A program made the position numbers and the translations under genes. From assembly GCA_023151275.1 (NCBI GenBank), contig JAKLJI010000004.1, forward strand, positions 87,891 through 151,890: a stretch of 64,000 nt of DNA. The letters run 5' to 3'. Under the pieces are notes generated by a model. The model searched no databases. It worked only from the letters and a program-made list of their open reading frames with translations, and was not told where the DNA came from. Positions 1-64,000 of this stretch are shown here, one piece after another (positions within the stretch are counted from its first letter, which is position 1; each line of letters opens with the position of its first letter). This stretch comes from Bacteroidia bacterium (GTDB lineage: Bacteria; Bacteroidota; Bacteroidia; UKL13-3).

Positions 1-1
1 T

Positions 2-1876
2 TCACAGCCTATCTTGAAGTTCGACCAAAATGGAGTTTTCCAGGATACAGTTTGGTTTAACCGCAAAATTGTTGCTGAGAATCAATCTAATTTTGATGCT
101 AACTTGAGAAACAAATTGATTGCCTCCGGTGCGCGTGATGCGAATGGTAATCTAATCAACCAGTATAGCTTCTTGGATGTAAACTCATATTCCCCAAATA
201 CATTTTCATTGGATATGTTCAATGCGAGTGAGTTGTTGAACAATGGTAACTCCATTGTGGCCTACTCCGGATATGATCATTTAGGAAATATCGTTCGCAA
301 AAGACCAACCATTGATGATTTCTTGAACGATCCAACCAAACGTCTTCTTCCAGCTTACCAACCTATCTACTTGGCAGCTTGGGTTCAGGATAAATTCGTA
401 TTTAAAGATTTAACTGTTCGTGTGGGATTGCGTCTTGAGCGTTTTGATGCTAACCAACCAGTATTGAAAGATCCGTATTCAATGGCTCCAATCTATACCG
501 TTGGAGAGGTTAAAGCTAGCTCTACCTACGGTGGACTTGCCTCACAAATCCCTACTACTATTGGTGATGATTATGCAGTTTATGTTGACAACGAGAAATT
601 TGGTGAAGGTGGACAAAGTGGAACTATCAATGTGGCTGGTTTCCGTAAAGGAAATAACTGGTACGACAGAAACGGTAACCCAATTACAGACCCTCAGTTG
701 ATTGCACGTGAAGCTGGTACTACGCGTAACACTCCACTTTTGCTTGATCCTTCAAATCCAAACAGACCAACTGCTGCTTCATTCACAGACTACGTTCCAG
801 ATGTGAAATTGTTGCCTCGTGTATGGTTCTCATTCCCAATCAACACAACCTCTCAGTTCTTTGGAACCTATGATATCTTGGCTCAACGTCCAACAGGTAG
901 CAACGTAGGTCAAATTGACGACTACTACTTCCTGCAAAACCGTTTGAGCGGCGGTGCTATTTCAAACCCGGATTTGAAAATGCAAACTGTAACCGACTAT
1001 GAAATTGGTTTCCGTCAGCAAATTGGTCAGGATGCAGCTTTGGGTATCATTGCTTCATACCGTGAATTCAGAAACCAAATCCAGTTGTATCGTTATGCTC
1101 AAGCTTGGCCAAACGATTACACTACATTTGGTAACATCGACTTCTCTACAACCAAATCCATAGGTTTAGAATACACAGTACGTGAAATTGGCAACATCTC
1201 TTTGGGAGCGAACTACCAACTTCAATTCTCAGATGGTACAGGTTCAAACTCTACCTCATCTAACGCACTTATTCAGGTAGGTCTTCCAACCTTGAGAACC
1301 TTGTATCCGAATGACTTTGACATTCGCCACACCGTAAAATTGACCTTCGACTTCCACTACAAAGAAGGAAAAGAGTACAATGGTCCAATTGTAGCTGGTA
1401 AGAAGATATTCGAGAACGCAGGTATTAACTTCATCTTTACCACCTTCTCGGGTAGCCCTTACACACAAAACCTGCTTCCTACTCCAGATGGAGTTCAATC
1501 AGGTGTTGTTGTTCGTAGCCCAATCAAAGGAACAATCAACGGAGCTTACTTGCCTGCTCAATACAATATCGACATCAACATCGATAAAAACTTTACTTTC
1601 AAACAAAAGAAAATTGACGGTTCTACTACAGTTTACCGCCTGCGTGCATTCATCTGGGTTCAAAACTTGTTGAATACAGCAAACGTTACTTCAGTGTTCC
1701 GTTACACCGGAAGTGGATACAACGACGGATTCTTGGCATCACCACAAGCGCAAGAACAAATCCGTACTGCAACCAGTCAGCAATCTTACATTGACTTGTA
1801 CAATGCAAGGATGTTAAATCCTGACAGGTTCGTACTTCCACGTTTGACCCGTTTAGGTTTAGCCCTTTATTTCTAA
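2..1876 (+). CDS. TonB-dependent receptor, C-terminal part (5' end outside window)
   Basis: Frame is open upstream of the listed TTG start to the window edge; aromatic-rich beta-barrel strands and terminal ...RLTRLGLALYF typical of outer-membrane TonB receptors. Confidence 0.85.
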   Translation, partial: SQPILKFDQNGVFQDTVWFNRKIVAENQSNFDANLRNKLIASGARDANGNLINQYSFLDVNSYSPNTFSLDMFNASELLNNGNSIVAYSGYDHLGNIVRKRPTIDDFLNDPTKRLLPAYQPIYLAAWVQDKFVFKDLTVRVGLRLERFDANQPVLKDPYSMAPIYTVGEVKASSTYGGLASQIPTTIGDDYAVYVDNEKFGEGGQSGTINVAGFRKGNNWYDRNGNPITDPQLIAREAGTTRNTPLLLDPSNPNRPTAASFTDYVPDVKLLPRVWFSFPINTTSQFFGTYDILAQRPTGSNVGQIDDYYFLQNRLSGGAISNPDLKMQTVTDYEIGFRQQIGQDAALGIIASYREFRNQIQLYRYAQAWPNDYTTFGNIDFSTTKSIGLEYTVREIGNISLGANYQLQFSDGTGSNSTSSNALIQVGLPTLRTLYPNDFDIRHTVKLTFDFHYKEGKEYNGPIVAGKKIFENAGINFIFTTFSGSPYTQNLLPTPDGVQSGVVVRSPIKGTINGAYLPAQYNIDINIDKNFTFKQKKIDGSTTVYRLRAFIWVQNLLNTANVTSVFRYTGSGYNDGFLASPQAQEQIRTATSQQSYIDLYNARMLNPDRFVLPRLTRLGLALYF

Positions 1877-1898
1877 TTAAATTATCACCTTGAACAAT

Positions 1899-4800
1899 AT
1901 GAATACAGTTATGGGTAAGCTTTTTGCAAGAACAGGTTTGGTCTTGGCTATGCTCTCACTTGTTGTTGTTGCCTCGGCAAGAGAAAACAGCGGGCTGGGT
2001 AAAAGAAGTCAGACGAAACTCTTGAAAAAGGCAGGAGGTTGCGAAGCAGCAACCCAACAGAAAGACCTCGATGTGAACAATGTTCGTACTACCATTTTGA
2101 ATGGCGGCGACATGTGGTGGAACTTGAGCAATGCTCGTTATGAAATTCCAAAAGTTCCAAGTGGACAGGTTTCTAAACACTCGCTTTTCTCAGGTGCACT
2201 TTGGATTGGTGGTATTACTCAGGGTAACCTGCGTATCGCTGCTCAAACTTATCGCCAAAGTGGTAACGACTATTATCCCGGACCACTTCAGGTTGAAGGA
2301 GCTTCCAGAGGCACTATTACTAAAGAAAGATGTAAAGATTTCGACCAAATCTGGAAAGTAACGCTACAAGAAATTGAGGTGTTTAGGAACAATGCAGATA
2401 AGTCGAACCCATCAGATGCAATAGCTACTTGGCCTTGTAAAGGTGGTCCTGGTGAGGCTGCAATTCTGGCTCCTTTCTTCGATACCAACAATGATGGTAT
2501 CTATGATCCATTTGCTGGTGATTATCCTTCGTTTGACCAAAATCGTAGCGATAATATTCCAGATATGATGATGTATGTTATCTACAACGATAAAGGTAAC
2601 ATTCACTCAGAAACTGAAGGTCTTCCTATTGGTCTTGAGTTGCATACACAATGCTTTGGTTATGCAACAAACGACGAAATCAATAACATGACTTTCTACC
2701 GCACAACTATCTACAACAGAGGTACTGAAACTATTGATAGCTGTATCTTCGGTCAATGGGTTGATGCGGACTTGGGTAACTACTCAGATGACTACGTAGA
2801 ATGTGACGTTAAACGTAACCTAGGTATTTGTTACAATGGTGATGATAACGATGAAGGTATTCTTGGTTATGGTTTGAATCCTCCAAGTGTTGGGGTAAAC
2901 TTCTTTGAAGGCCCTCGCCGTCCGGATGGTTCAGAAATTGGTTTGACCAAATTCGTTTATTACAACAACGACTTCTCAATCACAGGTAATCCTAGCCGCC
3001 CTGAGCATTACTGGAACTACTTGAATGGCCGTTGGAAAGATGGATTGAACATTACCTACGGCGGAAATGGTCGTGGTGGAAGTGATACTGCTTCATTCAT
3101 GTTCCCGGGTAGTTCAGACCCTGCAAACAGAGAAGCTTGGACTGAGCGTATTGCCGGTAACCAACCTGGTGACCGTCGTTTCATGCAAACAGCTGGTCCT
3201 TTCAGCATGCTTCCTGGTGCTAAAAACCAAGTAACTATTGCTGTTGTGTGGGCTCGTGCTACTACAGGTGGTGCAACCGGTTCATTTAACTTGTTGAAAG
3301 AGGCTTCTGACAAAGCTTATGTGTTGTATAAAAACAACTTCAAATTCATTGATGGACCTAAAATTCCTTCTCTTGAAATTACTGAACTCGACAGAAAGTT
3401 AATTCTGAACATTACCAACTACCAAGAGACTGAAAAATACATTGACTCTACTGCTGGTTTGTGTGCAGATAAAACCATTTACAAGTTCCAAGGGTATCAA
3501 ATTTTCCAAACTAAAACTAGTGCAACTCCAGGTGATATCTACAACTCGGATGAAGCTCGCTTGGTTGCTCAGTGTGATATCGTTGATGGTGTGAATTTGA
3601 TTGTAAATATTGTGAATGATGCAGACTTGGGTAACGTAAAGAAAATTATGGTTAATGGTGCCGACAAAGGAGTATCTCATAGCTTTGAAATCACCAAAGA
3701 CCTTTTCTCTACAGCATCAGACCAAACACTATCTAACTTCAAAAACTACCATTATTACCTGGTTGCTTACGCAAGTGCTACAAACTGTTCTTCTGAGCAA
3801 ACTCAATACCTTGCCGGTCGTAAAAGATGGGATGGTTCAGGTAACCTTACCGTGATGGGTGTTCCTCATAAAGCTGCTCCACATGGACAAGGAACTGTTC
3901 TAAATTCAAATTATGGTGAAGGTCCTGAGATTGAAAAAATTGAAGGTATTGGTAACTCGGGTCACTCAATTCAATTAACTGAAGAGTCGATTCAAAAAGC
4001 CTTGTTAGCTCCTTACTACGTTGAAGTACCTAAATACACCAAAGGTTTTGGTCCATTATTGGTGAAAGTGGTAAATCCATTCAAGATACCAAAAGCAACT
4101 TTTGAGCTTCGTTTGAGTGATACTTCAAGTTCAGATAAAAATATTGCTTTGAATAAAGACACTGCAACATGGTACTTGAAGAACTTAACTACTGGTGAGA
4201 TTATTGAAGGTGAGCGTGTTATTGGTGTTCGTAATGAGCAAATGTTTACCAAATGGGGATTAAGCGTTCAAATGGAACAGGCTGTTGCCCCAGGAAATCC
4301 AGACGACGAAACGGATGTTAGCAATGGATTTATTTCTGCGGAAATCTCTTATGCAAATGAAAATTACCCATGGTTAGCCGGCGTTCCTGACGAAGCTGCT
4401 CCCTTGGTTCCTTTCAACTGGATTCGTTCAGGAAATACAGGTTCATCGAACTTCGATAATTTCTATGAGCATGACTTTGCTGCTGGCACACCTAAGCGTT
4501 CTTTGGACCCTCGTAAGGCTTACAGCAAAATTATCAATGGAACTTGGGCTCCTTACGCACTATGTGCGAGAGCACTTGCTAACACTGCAACCGGAACCGG
4601 TTCAACTTTTGGTCCGGCATGGGCAGTAGGTTCTGATGGTGTTAGTCTAGGTATTGGTGGTGCTTCTGATGACAACTCATTGTCTGATCTTCAGAGTGTT
4701 CAGATTGTATTTACCAATGATAAAACCAAATGGTCGCGTTGCGTAGTACTTGAAGCAGGTGAAACTCCAGCAACTACAATTGGAGGTGCTGTGAAATTGA

Positions 4801-5744
4801 ACCGTAGAAAATCTCCTTCGGTTGACCAAAATGGTAAGCCGGTTGCTGGTACTGGAATGGGTTGGTTCCCTGGTTATGCAATTAACCTTGAAACTGGTGA
4901 GCGTTTGAACATCATGTTTGCTGAGGATTCTTCATTGCCAACTGAAAATGGTTCGGATATGATTTGGAATCCAACTGCCAATTACATTCGCAACGATATT
5001 TCCGGTACTGAAATTCTATTTGGTGGAAAACACCACGTTTACATCATGGGTAGCAAACCTTTCAGAACATCACCAACAGGTCCTGTTCGTTACCAAGGTC
5101 CACGCTATGATGAAGGAAGAAGCTATGACAGTTTGTTTAACCTGATTGAAGCCGGAACTTCTGCTTCATTGAACAAACGTTACTTGTTCTCTCAAGCTAT
5201 GTGGGTTACCATTCCAATGAGCGTTAATCAGTTCCCAATGTGGAAAATTGAAGACGGTTTGATTCCAACTGAAGCTAAAGTAACTCTTCGTGTTAAGCGT
5301 CCTTTCGCCAGATATACAGCTACTTCAAGCGTTCTTGAAAATAACGGTCTTCCACTTTACCGATTCTCAACTGAGAACATTGCCCCTGAAGTTGGTACAA
5401 AAGAAGCTGGTAAAACAGCCCTTGACTTGGTTTCTGTTTCTCCAAATCCATACTACGCTTATGCTGGATATGAAGATCCAACCAACCAGCTTGATACTCG
5501 TGTGCGTTTGAACAATCTTCCTAAAAAGTGTGTGGTTTCAATCTATACCCAAAGCGGATTCTTAGTTCGCCGTATCCGTAAAGATGATGACCAAAGAACC
5601 TATATCGATTGGAACTTGAAGAATGATGCCAATGTGCCAATCTCAAGTGGTGTTTACCTAATCCATATTTATGCAGATGGCATAGGTGAGCGTGTTGTAA
5701 AATGGTTTGGTATCATGCGTAAAGCTGATTTCGATACTTTCTAA
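1899..5744 (+). CDS. Large surface/secreted protein with C-terminal T9SS-type sorting domain
   Basis: Signal peptide near the ATG at 1899; C-terminus SVSPNPYYAY...VVSIYTQSGFLVRRIRK...GVYLIHIYADGIGERVVKWFGIMRK resembles a type A sorting domain. Confidence 0.8.
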   Translation: MNTVMGKLFARTGLVLAMLSLVVVASARENSGLGKRSQTKLLKKAGGCEAATQQKDLDVNNVRTTILNGGDMWWNLSNARYEIPKVPSGQVSKHSLFSGALWIGGITQGNLRIAAQTYRQSGNDYYPGPLQVEGASRGTITKERCKDFDQIWKVTLQEIEVFRNNADKSNPSDAIATWPCKGGPGEAAILAPFFDTNNDGIYDPFAGDYPSFDQNRSDNIPDMMMYVIYNDKGNIHSETEGLPIGLELHTQCFGYATNDEINNMTFYRTTIYNRGTETIDSCIFGQWVDADLGNYSDDYVECDVKRNLGICYNGDDNDEGILGYGLNPPSVGVNFFEGPRRPDGSEIGLTKFVYYNNDFSITGNPSRPEHYWNYLNGRWKDGLNITYGGNGRGGSDTASFMFPGSSDPANREAWTERIAGNQPGDRRFMQTAGPFSMLPGAKNQVTIAVVWARATTGGATGSFNLLKEASDKAYVLYKNNFKFIDGPKIPSLEITELDRKLILNITNYQETEKYIDSTAGLCADKTIYKFQGYQIFQTKTSATPGDIYNSDEARLVAQCDIVDGVNLIVNIVNDADLGNVKKIMVNGADKGVSHSFEITKDLFSTASDQTLSNFKNYHYYLVAYASATNCSSEQTQYLAGRKRWDGSGNLTVMGVPHKAAPHGQGTVLNSNYGEGPEIEKIEGIGNSGHSIQLTEESIQKALLAPYYVEVPKYTKGFGPLLVKVVNPFKIPKATFELRLSDTSSSDKNIALNKDTATWYLKNLTTGEIIEGERVIGVRNEQMFTKWGLSVQMEQAVAPGNPDDETDVSNGFISAEISYANENYPWLAGVPDEAAPLVPFNWIRSGNTGSSNFDNFYEHDFAAGTPKRSLDPRKAYSKIINGTWAPYALCARALANTATGTGSTFGPAWAVGSDGVSLGIGGASDDNSLSDLQSVQIVFTNDKTKWSRCVVLEAGETPATTIGGAVKLNRRKSPSVDQNGKPVAGTGMGWFPGYAINLETGERLNIMFAEDSSLPTENGSDMIWNPTANYIRNDISGTEILFGGKHHVYIMGSKPFRTSPTGPVRYQGPRYDEGRSYDSLFNLIEAGTSASLNKRYLFSQAMWVTIPMSVNQFPMWKIEDGLIPTEAKVTLRVKRPFARYTATSSVLENNGLPLYRFSTENIAPEVGTKEAGKTALDLVSVSPNPYYAYAGYEDPTNQLDTRVRLNNLPKKCVVSIYTQSGFLVRRIRKDDDQRTYIDWNLKNDANVPISSGVYLIHIYADGIGERVVKWFGIMRKADFDTF

Positions 5745-5753
5745 ATGAACTAT

Positions 5754-5777
5754 TCCCTTCCGGCTTGCCGGAAGGGA
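5754..5777 (+). terminator. Hairpin (TCCCTTCCGG / CCGGAAGGGA) after the T9SS protein gene
   Basis: 10-bp perfect stem 10 nt downstream of the stop codon; weak T tract. Confidence 0.55.
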
Positions 5778-5800
5778 TTTAAAAGAAAAAGATTAAGGTC

Positions 5801-6910
5801 ATGAATAAGAAAATTACTTTAGGATTAATCGGTGCGTTAAGCTTTTACTCGCTCTTCGCAGGAAACCCTGATCGTGCGGGTGGAGCAGGTGCTACCCAGC
5901 TCAATATAAATCCGTTTGCCAGAGGAACTGGCTTCGGGAACAGCAATACATCCCTAGTAAAAGGTGTTGAATCCTTTTACCTCAATATTGGTGGACTTGC
6001 GTATACAACAGGAACAGAAGTGGCATTTTCAAGAATGACATTCCTGGCCGGTTCCGGTGTTAGCATTAACAACCTCGGACTTGCACAATCCTTGGGTGAG
6101 GATGGTTCAGGTGGAGTTTTGGGTTTGGGAATGACCTCATGGGATTTTGGTTCAATTCCAATTACCACCGTTGACCAGCCAGATGGTACGCTTCCTTCTT
6201 ACAGTCCTCAAATCATGAACTTCAATGCCTCGTATGCAAAGAAGTTCTCTAACAGTATCACAGGTGGATTCTTAATTCGTCTGGTTTCTGAAGGTGTTTC
6301 TGATGTGCGTGCTACCGGTGTTGGCTTTGATTTTGGTGTACAATATCAGACCAGCTTCAGCCCTAAGAAGAAAAAAATTAAGAAAGAAGATTTTCACTTG
6401 GGTATCTCCGCTCGAAATATTGGTCCGGATTTAACCTATACAGGCCCAGGTTTATCTTTCAGAGCGTTGAATTCAACCACAGGTGCTGATCGTCGGGCTT
6501 TGTTTGATGCAGACAAGTTCAATTTACCTGCCTTGGTGAACATTGGTTTGGCTTATGATATGCGTTTAGATAAAGGTGAAGAAACCTATTTCCACCGCTT
6601 GTCGGCCACCGGAAATTTCCAGTACAATGCATTCCAGTCCAATATTCTTGGCCTAGGTGCGGAGTATGCCTTCAAAGAAATGTTTATGGTTCGCGCCGCG
6701 TACAATATCCAAAACAGCAACTCATTGGGACATGACCAAAACAATCCAAATAACCTAACACCTGATTATGGAATTTGGGCAGGTGCAACCTTGCAGGTTC
6801 CTGTTTCTAAAGGTGGAACTGCTTTTGCCTTGGATTATTCGTATGCACCAACCCGTATTTTTAATGGTTTCCATACTTTAGGAATCCGTTTGAATATAGC
6901 AGGTAACTAA
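5801..6910 (+). CDS. PorV/PorQ-like (UPF0164-type) outer-membrane protein
   Basis: Signal peptide, GNPDRAGGAGATQLNINPFARGTGFGNSNTSLVKGVESFYLNIGGLAY motif, beta-barrel pattern. Confidence 0.75.
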   Translation: MNKKITLGLIGALSFYSLFAGNPDRAGGAGATQLNINPFARGTGFGNSNTSLVKGVESFYLNIGGLAYTTGTEVAFSRMTFLAGSGVSINNLGLAQSLGEDGSGGVLGLGMTSWDFGSIPITTVDQPDGTLPSYSPQIMNFNASYAKKFSNSITGGFLIRLVSEGVSDVRATGVGFDFGVQYQTSFSPKKKKIKKEDFHLGISARNIGPDLTYTGPGLSFRALNSTTGADRRALFDADKFNLPALVNIGLAYDMRLDKGEETYFHRLSATGNFQYNAFQSNILGLGAEYAFKEMFMVRAAYNIQNSNSLGHDQNNPNNLTPDYGIWAGATLQVPVSKGGTAFALDYSYAPTRIFNGFHTLGIRLNIAGN

Positions 6911-6930
6911 AATTTTACTATATTTGATTG

Positions 6931-6963
6931 AAAGAAACGTTCCGCTTGCGGAGCGTTTCTTTT
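6931..6963 (+). terminator. Rho-independent terminator
   Basis: AAAGAAACGTTCCGC-TT-GCGGAGCGTTTCTTT stem followed by TG/T-rich tract. Confidence 0.75.
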
Positions 6964-6992
6964 GTTTTAATAACCTACCAGAGAAATAGTGT

Positions 6993-7466
6993 ATGGCAGA
7001 AATTAATTATGTAACAAAAGAAGGTTTTGAGAAGCTTCATAAGGAGCTTCATGAAATGAAGTATGTGCAACGTCCCTTCATCTCAAAACAAATAGCTGAT
7101 GCACGCGACAAAGGCGACCTCAGTGAAAATGCAGAGTACCATGCTGCCAAAGAAGACCAGGGCTTGCTTGAAACAAAAATTGCTCAACTGGAAGACTTGA
7201 TTACCAAAACAAGAATCATTGATGAGTCGAAGTTAGATACCAGCAAGGTGATGATGTTGAGTAAGGTTCGCGTATTAAATCATACCACAAAAAAGGAAAT
7301 GATTTATACCTTGGTGAATGAAAAAGAAGCCGACTTGAAATTGGGAAAAATCTCCTTCAAATCGCCAATTGGTATTGGATTAATGGGGAAAAAATTGGGC
7401 GATATCTGCGAGGTTACAGTGCCCGCCGGTGTGCTGAAATTTGAAATTCTTGAAATCAGTCTCTAA
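6993..7466 (+). CDS. greA: Transcription elongation factor GreA
   Basis: 157 aa; YVTKEGFEKLHKELHEMK...ADARDKGDLSENAEYHAAKEDQ is the GreA coiled-coil signature. Confidence 0.95.
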   Translation: MAEINYVTKEGFEKLHKELHEMKYVQRPFISKQIADARDKGDLSENAEYHAAKEDQGLLETKIAQLEDLITKTRIIDESKLDTSKVMMLSKVRVLNHTTKKEMIYTLVNEKEADLKLGKISFKSPIGIGLMGKKLGDICEVTVPAGVLKFEILEISL

Positions 7467-7864
7467 TGGCGAGTATCTTTTCTAAAATCATTTCGGGCCA
7501 GATTCCTTGTTTCAAAATTGCTGAAACAGAAGAGTATTTTGCCTTTCTTGATATTCGTCCACTTACCGAAGGTCATACCTTGGTAGTTCCCAAAAAGGAA
7601 GTTGATTACCTATTCGACTTGGACGAAAGCACCTATTCTGGTCTTCACTTGTTTGCAAAAAATGTTGCAGCAGGAATCAAAACATTCACAGGAAAGCGTG
7701 TTGGTGTGGTGGTTATGGGTTTGGAAGTGCCACATGCCCATATTCACTTGATTCCTTTTGGTACAATGGAGGAAATGAATTTCTCCAACGAAAAGCTTCA
7801 GTTGCCGGCAGAGCAAATGGAAGCAATTGCTAAGGGAATACGTTCGACCTTGGAATTTTATTAA
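7466..7864 (+). CDS. HIT family protein
   Basis: IFSKIISGQIPCFKIAETEEYFAFLDI and HAHIHLIPF (HxHxH) motif. Confidence 0.93.
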   Translation: MASIFSKIISGQIPCFKIAETEEYFAFLDIRPLTEGHTLVVPKKEVDYLFDLDESTYSGLHLFAKNVAAGIKTFTGKRVGVVVMGLEVPHAHIHLIPFGTMEEMNFSNEKLQLPAEQMEAIAKGIRSTLEFY

Positions 7865-8469
7865 CTCTTCTTACTGATTTTATCTGGATTAGCCTTTACA
7901 AAAGCCTCCCAACCGGAGGCTTTTTTTGTGCCCTTTTTTTTCAAGACAGGGTTTTTGTTTTCGGCAAGCAGTTTACCCAAGCCCTGGCTCTGCATATAGT
8001 GACAGTAAGCTGCGGCCAATCCATCGGTAGCATCAAGAAACTCATGCGTTTCTTCATAACCTAAAATGCGTTCTAACATCGCTGCAACTTGCTCCTTGCT
8101 TGAGTTTCCATTTCCGGTAATGGATTGCTTGATTTTCTTTGGCGAGTATTCGTTTACACTCAATTCACGACTCATTGCAGCAGCAATTGCAACTCCTTGT
8201 GCTCTTCCTAACTTGAGCATACTTTGAACATTCTTACCAAAAAAAGGTGCTTCAATCGCAAGTTCATCCGGATGAAATTCATCAATCAAGCCAACTGTTC
8301 GTTCAAAGATTTTTTTCAGCTTCAACGCATAATCACCATACTTGTCAAGCTTAAGTACACCCATCGTAAGTAGTTTTACCTGCTTGCCCTTGCATTCTAT
8401 GATGCCGTATCCCATGATTATTGTTCCCGGGTCAATGCCCAGTATAATTCTTTCTTGTTTTTCTTTCAT
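7861..8469 (-). CDS. ruvC: Crossover junction endodeoxyribonuclease RuvC (extended C-terminal tail)
   Basis: IILGIDPGTIIMGYGII, LAIEAPFFGKNVQSMLKLGRAQG, DATDGLAAAYCH. Confidence 0.95.
   Translation of the reverse strand: MKEKQERIILGIDPGTIIMGYGIIECKGKQVKLLTMGVLKLDKYGDYALKLKKIFERTVGLIDEFHPDELAIEAPFFGKNVQSMLKLGRAQGVAIAAAMSRELSVNEYSPKKIKQSITGNGNSSKEQVAAMLERILGYEETHEFLDATDGLAAAYCHYMQSQGLGKLLAENKNPVLKKKGTKKASGWEAFVKANPDKISKKS
7901..7927 (+). terminator. Intrinsic terminator for the HIT gene, embedded antisense in the 3' end of ruvC
   Basis: AAAGCCTCC-CAACC-GGAGGC followed by TTTTTTT. Confidence 0.7.
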
Positions 8470-8531
8470 GGAATTTGGGATTGGCTAGTGCCGGTTGTTT
8501 CTTTGTTTTCAAACTTACCTCTTAGATTGGA

Positions 8532-9479
8532 ATGTTGCCAAACCAGCTCCATAAAAACCTGATAACTGCTTTAAAATGGATTTTATTGCTGGCCTCGCTT
8601 ACCTTTATTTTTATCAAGCTCTTTTATAGGTACAATATGGATGAGCGTATTTCCGACTATTCCAGTCAGAATCGCTTTGAACATCCCGAATACCTAGTTT
8701 TGGCTTTTGTGCTTCTATTCTTTAATTGGGGGGTGGAAGTTTGGAAATGGGTGTTACTTACAAAACCGTATGAGCAATTAACCTGGAAGCAGTCTCTTGC
8801 ATCTGTTTGTTCAGGAGTAACTTTGAGTATTATTACTCCAAATCAATTGGGCGATTTTGCAGGAAGGGTAATTCATGTGAAAGAATTAAATCGCATCAAA
8901 ACTGCATTGTTAGCTATCATTGGACATTCAGCTCAGGTAATGGTTACACTTGCACTGGGATTGTTTGCTTTTTGGTACTTAACATTGGCTCAGTTGCCGT
9001 TTTCAGGATTATTGGCAGTGGTATTTGTTTTTTTGTTTTTGCTGGCCTTGCTGGTGTATTTTAACATGCGTTTTCTTACCCCAATCCTATTTAGAATAAA
9101 ATGGTTTAAACCCTTTCGCAGATCTTTTCACGTGTTTAGTGAGCAATCGCCAGCTTTTCTTACCAAAATGCTGGGATTGTCTTCAATTCGTTACCTGGCT
9201 TATTTAACCCAATACACATTATTGCTTTGGTTTTTTGATGTGAATATTTCCGCTCCTTTGGCCGCTGCATGTATCACTGCAACCTTTTTTGTTCAGTTGT
9301 TAGTACCTTCCTTCTTTTTACTCGATATTGGCCTTCGCGGAAGTAGTGCGCTGTGGTTTATTGGTGCTTATTCAAATAACCTGGAAGGGATTCTTCTTGC
9401 TTCATATACCCTGTGGATAATCAATATTATGATTCCTGCATTGGTTGGATTGTACGCCATTTTTAAAGTGAAAACCTAA
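8532..9479 (+). CDS. Lysylphosphatidylglycerol synthase-type (UPF0104) membrane protein
   Basis: Multi-TM, ...GDFAGRVIHVKELNRIKTALLAIIGHSAQ... pattern. Confidence 0.7.
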   Translation: MLPNQLHKNLITALKWILLLASLTFIFIKLFYRYNMDERISDYSSQNRFEHPEYLVLAFVLLFFNWGVEVWKWVLLTKPYEQLTWKQSLASVCSGVTLSIITPNQLGDFAGRVIHVKELNRIKTALLAIIGHSAQVMVTLALGLFAFWYLTLAQLPFSGLLAVVFVFLFLLALLVYFNMRFLTPILFRIKWFKPFRRSFHVFSEQSPAFLTKMLGLSSIRYLAYLTQYTLLLWFFDVNISAPLAAACITATFFVQLLVPSFFLLDIGLRGSSALWFIGAYSNNLEGILLASYTLWIINIMIPALVGLYAIFKVKT

Positions 9480-10615
9480 TGCATTATTGGGAATTTTTTA
9501 GTCTGTTGTTGCTCTTGTTTTATGTCGGGTTGATTGGAACATTTGCCTACGGTTGGTTCAGCATTCCCGAATTCAAATCTGAAAACTCAGCTTCTGATTT
9601 TATTCGTTTTGATGTTTTGGTTCCTTTGCGCAATGAGGAAGCACAAGTAAGGCGATTGCTTCAAAATTTTAGACGTTTAGATTATCCCTTGAATCAATTT
9701 TCTATCACACTAATTAATGACCATAGCACCGATAATACTGAGCGTGAAATTAGGGCATGTATGGCCGAGTTTCCTGAGTTTCCATTTCGCTTAATTAATG
9801 TAGCTGAAATAGAAGGTTTGGGTTCTAAAAAAGCAGCAATTACCTACGGCATCCAGCAATCGGATGCCGATTGGATTGTATTAACGGATGCCGATTGCAG
9901 CCATGCTGTAAATTGGTTGAAGACACTTTCTGCCTTTGTAGTTTCCCGAAATGCAAAAATGGTTTATGCTCCTGTTATGTTTGGTTCTGAGAATACCTTT
10001 CAGCACATGCAGGCACTTGAATTTGCCGGTCTTTTAGGCATAGGAGCGGCCGCCATTCAATTGAAAAATCCTAATATGTGCAGTGCTGCAAATCTCTCCT
10101 TTTCTAAAACAGTTTTTGCAGAGGTGGGCGGCTATCAAGATAAAATGCACTTAGCTTCTGGCGACGATGAGTTCCTGTTGCACAAGGTGTTTAAACGCTA
10201 TCCAAACCAGGTCTTTTTTCTCAAAAATAGAGATGCGCTTGTGGTCACTGATGCCAATTCAACCCTCAGACAATTGAGTGATCAACGACGTCGTTGGGTG
10301 TCAAAAAGCACACATTACGACAACCGATACATTACGGCCATTTTAATTGGAGCTTATTTGTTCAACCTAAGCATCTTGGTAAACTTAATTTTGGGAATTT
10401 GGAACCCACAATTTCTTAGTATTGGAGCGGCTCAATTGCTAGGTAAAGCACTCGTTGAATTTTCGATTTTGTTTCCTGTAGTGCATTTTTTTAAGCGATC
10501 TGCATTAATCGTATTTTTGATTGTAGCTGAACCCTTTCACATTTTGTATGTTTTAATCATTGGAATTTGGGCTAATCTGGGTGCTTACAATTGGAAAGGC
10601 CGTCAACAAAAATAA
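9479..10615 (+). CDS. Glycosyltransferase family 2
   Basis: FDVLVPLRNEEAQVRRLLQNF, LINDHSTDNT, LTDADCSHAVNWL, QRRRWVSKSTHY. Confidence 0.9.
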   Translation: MHYWEFFSLLLLLFYVGLIGTFAYGWFSIPEFKSENSASDFIRFDVLVPLRNEEAQVRRLLQNFRRLDYPLNQFSITLINDHSTDNTEREIRACMAEFPEFPFRLINVAEIEGLGSKKAAITYGIQQSDADWIVLTDADCSHAVNWLKTLSAFVVSRNAKMVYAPVMFGSENTFQHMQALEFAGLLGIGAAAIQLKNPNMCSAANLSFSKTVFAEVGGYQDKMHLASGDDEFLLHKVFKRYPNQVFFLKNRDALVVTDANSTLRQLSDQRRRWVSKSTHYDNRYITAILIGAYLFNLSILVNLILGIWNPQFLSIGAAQLLGKALVEFSILFPVVHFFKRSALIVFLIVAEPFHILYVLIIGIWANLGAYNWKGRQQK

Positions 10616-10616
10616 T

Positions 10617-10889
10617 ATGAATACCGACCTAAGTGAACTTGAATGGGATATTTTGAATTGCCTCTATTTTGTAGAGCCTTTTAGCACCCTGTTGGAAGAA
10701 ACAGGATATCCTGCACCTATTGTTGCCGATGGGCTGAAAACCCTTATTCATCGGAAAATGGTAGTGCCTATGCGTTTTGATGAGACCAAGCAAGAATACC
10801 TGCGCACATTTTACTACGATGCCGACAATATGGATGCCTATTCTTATCTCGCAACAAAAGAAGGCTTGATGGCTCACAATTCACGTTAG
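10617..10889 (+). CDS. Small conserved hypothetical protein (possible winged-helix fold)
   Basis: 90 aa from the ATG at 10617; helical N-terminus; tightly spaced between GT2 and recO. Confidence 0.55.
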   Translation: MNTDLSELEWDILNCLYFVEPFSTLLEETGYPAPIVADGLKTLIHRKMVVPMRFDETKQEYLRTFYYDADNMDAYSYLATKEGLMAHNSR

Positions 10890-10890
10890 C

Positions 10891-11616
10891 ATGCTGGTTA
10901 AGGTAATTGGATTGCTTGTTCAGGTAATTCCTTACAAGGAAAGCTCGCATATCCTTAAAGTGTACACCCAATCTCAAGGTCTTCAATCGTACATGGTAAG
11001 TGGGGTAAAGGGGCCAAAATCAGCCATAAAACCCGCCCATTTGCAGTTGCTTAATTTGCTTGAGCTTGAGGTTTATCAAAAGCAAAGCAATAGCATTCAT
11101 CGCATCAAAGAACTAAAATGTAATCCGCCGCTTGTTAATCTCCATACCGATATGGAGCGCATTGCCGTCTCCTTGTTTATAGCTGAGGTATTGTCCAAGA
11201 CACTGAACGAAGAAAATCAACCCGATGAATCTTTGTTCGACTTCCTATTTAATCTGGTGCAATTTGTTGATATCACACAAAGCTCCTTGAGTTGGTTGCC
11301 ACAACATTTTTTGCTTCGCTTAAGTGCTCATCTGGGATTTTCTCCCTTCCTCGTTGAAGGTTCAGAAAATAGGGTGTTCAGTTTGAAAGAAGGCGTTTTT
11401 ATTGATGAATACCGCTCCGGACCAGACAGTCTAACCGTAGCCGAATCTGAGCTTTTAATCCGCATCATGAAAACAGGTATTGCCGACCTTCCTGCAATAC
11501 CATCCAACCGACAGCTCCGCAATCATTTGCTTGAAGCTTTGCTCAGGTATTTTAGTTACCATGTTCCTGGTTTCAGAGAAATTCAATCGCATGCAATTCT
11601 GGCTTCTCTTTGGTAG
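10891..11616 (+). CDS. recO: DNA repair protein RecO
   Basis: GLLVQVIPYKESSHILKVYTQSQGLQSYMVSGVKG N-terminal OB-fold signature. Confidence 0.9.
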   Translation: MLVKVIGLLVQVIPYKESSHILKVYTQSQGLQSYMVSGVKGPKSAIKPAHLQLLNLLELEVYQKQSNSIHRIKELKCNPPLVNLHTDMERIAVSLFIAEVLSKTLNEENQPDESLFDFLFNLVQFVDITQSSLSWLPQHFLLRLSAHLGFSPFLVEGSENRVFSLKEGVFIDEYRSGPDSLTVAESELLIRIMKTGIADLPAIPSNRQLRNHLLEALLRYFSYHVPGFREIQSHAILASLW

Positions 11617-11686
11617 TTTGGTTCTTGGATTAAAGTGCCAACCCTTTCTCTCTTGATGTTGACTATTCAAAAGCAAAGTGGTTTTC

Positions 11687-12136
11687 ATGAGAATAATTCG
11701 GCTTAGGTGGCTTCTTTTGGTTTTTATTTTGGTGATTCAAGGAGCTTGTAGGCATCCGCTTTTTTCTGTGAATTTCAGGGATAAAAAGGATAGAAAGCAA
11801 GGACTTTGGAAAGTGTATTACGATTCAGCCAATAAAAAGCTTTATTATAAGATTAGGTACAAAAACAACAAGCCAACAGGTAAAGTAAGCTATTATTATC
11901 CCGATGGAAAATTGCAGCAGCAAGAAATTTACAAGCGAAATAAAACCATATTGACGACTTATTATTGGCCCAATGGGAAACCAGAATTAAAGGGCACTGC
12001 ACAATTGATAATTACACCAGATACTACCATTTACCAATGGATAGGACCCTGGGAAAAGTTTGATTCAACAGGAAAGCTAACTGAAGTGAGAACCTATAGA
12101 AATGGGCAACGAATCTGGACGCGCTTTATCCGTTAA
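11687..12136 (+). CDS. Lipoprotein with MORN/YwqK-like repeats
   Basis: N-terminal lipobox-like QGAC; GLWKVYYDSANKKLYYKIRYKNNKPTGKVSYYYPDGKLQQQEIY repeats. Confidence 0.65.
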   Translation: MRIIRLRWLLLVFILVIQGACRHPLFSVNFRDKKDRKQGLWKVYYDSANKKLYYKIRYKNNKPTGKVSYYYPDGKLQQQEIYKRNKTILTTYYWPNGKPELKGTAQLIITPDTTIYQWIGPWEKFDSTGKLTEVRTYRNGQRIWTRFIR

Positions 12137-13006
12137 TCGGAATGCGGAGTACAAGTTTTGTTTGATTGAACGGAAGCTCGAAATGCATCATTTCCCAGCC
12201 TAAGTTTTTTGCCATTTCTTTGCTGAGATAAAGTCCAAGTCCTAATCCTTGTTGACCAAATTGCTCTTTTCTAAACTGTTTTAATGGGCCAACATTTTCA
12301 AATTCCTCCTTGGAAAAAGGCTGACCTTCACTTAAGAAGCTGAGTTCAAACCAGGCCTCTTGTTTGCTGAGTGAAATGGATTTCTTTTTGCCTTTGTGTG
12401 TGAATTTGAACGTGTTATCGCACAATTCAGACAATACCACATTGCACAAGGTTTCTCTTGAACTGATTTCACAATTTTCCTCAATTGTTAATTCAATTTC
12501 ATTGTCTCTAGCAAGAGAGAAGCCGAACCTAAAATTCCATGCAGCGGAGTGTTTAATTCGTGGGTTTTAAGTCTTCCAATATTTAAACCTTCCTTGATCA
12601 TTTCTGCTTCAATCTGTTTGTGCAAATCTTGCATGCGATCTAGTTTTCGTTGAATCAGGAGAATTAAATCGGGTAGGGGAAAAGGTTTAACGATATAATC
12701 ATCGGCGCCGGAGTTCATGCCTTCTCGCATTGATTCCATATCTGATTTCGCAGTCATGAAAATTACCGGAACACTCGTAAAATTTGCTTTTTTTCTCAAT
12801 TGTTTAACAAAATCATAGCCATTTATTTTGGGCATCATGATATCGCTAATTATGAGATCTGGTTTGATGGTATCCGCAATTAAAAGAGCCTCTTCTCCAT
12901 TTTGGGTTTCAATAATTTGAAAGCCAGATAGTCTGAGGTATTCGCTTACATTTCTTCGAATGGAAGGTTCGTCTTCAACCAATAAAATTAAGTTCTCTTT
13001 TTTCAT
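12126..13006 (-). pseudogene. Response regulator/histidine kinase hybrid, frame-disrupted and internally deleted
   Basis: 12488-13006 encodes a receiver (LLVEDEPSIRRNV...PDLIISDIMMPKINGYDFV...FMTAKSD...DDYIVKPFPLPDL) plus start of HisKA (HELNTPLHGILGSASLLLE); 12126-12449 in another frame encodes the HATPase (CDNTFKFTHKG...GQQGLGLGLYLSKEMA). H-box to N-box spacing is only about 52 residues. Confidence 0.7.
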
Positions 13007-15309
13007 CCGGGTAGATTTATGATAAATGTGGTTCCTTTATTTTCTTTGCTGGTGTACGTAATGGTACCTTTGTGGAGTTCTACAAAATTTTTGACCAATA
13101 CTAGGCCCATGCCGTTTCCAGAAATTCCTGTAACATTTCCTGCTCTGAAAAAGGATTGAAATAAATTTTCTTTGTCTTTTTCAGGAATGCCAATGCCATA
13201 ATCTTTTATTTCAATACTGAAGCTTGACTCATCAAAGAAGCTCCTAACTTCAGGTATTGGATTTCCGGGAATTGAATATTTGATGGCGTTTGAAAGTAAA
13301 TTTTCAAGAATATGTTCCAAGTGAAGAGGGTCAGATTTTACAAGTCGGAAAGGCTCACTGAAACTTAATTTAAATTGAGCATGAAATTTATTTCGTTCAC
13401 TAATGGATTCAATTAATTCCCTTAAATCGATTTCCTGGTTTTTAACCTCAATATTGGAGCTTTCTGTTTTTCCTAACAGCAAAATTTCATTAACAAGACC
13501 AGTTAGGTGTTGGGTTTCTTGTCGAATTGTTTTGATGTGTTTATTTAATTTTTCAGGGTTGCTTTCTGCTTGATTTAAATAAATTTCCATGATTTCTGCG
13601 CTGCTCTGAATGCAGGAAAGTGGACCTCTAAATTCATGCGATGCCATGCTGATAAAACGCGATTTAAGCAGGTTGAGTTGCTTTTCTTTTTCAAGTGCAA
13701 TCAAATTGGTTTGCTCCCATTCTTTGGCTTCAGTATAATCTTGAATTAGAACGGAAAGTCTATTTTTTTGCCCTTTGGTTTGAATCCGGTTAATGGTGGC
13801 TTTAAACCAAGTTTCTTTACCCCGAATGGGTAATGTATATTCCAAATAGCCTCGCTCGCCTGTCTTTAAAGTAGATTCACATTTTTTTGTGAGTTCAATA
13901 ACCGATGGAAATTCATCAAGTGAAACTAAATTGAGTCCTTTTAATTTTTCTGGCGGAAGAAATAACAGCGCTTCGTCGCCGGTCCAGAAATTTGTTATGG
14001 TGAGATTTTCATCCAATTCAAATACAATATCACGCATGGAAATGATAATGGATTCCAAATCGGCCTTCGATTTTTTTAAATCTTCCTGGATTTGATTTTT
14101 TTGCTGTTGTGATTTATGCGCATTCACCAAATTGGCGCATGTTACCAGAATAGGTTCAATCTTGCTTACCAAGCTTGCATCATAACCACCTTTTTTATTG
14201 GCTAGGCCAATCATGCCAGTAAATTCATCTCCAAAATAAAAGGGAATTCCTATATAGGATTGCAGTTTTGGATGCCCATGAGGAACGCCACCACTATTGG
14301 GGTCGGTTTCAGGAGAATTACTAATATAAACCTCGCCACTTAATAAGGTTTGACCAAACAATGTTGATGTATTTCTGAATTCTATACCGCTTTGATAGCT
14401 TTTTTCATAATAAGATTTACTGGCATCGTCCCAAGCAATATTTGAAAGCGCATGGCTTACCAAGTAACGAGCATTGTTTTCATCTGTTTTAACTTCGCCA
14501 ATAAACCCGAATGAACTTTCGGTATAGCTTAGCAATTGATTTAACAATAACTCAAATCCCTTACGGGTAGTTTCTTCCTTTAAATAAACTTGTTGACTTT
14601 CTGTGATGGTATTTAAAAAGAGTTTTTGTTCAGATGCCTCAGATTCAGTAATTTTTAATTGGGGTTTATTTCGAATACAAAAAATGGCTAATTTCCCAAG
14701 ACCAGGCAATTGTTCAAGTAAATAATCTTTTGTGTTTAGCTGAATTTCTACCGAGTTTTTTGATGATTGAGTCAGTCTTGATAGTGAATTGGTTATGTCT
14801 GTTTGAAATGCATTGTAGTCTTTGGAAATTCGCTCGTATTCTTCTCCACTGCCTACCACTAATTTTCCTTTTTGTGTTACAATTAGGTAGCAATTGTTGA
14901 TGTTGTTTAAGTAATAGTTAACTACTTGATTGAAATCCAATGTTTGCGTCAATTCCATTTTAATTTCCTGAACTAACGCTTCAAGGAACGGACCTAAATT
15001 AATTTCGTTTGGGTTTGAATCTTGAAGAAGTTGAGCATGCCCAGAATCAATTTTCCCAACTTTATAGGTTATTCCGCTGATCTTTAAGAGTTGAATTAAC
15101 AGGTCTTTTGATTCCCCAGAAATTGGAATGAATAAGGAGGTTTTTTGAGGAAGAATCGACTCAATCTCAATACTAATTAAAGTTTGAAGATCCGCCTCAA
15201 GATTTCGGGCACCTATGGTATCTTTGGACGTGATTTTGAATAAATCCTCCGATTCTTTTTTAGATATAATAAGTGTCAGTATCAACTTGGCCATAATTCG
15301 TATGCGCAA
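13003..15309 (-). CDS. Sensor histidine kinase (uncharacterised N-terminus, GAF-like, PAS, HisKA, HATPase)
   Basis: SRFISMASHEFRGPLSCIQSS H-box, NLLSNAIKYS N-box, GNGMGLVLVKNFVELHKG G-box; ATGA overlap with the downstream regulator. Confidence 0.88.
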   Translation of the reverse strand: MRIRIMAKLILTLIISKKESEDLFKITSKDTIGARNLEADLQTLISIEIESILPQKTSLFIPISGESKDLLIQLLKISGITYKVGKIDSGHAQLLQDSNPNEINLGPFLEALVQEIKMELTQTLDFNQVVNYYLNNINNCYLIVTQKGKLVVGSGEEYERISKDYNAFQTDITNSLSRLTQSSKNSVEIQLNTKDYLLEQLPGLGKLAIFCIRNKPQLKITESEASEQKLFLNTITESQQVYLKEETTRKGFELLLNQLLSYTESSFGFIGEVKTDENNARYLVSHALSNIAWDDASKSYYEKSYQSGIEFRNTSTLFGQTLLSGEVYISNSPETDPNSGGVPHGHPKLQSYIGIPFYFGDEFTGMIGLANKKGGYDASLVSKIEPILVTCANLVNAHKSQQQKNQIQEDLKKSKADLESIIISMRDIVFELDENLTITNFWTGDEALLFLPPEKLKGLNLVSLDEFPSVIELTKKCESTLKTGERGYLEYTLPIRGKETWFKATINRIQTKGQKNRLSVLIQDYTEAKEWEQTNLIALEKEKQLNLLKSRFISMASHEFRGPLSCIQSSAEIMEIYLNQAESNPEKLNKHIKTIRQETQHLTGLVNEILLLGKTESSNIEVKNQEIDLRELIESISERNKFHAQFKLSFSEPFRLVKSDPLHLEHILENLLSNAIKYSIPGNPIPEVRSFFDESSFSIEIKDYGIGIPEKDKENLFQSFFRAGNVTGISGNGMGLVLVKNFVELHKGTITYTSKENKGTTFIINLPG

Positions 15310-15867
15310 GTTAATCTTTTGAAATACAGTATCTAATAATCAGGAATTAGCTATAGTAATAGACAGATTTGGGTTTTTAATTGTGGTTTATTGTGACGAT
15401 TTAGTTGAAAATTAATTATTAATAATTCATCATTGCAGCTCCGAGGCCTTATGGATATTCAAAATTTATAAATCCACTTAGTTTCGATTTATAAATAAAT
15501 TGTCATTTCTCTCGGGAGTTAATTGTTCTTAAATCGTCACTCTGTTTTAATGGTTAGCCTTTTGTTTTGATTTGCTGTAAAAACGATTTGGATTGAGGTG
15601 GGAATTCATCTTGTCTTAACATTAGCAAGAGTTTTGTCGGGCTGGAGGATTGGTGTTGCCCTGCCAATTTACCACGCGGAAAAATTTGTCATCCCTCTGC
15701 TCATGCACACTATTGTTCTGCCCGAGTACAGCTGTAGTTTTACAAATCCGTTCGAGGGAAAATAAGTAGGCATGAAATAAAGTGATTCGAGAATTAGGTT
15801 TAAATTAACTTTAGTAAGTTAGTAATAAAAAAGTTGCGCAGTTTATTCAATAACTAATTCTTCCAAA

Positions 15868-16611
15868 TTAGCTGATTTTTTTCTTCCAATTGCTTGGTAT
15901 TTCACCATATAAATCTTTGAAGCATTTGCTGAAATAGGACGCACCTCCAAATCCTACATAATCTACAATTTCAGAAATACTCATATTACTTTCTTCTAGC
16001 AGACGCTTTGCATGGTTTAGTCTTATTTCTCGGATATAAACACTAACCGATTTATTGGCTAGCCTTTTCAGTTTTTTTTGTATGGTTGATTTACTTTGAT
16101 GAATTTCTTTACTCAAAGTTTCCAAATCAAGGTTTTCATTGGAAAGGTGTTTTTCAATAATATGGGTTAAATTATCAATGAAGTTGTTTCGGTTATCCTT
16201 ACTGGTGGATACGAAGCCCGGCTGAAACGGAGAACGAAGTCGTTGGGTAATCTCAGCCCAATTTCTAATTTTTATTCGGCTTATTTCCGGACCGAGTTCA
16301 GGGTCGATGCAATCCGTGATCCCATTTTCCAACAAAAAACTTTGATTCCTAATTTGCATCGGGTTTGCCAGAAGTAATACAGGACATACATGCAAGCGTG
16401 CAAGAATAGGACTGAGACTTAACTTCAGATTCAAATCATCTAAATTAGATTGGATGATTACTAAATCAGGAATGAATCCTGACATTTCAAGACTTTCTAA
16501 TTTTTCTTCTGCTGCCTTCATCTCGAAAGGCACTAGATGCGTCTGCACACCTGAATCACCGGATAGAAACAAAGGTATTTCCGGACCCATAAAGAGTAGA
16601 TTTAATTTCAT
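15868..16611 (-). CDS. AraC-family regulator with degenerate receiver-like N-terminal domain
   Basis: C-terminal SISEIVDYVGFGGASYFSKCFKDLYGEIPSNWKKK AraC HTH; N-terminal ~120 aa has receiver-like pattern but Gln at the expected phospho-Asp (DLVIIQSNL). Confidence 0.8.
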   Translation of the reverse strand: MKLNLLFMGPEIPLFLSGDSGVQTHLVPFEMKAAEEKLESLEMSGFIPDLVIIQSNLDDLNLKLSLSPILARLHVCPVLLLANPMQIRNQSFLLENGITDCIDPELGPEISRIKIRNWAEITQRLRSPFQPGFVSTSKDNRNNFIDNLTHIIEKHLSNENLDLETLSKEIHQSKSTIQKKLKRLANKSVSVYIREIRLNHAKRLLEESNMSISEIVDYVGFGGASYFSKCFKDLYGEIPSNWKKKIS

Positions 16612-17251
16612 TGATACAGTTGAGTAAGGTTAGTCGGTGTCAAACCTAGATAATTGGTGGTTTTTTCCTTTTCAACTGCGAATCAATTTCTGCAACTTTT
16701 AAGTAAATAAAAAAGGAATTTGTGAGAATTTAGGCTAAAAATTGAACTAATTTTTCAAGTTGTTTATTAGCTTTTCTGTTTTAATTCTTTAATAACCAGG
16801 GTGATGTCGATGTTTAATTTCTTTTTAAGTGGTGTTTTTTCAATTTTTTGGCCCGAATTCAGATTTGAGAGAAAAGGGAACTGCCTCTCGTGTTTTTTTG
16901 GAATCTGCTGAAGTCCCATTTATTCAAGATTTTACCCTAGAAATTTTCCTTGTATCTGCCTGGGAGTTGAACTGTTCATGGGCCATATTTTCTAATGGGG
17001 CGCCAAGTTAATTTCTCTCAATTACTCCTTTATGCTAGTGTGAAAGGTTTTTCAAGAATAATTCATGTAGTGAAATTACCTGATTTATTTTCTCATTCTA
17101 GATGCATTGTTTTGGGTTTGCTTTAATAAGTGAAAAACTGAGTCAGATGGCTTGAATAAAGATACAAATCATCATTAGGAAATACTCCAAAGAAAGGTTC
17201 CATTGAAAATTTTTGTTCAATTCATTTTTAGAAGTAATAAGCTAGTGTTAT

Positions 17252-17914
17252 TTATTTCACTGGAAATAAATTGTATGGAAACCAGACTTCTGCATCGGGA
17301 TTCCAAATCTCAATGCAATCTTTTGAAGGGAAGAGTTTGTAGTCAAAACGTGGAGTTCCAGGACTAATGTATCCCGTGTAGTAAAATTCAGCTCCAATGT
17401 TTTTCGCAAACTCCATTTTTTGCAGCATAAGCCATTTGCCAATGCTATGTTTTTTGTAGTCGGGATGATAAATGTTCATTATTCCAGCAATGCTATTCAT
17501 GCCCACATCAAAAATTCCTGCACCAATTAACAATCCCCGGTCTCTGAGTTGAATCATCCAGGTATTGAAGCGATGTTGCTTTTCATCCTCAAACAAATAA
17601 GAAGCTACAGAAGCTGAAGGCGTAAAGCTAATTCCGGTTTTGTACAAGCTGAATAAATCTTCCAGTTCAACAGAATATTGGAATGGGCTTATTTCGGCAC
17701 TGAACTTTTTGTTTTTACGAAGTATTTCTTTGGTGCTTGAATTGTGATTGAATAGGCTTAGGCGTGTACGTAACCAATGAACGGGCATTACGCTTTCTTC
17801 CTGAATAATCAGGTTGGTTGTAAACATGTCTTGCTGCATGCGATAGAAGCCTCGTTCTAGGCAGCGGTCGAGTAGTTCACCCTCAATGCGTTCAGGAATA
17901 CGTTGACTATCCAT
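17252..17914 (-). CDS. Arginyl/leucyl-tRNA-protein transferase-like (Ate1/Bpt-type) protein
   Basis: GNAT-like HSIGKWLMLQKMEFAKNIGAEFYYTGYISPGTPRFDYKLFPSKDCIEIW resembles Ate1/Bpt C-terminal fold; ATG at 17914. Confidence 0.6.
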   Translation of the reverse strand: MDSQRIPERIEGELLDRCLERGFYRMQQDMFTTNLIIQEESVMPVHWLRTRLSLFNHNSSTKEILRKNKKFSAEISPFQYSVELEDLFSLYKTGISFTPSASVASYLFEDEKQHRFNTWMIQLRDRGLLIGAGIFDVGMNSIAGIMNIYHPDYKKHSIGKWLMLQKMEFAKNIGAEFYYTGYISPGTPRFDYKLFPSKDCIEIWNPDAEVWFPYNLFPVK

Positions 17915-17959
17915 TTTTAGGGTCAATAATACCAAAAGCAAACTTATTGCACAATGGAA

Positions 17960-18247
17960 TTAGCTCCGTTTGCTAATCTTATTTCCGCTAATAGCGCGTT
18001 GCCTACTGCACTTGAATCGATTAATTTCTGGGTTGCGTTTCTTTTCATGCTTCTGGGATACGCCGGAATTTACCCGTTCGCGCCACCTTCGCCAGGATGA
18101 AGGTTTTAGTTGTTGACGCATAAGTTGAATAACCTCAGACTCTTTCAAGCCAAATTGCCTTTTTATCGCCTCAAAAGAGGTGCGGTCTTCCCAAGCCATT
18201 TCAATAATGCGGTCAATTTCTTCTACTTGCAATTTTTGCATACCCAT
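17960..18247 (-). CDS. DUF2805/TIGR03643-type small protein
   Basis: VEEIDRIIEMAWEDRTSFEAIKRQFGLKESEVIQLMRQQLKPSSWRRWRERV; start chosen at ATG 18247. Confidence 0.75.
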   Translation of the reverse strand: MGMQKLQVEEIDRIIEMAWEDRTSFEAIKRQFGLKESEVIQLMRQQLKPSSWRRWRERVNSGVSQKHEKKRNPEINRFKCSRQRAISGNKISKRS

Positions 18248-18281
18248 CAAACCCCTAGAGTCATTTTTTGTTTGTTGCAAT

Positions 18282-19730
18282 GTGAAGCCGGTAGTACAAT
18301 TGATTTGGTTCAAAAAGGATTTGAGGGTTACGGACCATCAACCGATATGGGAAGCCGCGCAGACCGGCATTCCAACGCTTGCTGTTTTTTTATTTGAACC
18401 CAGCTTGATGGCAGCTTCTGATAGCTCTTTTATCCATTGGCGTTTCGCTGCTCAAGGGCTGTTTGATTTGAAACAAGCCCTTAAGAAGCAGGGCATTCAA
18501 TTGCTGGTTTTGCATGCTGAATTTATTGAGTTTTTTGAGCGCTTGTTGGAATATGTGGATGTCAAAATTGTTTACTCTCACTGCGAAACCGGTAATCAGG
18601 TTAGTTTTAATCGCGACAAACATGTTGCTGCTTATTTGAAAATGAAGGCTGTGATTTGGAAAGAATATCAGCGAGATGGGGTTGTACGCAGGTTGAAAAG
18701 CCGCAAGGCATGGCCGGCAAACTGGTATCAAACCATGCATAATTCACTTTTTGCCTCTGCTTCCTTGAAGTTCTCCGAGTTACGCCTTCCTGTTCCTTTC
18801 CTTAATGCATTTGAAATTCCAGATTTTCCAATCGATGATAAAGCCCGTTTTCAACCCGGAGGAAGACAAAATGGTTTAAAATATTTGAATTCATTTTTAC
18901 AAGAAAGGGTTGTAGGCTATGTGAAACATATTTCGAAACCTGCCGAATCGAGACGTTCCTGCAGTCGATTATCGCCTTACCTTGCTTGGGGTATGTTGAG
19001 CATGAGGGAAGTTTATCAAGCAGTTGAGCGGCAGAAAAAGCTTCAACCCGAACGACGTTTTCAATTGAAGTTTTTTCAAGAACGTCTTCGTTGGCATTGT
19101 CATTTTATCCAGAAGTTTGAAACCGAATGCCGCATGGAGTTTCATAACCTGAATCCGGTATTCAACCAAGTAAGAACCCAAACTAATGAGCGCATACTGG
19201 AAGCTTGGAAAGCAGGTGCAACGGGTTTTCCTTTGGTTGATGCTTGTATGCGTTGTTTGAAAGCAACAGGGTATATCAATTTTCGGATGCGGGCAATGTT
19301 GGTGAGTTTTATTACCCACAATTGCTGGCAGCCTTGGCAAGCAATCGCACCCTATCTGGCGCAGCTGTTTTTGGATTATGAACCAGGAATACATTACCCT
19401 CAAATTCAAATGCAAGCCGGGAGCAGTGGCACGCATATTATTCGCACCTACGATGTGGTAAAGCAATCCTACAAACAAGATCCCATGGGCAATTTTATTC
19501 GCCTCTGGGTAGAAGAATTAAAGGATCTACCTTTGGCATTTGTGCATGAACCTTGGAAATTAAGCCGGGAAGACCGCATGAAAAGCATTCCTTCCTATCC
19601 AGAACCAGTAGTTGATTTGAAACAAAGCCGGCAATTTGCCCAGCAGGAACTCTGGGGCCTCAAAAAGACAAAGCAAGCAAAAGAATACAACCAATACCTA
19701 CTCAATTTATTGACGAATCAGGGGAGTTAG
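18282..19730 (+). CDS. Cryptochrome/photolyase family protein with atypical FAD-binding motif
   Basis: VQLIWFKKDLRVTDHQPIWEA N-terminus; RLSPYLAWGMLSMREVY; TGFPLVDACMRCLKATGYINFRMRAMLVSF; GTG 18282 is the likely start. Confidence 0.85.
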   Translation: MKPVVQLIWFKKDLRVTDHQPIWEAAQTGIPTLAVFLFEPSLMAASDSSFIHWRFAAQGLFDLKQALKKQGIQLLVLHAEFIEFFERLLEYVDVKIVYSHCETGNQVSFNRDKHVAAYLKMKAVIWKEYQRDGVVRRLKSRKAWPANWYQTMHNSLFASASLKFSELRLPVPFLNAFEIPDFPIDDKARFQPGGRQNGLKYLNSFLQERVVGYVKHISKPAESRRSCSRLSPYLAWGMLSMREVYQAVERQKKLQPERRFQLKFFQERLRWHCHFIQKFETECRMEFHNLNPVFNQVRTQTNERILEAWKAGATGFPLVDACMRCLKATGYINFRMRAMLVSFITHNCWQPWQAIAPYLAQLFLDYEPGIHYPQIQMQAGSSGTHIIRTYDVVKQSYKQDPMGNFIRLWVEELKDLPLAFVHEPWKLSREDRMKSIPSYPEPVVDLKQSRQFAQQELWGLKKTKQAKEYNQYLLNLLTNQGS

Positions 19731-19905
19731 TAACTTAAGTGGTTATACGTTGAAAGGGTAGTTGGGCCAAAACTTACGAAGTGTTTAGTCGTATTTCTCC
19801 GCCATATTAAACTAGGACTTTTTTTCTGAATTAAACCGGAATTACTGGGGTTGATAATGATCTGTCTACCTTTTTTGGATTCGTTTAGCCATTACAAGTA
19901 TGGGC

Positions 19906-20481
19906 TCAAAATAAATTTCTATACCAAGGTTTTCCTTTAGCAGGATATTGGCGTAAGGGAGTCATGTTGTTCACCAACAAAGCTACGACCAATAAAATTA
20001 GCACTCCGCTTAAGACTGGAAACAAGACATAGTAATAGCCGAGGGCTTTTAGTTTTGCTGAGCCTGAAACCGCAATTAGTGCAGTGGCACCACCAGGAGG
20101 ATGGAGACTTTTGGTGTATTGCATAGCAATAATCGAAAGTGATACGGCTAAAGGGGCTGCCAGCCAAACAGGACCCCCGAAAAATTGAGCGATTGTTACG
20201 CCAATGAGGGCACTAATTAAGTGACCGAAAATTAAGTTTCGGGGCTGCGCCAATGGACTTTGAATTACACCATAAATCAATACACTGCTTGCTCCGAATG
20301 AGCCAATTAGAAACAGGTTGTCTTGCTCGTTTAGAAACAGGTGCTGTATCCATGCGATAAGGCCAATGCCGCTAAAAGAGCCAATAAATGACCAGATTTT
20401 CTCCTTGTAATCTACCAGGGTTTCTCTGTAAACCACGTACTTTCCAACCCGGTATGTTCTTTTGATATGTCGTCTTACCAC
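19906..20481 (-). CDS. HPP family membrane protein
   Basis: SLHPPGGATALIAVSG signature plus four TM segments. Confidence 0.92.
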   Translation of the reverse strand: MVRRHIKRTYRVGKYVVYRETLVDYKEKIWSFIGSFSGIGLIAWIQHLFLNEQDNLFLIGSFGASSVLIYGVIQSPLAQPRNLIFGHLISALIGVTIAQFFGGPVWLAAPLAVSLSIIAMQYTKSLHPPGGATALIAVSGSAKLKALGYYYVLFPVLSGVLILLVVALLVNNMTPLRQYPAKGKPWYRNLF

Positions 20482-20757
20482 CTGAACTGTTTTAAGTATT
20501 TGTCATCTCTTTGTGCTGCTTTTTTTGATATTTCCAAGCCTTTGTAGATGCCTATTCAACATCACGATAGCCTAATTCAATTTTTGGGATGGACGATGGC
20601 AAATAAACTACAATAATTCGGCATTCTTTCAAAAACAGTAATCGAAGATTTTGGATTTGGCGAGAACTTAAAGCTAATGCGCTTTGATTTTGCGTCTACA
20701 TCCTTGACAGTTTATTCCATTAAAATGCTAGCTTGCCTAAAATCAGTCTGAAATCAT

Positions 20758-21327
20758 ATGAAATGGCTGTGGGTTTTAATTCTAACAGGTATTGTGTTGA
20801 GTGCTTGTCGCAAAGGAACCGAATGCGATGAGCGGGCCATTTATTCGTACTTAAGTTCAAGTCAAAAAGCAAGATTACCCTATCTTGGTCATGAAATGCT
20901 CAAATTTTGTTCACTGCAAGGCGATACTTTATCATTTGCTTGTGAGGGGCCAAAGCAAAGCTTTTTGAAAACTCAAAAGGTAGGAGAGGATATCAATTGC
21001 GCACAAGATTGGTATTTGGAGCGCCAAGCGTATAACTTTAGGTGCTTGGAAGATTCAACTTATGCATTTCAGCTTTCCACTCGGGTGCTTGCTGACCAAT
21101 CTTATTCCTTATTGGATTTCTTCATCAAGAATGCTCCAGCAATTCGGAGCGAGGATTATGCCTTAACTCAGCCTAATTTATTTCGCGATTCCATAAATTT
21201 AAATGGAAGAGTTTACAAAGCCTTGGCCCTTTATTTTTATTCCGGTGAAATTGCTGGGAAGTGGGTGGATAGTCTGGGGCTGGCACAAATCCGTATCGGG
21301 AAAACTGATTATTTAAGGTTGAATTGA
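20758..21327 (+). CDS. Hypothetical lipoprotein
   Basis: MKWLWVLILTGIVLSACRKG lipobox. Confidence 0.65.
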   Translation: MKWLWVLILTGIVLSACRKGTECDERAIYSYLSSSQKARLPYLGHEMLKFCSLQGDTLSFACEGPKQSFLKTQKVGEDINCAQDWYLERQAYNFRCLEDSTYAFQLSTRVLADQSYSLLDFFIKNAPAIRSEDYALTQPNLFRDSINLNGRVYKALALYFYSGEIAGKWVDSLGLAQIRIGKTDYLRLN

Positions 21328-21337
21328 AAAGCAAATT
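21281..21337 (+). repeat. 57-bp direct repeat, copy 1 (3' end of the lipoprotein gene)
   Basis: TGGCACAAATCCGTATCGGGAAAACTGATTATTTAAGGTTGAATTGAAAAGCAAATT; 54/57 identical to 22170-22226. Confidence 0.85.
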
Positions 21338-21397
21338 GCCACTCACGCTTTTCAGGACTTTTTAGATATTGATCCTTAATGAAGTTCTTAATTATTT

Positions 21398-21762
21398 TTA
21401 CATCTCCAGAATTACCAGATCCAAGTCTTTTATTTTTGAAAATCCTTTATCAGCTGTTACCAATGGAATTTGGTAAGCTAAAGATGTTGCTGCAATTATG
21501 GCATCAGGAAGTTTCACATTGTATTTGCGCTTTAAGTCGATTGTTTTTTCTTTTATTTTAGAATTCCATTCCAAAAGAAAACAATCGTTTATTAATTGGC
21601 GTAATTTAGAATCCTCTGATTTTGAGATTCCTTTAAAACCTAAAAGTTCAATTTCAGAGTAAAAGAAATCCCAAAGTCATATTCCAAAAATGGCTCAACA
21701 GTATTGTTTCCTTCATGGATATAAATCAGAAAATTTGTATCAGCAAGAAAATCAATCTTCAT
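21398..21762 (-). pseudogene. PIN-domain (VapC-like) toxin with 1-nt frameshift
   Basis: MKIDFLADTNFLIYIHEGNNTVEPFLEYDFGIS-[frameshift]-SEIELLGFKGISKSEDSKLRQLINDCFLLEWNSKIKEKTIDLKRKYNVKLPDAIIAATSLAYQIPLVTADKGFSKIKDLDLVILEM read by hand. Confidence 0.8.
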
Positions 21763-21919
21763 TTTCGCGCATTAAGGTTTGATAGTTTAGTCCGTCAATA
21801 TTCCTTTTTAACTTGCCAAAGTGTTTCTTTAAATTTCCTGCACTACTCGTTTTCTTTAGTTTTTCTCTAAGAATTTTTGTAATGTTCTTCGAGTTAGATT
21901 TATCAATTACTACAGCCAT
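21752..21919 (-). CDS. Putative antitoxin (55 aa), overlapping the PIN toxin start
   Basis: MAVVIDKSNSKNITKILREKLKKTSSAGNLKKHFGKLKRNIDGLNYQTLMRENED; stop overlaps the ATG of the PIN gene; below the ORF-track cutoff. Confidence 0.7.
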   Translation of the reverse strand: MAVVIDKSNSKNITKILREKLKKTSSAGNLKKHFGKLKRNIDGLNYQTLMRENED

Positions 21920-22169
21920 AAATTCTCAAATTTACCAAATATACGAAATTGTTAATATTTTTTAAGTTCAGTTTTTTGTCTGGCTCTTGATATCCCGAGA
22001 GGGGTCTAGATTCGATGTCAAGTGCTTACATTTATTCAGCCAAAGGGTCCTTAATTTTATATGGTTAGCCTTTTTTTGCTTAAGGATTTATTCGATTTAG
22101 TTCATGCCTAATGGAAGATTTCGGGGAGGACTAACTTTTTATTTAGTTAGTTACTAGTGTGATATGATT

Positions 22170-22226
22170 TGGCACAAATCCGAATCTGGAGAACTGATTA
22201 TTTAAGGTTGAATTGAAAAGCAAATT
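22170..22226 (+). repeat. 57-bp direct repeat, copy 2 (orphan 3' fragment)
   Basis: TGGCACAAATCCGAATCTGGAGAACTGATTATTTAAGGTTGAATTGAAAAGCAAATT. Confidence 0.85.
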
Positions 22227-22420
22227 ATTGTGCTTGAATGAAGCAGAATTTTCTTTGGACTTGGGGAAGAATTCTCACTGTTTTGAAGGAACAGGAATAA
22301 GCCGATTCCTGTTTCAGTTAATCTGGGAAAGGGTTAAAATTTAACTAAGAAAATGGCTTCGGTTTAACCAGGTTTTTGTGTTTTTGGAAATTCATCTTTG
22401 AGAAGGAGGTTTAACTATGC

Positions 22421-23110
22421 TTAGTTTTTCCAAGGCAAGGGCCCTATGTTGAGGATGGCCTCTCTTTTTACAACCTTAATTTTGATTTTTGCTTTGCCAT
22501 TTTTTTTCATACCCCATTTTTCTTGCAAGTCGGTGTTTAATTTTAGAAGGATGATTCGTTTGTGAGGGTGTTTTTTCAGCTCCTCTTCGTATAATCTCAC
22601 GCCATCTTCATATCCCGATTTTCCACCTGCAAATTTTGACCAGCATGCAATGGCATAAAAATCAGCATTTTTGATTTTTGAAAAGTCCACATAGTTTTCC
22701 CGGTAGTCATAGCATTTATTTAGGATGTTTGTCAAATTATAGGTCGATGGGTGAACTTTAAAGCTGTCGTTTTTGCCCTGAATAAATTCTGAGAAAATGA
22801 TGCCGCTGCAAGACGCGGAACCATTGTATTCTATAAGATTGCCTGTACTGTCAAATAGCTGAAATTCGCCACCTATGGACTGCTGTATCCAATAATACGC
22901 ATTTCCGGTATCTGCATGAATAATAAAAGAGTTTGTGGTGTCAAAATTATTTTCAAGTTGAAATTGCATTGTGGATTGTGTTGTTTCCACCTTTGCATCC
23001 TTGAATCCAGAGTTAATAACCAAACTGGCTATTAGGCTACAAGAATTTAATAAGGGTAAGCAAAGTAATAGCATGAAGATTCGTTCTAGGTGATTTCTTG
23101 ATGCTTTCAT
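22421..23110 (-). CDS. Hypothetical lipoprotein
   Basis: MLLLCLPLLNSCSLIASL lipobox; otherwise no recognised domain. Confidence 0.6.
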   Translation of the reverse strand: MKASRNHLERIFMLLLCLPLLNSCSLIASLVINSGFKDAKVETTQSTMQFQLENNFDTTNSFIIHADTGNAYYWIQQSIGGEFQLFDSTGNLIEYNGSASCSGIIFSEFIQGKNDSFKVHPSTYNLTNILNKCYDYRENYVDFSKIKNADFYAIACWSKFAGGKSGYEDGVRLYEEELKKHPHKRIILLKLNTDLQEKWGMKKNGKAKIKIKVVKREAILNIGPLPWKN

Positions 23111-23318
23111 TGGTAGGTTTAACGAGTATTAATTGCTATTAGTTTTTGAAATAATTGATTGTCTAATATGGTAGTAAAGAGAATCAACTTGAGATTTGCC
23201 TCCTTCAATTTTTAACGAGATTTTGTTGGTTTTGAGTTGCTCTGTTTAAAACATGCACAACAAATTAAAGTAGCATTAGGAATAGAGGCTGTGCACACGG
23301 TTTTGAGAAGTTGGTTTA

Positions 23319-23423
23319 ATGAAAATGTGTGAGTGGTTGGTGGATGTATTTGAAAAACTACCAACCCGAAAAGTCAATCAAATCGATGACCTACTACCTC
23401 ACAACTGGAAACAATTAAACTAG
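23319..23423 (+). mobile_element. IS66-family transposase C-terminal remnant
   Basis: MKMCEWLVDVFEKLPTRKVNQIDDLLPHNWKQLN* matches the typical IS66 TnpC C-terminus. Confidence 0.65.
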
Positions 23424-23655
23424 GTGTACTTTACCTGGGGGATACATTGTTTTAATAACATCCTACGGAGTTTAAAAAATGAATTCAGTAAAGGGTTGAT
23501 AACAAAAGTATTAGCCGTCGACTCATTGTTTGATAGTTAGTTATATAATTAGCCAAATAGGGCAAAATGCATGAGTTTTGGCGTGTTAAAATGCGATGAA
23601 GCGCAAAGTTAATTCCAACTTAAACAAAAAAGCCATCCGAAATGATGGCTTGTTG

Positions 23656-23744
23656 CTCCCCGACCTGGACTCGAACCATCCCGGACGTCCGGGAATGATT
23701 AACTTGGCTCATGTGGGACTCTTTTCAGCTGAGCTAAAGGTCCA
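23656..23744 (-). pseudogene. Degenerate tRNA-Asn copy
   Basis: Shares TAGCTCAGCTG, GTTAATCAT and a 30-nt block TGGTTCGAGTCCAGGTCGGGGAGCAACAAG with tRNA-Asn at 24066-24139 but has a disrupted anticodon arm and T stem. Confidence 0.7.
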
Positions 23745-24004
23745 GAACCCGCAAAATCATCGGCTAAAATTTGCTGAATGAGTTTTCTGCTTTTCTGCCT
23801 TTTGATGAACTTTTCAATTTTGTCAGCATCTCCTTTAGAATTTGAGACTTCAAAAACAGCAATAAGCTTCCAGTCTTTGTACCTTCCGGTAAATCTCTCG
23901 CCAGAATTGTTGAGGTGTTGCGATAATCTTTGCCAAGGATTTTGGGAGTGTCCGATATAGTATTTATCGGCATCTTCGGAAAAAAGGAAATAGATGTAAT
24001 ACAT
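23699..24004 (-). CDS. GIY-YIG nuclease family protein
   Basis: MYYIYFLFSEDADKYYIGHSQNPWQRLSQHLNNSGERFTGRYKDWKLIAVFEV; C-terminus LAQLKRVPHEPS is read from the pseudo-tRNA. Confidence 0.88.
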   Translation of the reverse strand: MYYIYFLFSEDADKYYIGHSQNPWQRLSQHLNNSGERFTGRYKDWKLIAVFEVSNSKGDADKIEKFIKRQKSRKLIQQILADDFAGSGPLAQLKRVPHEPS

Positions 24005-24065
24005 GGAGGGTAGGATAAAAACGAAAAAGCCATTCGTCTAGTGATGAATGGCTTTTTACTTGTTG

Positions 24066-24139
24066 CTCCCCGACCTGGACTCGAACCAGGGACCCCATGA
24101 TTAACAGTCATGTGCTCTAACCAGCTGAGCTATCGAGGA
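24066..24139 (-). tRNA. tRNA-Asn (anticodon GTT)
   Basis: TCCTCGATAGCTCAGCTGGTTAGAGCACATGACTGTTAATCATGGGGTCCCTGGTTCGAGTCCAGGTCGGGGAG folds as a cloverleaf. Confidence 0.92.
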
Positions 24140-24224
24140 GTTTCCTCCGAAAGGGGATGCAATGATAGGAAATGAAATTTAATTGCGCAATATTTGTACA
24201 GAAATTTTTTTAAAAAAATAACGC

Positions 24225-25151
24225 ATGAGCTTATTAGTTGTTGGTTCTGTGGCATTTGATGCTATAGAAACTCCCTTCGGAAAAACAGACAAAATTGTTG
24301 GAGGAGCCGCTTCCTACATTTCACTTGCCGCTTCTTACTTTACTAAGTCCACAAATTTAGTTGCTGTTGTGGGTGAAGATTTCCCCCAGGCATTTATTGA
24401 TCACCTCAATCAGCATGGGGTTGATACCACAGGTTTGCAAGTGAAGAAGGGCGAAAAATCCTTTTTCTGGAGCGGAAAGTACCATACCGATATGAATAGT
24501 CGGGATACGCTTGTTACTGAGTTAAATGTATTGGCAGATTTCGATCCCATTGTACCTGAGGCTTATCAGAATTGTGAGTTTTTGATGCTTGGAAATCTCA
24601 CCCCAAAGGTTCAACAAACGGTAATTGAGCGTTTGCAAAAACGTCCGAAGCTTGTTGTAATGGATACCATGAACTTTTGGATGGAAGTGGCCTTGGATGA
24701 TTTGAAAGAGACCCTCAAGAAAGTAGATGTATTAACCATCAATGATGAGGAGGCTCGTCAGCTTTCAGGTGAATATTCTTTGGTGAAAGCGGCAGCAAAA
24801 ATTCAGGAAATGGGTCCTAAATACCTGATTATTAAAAAGGGTGAGAACGGTGCTTTGTTGTTTCATGGCAAGGAGGTGTTTTTTGCTCCAGCTCTTCCGC
24901 TTGAAGATGTTTTTGATCCAACTGGTGCTGGTGATACATTTGCCGGTGGATTTATTGGTTACCTGGCCAAAACCGGTGATATCAGCTTTGAGAACATGAA
25001 GAATGCGATCATTTTTGGTTCAGCAATGGCCTCTTTCTGTGTTGAAAAGTTTGGTACTGAACGAATCATCAATCTAAGTCAAGCCGAGCTGGATGCTCGT
25101 ATTCAGGCATTCCGCAACTTAGTTCGATTTGATATTCCTGCTACTCTGTAA
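24225..25151 (+). CDS. PfkB family sugar/nucleoside kinase
   Basis: GGAASYISLAASYF, LTINDEEARQLSG, DPTGAGDTFAGGFIGYLA. Confidence 0.93.
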   Translation: MSLLVVGSVAFDAIETPFGKTDKIVGGAASYISLAASYFTKSTNLVAVVGEDFPQAFIDHLNQHGVDTTGLQVKKGEKSFFWSGKYHTDMNSRDTLVTELNVLADFDPIVPEAYQNCEFLMLGNLTPKVQQTVIERLQKRPKLVVMDTMNFWMEVALDDLKETLKKVDVLTINDEEARQLSGEYSLVKAAAKIQEMGPKYLIIKKGENGALLFHGKEVFFAPALPLEDVFDPTGAGDTFAGGFIGYLAKTGDISFENMKNAIIFGSAMASFCVEKFGTERIINLSQAELDARIQAFRNLVRFDIPATL

Positions 25152-25167
25152 GTTCACCATGAAGTAT

Positions 25168-25207
25168 AAAAGAAATGGCCATCAGCTTGCTGATGGCCAT
25201 TTCTTTT
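25168..25207 (+). terminator. Bidirectional intrinsic terminator
   Basis: AAAAGAAATGGCCATCAGC-TT-GCTGATGGCCATTTCTTTT perfect stem. Confidence 0.85.
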
Positions 25208-25226
25208 TGTGCATAGCACCAATTAT

Positions 25227-25673
25227 TTAAAATGGAAATAGGGGAGTTGTAGTCCAAGGGATTCTTGACAGAATCAGAACCAATCCAATTCCAAGGTAAA
25301 CTACCGTTCTGCGGTGTTTGTCTGAGTCGGCATAAGCCTTTTTGGTTTTGATTCGGCCAATTTGAATTAAAACAATAGCCAAAATCATAGTAAGCGGATG
25401 TTCAAGCAATTGCATGCGCTGAATAGAATCTTTCATCGCTCCTCCCATATTGGCTAATGCCGCCTGAACATTTGGACTTATAAACCAAAGAATAATCCCA
25501 ATCAAAAGCTGTAGATGCGCAAATCCCAAAAGAATTCCACCCAGCTTTTTATCTCCGGGAGTAAATGTTTTATTGCCCATCAGACCAATAACCGATTTAA
25601 CTAAAACCCAAATTGCCAAAGCAAGAAATGCCCAGCGAAGAATGTTGTGAATTGGAAGTAATGCTGAATACAT
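25227..25673 (-). CDS. Four-TM conserved membrane protein (cytochrome b-like)
   Basis: Hydrophobic segments with LLPIHNILRWAFLALAIWVLVKS. Confidence 0.6.
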   Translation of the reverse strand: MYSALLPIHNILRWAFLALAIWVLVKSVIGLMGNKTFTPGDKKLGGILLGFAHLQLLIGIILWFISPNVQAALANMGGAMKDSIQRMQLLEHPLTMILAIVLIQIGRIKTKKAYADSDKHRRTVVYLGIGLVLILSRIPWTTTPLFPF

Positions 25674-25808
25674 AGCTTTTTATTTTTTTTCAATATTAGG
25701 CTTTTGCCAATCAAATGCCACGAACAAGCAACTAGAGATTCATTGAAATTTTGAACTCAATTAATTGATTGAGAACTTTAGGTTTTTTACCACCTAATTC
25801 TCCAATTC

Positions 25809-27674
25809 ATGTTTACCTATTTCTGGCATCAATTGCCCTTTTTTAGGATTTTAATTTGTTTTATATCAGGAGTTTTAGTTGGTGTTCTGCATATTCATAC
25901 GGTGTTTTTGCCTGCTGTTTGCATTGCCTTTTTAATCCCTGTTTTTGGTGTTAAGGATTACCTTAAAATTGGAATTTTTCAGGATGTTTTACGAGGAATG
26001 GGATTGCAATTCCTAATTTTTTTTACAGGCTTCTTAAACTTTTGGGTCTTTCAGTTCAATCAGGATATAAAATTTCAGTCGTTTTTGTCTTGCGACAGCC
26101 TATATATTGAACCCCTTCAAGTACCGGTTGTGAAACCCGGTAAGGCTTTTGGCCAAATGAATTGCAACCTTCATTCCTATGCAAACGGAACAGTCAAAAA
26201 AAATCCACTTCAGTTTATTCGGATTCAGGTTGATACCCAGTTATGTTCATTATTTCCCCAGAATGGAATTCTAATTTCCAGAAAGGAGTTAAAACCAATT
26301 CCAGAGTCGGAGAATTACGGTGATTTTGATTTTAAATCCTATGCTGCCCGAAAAAATTGGTTCTTTCAGTACCGCTTACAAAATAGAACTGGTTTTGTGC
26401 TTGCAAAGTTGGAAAAGGAGCAAGAGGGTATTGCTGCCAATTTTATTCAAAGCATTAGAAGTCATTTGTATGAACGATACGGAAAGAATAGCTATTCAGG
26501 TCTAATGATGGCTTTGTTGTACGGCGAGGATGATGAAATTGATAAAGGCCTGCTTGAAACCTATGCGGCAACCGGAACCTTACATATTTTGGCTGTTAGT
26601 GGAATGCATGTGGGTTTAATTTATTGGTTGTTAGGCTTGATATTAAATCCCTTGAAAAAAGTAAAGAAAGGTAAAATTGTTCATGGGATTTGTATTCTTG
26701 CAGGCGTTTGGGCTTACTCATTTGTTTGTGGAATGGGACCTTCCATTCTTCGCGCCACGGTAATGGTAAGCATGATGGTAGTTTCCGGATTGATAGAGCG
26801 TACTTATCATCCTTTAAATTCGCTATTTGCCACCGCATTTTGCTTGTTGATTTTTAACCCTTACCTAATAGCTGATGCCGGATTTCAGTTGAGTTTTTTA
26901 GCGGTTCTGGGATTGGGGCTTTTTTACCAGGATTTGTATTTGCTTTGGGAACCCAATTCCTGGCTTTTAGATCAGTGTTGGAAGTTGGTATCGGCTTCAA
27001 TTGCTGCGCAGATTTGCACCCTGCCTATTACCCTTTATTATTTTCATCAGTTTCCAAGCTGGTTTATTCCTGCAAATCTGGTCATTGTTCCTTTAAGCAC
27101 ACTACTGATTTATTTGGGGCTTCTTGAACTTTTAGCTTCCTTGTTTTCTGAAATGCTGTCTGCCTTTTTTGCGCAGCTTGTGCTTTACCTGTTGGAGTTT
27201 ATGAACAGCTTGGCCAATTGGATAGCCAGATGGCCCTTTGCCGTAATTCAGGGTTTTTGGTTTGAACCGATTCAATGGGTGGTTTTCTCGGTGGGATTGT
27301 TATTCCTGGTGCTTACAATTTATCGTTTTCGATTTGGCGTTGCCATTTCATTGCTTGTTTCTGTGTTGATTTTTCAAACGATAGGCTTGATTAAAGATAT
27401 TCAACAAACAACAGGACAAGGTTGGATTACATATTCTTCATTTGGTAAAAAGATATGGATTTGGAAATGGGGCAAAATGGCTTGTGTTTTTTTACCTCAT
27501 GATAAGGTGGTTTCCAAAGGTCTGGCTGAGTTTTTGGCCAGGAATGAACTTTCTCTGCAGCGGATTGATTTCGCACAGGCCGATTTGGTACGGGTGAAAG
27601 CAGTTGGGGGTGTAAAAGAAATCCGGTTTGAGACGAAACGTAGCCTAAATCGTAAGCAGAACAAAAGCCCTTGA
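25809..27674 (+). CDS. ComEC/Rec2 family competence protein
   Basis: SGLMMALLYGEDDEIDKGLLETYAATGTLHILAVSGMHVGLIYWLL...GPSILRATVMVSMMVVSGLIERTYHPLNSL. Confidence 0.92.
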   Translation: MFTYFWHQLPFFRILICFISGVLVGVLHIHTVFLPAVCIAFLIPVFGVKDYLKIGIFQDVLRGMGLQFLIFFTGFLNFWVFQFNQDIKFQSFLSCDSLYIEPLQVPVVKPGKAFGQMNCNLHSYANGTVKKNPLQFIRIQVDTQLCSLFPQNGILISRKELKPIPESENYGDFDFKSYAARKNWFFQYRLQNRTGFVLAKLEKEQEGIAANFIQSIRSHLYERYGKNSYSGLMMALLYGEDDEIDKGLLETYAATGTLHILAVSGMHVGLIYWLLGLILNPLKKVKKGKIVHGICILAGVWAYSFVCGMGPSILRATVMVSMMVVSGLIERTYHPLNSLFATAFCLLIFNPYLIADAGFQLSFLAVLGLGLFYQDLYLLWEPNSWLLDQCWKLVSASIAAQICTLPITLYYFHQFPSWFIPANLVIVPLSTLLIYLGLLELLASLFSEMLSAFFAQLVLYLLEFMNSLANWIARWPFAVIQGFWFEPIQWVVFSVGLLFLVLTIYRFRFGVAISLLVSVLIFQTIGLIKDIQQTTGQGWITYSSFGKKIWIWKWGKMACVFLPHDKVVSKGLAEFLARNELSLQRIDFAQADLVRVKAVGGVKEIRFETKRSLNRKQNKSP

Positions 27675-27720
27675 AATCTGGTTGAAAAACTTGGACTTAT
27701 TCCCTTTATCATTGCATTGT

Positions 27721-28497
27721 ATGGAAAACCTTGTTTTACGAACTACCGAAGACCGCATTAGTTGGTTAACCTTGAATAGGCCAGAAAAAAGAAATGCACT
27801 CAGTTACCAGATGGTTGCTGAATTAAAACAGGCATTAAAGGATAGTATTTCAGATGCATTGGTAAAAGTAATTGTGATTCGTGGGAATGGAGAAAGCTTT
27901 TGTTCCGGTGCAGATTTAGATTCGCTTCAAAAGCTTCAACAAAATACGTTTGAAGACAATTTGAGCGATTCTGATCATTTGAAAGAATTGTTTCAGTTGA
28001 TTTACGAATCACCTAAACCGGTAATTTCCATGGTTGATGGACCCGCGTTTGCTGGTGGTTGTGGATTAGCAACGGTTTGTGATTTTTGCTTTGCAAGTCC
28101 ATTGGCCAAATTTGCCTATACCGAGGTGAAAATTGGATTTGTTCCAGCCATAGTAATGGTGTTTTTACTAAGAAAAATAGGGGAGCAGGCAGCACGAAAA
28201 ATCTTACTTACCGGCGATGTGTTTTCAACAGAAGAAGCTCACCGAATGGGACTTGTTACTGAAATTATTGAAACCGAAGTCTTGGAAGAACGCGTGAAGG
28301 AATTTGCTTTGCGTTTGTGCCGTCAAACATCAGCCCAAAGCTTAGCTTTAACCAAGAAAATGATTTCAGATGTGCAGCAAATGAATTTGACGGACGCTTT
28401 AGCTTATGCGAGCCGGATGAACGCCATTGCACGCTCAAGCGAGGATTGTAAAAAGGGAATTCAATCATTCCTAAATAAAGAAAAGCTGGTATGGTAA
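27721..28497 (+). CDS. Enoyl-CoA hydratase/isomerase family protein
   Basis: LNRPEKRNALSYQMV, GNGESFCSGADLDSL, AFAGGCGLATVCDF. Confidence 0.92.
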   Translation: MENLVLRTTEDRISWLTLNRPEKRNALSYQMVAELKQALKDSISDALVKVIVIRGNGESFCSGADLDSLQKLQQNTFEDNLSDSDHLKELFQLIYESPKPVISMVDGPAFAGGCGLATVCDFCFASPLAKFAYTEVKIGFVPAIVMVFLLRKIGEQAARKILLTGDVFSTEEAHRMGLVTEIIETEVLEERVKEFALRLCRQTSAQSLALTKKMISDVQQMNLTDALAYASRMNAIARSSEDCKKGIQSFLNKEKLVW

Positions 28498-29210
28498 GGT
28501 TTGGCTTGATTTTGATTGTTGGTTTCTTCGGATTCATCCAGGGCTTACTTGCACAAGTTCGTTTGGGTGAAGGGAAAATAATTTACGACATTACCTACGA
28601 TAGTCTTCCTGCCGAGTTGCTTTCCTCCCAAAGTTACCTCGCCAAAGATGCTGTAATTTACTTCAAAGGAAATAAAAGCAGAACAGAAATGGGGGTTGGT
28701 CCATTTGGAAAAAATGTAACCATTTCTGACCAGTCAACCGGTTCATATACCATTTTGCTCAATGTGTTTAAGAAAAGGATGGCGCTTCATAAGAGCGATT
28801 CCGAGATGCAGGAATTCAGAAAGTCGATGGGACTTGATACCCTGCAATCTGAAGTAGAACTGACAAATGAGGTAAAGAAAATTCAGGGATATCAGGCAAA
28901 AAAAGCCATAATAAGGCGAAAAACTTCCAAAGGAATTGCCGTTAATGAGGTTTGGTACACTCCGGATATTCAACCCTTTTATGTTGACCAAGATCCGGCC
29001 CTCAAGAAAATTGATGGGATGCTATTGGATTTTACCATTCAACAAGAGAAGTTAAAGATGCGAATTCGGGTTCGAGCAGTTTTTCCGGCACCTATTGACG
29101 ATAGTTTGTTTGAAGTTCCAGACAATTACCAGCATGTTACCGAAGCCGAATTAACCCGCATCATGAATTTACTCCTGTTGGAGCGAAATGAAGGTGGCGC
29201 TGAATATTAA
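28491..29210 (+). CDS. DUF4412-type secreted protein
   Basis: Signal peptide; GKIIYDITYDSLP...DAVIYFKGNKSRTEMGVG. Confidence 0.6.
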   Translation: MVRFGLILIVGFFGFIQGLLAQVRLGEGKIIYDITYDSLPAELLSSQSYLAKDAVIYFKGNKSRTEMGVGPFGKNVTISDQSTGSYTILLNVFKKRMALHKSDSEMQEFRKSMGLDTLQSEVELTNEVKKIQGYQAKKAIIRRKTSKGIAVNEVWYTPDIQPFYVDQDPALKKIDGMLLDFTIQQEKLKMRIRVRAVFPAPIDDSLFEVPDNYQHVTEAELTRIMNLLLLERNEGGAEY

Positions 29211-30157
29211 ATTCTCAAGCCCGCTCTGAGGGGAGCTTCCCGGATGTTATCAAGCAAGCTAATAAAGGCGTCCAGATTTTTGATAAGCGTAATGTTTTTC
29301 CGCAATTCCAAATCGCACATTAAGAATTGAGAACCAGTGAGCAAGATTTGGCTTGAAGGCCAGTTTCTGCTCAGAAAATCAACAAAATCCTGTTTGTTCA
29401 AATCCGGTTGAGACGAGGTCATTAAAGTAAGAATGAAATCCGGCTGATGTTCACTAAAGGCAAATTTCAAATCTTTGAGTGGCACTTCCTGACCTAGATA
29501 AACCACTTCGTGACCCCTGGAGCGGATTAAATAATTGGCAAAAAGCAAGCCTAGCGAATGTTTTTCATTTTCTGGAAGGAATAACAAAAAACGTTTACTT
29601 CCGGCAGCCGAACGCCCAATCATCCCATCAATAGCAACGAACAATTTTTGCTTCACCAAATTGGTTACAAAATGCTCGTGAGAAGGTTGAATGGAACCAA
29701 CTTGCCACAAGATTCCAACCTCATTTAAAAAGGGAAAAACAATTTTTAGCAGGGTGTATTCCAAGCCATGCTGCATGATAGCAGCTGAAAGAAGTTTGTG
29801 GAATTCAGCTTCATTAAACCCTAGCATTGCTGATATTAGGGCTTTGATTTGATTGCTATGTTCTGAGCTGAAGCTGGATAAACGAATTACGTTTTCCGCA
29901 ATTTCCTCCTCAGACATTTTTGCAATTTCTGAAATCTTAAACCCGTGGTTATTCAGTACACTGATATTCAACAGCTGTTTTAAGTCGCTGTCGTCGTAGT
30001 AACGAATATTGGTCTCGCTCCGCTTTGGATTGATAATGCCATAGCGCTGCTCCCACATTCTTAAGGTTGGACCCTTAATGCCTGTTACTGCTTCAATATC
30101 TTTAATTGTAAAGGTTCCCAATGTGCTTGTCACACTTTTATTATCTAGAATAAACAT
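29207..30157 (-). CDS. MerR-family regulator with cobalamin-binding domain (CarH/LitR-like)
   Basis: MerR HTH TIKDIEAVTGIKGPTLRMWEQRYGIINPKRSETNIRYY; W-x9-EH (WQVGSIQPSHEH) and E-x-H-x-x-G (EKHSLG) motifs. Confidence 0.85.
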   Translation of the reverse strand: MFILDNKSVTSTLGTFTIKDIEAVTGIKGPTLRMWEQRYGIINPKRSETNIRYYDDSDLKQLLNISVLNNHGFKISEIAKMSEEEIAENVIRLSSFSSEHSNQIKALISAMLGFNEAEFHKLLSAAIMQHGLEYTLLKIVFPFLNEVGILWQVGSIQPSHEHFVTNLVKQKLFVAIDGMIGRSAAGSKRFLLFLPENEKHSLGLLFANYLIRSRGHEVVYLGQEVPLKDLKFAFSEHQPDFILTLMTSSQPDLNKQDFVDFLSRNWPSSQILLTGSQFLMCDLELRKNITLIKNLDAFISLLDNIREAPLRAGLRI

Positions 30158-30184
30158 TGGCTCCTTTCTTTTGTTTTTTTAGTA

Positions 30185-31090
30185 ATGGCACAAAAATTCC
30201 TTATTTCTGGTGGAACTGGTTTGGTAGGGCAGTTTCTTACAAATCTATTGATTTCGGAAGGAAAAGAAGTAGTTCACCTTACCAGAAATCCTCGGGAGGG
30301 CTCTGTTAAGCAGTTTTATTGGCATCCGGATAAACAGGAAGGAGATAAAAATGCATTAAATGGAGTAGATACCATTATTCATTTGGCTGGCGAAGGAGTT
30401 GCCGATAAAAGGTGGAGTGAGAGTCAAAAAAAGCGGATTTTGGATAGCCGTGTTAAATCAACCCAACTTTTGGTGAGTTGGTTAAAGGCGGGCAATCATC
30501 AGGTGAAATCATTTGTTTCTGCTTCAGCTGTTGGGATTTACGGACCTTATCCGTCAGGTAGAGTCACCGAAAATCATCCCGCTGGCGAGGGGTTTCTTGC
30601 CAATGTATGTGTGGAATGGGAAAATGAAGCGAATAAGGCCAAAGCCTATGTTGACCACTTGGCCATTCTGAGAATTGGACTTGTTTTGTCAACAAAAGGG
30701 GGATTCCTGAAAGCCATTCAAACTCCGGCAAAATTTGGTTTTGCGGCAGCATTCGGTAGCAATAAGGCCATTCAACCTTGGATACATATTCAGGATTTAG
30801 CTCGTATGTTTTATTTTATATCTGAGCAAAGATTGAACGGGGTTTTTAATGCAACAGCTCCAAATCCGGTTAGTTCGCAGGTAATGATGAAATCGGTTTG
30901 TAGCGCCTTGGGAAGTCCCTATTTTCTGCCGGCTGTTCCTGTGCCGGTTCTAAAAGTTCTATTCGGTGAAATGGGTGGAATGCTGGCTGCAAGTCAACAA
31001 GTTGTGCCAGAGAAATTGCTGAATTCCGGCTTCTCATTTGAATTCCCAGAGCTGAATTTGGCTTTGGCTGATTTGTTAAGAAGTTCCTGA
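30185..31090 (+). CDS. TIGR01777-type NAD-dependent epimerase
   Basis: ISGGTGLVGQFLTNLLISEGKEVVHLTR, HLAGEGVADKRWSESQKKRILDSRV. Confidence 0.92.
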   Translation: MAQKFLISGGTGLVGQFLTNLLISEGKEVVHLTRNPREGSVKQFYWHPDKQEGDKNALNGVDTIIHLAGEGVADKRWSESQKKRILDSRVKSTQLLVSWLKAGNHQVKSFVSASAVGIYGPYPSGRVTENHPAGEGFLANVCVEWENEANKAKAYVDHLAILRIGLVLSTKGGFLKAIQTPAKFGFAAAFGSNKAIQPWIHIQDLARMFYFISEQRLNGVFNATAPNPVSSQVMMKSVCSALGSPYFLPAVPVPVLKVLFGEMGGMLAASQQVVPEKLLNSGFSFEFPELNLALADLLRSS

Positions 31091-31383
31091 ATTAGTTTAG
31101 GAAAAACTTAGTTTTTTTAAATTGTTGTTCGATTTTTTAGTGAAATAGAAAAAAAATAAATCAGCCATTCAATTCAAGAAATACTAAAAATTAACATCAG
31201 TTTTTGCAATTGGAATAAAAATTATGCGAATTGGTAAAAAAAGCGTTTACCAAAGGTAAACTAATTTTTTAAAGATTCAATTTGGGTGCTCACTAGATTT
31301 TAAAATGCTGTTTGACAGCTTGTTAGCTGATTGTTAACTTGGTGCTAACAAAAGATTTTAGTCACCATTAAATTAACAAGTCT

Positions 31384-31980
31384 ATGTTAAACGTAGTAAT
31401 TATTGAAGACAACGAAATGTGGAGGTACATCATTCAAGATCGCCTTCACAAGTCCAAGCAATTTTATGTCGTTGGAACTTATTCAGTTGGAAAGGATTTT
31501 TTTGATGACCTACCCACAATTGCATGTAAGATTGATTTACTATTAATTGATCTTGAATTGCCGGGTGACAGCGGATTTGAGTTGGCAGATAAACTTAGGG
31601 AGCGTCTGCCTCATGTTCCATTTGTGGTTTTTTCTGCTTTTGTAAAAACAAGTATTAAAGCGGCATTTTACAGTTTAGGAGCACGGGCTGTGATTCCTAA
31701 AACCCTGCTTCAGGATTTACCACAAGAGTTGCTCTGTGCCCTAGGAAAAGGTTCCGAAGAAAAGTACAATTATTCGCAATTATCTCGAGATGAAATGCGG
31801 CTTTTGTCTGGAATTTGTGAGGGTAAAACCAATAAGGAATTAGCGAAAATGTTTTTTAAGGAAGAAGGAACAATTGAGTACCGTTGCAGGGCACTAGCTG
31901 CAAAGCTTAAAATTAAAAATCGTCGTCAGCATTTCCTCATGTTTGCCTTGCGATATGGATTTCATCAGCCCAAGATTTAA
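31384..31980 (+). CDS. Response regulator (receiver + LuxR-type HTH)
   Basis: VVIIEDNEMWRY, LLLIDLELPGDSGFELA; ICEGKTNKELAKMFFKEEGTIEYRCRALAAKLKIKNR. Confidence 0.85.
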   Translation: MLNVVIIEDNEMWRYIIQDRLHKSKQFYVVGTYSVGKDFFDDLPTIACKIDLLLIDLELPGDSGFELADKLRERLPHVPFVVFSAFVKTSIKAAFYSLGARAVIPKTLLQDLPQELLCALGKGSEEKYNYSQLSRDEMRLLSGICEGKTNKELAKMFFKEEGTIEYRCRALAAKLKIKNRRQHFLMFALRYGFHQPKI

Positions 31981-32023
31981 AGTAAGCCCAAAACCAAATA
32001 TTCAATAATGGGTTTGCCTAAGT

Positions 32024-33331
32024 ATGAATGAATACAACCTGTTTTGGTTTCGCCGTGATTTACGCTTACATGATAATGCCGGTCTCTTCCATGCCCTGAA
32101 GGCAGGCAAGCCTGTAATTCCTGTGTTTATCTTTGATGCGGAGATTCTGGAAAAGCTTCCTGAAAAGGACGGGCGGGTTGAATTCATTCATCAGCAAATA
32201 GTTCGTTTACGTGCTGAGTTAGCTGAACTAGGTTCGGATTTGTTGGTAAAATATGGAAAGCCAATTGAAATCTGGAAAGAGTTGGTAGTAAATTATCCGG
32301 GAATGGCCCTTTTTTTTAATCGGGATTATGAACCCTCGGCAATTTCGCGTGATGAGCAGGTAAGCACGATGTTGAAAGAGAAGGGCTCATCAGTTTACGA
32401 TTACAAAGATCAATGCATTTTTGAAGGCAATGAGGTGCTGAAGGACGACGGAAAACCATACACAGTTTTCACCCCGTATTCCCGCAAATGGAAGGCAAAG
32501 CTTAATTCTTTTTATTTAAAGGCTTATCCAACAGAGAACTATTTCGCTAATTTTCATCACGGAAGGTTTGAATCGGAAATCCCTTCTTTGGAAGCCATGG
32601 GATTCAAAAAGTCGGGGTTGATTTTTCCATCAGACCAGGTTAGCCTGAATTTAATCCGGAATTATCATCAAACCCGTGATTATCCTGCAATTCACGGAAC
32701 TAGCAAGCTTGGTGTGCATTTTCGCTTTGGTACAATTTCAATTCGTGAAAAAGCCAGAAAGGCTTTGGAAACCAATGAGGTGTTTTTGAATGAGTTGATT
32801 TGGAGGGATTTTTACATGCAAATTTTATTTCATTTTCCGCATGTAGTGGGGCATGCATTCAAGCCGCAATACGACAGGATTGTTTGGCGGAATAATGAGG
32901 ATGAATTTGAACGTTGGAAAATGGGGCAAACCGGGTATCCAATAGTTGATGCAGGAATGCGCGAATTGTTGCAAACAGGATACATGCACAACCGGGTTCG
33001 CATGATTACAGCCAGTTTTTTAACCAAACATTTGCTTATTGATTGGCGATGGGGGGAAGCTTGGTTTGCCGAAAAACTGTTGGATTTTGAGTTAAGTTCA
33101 AACAACGGCGGTTGGCAGTGGGCCTCAGGTTCAGGCACCGATGCCGCACCTTATTTCAGAGTATTTAACCCGGAACTTCAAACCAAGAAATTTGATTCAG
33201 CAGGAGAATACATCCGAAAATGGGTTCCTGAACTGGGAAAGAATTTATCTTATAAGCCAATTGTGGTGCACGAATTTGCACGAAAAAGGTGTCTGGATGC
33301 CTACAAATCTGCCTTAGGTTCAGTGGAATAG
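32024..33331 (+). CDS. Canonical cryptochrome/class I deoxyribodipyrimidine photolyase
   Basis: NLFWFRRDLRLHDNAGLFHAL; SNNGGWQWASGSGTDAAPYFRVFNPELQTKKFD. Confidence 0.93.
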   Translation: MNEYNLFWFRRDLRLHDNAGLFHALKAGKPVIPVFIFDAEILEKLPEKDGRVEFIHQQIVRLRAELAELGSDLLVKYGKPIEIWKELVVNYPGMALFFNRDYEPSAISRDEQVSTMLKEKGSSVYDYKDQCIFEGNEVLKDDGKPYTVFTPYSRKWKAKLNSFYLKAYPTENYFANFHHGRFESEIPSLEAMGFKKSGLIFPSDQVSLNLIRNYHQTRDYPAIHGTSKLGVHFRFGTISIREKARKALETNEVFLNELIWRDFYMQILFHFPHVVGHAFKPQYDRIVWRNNEDEFERWKMGQTGYPIVDAGMRELLQTGYMHNRVRMITASFLTKHLLIDWRWGEAWFAEKLLDFELSSNNGGWQWASGSGTDAAPYFRVFNPELQTKKFDSAGEYIRKWVPELGKNLSYKPIVVHEFARKRCLDAYKSALGSVE

Positions 33332-33468
33332 ATTGGGAATTTGCAATCAGTTGGTTTTTTCAGAATTTATCTTAGTATTGCATCATCAAAATATTTCTGT
33401 CCAGAGTGCTCCCGGTTCAGTTCTGAACTTCAAACCACGGTTGAGCTTTCTGCCAAAAAAAATAATTC

Positions 33469-35232
33469 ATGCAAGACATTCTACCATTGAATGAAATGCT
33501 TGTTTCCGAACTAAGGGAACTTGCAAAAACATTAAGTATTTCTACTGAAGGGCTTTCCAAGAAAGACTTGATTCAGGCTATTCAAAAAACCAAAGGTAAT
33601 TCCGATGCTTCTGCTTCCGCAGAGGAATCGGGTAAGCGTAAACCTAGAGCAAGAACCAGCAAGGCAAAAGTTGCTGAAACAACTGCTCCACTTGTTGAAA
33701 ATCTTGTTTCAGAGCCAGTAGCAGAAGTGGCTGATAATTCAGTACCGGTAGTAGTTTCTGAATCTAAAGAGCCTGCATTGGCTGCTGCGGAAAACAGATC
33801 TCAAGGGGATACTCCTTCAGCACCAGCTCCAACTCCCCAGCAACCTTTTTCAAAAAACGACCGTTGGAGAGATAGGAATGATAGAAATAATCGCGGAGAA
33901 AGGAATGGTGATCGTTATGAACGTAATGAGCGCTACAATTCCAACGACCGCAACAATCAAGGTGATCGCAACAATCAAAACGAAAGAAACAACCCAGGTG
34001 AAAGGAATAACCAGGGCGAGCGGAATAATCAAAACGAAAGGAATAACCAAGGCGAGCGTAACGAAAGACCTGAACGTAACGACAATCGGGAGCGTCAATC
34101 GCAGCCTTATGTTGAATTAGAAAGTATCGTTAGCTCAGAAGGAGTTCTTGAAATGCTTCAAGAAGGCTATGGCTTTTTGAGGTCATCAGACTACAATTAT
34201 ATGCCTTCACCGGATGATGTTTATGTTTCTCCTTCTCAAGTAAAAATGTTTGGTTTGAAGGTTGGAGACACAGTAAAAGGAACGATTCGTCCGCCCAAAG
34301 AAGGGGAAAAATACTTTGCCTTGGTGAAAATTGAATCCATCAATGGCCGGCTTCCATCCGAGGTTCGAGACCGTGTTGCATTCGAGCATTTGACGCCTTT
34401 GTTCCCGGATGAAAAACTTCGCATTGCTGATAACTCCAGTTCATATTCAACCCGAATTATTGATTTAATTGCTCCAATTGGTAAAGGACAAAGGGGTTTA
34501 ATTGTTGCACAGCCCAAAACGGGTAAAACCATTTTGTTGAAGGATGTGGCCAACGCCATTGCCAAGAATCATCCGGAAGTCTATTTGTTAATTTTACTAA
34601 TTGATGAGCGTCCGGAAGAAGTTACCGATATGCAACGAAGTGTTCGTGCAGAAGTTGTAGCTTCAACTTTTGATGAGCCAGCTGAAAAGCACGTTAAATT
34701 GGCGAATATAGTTTTGGAAAAAGCAAAACGCTTGGTTGAAAGTGGTCATGACGTTGTGATTTTATTGGATTCAATTACACGTATGGCAAGAGCATTTAAT
34801 ACAGTTCAACCTGCATCCGGAAAAATTCTTTCGGGTGGTGTTGATGCCAATGCCCTGCATAAGCCCAAGCGTTTCTTTGGTGCAGCCCGTAAGATTGAAC
34901 ACGGAGGCTCTTTAACCATAATAGCAACTGCCTTAACTGAAACCGGTTCTAAAATGGATGAAGTTATTTTTGAAGAGTTCAAAGGAACCGGAAATATGGA
35001 GCTTCAATTGGATAGAAAATTAGCCAACAAGCGTGTTTTCCCTGCCATTGATATTGTTGCTTCAAGTACGCGCCGCGAAGATTTGTTATTGGATAAAACC
35101 ACTTTGCAGCGCATTTGGGTGTTGAGAAATCACCTTTCGGATATGAATCCGGAGGAGGCTATGGACTTGGTATTGAAAAACATGCGTGGAACCCGCACCA
35201 ATGAAGAGTTTCTGGCTTCAATGAACGGATAA
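33469..35232 (+). CDS. rho: Transcription termination factor Rho with large Asn/Arg-rich N-terminal insert
   Basis: [69 protein letters not shown] repeats. Confidence 0.97.
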
Positions 35233-35247
35233 GAAATTTGTTTTTAC

Positions 35248-35288
35248 AAAAGAAAGGCGGCCAAACTTTGTTTGGCCGCCTTTCTTTT
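35248..35288 (+). terminator. Bidirectional terminator between rho and the USP gene
   Basis: AAAAGAAAGGCGGCCAAA-CTTTG-TTTGGCCGCCTTTCTTTT. Confidence 0.85.
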
Positions 35289-36123
35289 ATTTCTGCAATT
35301 GGTCTTTTACCAAAATCAGCAGTGGAACATGGGTATGATAGGCCATCTTTTTGCTCATGGATCGGTGGAACAAACGGTCGAAAAAGCTTCTGTTGTGTTT
35401 GGCCATCACCAACAAATCAGCCTTTACCCCATCTACGTATTCATTAATAGAGGCAATAATTTCCCCTTTTTCCAATTCAATAAACTGCAATTGCGGGTAA
35501 CTAATTTCTGATTTGTTGCGTTTAAAGAAGTTATTTTCTGCCTTGAAATACTTGTCGTTTTCAGACTTTACATGGATTACATCCAGCGGACAATCAAATA
35601 ATTCGGCAAAGTAGACCAAGCGACGTAAAACATAAGTTTCGGGCTCATTGTAATCGGATGCATAAACAATACGGCCTGGGTCTTTGTAAACGCAAGAGGG
35701 TGGAATAACTAAAACAGGAACTTCTGTTTTTGCAACCACCGATGCGGCATTGCTCCCAACCAAAATTTCACTGATTCCCGAACTTCCGGTAGTTCCCATT
35801 AGAATTAAATCAGCATTTTCAGTATGTGCGTAATGGCAAATCTCATCTGCTACAAAACCATAATGGCTACTTAGTGTAAAATTTACACTTTTTTCTTTTA
35901 GCTTTTTGCCCAGCCTTTCAAAATTTTCTGCGGTGAAATCTTCCTGCTCTTTTACAAACATCTGGTAGCTTTCGGCAGGCATACTTGCATCAACCAAAGC
36001 CACCTGATTGATGTGAAGGAGGTGAATAGATGCTTTGGTTTTCTGAGCAAAACCAATCGCGTAATCCATAGCATTTTCCGCGGCTTGCGAGAAATCGGTT
36101 GGTACTAGAATTTTGCTGATCAT
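35287..36123 (-). CDS. Universal stress protein (tandem UspA domains)
   Basis: ISKILVPTDFSQAAENAMDYAI; ADLILMGTTGSSGISEILVGSNAASVVAKTEVPVLVIP. Confidence 0.92.
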   Translation of the reverse strand: MISKILVPTDFSQAAENAMDYAIGFAQKTKASIHLLHINQVALVDASMPAESYQMFVKEQEDFTAENFERLGKKLKEKSVNFTLSSHYGFVADEICHYAHTENADLILMGTTGSSGISEILVGSNAASVVAKTEVPVLVIPPSCVYKDPGRIVYASDYNEPETYVLRRLVYFAELFDCPLDVIHVKSENDKYFKAENNFFKRNKSEISYPQLQFIELEKGEIIASINEYVDGVKADLLVMAKHNRSFFDRLFHRSMSKKMAYHTHVPLLILVKDQLQK

Positions 36124-36317
36124 GATGTTTTTTGTTTAGGGTTGAGGTTCAAAAATCGTGGGTTTGTGTAAAGCAATTGTAAATGACTTTACAGGTATAA
36201 AGGTCACCATACAAGCACTTGTTTCCAATGAGATTTGTCAGTACTCTATCAATTGTTAGATAACCCGGGTTCTTGCAATTTGTTGGAGAATCCATTTACT
36301 TGAACAAAATTTTTACT

Positions 36318-37973
36318 ATGAGTAGCGGGAAACAGCAATCGCAATTGTACACCCTTGCAGTGGTTTTCTTTTTCTGGGGTTTTATTGCAGCATCCAACGG
36401 AGTTTTTATCCCTTTTTGCAAAGAACGGTTTGGCTTAGACCAGTTCCAGAGCCAACTTATTGATTTCGCTTTTTATGGGGCTTATTATATTGGAGCTCTT
36501 GCCTTGTTTTTATTCAGTGCGGCTTCACATCGCGATATGCTGAATCATTGGGGCTTTAAAAAGGGAATTATTTATGGGTTATTGATAAGCGCACTAGGCG
36601 CCGGGCTAATGATTGCCGCAGTAACTGCCGGAGCTTATTTGTTTATTCTGGCTGCATTTTTCATTTTGGCACTTGGCTTTTCACTTCAACAAACTGCGGC
36701 ACAACCTTTCGTTGCCTCTTTGGGTGACCCGCATACTGCATCAAACCGACTTAACCTTACAGGTGGTGTGAATTCTTTGGGCACGGCACTCGGTCCCATT
36801 GTGGTTTCTTTGGCCATTTTCGGAACCATTGTTAGCGGTGACCAACTGAGTGAAATCATCAAAACGGTTTCACTTACCAAAATGGAATACCTTTATGTAT
36901 TTGTGGGTGTTCTTTTTCTGGCTGCTGCGTCTTTGTTTGGTTTTTCAAAAAGCTTGTCAGATGGTAAAGCCGACGACCATTTTGAGCCAGCACCCAAAGC
37001 AACGCGCATGTTGATAATCATTACCTTGTCATTGGTTGCTGTATTCACCTATTTATTCCTTCGTTATAAAGACCCTGAATTTATTGAACAGGTAATTAAT
37101 CAACATCAAAAAGACATTTCTGGGTTGGGACTTTCGTTCCTGGCCTTGTTGGTGATTGTTATCGGTCTTCTGTTTTCAAATCAAACCGCACAGAAAAATC
37201 CTGAAGGCTGGGGTGCACTTCGCTATCCGCAATTGGTTCTGGGGATGTTAGCTATATTTACTTATGTAGGTGTTGAAGTTACCATTCAAAGCAATTTGGG
37301 TGAATTGTTGAAACATCCGGAGTTTGGCGGAATTCAAGGTAGTGCATTGGCTCCCTACATTTCTATGTATTGGGGAAGTTTAATGATAGGTCGTTGGACT
37401 GGCGCCATCGGGGTTTTCAATCCATCAGCCAGTTTGAGAACCATTTTGTTGGTTGTGGTTCCCTATGTTGCTTTTGGAGTAGTACTTGCGGTGAATGCAC
37501 TTTCCGGGCATGATATGACCCCACTTTTAATGTATGCTGTGGTTGTTGCATTGCAAATAGGTGCCTTTTTCTTAGGTAAAGACAAACCAGCACAAACCTT
37601 AATGGTGTTTGGTCTTTTTGGAATGATTGGCATGCTAATTGGCTTGTTTACTGCGGGTACGCTCTCAACTTATGCCTTCCTAAGTGGAGGTCTTGCCTGT
37701 TCAATTATGTGGCCTAGTATCTTCGCATTATCCATTCAAGGACTTGGCAAATACACTTCGCAAGGTTCGGCCTTTTTAATCATGATGATTTTGGGGGGAG
37801 GTATTATTCCTCCAATTCAAGGTAAATTGGCTGATATCATTGGAATTCATCAATCCTATATTATTCCTGTTCTTTGTTTTGCTTACCTCAGCTTTTTTGC
37901 GGTTCGTGCAAGACAAGTGCTCGCAAAACAAGGCATTAATGTAGATGAGTTGGAGGCCGGGGGAGGTCACTAG
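36318..37973 (+). CDS. Sugar MFS transporter (FucP-like)
   Basis: [45 protein letters not shown]; 12+ TM. Confidence 0.85.
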
Positions 37974-37990
37974 TTCATTTAAATATTCGG

Positions 37991-38025
37991 AAAGCGGAAT
38001 GGAGAAATCTGTTCCGCTTTTTTTT
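37991..38025 (+). terminator. Rho-independent terminator
   Basis: AAAGCGGAA...TTCCGCTTTTTTTT. Confidence 0.8.
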
Positions 38026-38048
38026 GAATAGGAGCTATCCAGATTCAA

Positions 38049-38213
38049 CCCAAATTATGGATTTGAACTTCGTTATGAGGGCAAAAAGCCTAGGAAATTC
38101 ATTATTTACGAGCAAGGTATAATTCATCGTAATGGTGCGTAAGGGAAGTTGAATTTACGCCCAATTTCGAAGGTATATTGTTTAGGAATACATGCTTTTT
38201 CGCCTATTCCGGT
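38049..38213 (+). mobile_element. MITE-like element, decayed copy 1
   Basis: CCCAAATTATGGATTTGAACTTCGTTATGAGGGCAAAAAGCC...TTTACGCCCAATTTCGAAGG...CCTATTCCGGT aligns along its length with copies 2 and 3. Confidence 0.7.
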
Positions 38214-38301
38214 TTGACTTGAAGAGGATTTTAATCGAATTTAAACCACAATTGTTTGCATTTATTTGGGAATCAATTCAATCCTTTGTATGCTTGATGC
38301 A

Positions 38302-38802
38302 ATGAAACTCAGACTTTTTTTTGTTTTGGCAAGTTTGATCGTCTTTTGGGGAGGCATATCCACCTGCCAGGCCCAGGCTGAGAAGCATGTTTTTCAGTTT
38401 TCAGACCGAAAGCAACACCGCATCGAAGTTATCAGTGATTCTTTGGAGCAGCATTTGAAAGTGCGTTTTACCCACAGGGGAAGGCTTATGTTTCAAGAAC
38501 CAGTGAATGATTCAGTTTCATTGGATTCGCTTCATTATTCCTATTACATGCGACCAGGTGGGAAGTTGAATGAAGGACTCGATTTGAATTACCTTTCGTT
38601 TTGGCACGAGGGATTGCTCGTAGTTTTGTACGATGAGTGGAGCGCATTTGAATCGGCCCATTATTGCGGTGTTCGATTTTTTGATGCCCGTATGGAGAAG
38701 AAGGAAGAATGGTCGGCAGATCGAAAAACCATTAAAGGTAGCCTAATTAATTTAAGAGACTGGGATGGCCTCTCGAGAATCGACAGGCTGTTTATGGATT
38801 GA
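38302..38802 (+). CDS. Hypothetical secreted protein
   Basis: Signal peptide MKLRLFFVLASLIVFWGGISTCQAQA. Confidence 0.55.
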   Translation: MKLRLFFVLASLIVFWGGISTCQAQAEKHVFQFSDRKQHRIEVISDSLEQHLKVRFTHRGRLMFQEPVNDSVSLDSLHYSYYMRPGGKLNEGLDLNYLSFWHEGLLVVLYDEWSAFESAHYCGVRFFDARMEKKEEWSADRKTIKGSLINLRDWDGLSRIDRLFMD

Positions 38803-38924
38803 TTCAATCCCGATTTTACTTAATAGTTTTAGATAATTCATCAAACTACTTGACTAGTACTTGAAAGCTTTGTATCATTGCTATTATTTATAATTAGTCT
38901 AAATAAAAATAAAATAATCAGATT

Positions 38925-39257
38925 ATGAGTGAGATGAGAAATTTTGTAGCCATTAACTACCTGGAGTGCAGTCCCGATTATGTAGGCAGATTTGAGGAAT
39001 TGTTTGGTACCCGAGCGCATGCCATCGACCGAATTCCTGGATTTATTCGCATGGAAGTTTTGAAACCCAAAGCTGATGGAACCTATTTGGTGGTGAGCCA
39101 TTGGGAAAACGAAGATGCATTTAAATCGTGGACCAGTTCACCTGAATTTTTGGAAGGACACAAACGTGGTTTTGCCGATTTGCAAAAGGCAAAAGAAGAG
39201 GGTCGTGAAGCTCCTATGAAATCAAGTTTTAAAACCTACGAAGTACTTGCCAATTGA
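38925..39257 (+). CDS. Antibiotic biosynthesis monooxygenase / HmoA-like heme-degrading family protein
   Basis: INYLECSPDYVGRFEELFGTRAHAIDRIPGFIRMEVLKP...YLVVSHWENEDAFKSWTSSPEF. Confidence 0.85.
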   Translation: MSEMRNFVAINYLECSPDYVGRFEELFGTRAHAIDRIPGFIRMEVLKPKADGTYLVVSHWENEDAFKSWTSSPEFLEGHKRGFADLQKAKEEGREAPMKSSFKTYEVLAN

Positions 39258-39258
39258 T

Positions 39259-39375
39259 ATGAAAATGAAGGTTTGGAATGCAAGCCGGCTCAAGCAAGTG
39301 GGACTTATCGGTTTTTTGTTTTTCTTGATTAAAGGTCTGGTATGGGTGGCATTGGCTGTTTGGGCCATTTGGTAA
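39259..39375 (+). CDS. 38-aa single-TM membrane protein
   Basis: MKMKVWNASRLKQVGLIGFLFFLIKGLVWVALAVWAIW; below the ORF-track cutoff; 1 nt after the preceding stop codon. Confidence 0.5.
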   Translation: MKMKVWNASRLKQVGLIGFLFFLIKGLVWVALAVWAIW

Positions 39376-39446
39376 TATTTTCGAAAAGCAATCACAATTA
39401 AGAGTTCAATTTCAGTAAAGCCGGCTTTGACTTGTATTTTCGCAGC

Positions 39447-40130
39447 ATGGAACGAAATCCTTTTCTTGAACAATTGCTAAGCAGGTATCCCGAGCATCAG
39501 GGTTTCTGGCTGGATGAGGGTAAGTTAGGAAGGGATAAGGAAGCGTTCTTATGCAGGGTTTTAAGCTTGTTTGAAAATCCGGAATTATTCGCTCCTGAAG
39601 ATTTCAGCTCTTTTCAACCCGAATTGTTGGTTGATTACATTCGGAAAACGCATCAAATGTATTTGAGCAAGCGCATTCCAGAGATGGAACAACAATTGCT
39701 GCTGTTAAAATACGATGCCGAAACCAGTGCTTTTTATGCACTTTTTCAACTGTTTAAAGTAGCTTTTTATAAGCATATTACCGCGGAGGAAACCCAGTTT
39801 TTGCCGTATTTAGATAGATTGGTGCAAGCCGGTAAAGAGAGTAGGGGACTTTCTTCCTTTTTGTTGCAGGAAAATTCTTTTCGCATGGCTGATTTTGTAC
39901 ACCACGACCAAGCAGAGAATCCCTTGTGCCGTCTGGTGAAAGACTGGAATGCTTTGTCGGATACCAAGCTGAATGAAAGTCCAGGTCGAATTCTTACCCT
40001 GCAATTGGAAATGTTTGAGAAGGACCTTCATGTTCACGACCTCATTGAAGATAAAGTCCTTATTCCTCTGGCCTGTGATTTAGAGGATGCAATCACCCAT
40101 AGATTGACTTTATTGTCAGATTTTAATTGA
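39447..40130 (+). CDS. Hemerythrin-like / RIC (YtfE-ScdA) type protein
   Basis: LLVDYIRKTHQMYLSKRIPEMEQ, HITAEETQFLPYLD, HDQAENPL, HVHDLIEDKVLIPLA. Confidence 0.65.
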   Translation: MERNPFLEQLLSRYPEHQGFWLDEGKLGRDKEAFLCRVLSLFENPELFAPEDFSSFQPELLVDYIRKTHQMYLSKRIPEMEQQLLLLKYDAETSAFYALFQLFKVAFYKHITAEETQFLPYLDRLVQAGKESRGLSSFLLQENSFRMADFVHHDQAENPLCRLVKDWNALSDTKLNESPGRILTLQLEMFEKDLHVHDLIEDKVLIPLACDLEDAITHRLTLLSDFN

Positions 40131-40133
40131 TAT

Positions 40134-40170
40134 AAAAAGCGGTTTGAATTCATATCCAAACCGCTTTTTT
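40134..40170 (+). terminator. Rho-independent terminator
   Basis: AAAAGCGGTTTG-AATTCATAT-CCAAACCGCTTTTTT. Confidence 0.8.
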
Positions 40171-40178
40171 ATGTTTAT

Positions 40179-40345
40179 CCCGGAATACGCATTTGACCAT
40201 CTATTACTGTCCAAATTGCCTGTGAAATTGGGCGTAAACTCAGTTTCCCTCCCTCACCATAACGGTGCATTATGCCTTGCTCGTGAAACTGCCAATTTCT
40301 TTGGCCTTTTGGCCCTCATGACCAAGTTCAAATGCATAATCCGGG
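40179..40345 (-). mobile_element. MITE-like element, copy 2 (reverse orientation), 167 bp
   Basis: CCCGGAATACGCATTTGACC...GTTCAAATGCATAATCCGGG, flanked on both sides by TTTAT; about 95% identical to 48885-49051. Confidence 0.88.
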
Positions 40346-40346
40346 T

Positions 40347-43300
40347 TTATTCTTTTATAATTTTTCGACTTAGTTTTTTACCGTCTTTATTTACAGTTAT
40401 TAGGTAAACTCCTGGTGCAAATTGGCTGAAATCTAAATTTAGCTGCTCACTTAAGGCTGATTTTGAAATCTCCATTTGTCTGCCCCAAATATCGAAAACG
40501 GCCACCTGATTGCTTAATACGCCCGGAAAGTCGAGTGTGAGTTGGTCTTTAACCGGATTTGGGAACACAGAAAAAGTCTCTTCTTCTAGTTCATCTTTGC
40601 CAAGCGCCCAGTTTGTAGTGAAACTGTACTCAAACTGGTCCCACTTGAATTGCGAATGCGCATAAAACCTGTTCCTTGTGAACTGTTGGCCCACCAGGAT
40701 AAACCATCAAGTCCGGTGTCCTCAACTATAATTTTATAGCATCCACCTAAATTGTATTCAAAGCTGTGCAATGTGCTTGCCTGACTAAAGCCCTGGAAAT
40801 CGATTTGTTTTCCGTTTTCATCCAAAATACGGAAGGAGTTCTCGTTCGGATTGCGGTTGGTATAAAACTCAAGTTTGAAAACAGATGGCAAAATTTCAGG
40901 CTTGTTGAATGGACTGATGAATCGATTGTTAAGCGTGTAGTCATCAACCTTACCATTCACCAATTTTAACTCAGCAAAAAACTGATTTCCCGAAGCCAGC
41001 ATGCCTTGGTTGTAAAGATTGCCAAGAGGAAGTTGAATGGTTACAGTTTGCATGGGCATGAGCGTTCCATTCCAGGTATAGCTTTGCTTTTGTTGATTGG
41101 AATTTATCCAATAGCTTATTTCAATCGAATTTATTGTTCCTGAACCACTATTTTGAACCACCACCTCTGGTTGTGCACAAATTGGATTGCTTCGGCCATA
41201 CAGAATTTTATCACTTGGTTTAATCACTTCCAGAATTCGTGCGTCGTTGCTGAAGTTAAAATCACCATAACTTACCAATTGATGAGCTACCACGTAATTG
41301 TAAGCGCCACCTTCTTTTGGTGGAACTGAAGCCTCATAATCAATTGTAACCGGTTGGCCTGGAGTTAACAAAGGGGTGAGGTCATTTTCTTTTAGCAAAG
41401 AAGCTTCTCCCGGACACCAGCCTTCACGGTCGTAAAGCCAGGTACCTCCTTGAGGAAATACCGGGTTGTAGGAGCAATCACGGGTAATCGACCAGGTGTA
41501 ATCAACTGTGCCACCATCTATATTTAGCATGTGGTCAACCTGGCCACCATTTGCCTTAAACTCACCTTCAGCGCCATGTCCGGTAATGGTTGAACGCATT
41601 TTGAAAGTTTTGGCATCTGCTCTCAGTGGAACCTGAACCGGTGCATAACGACTGTTGTTGTTGATTGAAGTTAGGGACGCGTTGCCTGCTCGTGGTGTGC
41701 CTTGCCAAATTTGATTAAATTCAAGAACCGGACGAACCGGAGTTCCTACAATAAACCAGAATTCAACGTCATTTTGTTCTTGATTTTGTCCCCCCAAGGT
41801 CATTAAAATTCGTTTGTCTCCTTTTAAAATGGGTGCAAAATCCGTAACATCAAAATACCAGGTTTTTCCTTCAGGTCCTAAATTCAAACCAATACCATAA
41901 GGGGTAACAAACGACATAATTTCATTGTACCAAGGAAATCTGCGTTTGAAGTTTAGGTTACTTTGAATCAAAGAATCAGCATCTAAAACGGCAATAGAAT
42001 CAGCAATTTTCCAGCTATTGCCAAATTCTGTGTAAATCCGTGAAGGAAATGCGGCATAAACCCAATCGGTTTTTACCACGCTAATTTCATCGGAGGCTAG
42101 CGGAGTTTGTCCTTGTTTGGATATCACAGCATTTTCAATCACCTGGGTTAATGGCCGGATAACAGAATCGGTTATGAGCGTATCAATCACCTGAACTTGA
42201 GCCACTGTTCTTCCGAAACTCATTTCTGGCCGTATTTCAGCATTCATAAAACCAGAAACCAAGTTTTCACCACGCTCTGCTGTCCATTGGAGCTTGTTGC
42301 CTATCACCCATTTTCCATGTGCATATTCAAAAACCGAATCGCTTTTACCTTCATTGAATTTATAATAGCTCACAAGACCATCCGAAAAATCAGCATTCTC
42401 GCCAACCAATGAGGTTGAAATTACCGAATCGGGGAAGCTTTTGTTCCAAATACCCAAACTTCTGATTCTTCCTTTGTAGTTATTTCCTAAGTTTTGGTCT
42501 TTACCCAGCATAAGATTTAAGAGGTTTAAGGGCTTTGTTTTTCCGGTTCCGGAATGCCACAGTTTTCCATTCAGAAAAATCTTCATGATTCCGGTTTGGC
42601 TGTTCTTGGTGAAAACCCAATGGTTCCATTGACCACCTTGCTCAGAAGCACTCGCAATTTTATTAATTCTGTCGTAGGAACCAGCCGAAAATCCGGCATC
42701 AAAATACACATTGTTGCTGCTGTGCGGTAGGTGAATATTGAGGTGACGGTTTCCGGGGTTTGCATCATAGCCATACAGTATGGTTGTAGAAATGGGCATT
42801 TGCTCCTCATTTCCTCTTACCCAAAAACTGATAGTTAGCTCATTTCTGATGCTCGAAAAGTCGGTTGTGTCGAGGCGAATATGCGCGTTATTGGATAAGT
42901 CGAGGCTGAAAGGAGAATCAGAAAAAAGTCCCGAACCCAAAGCAAGACTTCCTCTTTTTACCTGAAGGATTGCAGGGGTTGAAGGATTGTTCCAGCTTAG
43001 GTCTATCACCAAGTTGGAAAGGCCATCCCAAGTATATCCATTTAGAAAATTTATGCGATTTAATCCCTGAGCAAAAGCAAATGGACCATTAAAAACCGTG
43101 ATTAAACTGTCGTTAACCAAAGAATTGCGTGGGATGCTGCTGAGCTTAGTGGATAGAATGGAAACTTTAAGGTTTGAAAGTGAAACAGTTCCTTGGTTGA
43201 TATTCAAGCTTAGGTTGTTGAGCGGACCAGCAGAAAAGCCTGCACTTCGCAATTCGGCGGCGCCAATCAATACTTGAAAACGGCCGGAATGTTGCTGAAA

Positions 43301-43783
43301 GTTAATGTCGATAGAGCCATTTCCCGGGTTAACAATGGCCTGGGTATCTGATTCAATTCCTAGTACCGTTATTTTTTTTCCAAGCCTTTGGTAATAATCA
43401 ACTACAGGTTTTGTTGAGTACAAGAACTTTTGGCCGGCGAAATTACTGATTTGGTAACGGGCTTGGGTTGCTGAAACTTCTTCTATTTTGGAAGAATCTA
43501 CAATGTAGGTATTGCAAGAGTAATCCCATTCGCCGCATCCCAGATTTCGGTTTTCGGAATTGGACACCAATCCGTTTTTGCAGCGCATGTTGTAGCGCAT
43601 GATTATTTTCTCAAAACTGAGGTTTGAAGAAGGGAATCGGGCTACGGTATCTCTCGTATTACTGCCGTAATGAAAGGTTCTTACGCGAATGGTATCGCCC
43701 GGATTTTGTGCGAAAACAGAAGCTGAAATTCCGAACACTAGAAAAATAGCTGCAAAACAGCCCCTTAATTGCGAATACTGCAT
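40347..43783 (-). CDS. PNGase F-like glycoamidase with LamG-type insert; T9SS sorting domain out of frame
   Basis: STITGHGAEGEFKANGGQVDHMLNIDGG...DCSYNPVFPQGGTWLYDREGWCPG resembles PNGase F; LamG-like ELTISFWVRGNEE...; 40347-40694 (other frame) carries FSVFPNPVKDQLTLDFPG...GVYLITVNKDGKKLSRKIIKE. Confidence 0.7.
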
Positions 43784-43818
43784 GGGCGAAAAGATAAGAA
43801 ATTGACTTTTGTAGATTT

Positions 43819-45783
43819 CTAATTTTTCAGAAATCGAATGTAAAAACTGTCAAATTCTGTTTTCATAATCAGAAGGTATAAGCCACTTGTTAACTCCTCA
43901 ACCCGAATTGGTTCATTTGCTGAAGTACCTGTTTGACCTTGTTTAACCAATACCCCTTCCTTTGAAATGATTTCCCAGGAATCCCAATCAACTGGGTCCC
44001 GGAACTGCAATTGGTTTTCAACTGGGTTAATCAAAATGGGATTGTTTGATTCTAATTTATTGCCTATTTCTAAAGTCTTGGAATAATTGATGCTTCCATC
44101 AAAATCAACCTGAGCAATTCTATAATAAATAGAATTTGATTGAGTTGAATAGTATTGGTACTTGCTTGTTTTTAAGCTGTTCCCTGCACCCTTTACAAAA
44201 GCCAAACGCGAGAATTTAATTCCGTCCTCACTTGCTTCGAGAAAGAACCCCTGGTTGTTTTTTTCAAAGGCACATTCCCAATTCCAAATAAGTTTAGTAG
44301 CATCAACCTGAATTGAAAAATGGGTAAATAGAACAGGAAGAATTGGTGAGAACATGTCGGTTGCATTCAAAAAACCATCGGTACTTCCTGCCGAGGATTT
44401 TGAAAAGACGGCAGAGCCTGGGTCAAAATCAACTGTATTAGAGAATTGACCTGAGGCGATTATGTTTCTGGTAGTGAGGTTGCATGCAAGTGCGTTCACA
44501 CTTTCAAATCCGGCAGAACCTAAAGAATAGGCCCATTCAAATTGGCCGGAGGCGCTTAGTTTACACACATATCCATCTTCGGCACCAATAGCAATTAATG
44601 GATAAACCCCAGTTCCCGGATCAAAATCAGCTGTATCTTTAAACCAACCTCCTGCATAAATGCTCCCAATATCATCTGTACACAAGGCTATTCCATTTTG
44701 ATTAGAATTCCCTCCAAGTGATGCCGCCCAACTAAATATTCCATTGGATTGGAAGGACGCAACGAACACATTTACCACTCCAGTGGAGCTAAGCTGAAAA
44801 TTTCCGGGTCCAGGGTCAAAATCAACAGTACCAGTATAATAACCTGTTAAAACCACCGAATTGTTAGCACCTATGCATACTTGTTTGGCAAGGTCAGCAC
44901 CGGTACCTCCAAAGGTTTGGGCCCATACAAAGCCAAAGGAAGAGTCCCATTTTAGAATGAAATTATCGTAAGTAAAACCAGTATTTGCTGTTCGATTTTG
45001 AACTCCGGCATTTACATCAAAGTCAACTGTTCCTCTAAATGAACCACAAATAACCAAGTTTCCAGTTTGATCAATTTGTAGCGAACCCAGAGTCTCGAGC
45101 AATGACCCGCCCAATGTGGTTGCTCGAATGAGGTTTCCATTGGGATTTAGCTTTGCAATAAACATATCGTTTGAGCCCGAAGAGGTTAAATTCAATGTCG
45201 TTGTTGCGGGGTCGAAATCTGCTGTTCCTTGAAAGATTCCCCCTACATAAACTGCCCCTGATTTGTCACAAGTTACAGATACCGGTTCTTCTGATCCGCT
45301 ACTTCCAGAAAAAGCTTTGGCCCAAATTACATTGCCTTGAAAGTCTAGTTTAGCAAGAAAACCATCAAAACTTCCAGCTGCTGTTAATGTAGCAGATGGG
45401 TTACCCGCGATAAATGAAATAGTTCCCTGAAAAGTACCTGTAATGTAAATGTTTCCATTTGCATCCAGACAAATCGCATTTCCGTCATCTGCCAGATTTG
45501 ATCCAAAATTTTTTGCCCAAAGCAATTGCCCTCCAGAGTTCATGCAACTCACAAAGCAATCTGAATTTCCAACAGCACTTAATATGAGCGAGTTTGGGGA
45601 CGGGTCGAAATCCGCAGAACCTGTGAATGTCCCTATAGAATACACATTTCCCAAAGTGTCAACGCAAACTGATTTTACGGTATGCGTGCCACTTCCTGCG
45701 AATGTGCTGGTCCAATAATGAATTTGAGCCTTTGTATTAAAAGCTGAAATCAAAATAAAGAGCAGTAGTAAAAGTTTTTTCAT
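43819..45783 (-). CDS. Secreted repeat (SBBP-like beta-propeller) protein with C-terminal sorting-like domain
   Basis: Signal peptide; repeated G..DFDP.....L...G..D.F...L...G...WA...GG motif. Confidence 0.75.
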   Translation of the reverse strand: MKKLLLLLFILISAFNTKAQIHYWTSTFAGSGTHTVKSVCVDTLGNVYSIGTFTGSADFDPSPNSLILSAVGNSDCFVSCMNSGGQLLWAKNFGSNLADDGNAICLDANGNIYITGTFQGTISFIAGNPSATLTAAGSFDGFLAKLDFQGNVIWAKAFSGSSGSEEPVSVTCDKSGAVYVGGIFQGTADFDPATTTLNLTSSGSNDMFIAKLNPNGNLIRATTLGGSLLETLGSLQIDQTGNLVICGSFRGTVDFDVNAGVQNRTANTGFTYDNFILKWDSSFGFVWAQTFGGTGADLAKQVCIGANNSVVLTGYYTGTVDFDPGPGNFQLSSTGVVNVFVASFQSNGIFSWAASLGGNSNQNGIALCTDDIGSIYAGGWFKDTADFDPGTGVYPLIAIGAEDGYVCKLSASGQFEWAYSLGSAGFESVNALACNLTTRNIIASGQFSNTVDFDPGSAVFSKSSAGSTDGFLNATDMFSPILPVLFTHFSIQVDATKLIWNWECAFEKNNQGFFLEASEDGIKFSRLAFVKGAGNSLKTSKYQYYSTQSNSIYYRIAQVDFDGSINYSKTLEIGNKLESNNPILINPVENQLQFRDPVDWDSWEIISKEGVLVKQGQTGTSANEPIRVEELTSGLYLLIMKTEFDSFYIRFLKN

Positions 45784-45929
45784 GTCACTTTTTCTGGGGA
45801 AAATAGCAAAAATTACTATTGTATGTTTGTTAATAATTGGTATCCAGTGAATTGGGCTTTTTGTGATTTTGTGAAATTTCCTGTAACATTCCTGTGATTT
45901 GGGTAGTTAACTAAAAATACGCAACACCT

Positions 45930-46493
45930 TTGGATTTAAACAGCCTAATCGAGCAATGCATACAACGCAAACCCCAGGCAGAACGCTCGCTTTGGGATTA
46001 TTTTGCACCCGATGTTTGGGGTGTAGCGCTACGCTATTGCGCAAACGAAACCGAGGCTGAGGAGGTATTGCAGTTGAGTATGGTGAAGATTTATACCCAT
46101 TTGGATAAACTCAAGCAAAGCGAGCAAAAGCTTGCCTGGGTGAAGCGTTTGGCCATCAATACCGCTTTAACGCATTTGCGGCTGAATAAAAAATTCAGGC
46201 TTGAATCAGGTTTGGAAGACTTGGATGAGCCTGTTCAAGAAAGCGATGTTCTGAGCAAGCTTAGTGCCGATGATTGGATTAAGCTGTTGAAGCAACTTCC
46301 CGAACCTCAGCAAAGTGTGGTAAACCTATTTGCCATTGATGGTTATTCCCACCGCGAAATAGCCGAAATGCTGGGTATTAGCGAAGCATCCTCGCGTGTT
46401 ATTTATTACCGTGCCCGTCAAGACCTCATGAAATGGGCCCAAATCAGATTAGATTATGGAAAAAGACGAACTGAAATCGGAGCTAAGCCATAA
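45930..46493 (+). CDS. RNA polymerase ECF-type sigma factor
   Basis: ETEAEEVLQLSMVKIYTHLDKL; VVNLFAIDGYSHREIAEMLGISEASSRVIYYRARQDL; TTG start. Confidence 0.9.
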   Translation: MDLNSLIEQCIQRKPQAERSLWDYFAPDVWGVALRYCANETEAEEVLQLSMVKIYTHLDKLKQSEQKLAWVKRLAINTALTHLRLNKKFRLESGLEDLDEPVQESDVLSKLSADDWIKLLKQLPEPQQSVVNLFAIDGYSHREIAEMLGISEASSRVIYYRARQDLMKWAQIRLDYGKRRTEIGAKP

Positions 46494-47826
46494 ATTCGAG
46501 AGTTTCCGTCCCCAACCGCCTCAAGGTTTGTTTGAGAAAACCATGGTGCAACTTCCTCAAACCAAAAGGAATAAAGGATTATTTTGGCTGATTTTTCCGC
46601 TGGCCATTGCCAGTGTTTTTGCGGTTTCCTTTTCCATCTATTTCGTTTTCCAAAAGCCTCAAAAAAGCGAGCAGCATGCAAAAATTGTACCCAGCACTTC
46701 ATTCTCAAACAGTGGTTTGGTTCTTAAAGATACAATTAAATTCGGCGAAGCTGAGGAGCAGGCTCCAAAGGGTATTTTGCCAGAATCAATTCAAGCCAAA
46801 TCTGTTCCTATTTCAAAAGCTATTCGAAAAACGCAAATGGATAGTCGTGAAAAAAATCCGACTTCTGATAAACCGGTTATAAAATTACCACTTGAGGAAA
46901 CAGGCACCATTTTGCAGCAAAAATCCAATAGAAATGCGGTTCCACTTCAAGCCAAAATAACTGAAAATGTAAGTGTTAGTATGCCCGAAACGCTGGGAAA
47001 AACGGAAGAGCTAAATCCGCAGCCCATTCATGATTCTTTGGCGGAAGTGGTGTTTGTGTTGCCTTCAACTAATCCGCAAATCTCAGTTTTTGATTCGGTT
47101 GAAATTAGTAACCAATCATTCCGTAAATGGCCAATTAATCTATGTAGTGAATTGCTCTTTGGCGCACATACTTACCTCTATAATGGCATTCAAAGTCCAA
47201 ATGCACAAAGTCAGGTTCAGTTTGATGGAATACATGAAACCGGAATGGTCCTTTATGGGTATGGCCTACAGGCACGCTATAGAATGCCCATTTCTAAGAA
47301 GTTAAAATTTTCGGGTGGACTGCAACTTGAACGCCTTGTGGTAAGCCGAATCAAAGCAACTCATGTTCCTAACCCCAAGGAAGGGAATTTGAATACAACA
47401 GTTGATTTAAAAACTAAAGAGGCATTGGAAGCCAGCTTGTATTATGATTTTAGCTTTGATTATGTGCAACTACCTTTCGATTTGGTTTATAGCAAATCCG
47501 GAAAAAAGGCAGGCTATGAAATCAGTACGGGACTGGCTTATATTTTGTTGATTGGAAATAAACATTACAAGGGAAGTTCGGCCTCTCCAAATCCAACAGT
47601 TACATTGGATGGAGCATCTGGGAATCGACTTCAGCAACACCGATTTGGGGTTCAGTTGGGAGGCCGTTTTTTTTATGCCTTGAGTCAATCCTGGTGGATG
47701 TATGCCGGATTACAAACCCAATGGCAATGGCGGAATGCTCTTCATCCGGATTATGTAACTTTGCCAAATCCTATGAATTTTTCTGTGGAATTGGGAATAA
47801 AAAAGCGGTTTTCGTGTAACAGATAG
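46456..47826 (+). CDS. Membrane-anchored protein with C-terminal outer-membrane-barrel-like region, coupled to the sigma gene
   Basis: Cytosolic N-terminus, TM GLFWLIFPLAIASVFAVSFSIYFVF, barrel-like C-terminus; 38-bp overlap with the sigma gene. Confidence 0.6.
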   Translation: MEKDELKSELSHKFESFRPQPPQGLFEKTMVQLPQTKRNKGLFWLIFPLAIASVFAVSFSIYFVFQKPQKSEQHAKIVPSTSFSNSGLVLKDTIKFGEAEEQAPKGILPESIQAKSVPISKAIRKTQMDSREKNPTSDKPVIKLPLEETGTILQQKSNRNAVPLQAKITENVSVSMPETLGKTEELNPQPIHDSLAEVVFVLPSTNPQISVFDSVEISNQSFRKWPINLCSELLFGAHTYLYNGIQSPNAQSQVQFDGIHETGMVLYGYGLQARYRMPISKKLKFSGGLQLERLVVSRIKATHVPNPKEGNLNTTVDLKTKEALEASLYYDFSFDYVQLPFDLVYSKSGKKAGYEISTGLAYILLIGNKHYKGSSASPNPTVTLDGASGNRLQQHRFGVQLGGRFFYALSQSWWMYAGLQTQWQWRNALHPDYVTLPNPMNFSVELGIKKRFSCNR

Positions 47827-47857
47827 CAAGTTGAGCTAGTTAGTAGGATATAAATCA

Positions 47858-48799
47858 ATGACTATGAAAAAAATTGGAATGCTATTTCTATTGTTTGGAT
47901 TGATCTGGACAAATGCATGTAAAAAGTCGGATGGTCCTGTTACGCCGCAAGGAATGCTTGGAACGATGGTTCGAATCAATTGTGGCGCAAGTACACTTGG
48001 CGACCTTTGGATTAAGGGCGATGATGGAACCTATTATCAACCTTGTGTACAGGATTTCGCAACCCTAATTCCTGTGTATTACCAGGATGGAGATCGGGTA
48101 AGTTTTGCCAAGCGTGCATTGCGCGACAATGAACATTGTTCACCTATTTGCGGAACGGTATTGTTAGATGGTAAAACCGAGCAAATTGGTTTAACAAGTT
48201 TGAACCTATTGAGCAAGCGAGAGCAGTTTAAACTAACTGGCAAACTTGAAAACCTAAGCGGAAAATTGGATGGTTGCGGTTGGGTTTTCCATTCAGACCA
48301 AGGAAAGACATACGAAGTATTGGATTGGTTCGCTGGTGTTCCTTTGCTAGAAGATGAGCCGCTTGAAGTGCTTATTGAGCCTGTGAATGTAGGGAGTATC
48401 TGCATGCGTGGAACTCCTGCCGTGTTCTTAACAGCCAAGTATGCAAAGAATGGATATGCCTGCAAGGCCTCCATTAAACAAGCCGAAATTCCCAAGGAGA
48501 AAATGACTGTTCATGTGTTAAATGCAAGGCAGGAAAACAATAATTTGGTTTTGATGCTTGGCTTTTCAGGTTGCAATTTTGATCCTACGCCAATTACGCT
48601 TTATACCACAGATGTAAACCTAGCCAGCGACCCTCAAGTGGTGCAAGCCACACTTGCCAACATGCCCGAGGAGCAAATGTGCCAAGCTTATTTTCAAAAG
48701 GAGGTTTGCTTTGATTTGTCAAACCTTAAGGCTACATCACGCTACTTCAATATTATTTTGAGGGGCTATAATCAACCCATCCCAATTCAATTGCATTGA
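47858..48799 (+). CDS. Hypothetical lipoprotein
   Basis: MKKIGMLFLLFGLIWTNACKKSDGP lipobox. Confidence 0.65.
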   Translation: MTMKKIGMLFLLFGLIWTNACKKSDGPVTPQGMLGTMVRINCGASTLGDLWIKGDDGTYYQPCVQDFATLIPVYYQDGDRVSFAKRALRDNEHCSPICGTVLLDGKTEQIGLTSLNLLSKREQFKLTGKLENLSGKLDGCGWVFHSDQGKTYEVLDWFAGVPLLEDEPLEVLIEPVNVGSICMRGTPAVFLTAKYAKNGYACKASIKQAEIPKEKMTVHVLNARQENNNLVLMLGFSGCNFDPTPITLYTTDVNLASDPQVVQATLANMPEEQMCQAYFQKEVCFDLSNLKATSRYFNIILRGYNQPIPIQLH

Positions 48800-48843
48800 G
48801 GTGTTGGCCTGAATTAAGCAATAACGCATTCTATTTGCATTGA

Positions 48844-48880
48844 GGGACTGTGTAGCTTTAAGCTACTGGTCCCTTTTTTT
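48844..48880 (+). terminator. Rho-independent terminator
   Basis: GGGACTGTGTAGCT-TTA-AGCTACTGGTCCC followed by TTTTTTTT. Confidence 0.85.
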
Positions 48881-48884
48881 TGAA

Positions 48885-49051
48885 CCCGGATTACGCAATT
48901 GAACTTCGTCATGAGGGCCAAAAGGCCAAAGAAATTGGCAGTTTCACGAGCAAGGCATAATGCACCGTTCTGGTGAGTGAGGGAAACTGAGTTTACGCCC
49001 AATTTCACAGGCATTTTGGGCAGTAATAGATGGTCAAATGCGTATTCCGGG
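48885..49051 (+). mobile_element. MITE-like element, copy 3, 167 bp
   Basis: CCCGGATTACGCAATTGAAC...GGTCAAATGCGTATTCCGGG with 5-bp direct repeats TTGAA at 48880-48884 and 49052-49056. Confidence 0.88.
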
Positions 49052-49241
49052 TTGAATACAGCTACCAAGAATTGGGTATAAAGAAGAGAAGTCGGGTTGG
49101 GAGAAAAGGCAAGATTCCTGATGAGCATCAGGTTGGTTATTGATTGGTGTCATTCTGATGCTATTCTTTGAACGGATTGTGCTATTTTCTAAAATTTGGA
49201 AAGGGGAACATTGTGTTACACTAACCTATAAACCTAACACA

Positions 49242-50738
49242 ATGACACAAAGACCAACATTCAAATCCCACTATGATAATTTCATTGGTGGTCGTTTTGT
49301 AGCTCCGGTAAAGGGAGAGTACTTTGAAAATTATTCCCCTGTTGATGGCAAGGTAATTGCCAAAGCCGCACGTTCAGGAAAGGAAGATATTGAGCTTGCA
49401 TTGGATGCCGCCCACGCTGCATTCCCGGGTTGGAGCAAGACATCGCCAGCACAGCGCTCAGCAGTTTTATTGAAAATTGCAGATACAATGGAAGCCAATC
49501 TGGATTATTTGGCTGCTATTGAAACCCTCGACAATGGCAAACCCATACGTGAAACTACCTTGGTTGATTTACCCCTTTGCATAGACCATTTCAGGTACTT
49601 TGCTGGTGTAATTCGTGCTGAAGAAGATACCCTTTCAGAGCATGATGAACATACGGTTAGTATTTGTTTGACAGAACCCATTGGAGTTGTTGGGCAAATT
49701 ATTCCATGGAATTTTCCTTTGTTGATGGCTACCTGGAAAATTGCTCCGGCTCTTGCCGCTGGTTGCTGTACGGTTGTTAAACCTGCAGAGCAAACTCCAA
49801 CATCCATCCTGTGTTTGCTTGAATTAATAAAAGATGTTATTCCGGCCGGGGTGCTAAATGTGGTAACCGGATTTGGTCCGGAAGCAGGAAAACCCTTGGC
49901 GCAATCACCACGTATTTCAAAGGTTTCATTTACCGGAGAAACAACAACGGGCAGGCTAATAATGCAATATGCATCTGAAAATCTGATTCCGGTTACGATG
50001 GAACTTGGCGGAAAATCGCCGAATATTTTCTTCCCATCTATTGCAGATGCCGATGACGAATTCTTTGATAAAGCCATTGAGGGGGCCGTTTTGTTTGCAG
50101 TTAACCAGGGAGAAGTTTGTACCTGTCCTTCCAGAATTTTGGTCCATGAAAGCATTTATGAAAAGTTCATGAGCAGGGTGATTGAACGTGTGAAAGCAAT
50201 CAAAATGGGCAATCCACTTGAAATGAGTACCATGATGGGTGCACAAGCCTCGTCAGACCAATACGAAAAAATTCAATCCTATCTCAAACTTGGTAAGGAA
50301 GAGGGCGCTGAGGTTTTGGTAGGTGGTGACGTTTGCAAACTGGATGGAGACCTCGCGAATGGTTATTACATCCAGCCAACATTGTTTAAGGGTCACAATA
50401 AAATGCGCATTTTCCAAGAAGAAATTTTTGGTCCGGTTGTATGTGTTACTACTTTCAAAACCACTGAAGAAGCCATAGCAATTGCCAACGATACCCTATA
50501 CGGTTTGGGGGCAGGTGTTTGGACACGTGATGCCCATGAATTGTATCAGGTTCCTCGTGCCATTCAGGCTGGACGGGTTTGGGTAAATTGCTATCATTTG
50601 TATCCTGCTCATGCTCCTTTTGGTGGTTACAAAAAATCAGGTTTTGGAAGAGAAACTCATAAAATGATGCTTAATCATTACCGTCAAACTAAAAACATGT
50701 TAATATCCTACAACAAAAATAAATTGGGCTTTTTCTAG
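49242..50738 (+). CDS. NAD(P)-dependent aldehyde dehydrogenase
   Basis: FNFPL-type [65 protein letters not shown]. Confidence 0.95.
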
Positions 50739-50753
50739 TATTGATAAACTTTT

Positions 50754-50780
50754 TGCCGGCAATGCATTTCATTGCCGGCA
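50754..50780 (+). promoter_or_regulatory. Perfect hairpin between the ALDH and DUF779 genes, overlapping the likely RBS
   Basis: TGCCGGCAATG-CATTT-CATTGCCGGCA, ends 7 nt before the ATG at 50787. Confidence 0.55.
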
Positions 50781-50786
50781 TTTATT

Positions 50787-51161
50787 ATGATAAGCCGTAT
50801 TTCTTGTTCGTCCGAAGTTGCCGGATTCATTGCAGAACTGAAAAATCAGTTTGGTGAATTGATGTTTCATCAAAGTGGCGGATGTTGTGATGGCTCACAG
50901 CCCATGTGTTTTGAAAAAGGCGATTTCAAAATCGGTAGCAGCGATGTTTGCCTGGGTAGTATCGAAAACTGTGATTTTTGGATGAGTAAAGACCAATTTG
51001 AGTATTGGAAGTTTACCCAGTTGCATGTTGTTCTTGTTCATGGAAGAGGTTCCAGTTTTTCACTTGAAATCCCTTACGGGAAAAGGTTTATTGTTCAATC
51101 CAGGTTATTTACCAAAAACGAACTTGAAAACCTAGAACCTTTGCGTTACGCGGAAAATTGA
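50787..51161 (+). CDS. DUF779 protein
   Basis: FHQSGGCCDGSQPMCFEKGDFKIGSSDVCLG cysteine-rich motif; adjacent to ALDH. Confidence 0.85.
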   Translation: MISRISCSSEVAGFIAELKNQFGELMFHQSGGCCDGSQPMCFEKGDFKIGSSDVCLGSIENCDFWMSKDQFEYWKFTQLHVVLVHGRGSSFSLEIPYGKRFIVQSRLFTKNELENLEPLRYAEN

Positions 51162-52081
51162 TTGTTCAAATGCAATTTCCTGTATTGTTTTGGTGTGATG
51201 CCTTCAATGCTTTTAAAAGTTCTTATGAAGTAATTGCAGTCTTCAAAACCAGCTTCATAAGAAACATTTTTAATATAAAGTTTCTGGTCGGTTAACAGCT
51301 TTTTGGCTAGTCGAATTCTTTCGAGAATAATAAACTCTAGCGGACTAATTCCAAGTTCCCTTTTGAATAATCTGTAAAGGGAAGCTTGGCTCATGGCCAT
51401 AGTGGTACACAGTTCATTCAGGTTGATTTTTTCTGAAAGGTGTATGCGAATCCATTCTACTGCGGCATGAATAACTGTGCCTGATTTGATAGATTGTTGG
51501 TCATCCTGCACAGATTTTAAGGTTTGGGTTTGAATAATTCTTACCAGTAATTCCTGCAAGCTTAAATCGGCAAGTCCATCCTTGGTGATTAAATCGCTCT
51601 TGCAGGTTTGAATAAGTTTATTGATAGTTTGTGCAAGGTCCTCGTTGTTGTAGAAATAGTAGTTTCTGCTGTCAAGGTCCCATTGCACATCGTTGCGCGG
51701 GTATTTTTCATTCAGAAAATCTAGTGTTTGATTTATTTTTGAGGCCGAAATTGCCAAGGCCAAACATTGCGTTGGATTTTCAGAACTTGCCTCGGGGAAA
51801 TCGATTTTCATGAGTTCATGCGCCGGAATAATCACAGATTCTCCAGGTAAGTAATCAAATCCCGGTTCATCAAACAAATGCATAACCTTTTTGCCTCTTA
51901 ACATGGAAGTAACAACCAAATCGGTAAACTGTAACTGAACCTTTTCGCTGGTTTGATAGGTCTCAAATATGTTTAGTTCGCAACTTTCGAGGTTATAAAT
52001 ACTCCGGTTTTCAATCAATGTTTTCAAGGCTTTCTTACTTGAAAGTTCCGGTAATTGAAGCAAGTTTTTACTTCGGGCCAT
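51146..52081 (-). CDS. AraC-family transcriptional regulator
   Basis: LNELCTTMAMSQASLYRLFKRELGISPLEFIILERIRLAKKLL...SYEAGFEDCNYFIRTFKSIEGITPKQYRK. Confidence 0.93.
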   Translation of the reverse strand: MARSKNLLQLPELSSKKALKTLIENRSIYNLESCELNIFETYQTSEKVQLQFTDLVVTSMLRGKKVMHLFDEPGFDYLPGESVIIPAHELMKIDFPEASSENPTQCLALAISASKINQTLDFLNEKYPRNDVQWDLDSRNYYFYNNEDLAQTINKLIQTCKSDLITKDGLADLSLQELLVRIIQTQTLKSVQDDQQSIKSGTVIHAAVEWIRIHLSEKINLNELCTTMAMSQASLYRLFKRELGISPLEFIILERIRLAKKLLTDQKLYIKNVSYEAGFEDCNYFIRTFKSIEGITPKQYRKLHLNNQFSA

Positions 52082-52177
52082 GGGTGGTTCTTTAGGTTAG
52101 CTATTGTAAGATAGCCACCTCGGGAGCTTCTTGCAAGAATACTTTCGCCAATTACATATATCAGGTAGTCCTTTACC

Positions 52178-52789
52178 TCAATGCAATTCCTTTAGTTCTG
52201 CTTGCAGATTGAATCTTGCTTGCTCTTCAAATAATTCCTTAAAATGACCAGTATGAAAAAGAGATGTTCTTTGCAGGAATTTTGTTATAACTTTCTTTCG
52301 ACCTTCCCTGTATTCGTTTTCAGAAACCCAAGCGTATTCAAGTCGAATTTGCTTGGAATATTTCAAGTAATCAGCAACAGGTGCTCCAAGTATCGCCAAA
52401 TCTGCATCAATAAGGAATGCTGAGTCGGAATGAGTTGGCTCATGATTTTTGGTACACATAACCAGTTGAGAAATTTCAACATCGAGGCTTGCTAAGTTGG
52501 GCAATGCTTTTACAAATTTTGCGGCCATCTCCGCACTTTTTTCCTCATTGTCGGATTTTGTTGAATCATATATCCAATCGTGAAAAATTACAGCCAGATA
52601 CACTGCTAGTGGGTTTTTGAATTTGACTTCAATCGGAATTAGCATTTCAAACATGCTCGTGATATGTATCAAATTGTGGTAATGGCGAGAGGTTGAACCA
52701 TAAACTCGGCAAGTATTTTGAATCAGTTTCTCCAAAACCTCCGGACTTAATCCCAATTCAAGCAATTTTTGTTGAAACTTTAGAAGCAT
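52178..52789 (-). CDS. HD-domain predicted phosphohydrolase
   Basis: YGSTSRHYHNLIHITSMFEML, AVIFHDWIYDSTKSDNEEKSAEMA. Confidence 0.88.
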   Translation of the reverse strand: MLLKFQQKLLELGLSPEVLEKLIQNTCRVYGSTSRHYHNLIHITSMFEMLIPIEVKFKNPLAVYLAVIFHDWIYDSTKSDNEEKSAEMAAKFVKALPNLASLDVEISQLVMCTKNHEPTHSDSAFLIDADLAILGAPVADYLKYSKQIRLEYAWVSENEYREGRKKVITKFLQRTSLFHTGHFKELFEEQARFNLQAELKELH

Positions 52790-52915
52790 TTTGGGTCAAA
52801 TCTATTCATTTTTCAGGTAAATGGTTAAAATTATGTAGCAGTAAGTCAGAATGTTATGGGTTGATTATCTGTTTAAAATAGTTTATAATGTAAACTAGTT
52901 TATTTTTGCATCTGT

Positions 52916-53794
52916 ATGAAACACATTTATTTAATATTACTTCTCGGTTTAGGCTGTGGCAGTTATAAACCGGTAAAGGCCCAGGTTCATGGATTTGAGA
53001 ATTGGGTAACGAGAACCGAGGGCACAACAAATTGGGAAGATCCGCAAGGATGGTTTACGTTGAATAGCCTCGGGAAATTTGGATTTCCGGCAACCACAAC
53101 TTCTAGTTCAGATGCACATAGCGGAACTAGATCAGCATTGCTTGAAACTACTCAAACTCCATTTGGAACCATTCCTGGGATTCTTACCTTGGGTGATATG
53201 TTGGATGATAACGGGGAGGCAGATTTGAACCGAACCTTTGTTCCATTTCAAGGAAGGCCCACACATATTCGTTTTTGGGTAAAAGCAGAACCTGATTCCG
53301 GTGATAGTGTAGCCATGTTGTGCCAACTCAGAAAAACAATAGCAGATGGAAGCCAATTGCTTGTTGCAGAAGCCGGCTGGACATTCGGTGATTATAGCAA
53401 CGGTTGGATGAAGGTTGAAATTCCAATGGAATACTTAAGCAATGAATTGCCCGATTCCATTTCAATTTTGTTTGCATCGAGCAGGGATGAGTCCGCTCCG
53501 GTTGCAGGTTCCAAGCTTTGGGTTGATGATTTGGAATTGGAAGGTTTGCAGGTTGGTCAAAAGGAATTGAATGTTGAATCCTTTGCTTACTACCCAAATC
53601 CTACAAGCAAAAGTTTAACATTTGTTGGACCTGCCATTGAAGGGGTAAAGATTTTTGATTTAATGGGAAATTTATTAAAAGAAATTCCGGTTATGGAAAA
53701 TACCATACAGCTGGATCTGGCTGCAGGACATTACTTAATTCAACCAAATTCTTCTAAATTTTTTTACCAAGCAAAACCACTAATCATTAATTAA
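52916..53794 (+). CDS. Secreted protein with T9SS type A-like sorting domain
   Basis: Signal peptide; FAYYPNPTSKSLTFVGPAIEGVKIFDLMGNLLKEIP...AGHYLIQ. Confidence 0.8.
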   Translation: MKHIYLILLLGLGCGSYKPVKAQVHGFENWVTRTEGTTNWEDPQGWFTLNSLGKFGFPATTTSSSDAHSGTRSALLETTQTPFGTIPGILTLGDMLDDNGEADLNRTFVPFQGRPTHIRFWVKAEPDSGDSVAMLCQLRKTIADGSQLLVAEAGWTFGDYSNGWMKVEIPMEYLSNELPDSISILFASSRDESAPVAGSKLWVDDLELEGLQVGQKELNVESFAYYPNPTSKSLTFVGPAIEGVKIFDLMGNLLKEIPVMENTIQLDLAAGHYLIQPNSSKFFYQAKPLIIN

Positions 53795-53795
53795 T

Positions 53796-54395
53796 ATGAA
53801 TCCTACATCCTTCAACGAAAACGAGGCCCTGCAATTAATTGAGCAAATGATTAACAGGGCGCAGCAAAAAATGCACGACAATGGCATGTATTGGTTGCTT
53901 TGGGGAGTTTTGGTCTTTGTTTCTGCACTTACAGATTATGTGCTCCTAACTCAATTTACCTATGAAAAACATGCCTTAGTATGGGCCATTTTAATGCCTT
54001 TGGGTGGTTTGATAAGTTTTTTGATGGGCTGGAAAGACAGTCAGAAAAAAAAGCTGGAGGCAAAAACCTATGTGGATGAATTGATGGGCTATGTGGTGAC
54101 AGCATTTACCATCAGCTTATTGATTATTTGTTTAATTATGCCCATGACTGGCACCAATTGGAAATCCTTTTTTCCGGTGATTATGGTTGTTTATGCCTTG
54201 GTTACGTACATATCCGGTGGAATTCTTCAGGTTAAACCTTTGCGCATGGGCTCTTTTGTAAATTGGATTTGCGCCATCGTCGCTTTCTTTTTCCAATACG
54301 ATATTCAATTACTTTTGCTGGCAACAGCGGTGCTGGGTGGATTCATTATTCCCGGCATCCTTCAAAACAAAGCATATCGCGCGGCCCATGTTTAA
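53796..54395 (+). CDS. Conserved membrane protein
   Basis: Four or five TM segments; 1 nt from the preceding stop codon; overlaps the next gene. Confidence 0.6.
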   Translation: MNPTSFNENEALQLIEQMINRAQQKMHDNGMYWLLWGVLVFVSALTDYVLLTQFTYEKHALVWAILMPLGGLISFLMGWKDSQKKKLEAKTYVDELMGYVVTAFTISLLIICLIMPMTGTNWKSFFPVIMVVYALVTYISGGILQVKPLRMGSFVNWICAIVAFFFQYDIQLLLLATAVLGGFIIPGILQNKAYRAAHV

Positions 54396-54678
54396 AGACC
54401 TTGATCCTGTTTTACATTCCCAACTACGATTGGCAGTAGTATCGGTTTTGGTAGGTGTGAAAGAGGCTGAATTTAATTTCTTGAAAGAAAAAACCGGTGC
54501 AACTGCCGGTAATCTAAGTGCCCAGCTGCAAAAGCTGAAAGATGCCGGCTACATTGAAATTGAGAAAAGCTTTAGAGATAATTTTCCCTTAACCACTTGC
54601 AAGCTTACCCCTAAAGGCTTGCAAGCATTTGAAAACTATGTAAAGAGCCTGAAATCGTATATTCAGGTTAAGAAATAA
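54388..54678 (+). CDS. Winged-helix (MarR/HTH_34-like) transcriptional regulator
   Basis: LHSQLRLAVVSVLVGVKEAEFNFLKEKTGATAGNLSAQLQKLKDAGYIEIEKSF. Confidence 0.85.
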   Translation: MFKDLDPVLHSQLRLAVVSVLVGVKEAEFNFLKEKTGATAGNLSAQLQKLKDAGYIEIEKSFRDNFPLTTCKLTPKGLQAFENYVKSLKSYIQVKK

Positions 54679-54711
54679 AAAATCCGGATTCCTTTCGAGA
54701 ATCCGGATTTT
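54677..54711 (+). terminator. Bidirectional terminator
   Basis: AAAAATCCGGATTC...GAATCCGGATTTTT. Confidence 0.85.
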
Positions 54712-54727
54712 TAGCTATGTCCCACTA

Positions 54728-55774
54728 TTAACTTTCTTGCTCAAAGTAAATTTTATAGTATTTCCTTCCATCCGGGTCCGTACCTCGCTCTATCAATTCT
54801 TTGTTGCCATGGATATAGATATGGAAGTTTTTATCCAGCTTAAGTACGCTTTTAAAAACCTTGGATTGTTTTTTTACTGCTGCGGAGGAGATTTCAAATT
54901 CGGTAAAAGCATCCAGCTCGCGACTTTGCCGGTAAGCCTCATCAAAGGTTTGAAAGGAGGTGATTAGACCCTGATCTTGCAGTACTTCCTGCTCAAATTC
55001 TTCCTTAACAAACTTTTCTTTTTTCTTGAAGAAATCCACCGACCGGTTAAGTAAATCAATTTGGTCGGCTTTGTTTACTTCAAATTCTTCCGGCAATTGA
55101 AGTTTCACAAAATCACTTGTTAGGTTCATGAATTCGCGGGTTTGATGGAATTCATCCTTTACCACTTCCAGGTTCAAAAACTCATCGCGCCAGTAGCGAG
55201 CCTCACCACCCCGGTTGCTTTGGTCGATTATTAATACACGGAAACCATCTTCTTGTTCATGATCCAGAATGAGGCAGGCTTTGTCCAACTTTTCCGGACT
55301 AATGCCTTCTTCCGCTAGCAGTTCAAAGTTCTTTCCGTTTTCGAGGGTTTTGATAAAACTTTGTTTTTGTTCTGATTTGAACAAACCCAATGCCCGAATG
55401 GCCTTGCCTTCGTAATGAATTTCGGAAAATGAGGCTACAAAAAAATCGCCGGGTTTTATTTGTGGATGGCTTGAACGTTCGTGCAACAAAGACGCCAGCT
55501 GAACACTGGTTAAATGTAAGTTTGTTCCGTTGTCAAAATAGTCTTTTGCATAGCGGAAAACGGCATTCATATCGGGATTGCCATCAGAGAAAGTGAAGCG
55601 ATGGTATTCAAAATTTTTGAATGAACTCAAAAAGAATTTATGAAGCAGGATGCGCAATTCAGGGTTGTCGATATCCAGTTCGGTTTTACTAAGTTCAATG
55701 GAATCTCCATGGGTAGGGTTTCCAATGCGGTGCAATGAACAGGCTTCCAGGTATGCGGCTTCGGTTCCAATCAT
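54728..55774 (-). CDS. Nucleoid-associated protein (NdpA/YejK-like)
   Basis: FFVASFSEIHYEGKAIRALGLFKSEQKQSF, CLILDHEQEDGFRVLIIDQSNRGGEARYWRDEFL. Confidence 0.75.
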   Translation of the reverse strand: MIGTEAAYLEACSLHRIGNPTHGDSIELSKTELDIDNPELRILLHKFFLSSFKNFEYHRFTFSDGNPDMNAVFRYAKDYFDNGTNLHLTSVQLASLLHERSSHPQIKPGDFFVASFSEIHYEGKAIRALGLFKSEQKQSFIKTLENGKNFELLAEEGISPEKLDKACLILDHEQEDGFRVLIIDQSNRGGEARYWRDEFLNLEVVKDEFHQTREFMNLTSDFVKLQLPEEFEVNKADQIDLLNRSVDFFKKKEKFVKEEFEQEVLQDQGLITSFQTFDEAYRQSRELDAFTEFEISSAAVKKQSKVFKSVLKLDKNFHIYIHGNKELIERGTDPDGRKYYKIYFEQES

Positions 55775-55901
55775 AGGGGGAAAAATAAGCAGGAAAGGGG
55801 AAAGAACATAAAAAAAACGCCGCGGCTGTTATACCACGGCGTTAAACCAAGGCAGGGCCATCACTCCCTGCTATTTGAACCCCATCCGCATGAAAGAATC
55901 G

Positions 55902-56369
55902 TTATATCCCGAAACCGGAAGTTTCGATGGTATAAGTCGATCTTTTCTCAACCGGATTTACCTCAAAGGAGAAGGACTTTACAAGGTCCTTGTTGGTTAC
56001 GATGCCCACCAGCTTGCCATCTTCCACTACAGGCAATGCCTGAAAGCGGCCTTTGTCCAGCATTTCAAGGGCTTCATCCAATCCGGCTTCCGGAGAAATA
56101 TGAATAGGATCTGGAGTCATTAAATCCTCCATTTTAAATTCCTCATTCAAGGTTTCTACGTGAACGTTGCCGGCTCCCAATTTGGCGTAAAGAAAATTCA
56201 GTGCATCATTCACCGAAATTATCCCCACAATTTTATCCTCTTCTACGATAGGCAGATGAGCTATTTTGAATTGACAGAAAAAATCAAGCACCTGAGAAAA
56301 GCGATTGTTCAAGTTTGCAACAACCAACTCTCTGGTCATTATATGTTTTACTTTAATATCTGTTTTCAT
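55902..56369 (-). CDS. CBS-domain protein
   Basis: Two CBS motifs: IAHLPIVEEDKIVGIISVND and FQALPVVEDGKLVGIVTNKDLV. Confidence 0.92.
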   Translation of the reverse strand: MKTDIKVKHIMTRELVVANLNNRFSQVLDFFCQFKIAHLPIVEEDKIVGIISVNDALNFLYAKLGAGNVHVETLNEEFKMEDLMTPDPIHISPEAGLDEALEMLDKGRFQALPVVEDGKLVGIVTNKDLVKSFSFEVNPVEKRSTYTIETSGFGI

Positions 56370-56742
56370 GGCCTGTTGAATTGATACCCAAAGGTAGCTG
56401 CGGCCAAACTTTCAAAGAATGATAAAGGTCAAACCGAAAACTGAGTTTTATCCATGGATAATGTGCAATCCACAAAGGTTTTAAGTTTTTGTGGTTTGGC
56501 AGATTCAGGGATTTCTCCGGTTGGTACCCTCCAGGATTGCTTCGAGTACAGGCAATTTAATTCTGGTTTTGGTTTGATATTCCTCGCATTGTTAAATGAA
56601 ATTCTTTTTGCTATTTTAGGTGTGATAACTTTAACCTCAATAGCAATTATGATTCAACTACACAGAGAATACCGGAATACCAAACCAAAAGCCTACGGAA
56701 CAGATACCATAATTAATCTCGAGTTTGGCGGGTGAAACGTAA

Positions 56743-56765
56743 GGGCGTACCCTTGTGGTCGCCCC
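56743..56765 (+). repeat. REP-like hairpin upstream of the RAYT gene
   Basis: GGGCGTACCCTTGTGGTCGCCCC. Confidence 0.75.
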
Positions 56766-57059
56766 AATAAAACAAACAAGATGAACAACAAAACAAAATA
56801 CAATCCCAATATCCACCACCGAAAGTCTATCCGATTAAAAGGTTATGATTATGCGCAGGCGGGATTGTATTTTATTACGATTTGTTGTCAGAATAGGGCG
56901 TGTTTGTTTGGAGAGGTTGTGAATAAAGAAATGAAATTGAATGATGCAGGAACGATGGTTGAAAATGAATGGTTGAAATTACCCAATCGATTTCAAAATA
57001 TACAATTACACGAATATGTTGTGATGCCAAACCATTTCCACGCCATTTTGGAAATCGTA

Positions 57060-57081
57060 GGGGCGACCCTTGTGGTCGCCC
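57060..57081 (+). repeat. REP-like hairpin inside the RAYT CDS (forward)
   Basis: GGGGCGACCCTTGTGGTCGCCC; translated as GATLVVAQ. Confidence 0.8.
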
Positions 57082-57121
57082 AAAATGATGCGGGCAATCA
57101 AAATAACACCAGTATCCAAAA

Positions 57122-57266
57122 TGGGCAACCACAAGGGTTTGCCCAAACGGTGAATACCTCAAATAATGATGATTCAAAAATGGGGCAACCACAAGGGTTT
57201 GCCCATCCGGTGAATACCTCAAATGATGATGATTCAAAAATGGGGCAACCACAAGGGATTGCCCCT
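57122..57266 (+). repeat. 60-bp in-frame tandem repeat array with three inverted REP hairpins
   Basis: TGGGCAACCACAAGGGTTTGCCC at 57122, 57182 and 57242; two full 60-bp units plus a partial one. Confidence 0.85.
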
Positions 57267-57820
57267 ACGGGTAAAACCGTTGGCAATATGATTGGTGCAT
57301 TCCAATCCATTGTTACGGTGGAATATATTCGTGGGGTGAAAACGTTGAATTGGCAACCGTTTGACGGTAAATTATGGCAACGAAATTATTATGAACATAT
57401 CATCCGCAATGAACAATCGTATCTAACCATATCGAATTACATCAAAAACAATCCCGCAAAATGGGGGGATGACAAATTTTATAAAAAATGAAATTCAACG
57501 ATTAATATTTAGAATGGACGTTTCCAAGGTTGTATGATTGATGATGAATGGTTAATCGTCAGTGATTTGTGTTTGATGGCTAATTTTAACTGAATTTTGC
57601 ACAAAAGGCATTATTTGCCATCGAGAATGGACCATAAATAAAAAGAAAAATTATCTCTGCTTGAACAGGATTTATTCTTTGATGGCACAAAACACTAAAC
57701 TCATAGTGAATTTATCAAGTCGGCAAAGGCAAAAAAACCTTAGTCCTTAACTATTCCTTTATCAAAGTATACCCAATTTCATCCCACCACGCCCCTTCGG
57801 CTTAGGGACAGCAGCGGTAA

Positions 57821-58043
57821 CCCGTGGCGGCTTTTGCCTGGAATTTGATGGAAATTAATTGCCGTTATTTTTATGAATTTGAAATTGAATACGCGGGCTG
57901 CACACTTGAACAAGCGACCGCAGGAAGCTCTGTTCAAGTGTATGTCAGCCCGGCAAAAGCCGACGGGGATTACAAGCGCATGGCCCGGCCGGCCGGGGTG
58001 GAAACGCATTTTAATGTTGCGTAAATTGAATTACCCCGGCCGG
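57821..58043. other. Multi-hairpin structured intergenic element of unknown class
   Basis: Nested perfect inverted repeats: CGGCTTTTGCC (57828-57838)/GGCAAAAGCCG (57952-57962); CGGGCTG+ACACTTGAACA (57894-57912)/TGTTCAAGTGT+CAGCCCG (57931-57952); CCGGCCGGGGT (57989-57999)/ACCCCGGCCGG (58033-58043). Confidence 0.65.
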
Positions 58044-58067
58044 CAAGCCCCTAAAAAAGAAAGTATG

Positions 58068-60371
58068 TTACCATTTCCAACGCATGCCGCCATACACCAT
58101 GCGTCCAAATACCGGCCCCCAAACTAGGGTGGCATCAAAGTATTCGTCGAAGGGTGTGGAGGCATTTAATATGGCGTGGTGCTGCATGAAATTGAACAAG
58201 TTTTCGGCTCCGACATACAAATCCAGTCCTTGGTTTTTGAAGGATTTGCTTACCTGTACATTGCTTAACCAATAGGCTTCGGAGCTATTGGCAAACAAAT
58301 CGCCGTGGTGATTTCCGCTGGTGGATGGAAGCGGTTTCTGACCAATCCATTGTAGCGTATAATCAAAGCTCCATTTGGTTTTGGTTTCGTAGGCAAAGTT
58401 GGCAAAGGCCCGGTGTTTGGCTACCATAGGCGCATTGAGCAATTGTGATTTGTATTGCGTACGCGTGTCGAACAAACGGTATGCGAGTCGAATATCAAAC
58501 CTGCGCATGGGCTCTACCTCAAGCTGAATTTGCAGGTTGTTTGAATAACTTCTTCCTTCCAGGTTGTAAAAATAAACCGATCGCGAATCTTCGTACCGGT
58601 CAACCACCAACTGGTTTTCAAAACGGGTATGGAAAAAGTCGATATGCAAGGTGGCCGGCCGATAATTCAAACGAAATTCATGTTGCAGGCTTAAACCATA
58701 GTTCCAGGCAATTTCGGGTCTGAAACCTGCCATACTCAATGGATATTCGCTCAAGGGAACAAGGGTTTGCAAGTTCAACTTGGGGAATTGAAATACCCGC
58801 GAACTAGCCAAGAGCGTCATGTTTTCACCTAAAACTGAAGCTAATCTTCGTCCTCTGCCTGCCGATGCACGCAAAACGGTTTTATCGCTGATTGCATAGC
58901 GCAGGTGCAATCGAGGTGTGATAAATCCATTGAAAATGGAACTGTAATCTCCACGGATTCCACTTACTAGTGTGAACTTGGGCAATACATTGAGCGTGTA
59001 TTCAAAGAATGCACCGCTTACCACTTCTTGTTGGTTCCAAACCACCGGCAACAAGGTGTCGAATTGCACCAATCGTTCTGCAAAGCGGTCGGATTGAATA
59101 CTGAATCCGGTTTTGAACTTGTGGTTGGTTGTGCCAATAATGCTCTGGTAAATGAAATTGATATAGGTGCTTTGCTGTTGGCCGCCGTAGTTGTGTTTGC
59201 CAAACCTGGCCTGGTTGTTTTGATTGGCAAATTGCATTTGAAGACCCATGCTTTTGTAAACCTTACGAGGAAAGGTAAAGGCCAACTTACTCCAGGCTTC
59301 CTGGCGCTGGGCGCCGAGTTTCATGGCGTAGAGTTTCCCAGGATTGTCAACATTTACACCCAGTTGACCGGAGTTGCGCAGGTCATCCAAAACCCGAAAT
59401 CCTCCCATCCAGCTAAGGCCTTTGCTAAGGTCCCAACGAAAGCGGTACAAGAGGTTGCCTTGCCGGCCTGTTGGGTTATCCATGAAGCCGTCTTTGTTGT
59501 GGTCGGTTTCCAAAAAGGTGGTATTGCCGTGCAGAAAAAGCACATGCCTAAATTTTCCATCTGTATGCAGGCGGGTTACCATGTTTAATTCGGTGCGACC
59601 TCCTGCTCCGTAATAGGAATTAAGGTAAAGCCTTTCTTTGGTTTCGGTGCTGTGCAGTTCGGTATTGATTTGTCCGGCCATGCTTTCAAATCCATTTACC
59701 ACCGAGCCTTGTCCTTTGGTAACCTGAATGCCTTTTAACCAAGTTCCAGGAGTAAACGATGGCCCTTGAAGCATGGAGATTCCGCGTGTGGAGGGAATAT
59801 TTTCCTGCGACATAAGCGTGTACTGCGATGCCAATCCTAACATTTGGATTTGCTTGGTACCGGTAAGTGCATCGCTAAAAGCTACATCTACGGAGGGATT
59901 GGTTTCAAAGCTTTCTGACAAGTTGCAACAAGCGGCTTTAAACAATTCCTTCTCGTTCATCAAGGTGGTTTTAAAAGGGTCGATAAAACTTACCTCACTT
60001 GATTTGCGCACATAGGAAACTGCAATTTCGCCCAACTCATTTCGGTTGATAAGTGCAACCTTCACAAAGGGTTCTCCAGCAATGAGCAGTGTATCGGTTT
60101 TAAACCCAATATAGCTAATCACCAGCTTGCGGGAATTGGGATGGTAGGGAAGTTGGAAATGCCCTAGGCTGTCACTAGTTGTTCCCGATTGCGTGTATAA
60201 CCAATGAATACTTGCACCTTCAATTGGAAGGATATTTCCTTTATCCGTGGTTTCGGTTACAATTCCACGAAGTATTCTCTTCTCTTGGGCATGAACCGTT
60301 GCGAGTTGAAGCCCAAGGAAGAAAAACAGGTACAGGAAACGGGTTAAAGCTTTCCTTTTTTTAATCTTCAT
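58068..60371 (-). CDS. TonB-dependent receptor with carboxypeptidase-like plug extension
   Basis: RGIVTETTDKGNILPIEGASIHWLYTQSGTTSDSLGHFQLPYHPNSRKLVISYIGF; barrel; ATG at 60371 preferred. Confidence 0.9.
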   Translation of the reverse strand: MKIKKRKALTRFLYLFFFLGLQLATVHAQEKRILRGIVTETTDKGNILPIEGASIHWLYTQSGTTSDSLGHFQLPYHPNSRKLVISYIGFKTDTLLIAGEPFVKVALINRNELGEIAVSYVRKSSEVSFIDPFKTTLMNEKELFKAACCNLSESFETNPSVDVAFSDALTGTKQIQMLGLASQYTLMSQENIPSTRGISMLQGPSFTPGTWLKGIQVTKGQGSVVNGFESMAGQINTELHSTETKERLYLNSYYGAGGRTELNMVTRLHTDGKFRHVLFLHGNTTFLETDHNKDGFMDNPTGRQGNLLYRFRWDLSKGLSWMGGFRVLDDLRNSGQLGVNVDNPGKLYAMKLGAQRQEAWSKLAFTFPRKVYKSMGLQMQFANQNNQARFGKHNYGGQQQSTYINFIYQSIIGTTNHKFKTGFSIQSDRFAERLVQFDTLLPVVWNQQEVVSGAFFEYTLNVLPKFTLVSGIRGDYSSIFNGFITPRLHLRYAISDKTVLRASAGRGRRLASVLGENMTLLASSRVFQFPKLNLQTLVPLSEYPLSMAGFRPEIAWNYGLSLQHEFRLNYRPATLHIDFFHTRFENQLVVDRYEDSRSVYFYNLEGRSYSNNLQIQLEVEPMRRFDIRLAYRLFDTRTQYKSQLLNAPMVAKHRAFANFAYETKTKWSFDYTLQWIGQKPLPSTSGNHHGDLFANSSEAYWLSNVQVSKSFKNQGLDLYVGAENLFNFMQHHAILNASTPFDEYFDATLVWGPVFGRMVYGGMRWKW

Positions 60372-60705
60372 GCGTATGCGGATTCTCCCGATAGAGGCAA
60401 CAACCGGGCAGTTCTGAATAGACCGAATCGGGAGCTGTTGCTTTTTCGGTATCGTGGCCTGATTTGGCAATTAATTCATGGATTTTTTCCAAAGAAATTT
60501 TGGTGGGATTGTAAACCACAACCAATTCTTTGGATTTGATATTCCATTCGGCCATTTTTATTCCTTTTTGGTCGAGCGCATTTTCAATGCGTGCCTTGCA
60601 TTGGGAGCAGTTGCCAAAAACTTTTAAAGTTGTTTTTTCGGTTTTGTTTTGGGCGTTAACCTGCAATCCCAGCAGGATAACCACCAATAGCATTAGATTT
60701 TTCAT
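60361..60705 (-). CDS. Periplasmic heavy-metal-associated (HMA) domain protein
   Basis: Signal peptide; TLKVFGNCSQCKARIENALDQKGIKMAEWNIKSKELVVVYNPTKISLEKIHELI. Confidence 0.9.
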   Translation of the reverse strand: MKNLMLLVVILLGLQVNAQNKTEKTTLKVFGNCSQCKARIENALDQKGIKMAEWNIKSKELVVVYNPTKISLEKIHELIAKSGHDTEKATAPDSVYSELPGCCLYRENPHTHED

Positions 60706-61769
60706 TCTGGTTTTTTGAAGTTAGGGTTGGTTAAAAATTCGGTATCGCTCAGCGATTTCATAAAGGCCACTAAATCGGATTTCTCTTGCTGACTTAAGCG
60801 CAGGCCTTTGGCAATGATTTCCATATTTTCATCCAAATTGGGAGAGTTGGTTTTAACATCATCACTGTAATGATTTACCACTTCTTCCAGAGTTTTGAAT
60901 CGGCTATCATGCATATAAGGAGCCGTTTCGGCAATATTGCGCAAGGTGGGCACTTTGAATTTGCCATCATCAGTAGGGAGTCCGGTAACCTTTCCACGTC
61001 CGCGGTCCGTAAAACGGGTATCGAGGCCATTGTTGCGCAGGGCATCGTCGGTAAGCAATACGTCTGAATGGCAATGGTTGCAATCGGCTTTGCCAAAGAA
61101 TAGGGCTAAACCCCTTTTTTCCTGAGCATTCAAGGCATTGGTATCTCCTTCAAAATAGTATTTGTCGAAGCGCGAGTTGAAGGAAACTAGGGTGCGCTCA
61201 AACTGGGCAATGGCTTTAGTTACCAGGTTTGAGTCGATTGTACGCGTGCCAAATGCTTTGAAAAACAAGCCCGGATAAATGGGGTCTTTTTGTAAACGCT
61301 CTACCACAACAGGCCAGGTATTGCGCATTTCAATGGGATTGGTAACCGGATCATGCGCTTGTGCCTCAAGCGTAGTTCTTCGGCCATCCCAAAATAGGTA
61401 ATTCGACCAAGCGAGGTTAATAATTTGCATGGCGTTTCTATCGCCTATTGCCCCATTGGTTCCTTTGCTGAATGCGGCGGTATCTGTAAATCCTGCCGTT
61501 TGCAAATGGCAGCTGGCGCAGCTTTGGGTTTGATTATCGCTCAGCATGGGTTCGTAAAACAGCTTTCTACCTAAACTAATTCCTTCAACCGTTAATGGGT
61601 TGGAAGGATTGGTAGGCATTGGGCTTAAAAAGGTACTTACCCAAGAAGGTATGGCAACATTGTAGGGAGTTGGTGAATACACTTCTGAGGTGTTGCTTGG
61701 AGTTTCGGTTTTGCTGCATGCAAAAACAACTGCTCCCAGAAGAAGCAGAACAAACAAACGCTGTTTCAT
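60702..61769 (-). CDS. Di-heme cytochrome c peroxidase (MauG/CcpA family)
   Basis: Two CxxCH motifs: CASCHLQTAGF and CNHCHSDVLL; LGRKLFYEPMLSDNQTQSCASCH. Confidence 0.93.
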   Translation of the reverse strand: MKQRLFVLLLLGAVVFACSKTETPSNTSEVYSPTPYNVAIPSWVSTFLSPMPTNPSNPLTVEGISLGRKLFYEPMLSDNQTQSCASCHLQTAGFTDTAAFSKGTNGAIGDRNAMQIINLAWSNYLFWDGRRTTLEAQAHDPVTNPIEMRNTWPVVVERLQKDPIYPGLFFKAFGTRTIDSNLVTKAIAQFERTLVSFNSRFDKYYFEGDTNALNAQEKRGLALFFGKADCNHCHSDVLLTDDALRNNGLDTRFTDRGRGKVTGLPTDDGKFKVPTLRNIAETAPYMHDSRFKTLEEVVNHYSDDVKTNSPNLDENMEIIAKGLRLSQQEKSDLVAFMKSLSDTEFLTNPNFKKPE

Positions 61770-61770
61770 A

Positions 61771-62535
61771 TCAATTGAAAATTACAGGTTGTTGCAGGTG
61801 TTTGCCACTTTTCAAATCCAAAGAAACGATGTACATGCCCTTAGCAAAAGCGCTGATATCAAGTTGCACATCTCCAGACAGAACCTCTTTTTCTAATAAG
61901 GTTTTACCGCTGATGTCCATAATCCGCAAGGTTGCAGATTCTGGAAGATTAAATAGCGTTAGGCTTTCGCTAGCCGGGTTTGGATACAGTTTAATTTGAA
62001 GGACTTTCCATTCATTGATGCTGCTTACTCCGCTTATTGAATTGTTAATTGCAGTAGTTATTTTGGCATTCTCGGATGGCGAATAACCTTGTTTTACATA
62101 GTAAACAGCTCTGTCTTTTGGACCTGCAACTACAATTGTTGGCATTCCCATTCCGCCATAGTATTCTACCTCTGCACTTCCTTTTTCGCGAATGGGGTAG
62201 GGGAAGCCGTTTGTAGATTGCCAGTTTAGCAAATTGGTACATTCGTAAAAATCGCTGTAGCCAATTTGGATTAGTTTCACTTTTCCCGGATTGCTTTGCT
62301 GAAAGGACTCAAGAACAGATTTCAGGCCTTTTCCTGCTGTAATGCAAGGGGCGCAATTGGGAATCATAACATATTCAAGTAGTACGGTATAACCTGAATC
62401 CAGGAGTCCGTATAAATGTTGCCGATTTCCTTTGCAATCGGTCATGTCAAAATCAAGCGCGGTGCTTTGGGCTTGAGTAGTTTGTATATTTAATAGAGAA
62501 ACGAGTAGGGCAATGCCCACAATAAGGTTTTTCAT
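61771..62535 (-). CDS. Secreted thioredoxin-fold protein with T9SS sorting domain
   Basis: VMIPNCAPCITAGKGL CxxC; IKLYPNPASESLTLFNLPESATLRIMDISGKTLLEKEV...GMYIVSLDLKSGKHLQQPVIFN. Confidence 0.8.
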   Translation of the reverse strand: MKNLIVGIALLVSLLNIQTTQAQSTALDFDMTDCKGNRQHLYGLLDSGYTVLLEYVMIPNCAPCITAGKGLKSVLESFQQSNPGKVKLIQIGYSDFYECTNLLNWQSTNGFPYPIREKGSAEVEYYGGMGMPTIVVAGPKDRAVYYVKQGYSPSENAKITTAINNSISGVSSINEWKVLQIKLYPNPASESLTLFNLPESATLRIMDISGKTLLEKEVLSGDVQLDISAFAKGMYIVSLDLKSGKHLQQPVIFN

Positions 62536-62643
62536 GAAAAGAATTGATTTTTGTTTTTGTGAAAAGAAATAAGAAAATGCGCCATACGCGCTTAAACCTA
62601 AGTTGATTTAAAATGCGAACATTCAAAATCAAAATTTCAGGTC

Positions 62644-63030
62644 CTAAATTCTAAAAATCTGCAATTCACTTAAAAAATCAAGACTTCGACAGGCCGGTTC
62701 TTTCGGCCTCGGCGTTTGGGATTTGAGCCCAATTAGGTCAATTGGAGAACAATCTTTAACCAAATAATCCAACAAAATACTTGAAGCAATTGGTTTTTTC
62801 AGTTGAATACTGCTTTCGGTAATGGGGGTGTCCGGTATTGCAGGAGAAAGCATTACATCTGAGCAGCAATCGGTATTGCCCATATCTGCGCATTCGCATG
62901 GGTCCTTTACCGCATGATCACCCAAAGCAAATTCGGTTAGCACATCGCCGCAATAATGCAAACTAGCCTTTAGGTTCATAGATGAACCTAAAAACAAGAG
63001 GATTAGCAGAAAGGAGAGTGCTTTTTTCAT
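62644..63030 (-). CDS. HYC_CC_PP-type small secreted protein
   Basis: Signal peptide, LHYCGD, CECADMG, CC pair; start ATG at 63030. Confidence 0.7.
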   Translation of the reverse strand: MKKALSFLLILLFLGSSMNLKASLHYCGDVLTEFALGDHAVKDPCECADMGNTDCCSDVMLSPAIPDTPITESSIQLKKPIASSILLDYLVKDCSPIDLIGLKSQTPRPKEPACRSLDFLSELQIFRI

Positions 63031-63039
63031 TTTGCAGTA

Positions 63040-63070
63040 CAAGTATAGTACATACTTTGTTAATACCCAA
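63040..63070 (-). promoter_or_regulatory. Candidate Bacteroidota promoter/operator for the metal operon
   Basis: Minus strand TTG-N20-TATACTTG (near TANNTTTG), overlapping dyad AAGTAT-N5-ATACTT at 63041-63057. Confidence 0.4.
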
Positions 63071-63082
63071 GTGCTAACACTC

Positions 63083-63120
63083 CATAAGTAAGGGCCAATT
63101 GCAATTGGCCCTTACTTATG
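63083..63120. repeat. 38-bp perfect palindrome
   Basis: CATAAGTAAGGGCCAATTGCAATTGGCCCTTACTTATG equals its own reverse complement. Confidence 0.9.
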
Positions 63121-63357
63121 GGCCGACAGCCTTTTGCAATGGGCTTTTGGGTCAAGTGGGAACTCCTAAGCAAAATCTTGCTTTTCAATGGTTGATTTGT
63201 TATTTTTATAGAATGAAAAAAGAGAAAATCATTGAAACTATTTCCAAGCTTCCGCCTGAATTTGAATTGGAAGTTTTGCTAGAAAAGCTGGTTTTCATTG
63301 ATTGTCACGTCCTGAAATAAGTTGACCGTTTTGAAGTCAAAACTTTAAAACAAACAT

Positions 63358-63741
63358 ATGGCCAACCGAAAAGAATTTAGCCTGAGTCAGGCAGAACGCA
63401 GAAGAAGAACTTTCAGTGAGGAGTTCAAGAAGAAAAAGGTACGTGAGATTGAGAAAAAAGTGACTACAATTTCAGAGATTAGTGCAGCCTATGAAGTTCG
63501 GCCATGGGCCGTAAGGCTATGGCTAAGAAAGTATAGTTCGAATCAAAAGAAAGGAGAACGTCTAATAGTGGAATCAGAAAGTGACACAAAGAAGATTGTA
63601 GAGCTACAGTGTAGAATAGCTGATTTAGAGCGCTTGCTGGGACAGAAAGAGGTGTTTATCACTTACCAGGAGAAGCTTATTGAGCTAGCAGAAAAGACCT
63701 ATGGCATTGACATAAAAAAAAACTCAGAAACGAAGTCATAA
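63358..63741 (+). CDS. IS3-family OrfA (HTH transposase subunit)
   Basis: TFSEEFKKKKVREIEKKVTTISEISAAYEVRPWAVRLWLRKY followed by a leucine-zipper-like region. Confidence 0.85.
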   Translation: MANRKEFSLSQAERRRRTFSEEFKKKKVREIEKKVTTISEISAAYEVRPWAVRLWLRKYSSNQKKGERLIVESESDTKKIVELQCRIADLERLLGQKEVFITYQEKLIELAEKTYGIDIKKNSETKS

Positions 63742-64000
63742 TTTGGTTTTGGCAGCATCGAGAGATATTGGACTGTAGCTTAAACTTCTTCTATCAAAGC
63801 CTCAATACAAGCAAACAAGCTATACACCAGTACATTGAAAGAGAAATGCAAATGCTGGAGCTTACTTCCAATTTGGAGATAATCGTTTGTCAAATACGCA
63901 ATGAGCATCCAACCATGGCATTGAAAAGTATGTATACGATGATAAAGCCTCAGGGCATAGGTAGAGATAAATTCATGGAGCTTTGCAAGGAAAAGGGTTA
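63716..64000 (+). CDS. IS3-family OrfB, N-terminal part, expressed by -1 frameshift
   Basis: -1 frame KKKLRNEVIIWFWQHREILDCSLNFFYQSLNTSKQAIHQYIEREM...IRNEHPTMALKSMYTMIKPQGIGRDKFMELC. Confidence 0.75.

Follow-up and report, generated by a model that had tools for sequence, protein, structure and literature searches.

What a compact GIY-YIG nuclease gene is doing between an intact tRNA-Asn gene and its broken duplicate is the question raised by a locus in a 64,000-nucleotide stretch of a Bacteroidia bacterium contig, the whole of which is called here the window. On the minus strand, the order of the features is tRNA-Asn(GTT), a terminator-like hairpin, the GIY-YIG gene, the broken tRNA-Asn copy and a terminator of its own (Table 1). 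ARAGORN, Rfam, PF01541 and comparison of the sequences confirmed this order, which had been proposed from the letters of the DNA, including the same orientation of the two tRNA-Asn sequences and the GCCATC-stem terminator behind the degenerate one. The intact gene is the sole tRNA-Asn match in the window's genome.

Table 1 Features of the tRNA-Asn locus, in positions of the window
Feature	Position	Strand	Basis
Intact tRNA-Asn(GTT)	24065..24139	-	ARAGORN; Rfam tRNA 67.1 bits at 24066-24139
30-nt block (identical at 23649-23678): 3' end of the intact gene, plus AACAAG	24059..24088	-	sequence
Terminator-like hairpin AAAAAGCCATTC..GAATGGCTTTTT, between tRNA-Asn and nuclease gene	24024..24057	-	sequence
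Gene for a 101-aa GIY-YIG nuclease; its 12 final codons are tRNA-derived	23699..24004	-	PF01541 E=7.8e-17
Relic copy of tRNA-Asn, from the D arm to the 3' end; overlaps 3' end of the ORF	about 23655..23738	-	sequence comparison
Probable decayed hairpin TCCCACATGAGCCAAG, 16 nt, where relatives have TCCCGCACGTGCGGGA	23703..23718	-	9/16 identical
Perfect 16-bp palindrome TCCCGGACGTCCGGGA, in place of the variable-loop/T-stem border of the relic	23679..23694	-	sequence
30-nt 3' block of relic, identical to 24059-24088	23649..23678	-	sequence
Terminator-like hairpin past relic, GCCATC stem	23625..23651	-	resembles terminator behind tRNA-Asn of element-free congeners

The broken copy, hereafter the relic, proved to be derived from tRNA-Asn, as the original prediction had it, and has lost the 5' acceptor strand. 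The 30-nt identity between the two 3' ends, part of the same prediction, is exact; since shuffling the relic 300 times gave no block longer than 10 nt, this repeat is not due to chance. The relic gave no tRNA match with ARAGORN or Rfam and its acceptor pairing is lost, which ruled out an intact tRNA or a tRNA-like RNA. The nuclease frame reads into it, so that the C-terminal residues LAQLKRVPHEPS are encoded by the tRNA D arm and the decayed hairpin. The segment TCCCACATGAGCCAAG is probably a decayed hairpin, because it occupies the place of TCCCGCACGTGCGGGA in the relatives and shares an identity with it that only 0.9% of shuffles reached. The pattern TCCCGNNNNNNCGGGA has one match in the window versus 0.01 expected and, together with the comparison of the family relics with their shuffles, this ruled out TCCCGGACGTCCGGGA as a chance hairpin. 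The palindrome was also ruled out as a high-copy family of the window's genome, with only 9 pattern matches of which 4 are perfectly self-complementary. Both small GIY-YIG genes of this genome are tRNA-linked (Asn in the window, Asp at locus L002), and the remaining two GIY-YIG matches lie within frames of 599 and 474 residues. The unit is a compact standalone GIY-YIG gene with a truncated, hairpin-replaced copy of the neighbouring tRNA.

We investigated the linkage to tRNA genes in other genomes. With the window's protein as query, 64 genomes of the same order gave 28 matches. In most of them, an intact tRNA, whose isotype varies, precedes the gene and a broken copy of that tRNA with GC-rich hairpins follows it. 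A profile built on a 15-row alignment of tRNA-linked-type domains (A1) matched 250 of the 393 genomes of the phylum that were searched (E<=1e-10). All listed matches, taken unselected, yielded 204 GIY-YIG ORFs; for 115, the start is at most 300 nt past a tRNA of the same strand, 45 more distant ones belong to arrays that a tRNA precedes, and 14 are just upstream of a tRNA, ARAGORN possibly scoring the relic as a tRNA at a few loci (e.g. L233). Another 12 are at contig edges and 18 have no intact tRNA in reach, several of the latter being in arrays; many of the sampled genomes are MAGs whose contigs break off at these repeats. Within arrays, the units are spaced by 315-380 bp.

The A1 profile comes mostly from tRNA-linked members, and an independent test was therefore carried out with the Pfam model on three complete genomes. 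In this small control, a same-strand tRNA was present within 400 nt at 15 of the 28 standalone GIY-YIG loci, compared to 0.17 expected, with a maximum of 3 loci in 5000 placements, and none of the 7 multi-domain GIY-YIG proteins was tRNA-linked. The association of the subfamily with tRNA genes, which had been predicted, is beyond chance in both samples. It does not extend to every small GIY-YIG gene, a possibility ruled out by the 13 unlinked standalone loci of the three genomes; with 15 of 28 linked, about half of such loci are ordinary. The system is not confined to Bacteroidota, because the Patescibacteria genome G456 exhibits the same nuclease/tRNA/hairpin-relic anatomy in mirrored form, the nuclease gene being upstream of intact tRNA-Ser, Glu, Leu and Lys (L294, L302, L309, L317). 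At one locus (L010, G005:C51), a GIY-YIG gene was found between two tRNA-Asn relics; the intact tRNA-Asn is on the same contig, about 34 kb away.

Relics downstream of the nuclease gene exceeded their shuffles in 139 of 160 units, and the local tRNA was the best-fitting isotype for 130 of these 139. The match reaches the 3' end of the tRNA in 121/139 relics and comes near the 5' end in only 34/139. The last 25 nt of the relics showed 79% identity to the local tRNA, as opposed to 54% to its isotype counterparts from other genomes, and were perfect against the local tRNA in 27 of 94 cases. In a mirrored class, the nuclease gene lies between an upstream relic and the intact tRNA. At L209, L210 (2658-2965), L217 (2430-2944) and L251, tandem 5' halves of tRNA-Asn are located directly upstream of the intact tRNA-Asn; each half has its anticodon segment replaced by a hairpin and ends after it.

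The hairpins are the most distinctive part of the arrangement and were absent from the original prediction, whose overall interpretation is partly supported. With a minimum stem of 7 bp and a maximum loop of 8, 96 of 139 relics have a hairpin, compared to 36 of the intact tRNAs and 1 shuffled relic. Each is a 16-30 nt hairpin that replaces part of the anticodon arm, the variable loop or the T arm in the tRNA copies. To place the hairpins on the tRNA, flanks of 10 nt were matched, and up to 2 mismatches were tolerated. In the Val, Ala, Arg, Lys and Pro lineages, the hairpin mostly replaces the whole anticodon arm (about 27-44), and in the Asp lineage the replaced segment is mostly at about 51-59. 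For Met, positions 37-47 are replaced in one lineage and 57-62 in another, and Gly has two hairpin sites. Within an isotype, the position of the hairpin tracks the protein lineage, in 72 of 84 cases compared to 50.9 when shuffled within isotype (0/2000). The foot TCCCG/CGGGA hardly varies among 25 hairpins of Asn type, and their inner pairs vary jointly, with 98.3% of the cells paired and a covariation of 0.33 compared to 0.07 for shuffled and at most 0.05 for slid sequences. Outside this context, palindromes of the form TCCCGA..TCGGGA are dispersed in some genomes, with 63 copies in G233 and 17 in G378, the latter having no profile match (L273-L292, especially L281, L282, L285 and L291). Several of them sit in the tips of terminator-like hairpins or in other repeats, where they replace a few bases in sequence that is not tRNA-derived. 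In the window's genome, TCCCGCACGTGCGGGA and TCCCGCATAAACGGGA at L036/L037 (contigs C50 and C55) lie within repeats that look like group II intron ends.

Each protein lineage is tied to particular isotypes and has its own site of replacement; units are also repeated in tandem, and those of different lineages can be stacked at a single tRNA. The lineage of the protein predicts the isotype of the tRNA: across 126 loci, 106 of 125 proteins share the tRNA isotype with their nearest neighbour from a different genome, against a mean of 12.2 and a maximum of 28 in 2000 shuffles, and the protein tree required 31 isotype changes versus 91.5 when shuffled. A second set of 80 named loci, found with an Asn-clade alignment (A2), agrees with this specialisation, because 48 of them adjoin tRNA-Asn, in records of Flavobacteriales, Sphingobacteriales, Chitinophagales and Bacteroidales. 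The conserved tail LAQLVRVPHVRD of the A2 proteins corresponds to the tRNA-Asn D arm and the palindrome TCCCGCACGTGCGGGA read in frame. The tail AQLVRVPHVRD, cited in the original prediction, is real and is explained in this way, in dozens of named Bacteroidota loci.

We give an even chance to the reading that the unit in the window belongs to a widespread, isotype-specialised family of GIY-YIG elements that target tRNA genes and work like free-standing homing endonucleases. The protein of each lineage would recognise the tRNA gene of its cognate isotype at the site replaced in the relic and would cut element-free alleles, after which recombination would copy the unit next to the intact tRNA. 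The hairpin-scarred copies would serve as uncut donor and as templates for amplification, and unequal recombination would give rise to the arrays. Cleavage, homing and self-protection by the hairpin are steps that we infer, and the likeness to a free-standing homing endonuclease would follow from the cutting of element-free alleles and the copying beside the intact tRNA. The main weakness of the homing reading is that the intact tRNA, presumably with the target, adjoins the nuclease gene and that simple homing predicts its cleavage. The presence of the same class of palindrome off tRNAs, and in a genome with no profile match, also counts against it. More tentatively, the units may represent phylum-wide minimal elements, selfish or domesticated, in which every nuclease lineage would have its one isotype and a hairpin cassette would have replaced the recognition site in duplicated tRNA halves on both sides of the intact gene. 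Such elements would be self-immunising and self-amplifying, by neither intron homing nor an integrase, and the hairpin would circulate independently as well.

The sequence alignment of the family showed that the catalytic-type residues of the GIY-YIG superfamily (Y, Y, G, R, H, E) are invariant. The protein is a single compact domain closest to 1zg2/1ywl, and its nearest solved structures are UPF0213 and SLX1 (E=1.7e-14); the standalone UPF0213 or prokaryotic Slx1-like proteins BH0048 and EF2693 have the same domain size and, to our knowledge, no linkage to tRNA genes. The score against the homing endonuclease model TIGR01453 was 16 bits, far below the cut-off of 56, and no match was found among the PHROG families. 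This affiliation counts against the homing reading and favours one in which the hairpin is the substrate: an SLX1-like, structure-selective nuclease would cut the extruded palindrome of the relic, and the unit would be amplified or spread when the direct repeats of the tRNA are used for repair. SLX1 enzymes are reported to cut branched DNA (PMC6902002), and a structural substrate would fit both the conserved foot, with inner pairs that change while pairing is kept, and the arrays with their spacing. A purely structure-selective enzyme, however, leaves the isotype specialisation and the lineage-specific position of the hairpin unaccounted for, and similar palindromes are dispersed in G378, where no such nuclease was detected. 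We regard the hairpin as substrate as unlikely.

A single uninterrupted tRNA-Asn in relatives had been proposed as a thing to look for and was found in two species of the window's genus, which have one such gene and no unit at the corresponding pfkB-flanked site. As in free-standing homing, the gene adjoins its presumed target and relatives have empty alleles. Among the 30 loci taken with a tRNA-Asn pattern in the family, 5 have a GIY-YIG match, one of which is a truncated remnant. Two different GIY-YIG lineages are in series behind one tRNA-Asn (L202, L077), in Psychroflexus each with its own relic. The GIY-YIG identity does not follow that of pfkB: at pfkB-flanked loci, one host showed 70% identity for GIY-YIG and 69% for pfkB, and another 50% and 78%. 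From the serial insertion of two lineages at one tRNA, the patchy presence and this discordance with the flanking gene, we infer that the cassette may be mobile; these facts favour insertion and exchange over simple descent, with differential loss as the alternative. Ordinary recombination or descent with loss may also account for the genomes compared, which counts against the homing reading. No sequence related to the unit was found in the phage, plasmid and IMG/VR collections, where the window's GIY-YIG domain was unmatched, and carriage by phage or plasmid was ruled out by this absence of matches.

The acceptor stem of the window's intact tRNA-Asn is TCCTCGA/TCGGGGA, versus TCCTTCT/AGAGGGA in two congeners, and the first form is also present in the element-bearing G046/G047, of another genus. 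This allele suggests a possible transfer or conversion of the tRNA-Asn itself. Import of the tRNA allele along with the element was ruled out as a general rule, as other element-bearing tRNA-Asn genes of the family have the local allele.

Passive hitch-hiking would require neither cutting nor homing: the nuclease gene would be an old, vertically inherited neighbour of the tRNA, tandem duplicates would arise and decay locally, and the palindrome would be an independent mobile sequence that tolerates dead tRNA copies. The pfkB-tRNA-Asn synteny common to several hosts and the palindromes dispersed in non-tRNA repeats are in its favour. The nuclease genes are nevertheless under purifying selection (median dN/dS of the family 0.19, 27 comparisons), isotypes are matched over many tRNA types, two lineages are stacked at one tRNA, congeners have empty sites and the position of the hairpin is coupled to the protein lineage, all of which makes hitch-hiking quite improbable.

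GIY-YIG enzymes are known as DNases, and the tRNA fold is not kept in the relics, because they generally lack one acceptor strand, often lack the 5' half, and occur as arrays of 5' halves with no 3' half. An action on RNA, in which the protein would cleave or bind the cognate tRNA and the hairpin-bearing tRNA-like transcripts would be decoys in a toxin-antitoxin or defence module, is for this reason very unlikely, although it would accommodate the isotype specialisation, the altered anticodon or T arms, the weak matches of the nuclease domain to the PDC-S14 candidate defence models (E about 1e-5) and the prokaryotic Slx1-TrmH fusion for which earlier authors proposed RNA roles (PMC1564403).

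For the homing reading, the closest known system is the phage SegB (T4/T6), a free-standing GIY-YIG homing endonuclease located beside tRNA genes, which cuts inside tRNA genes at the motif RAWTSGAAC and drives the amplification of its own tRNA segment (PMC13096335). Both have a small GIY-YIG gene adjoining tRNA genes of many isotypes and tandem amplification of tRNA-containing segments. In contrast to SegB, the present family resides in bacterial chromosomes, has a standalone domain of SLX1/UPF0213 type and carries a truncated tRNA copy with a hairpin replacement; it is also restricted to one isotype per lineage, whereas SegB neighbourhoods have no isotype preference as a family. In our reading, the SegB motif is the T-loop sequence in reverse complement; one universal T-loop target, as proposed for SegB, was ruled out here, the replaced site differing between lineages. 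The best-supported relationship is an analogy, in which the present family would work like SegB and, being nearest in sequence to UPF0213 and SLX1, would not be of its lineage. Elements that use a tyrosine integrase at tRNA 3' ends are likewise flanked by the intact tRNA on one side and by a duplicate of its 3' part on the other. The present unit differs from them by the lack of an integrase, with the GIY-YIG ORF alone in about 0.3-0.4 kb, by a duplicate that often includes the D arm and a hairpin, and by the mirrored units upstream of tRNAs. REP/REPIN-RAYT systems share short palindromes with a conserved foot and a variable centre, dispersed in some genomes, whereas here the palindrome is at fixed tRNA positions beside a GIY-YIG gene, and neither a RAYT nor a GTAG foot was noticed among the loci read, unsystematically.

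A search of open-access full texts, a scope that leaves subscription papers and preprints outside, gave no description of this arrangement in bacterial chromosomes, and the terms Bacteroid- and genomic context are absent from the text of the 2006 survey of the GIY-YIG superfamily. This widespread family of tRNA-gene-linked nuclease elements, present in Bacteroidota and at least one Patescibacteria genome, is apparently undescribed. If the homing reading is true, many unexplained small GIY-YIG genes of Bacteroidota, and some in Patescibacteria, would be one kind of element, for which essential tRNA genes serve as address and shelter, and the tRNA-linked homing endonucleases of phages would be extended to bacterial chromosomes. 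The odd tRNA-encoded protein tails in databases would be accounted for, and the many natural pairs of nuclease and altered target would make the sequence specificity of the smallest GIY-YIG enzymes readable. How a nuclease coexists with an adjoining intact essential target would become a testable question.

Near the locus in the window, small adjacent ORFs are also present on the minus strand at 21398-21919, one of which looks like the remnant of a PIN-type toxin.

Follow-up and report, generated by a model that had tools for sequence, protein, structure and literature searches.

The window (the whole 64,000-nucleotide stretch of DNA that was analyzed) contains a 167-bp element with a TTGAA immediately on each side (Table 1). 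The ends of the element form 20-nt terminal inverted repeats, the left end reading CCCGGATTACGCAATTGAAC and the right end, as its reverse complement, CCCGGAATACGCATTTGACC, with three differences between them. A preliminary description of this DNA had proposed a 167-bp element with inverted-repeat ends at three differences and flanking TTGAA, and its coordinates and ends proved exact. It had further judged the element to be non-autonomous because it was too short for a transposase, which agrees with our finding that the 167 bp have no coding sequence of their own. When ORFs of at least 80 aa were considered, no transposase gene was found inside the element, and the sole such ORF over it (104 aa, minus strand) crosses both the element and its flanks.

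Table 1. Features of the element and of its other copies in the window
Feature	Position	Strand	Remark
Older diverged copy	38049-38213	+	76% identical; duplication no longer intact
Second MITE copy	40179-40345	-	TTTAT duplication at 40174-40178 and 40346-40350
Target-site duplication TTGAA, left copy	48880-48884	.	differs among copies, matches within a copy
Left terminal inverted repeat, CCCGGATTACGCAATTGAAC	48885-48904	+	resembles IS1380 ends, CCCAGATTATGCATTAGAA
167-bp MITE, full-length imperfect hairpin without its own coding sequence	48885-49051	+
Apical hairpin and loop	48961-48975	+	element positions 77-91; variants shared among young copies cluster here
Right terminal inverted repeat (reverse complement CCCGGAATACGCATTTGACC)	49032-49051	-
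Target-site duplication TTGAA, right copy	49052-49056	.

Copies in the genome and duplication of the target

The genome carrying the window (G000) is a 3.9-Mb draft in 76 contigs. A BLASTN search with a 177-bp query produced 49 matching segments in G000, representing about 40 copies or fragments, many of which were full-length with 91 to 100% identity. Of the four congeneric genomes, G001, G003, and G004 gave no BLASTN match to the element and the remaining one, G002, contained three diverged copies. By their ends, 37 copies could be delimited (35 in G000 and 2 in G002), and their terminal inverted repeats were near-constant. Identical 5-mers flanked 21 of the 37, namely TTAAA in 10, TTTAA in 5, and TTGAA, TTCAA, TTTAT, ATAAA, ATTAT, and CTAAG in one each, whereas 10,000 random re-pairings of the flanks gave 4.9 identical pairs on average and never more than 12. 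On contig 15, a young copy was found within the end of an older copy with ATTAT duplicated, and excision in silico of the nested copy together with one ATTAT restored the end of the older copy, CCCGTATTATGCAATTGAAC. The varied flanking duplications and this nested insertion therefore identify the element as a mobile MITE that duplicates 5 bp of its target at TTNAA-like sites. The preliminary description had predicted many copies with variable 5-bp duplications, as was observed, and also empty orthologous sites; sites or genomes without the element were represented by the nested insertion and, at the level of BLASTN matches, by the three matchless congeners.

By simple ORF calls nearly all copies appeared to be intergenic, and the orientation of the neighboring genes was inconsistent. 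The copy in the window lies directly behind a T-run. Targeting of terminators was considered and rejected, as 10 of 33 copies were beside a T- or A-run, a proportion not clearly higher than the 43 of 187 found for intergenic TTNAA sites.

Relatives across the Bacteroidota

Of 395 genomes sampled from the class, 19 contained relatives, nearly all of them full-length, according to a first covariance model built from the G000 and G002 copies, and 24 (14 of 195 genera) did so according to a second-round model. Outside the genus, covariance-model E values reached 1e-35. In a sample of the phylum, relatives were present in 6 of 398 genomes, every one of which belonged to the same class, and a covariance-model search of seven non-Bacteroidota genomes gave no match. 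There was likewise no match in the plasmids searched or in Rfam 15 (E values up to 1; gathering cutoff). The genomes matched included Lunatibacter salilacus (9 matches), a Prolixibacteraceae MAG (4 matches), and a Saprospiraceae MAG (11 rows, among them two second-strand matches), so named carriers are found in the Cyclobacteriaceae, Prolixibacteraceae, and Saprospiraceae; the NCBI orders of the carriers are Cytophagales, Marinilabiliales, and Saprospirales. The ends and target sites of the relatives are mostly the same. Among 33 relatives other than the young copies, 16 were flanked by a perfect 5-bp duplication, with TGGAA, TCAGA, and TTTCA among the sequences duplicated. At six further loci, one of which was already in the alignment, the duplication was perfect in four and matched at 4 of 5 positions in two. 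The family is thereby recognizable end to end in distant Bacteroidota and is absent from most relatives.

The element as a single conserved hairpin

Over its entire length, the element folds into a single long, imperfect hairpin, with a predicted RNA folding energy of -61.6 kcal/mol. The fold was better than all 200 of 200 dinucleotide shuffles, both as DNA (z score of -6.4) and as RNA (z score of -4.9). In a structure-blind MAFFT alignment of 30 sequences (A3), the consensus fold comprised 53 pairs with 91.5% of the cells paired, a percentage that is favored because a structure-aware model was used to find the sequences and the same alignment supplied the structure. The covariation counts and the slid controls are the stronger evidence for the fold. 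Double-sided, compensatory changes were observed in 41 of the 53 pairs, the number of double-changed cells was 279 versus 85 in shuffles, and sliding the partner by one to three columns reduced pairing to 35 to 41%. The unpaired stretches TTCGTARTGAGGG and CGTAATAGA were conserved, and asymmetric bulges persisted. The interior is a conserved module of the MITE's own, with compensatory changes that extend across the class.

Ends shared with IS1380 elements

The end sequence was scanned for as an exact pattern across 85,462 species genomes. This gave 31 stretches, close to the number that the information content of the pattern led us to estimate, and most of them are due to chance. Two of them, though, lay at contig ends in Sunxiuqinia dokdonensis, in which another contig consisted of a 1,431-bp insertion sequence with the ends CCCGCTTTATGCAATGGAA...TCAAATGCATAATCC, the right end reading GGATTATGCATTTGAGT as its reverse complement. 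This insertion sequence encodes a 434-aa protein matching the NCBIfam IS1380 model NF033539 (E value of 2e-77) and PF13701 (E value of 4e-48). With this protein as the query, IS1380 transposases or fragments of them were found in 8 of the 68 genomes searched from the family to which the window belongs. In four genomes (G030, G031, G016, and G010), the right end, CCCAGATTATGCATTAGAA or a close variant, was located 9 bp past the transposase match, and the elements were flanked by TTTAA or TTAAA-type sites. In two genomes (G185 and G046), members of the MITE family coexisted with IS1380 elements that had ends of this kind. Overall, the ends of IS1380 elements in related Bacteroidota were identical to those of the MITE at up to 17 of 19 positions, with TTNAA-type flanks. 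IS1247, a member of the IS1380 family, is known to make 5-bp repeats (PMC3281130). IS1380 elements (NF033539, PF13701) and the MITE thus have in common near-identical terminal repeats, TTNAA-like flanks, and a 5-bp duplication; they differ in that the MITE has no transposase gene and an interior unlike that of the IS1380 elements examined, to which it showed no similarity beyond the ends.

No IS1380 gene was found in the 76-contig draft of G000. Among 20 genomes searched for IS1380, all of which except G000 and G002 had been chosen as out-of-genus carriers, matches above the cutoff were obtained only in G102 and G185, with none in the other 18. The carriers without IS1380 include several assemblies of 10 to 50 contigs, and the driver may have been lost, be transient, or be missing from the draft assemblies. 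Since the gene is missing in G000 and in most carriers, the link to a transposase is drawn from the ends and the target only, and since no cognate transposase was found in G000, our claim is limited to IS1380-type ends and does not extend to a proven IS1380 derivative. Within that limit, the guess in the preliminary description that an IS1380-type transposase was involved gained support, in that IS1380 elements of related Bacteroidota share near-identical ends and TTNAA flanks, with the gene itself not found in G000.

The MITE is probably moved by IS1380-type transposases, judging from its ends and target. An IS1380-family transposase, either an earlier resident or acquired by transfer, would bind the CCCRGATTATGCATTWGAA ends and mobilize the MITE by cutting the target with a 5-nt stagger. 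Two other readings of the ends and flanks were weighed. Since TTNAA flanks most copies and reads similarly on both strands, it might belong to extended ends of the element rather than to a target duplication. This is extremely improbable and is effectively excluded by the asymmetric or rare 5-mers that occur as direct duplications within a copy (ATAAA, CTAAG, ATTAT, and TTTAT, and elsewhere TGGAA, TCAGA, and TTTCA), and the end of the older copy on contig 15 is regained when one ATTAT is removed along with the nested insertion. The same MITE could also be moved by a different DDE family that has CCC ends and cuts with a stagger of 5 bp; the resemblance to IS1380 ends would then be convergent or reflect only an old relationship. 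Most carriers are without IS1380, and G000 does contain other DDE transposase genes and fragments, those considered as a parent of the MITE being of the PF01609, DUF772, and DUF4372 types. We nevertheless consider this unlikely, given that the ends of up to 17/19 identity lie directly beside an IS1380 transposase gene in several genomes and at the same type of target. Taken together with the analysis of the fold below, it is very likely that the feature is a copy of a non-autonomous MITE that is mobilized by an IS1380-family transposase and whose fold is selected in the source copies.

What maintains the fold

In 19 young copies, 20 of 32 singleton variants were at paired positions versus 67% expected, and 5 of the 32 were in the apex (P = 0.2). 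Of 22 variants shared among young copies, 9 were located within the 15 apex positions of the 167 (P = 6e-5, the apex having been picked after the alignment was viewed). This pattern fits drift after insertion combined with constraint in the source copies, and selection for mobility is therefore likelier than a host benefit at each site. Because the young copies drift once inserted, we infer that the fold is selected in the source copies; selection acting there would keep the fold, its object being either mobility or some property of the folded strand. At strand-symmetric pairs, G-U outnumbered A-C by 65 to 28 cells, or by 50 to 26 after clusters were collapsed (P = 0.008; the excess is modest and the clusters were hand-made), which hints that the selected form is one single strand, either RNA or DNA. 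A more specific and tentative proposal is that the full-length fold of one strand (RNA or single-stranded DNA) is required for mobility, such that the structure would be under selection in source copies, inserted copies would decay, and the family would persist in genomes lacking the transposase, to be moved when an IS1380 element arrives.

Long palindromes can acquire matching changes without selection through template-switch correction, a process known in bacterial quasi-palindromes, and this is a serious rival for the maintenance of the fold. The element is a single long imperfect palindrome, in which template switching could copy changes from arm to arm; such an origin would concern only the fold and is compatible with mobilization by IS1380. 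Arm-to-arm copying, however, would not favor the excess of G-U over A-C (50:26 after collapsing), and the unpaired TTCGTARTGAGGG and CGTAATAGA are conserved and the asymmetric bulges retained, so that we regard it as possible but rather doubtful. That the element is instead a regulatory RNA or repeat of benefit to the host, acting on neighboring transcripts in the manner of processed Correia elements or ERIC, would suit the stable RNA fold and the largely intergenic location by simple ORF calls. This seems improbable, as young copies drift without sparing paired positions, the adjacent genes have no consistent orientation, and the element is missing from most relatives.

Comparison with known elements

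Bacterial MITEs are usually described as remnants of a single insertion sequence, confined to a single lineage. Correia elements target the two-base TA, in contrast to the 5-bp TTNAA of the MITE described here. Like that MITE, the Correia (NEMIS) element of Neisseria is a short non-autonomous inverted-repeat element, and its transcript is capable of folding and of being cut by RNase III (PMC10969869). ERIC, or enterobacterial RU-1, is an imperfect palindrome of 127 bp that is mostly intergenic, occurs in many genera, and has been called a MITE (PMC10969869, PMC2759123). Compared by description, ERIC resembles our element in being short, palindromic, intergenic, and dispersed but differs in length and host phylum, and the ends and target of our element resemble those of IS1380. 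Within the Bacteroidota, MITECca01 of Cardinium likewise has the ends of a known insertion sequence but is derived from IS982 and was not detected in any other sequenced Cardinium (PMC9769881), and BrickBuilt of Porphyromonas gingivalis is likewise an intergenic MITE (PMC10969869, PMC4596501) but, again compared by description, is distinguished by the minisatellite that PMC4596501 describes in it. In the open-access literature searched, no IS1380-linked MITE and no such Bacteroidota family were found, and a 2024 review contains no mention of IS1380 (PMC10969869).

MITEs, including long-palindrome MITEs spread over multiple genera such as ERIC, are thus already established, and the conserved fold is the unusual trait here. 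In our reading, the element represents a new MITE family that is IS1380-linked and ERIC-like and that combines IS1380-type ends without an IS1380 interior, a hairpin kept by matching changes in the two arms, and a spread over multiple orders. The family offers a direct means of asking whether transposition of bacterial MITEs depends on their own fold, and it should be included as a repeat in the annotation of Bacteroidota genomes.

Variant forms and other observations

A longer form of about 196 to 205 bp was observed at L060 (3117-3314), L064, L041, L044, and L016 (contigs 49, 9, 11, 17, and 3). In its right arm, two CTATTAC repeats enclose an additional small hairpin, TAACCTGAATAATGCAATTGTTCAG, and the 167-bp form looks like a deletion product of the longer form, or the reverse. 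Tandem or fused composites of 332 and 352 bp were present at L030 and L033 (contigs 1 and 8) and L011 (contig 2). In L011, one TTAAA is common to two copies. The outer duplications of the L030 and L033 composites are intact, and the 332-bp unit may therefore have been mobile in its own right. Two copies on contig 33, separated by 2.2 kb, were considered as a composite transposon, but this was rejected because their outer flanks differ (TACAA and TTTAA). A larger autonomous element bordered by solitary ends was also considered; the loci examined were diverged or truncated copies, and no long element was found. At L059 (contig 70, 527 bp), a copy apparently interrupts a frame that by eye resembles a tyrosine recombinase.

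Short elements with the same ends as the MITE were seen in Psychroflexus (L091, 6742-6909) and Prolixibacteraceae (L090, 6018-6125) MAGs and are possibly other MITE families using these ends. The Psychroflexus element is flanked by a TTTAA duplication, in a genome with no covariance-model match. L201, from a Saprospiraceae MAG, is a full-length match to the model with different ends, CCTAAATATCTAAAATGAGT and CCTAAAAATCTAAATGACTT, where the hairpin module may have switched ends. Elsewhere in the window, positions 44411 to 45622 contain direct repeats, about 42 and 21 nt long, at intervals of about 195 to 200 bases and are probably a gene for a repeat-domain protein.
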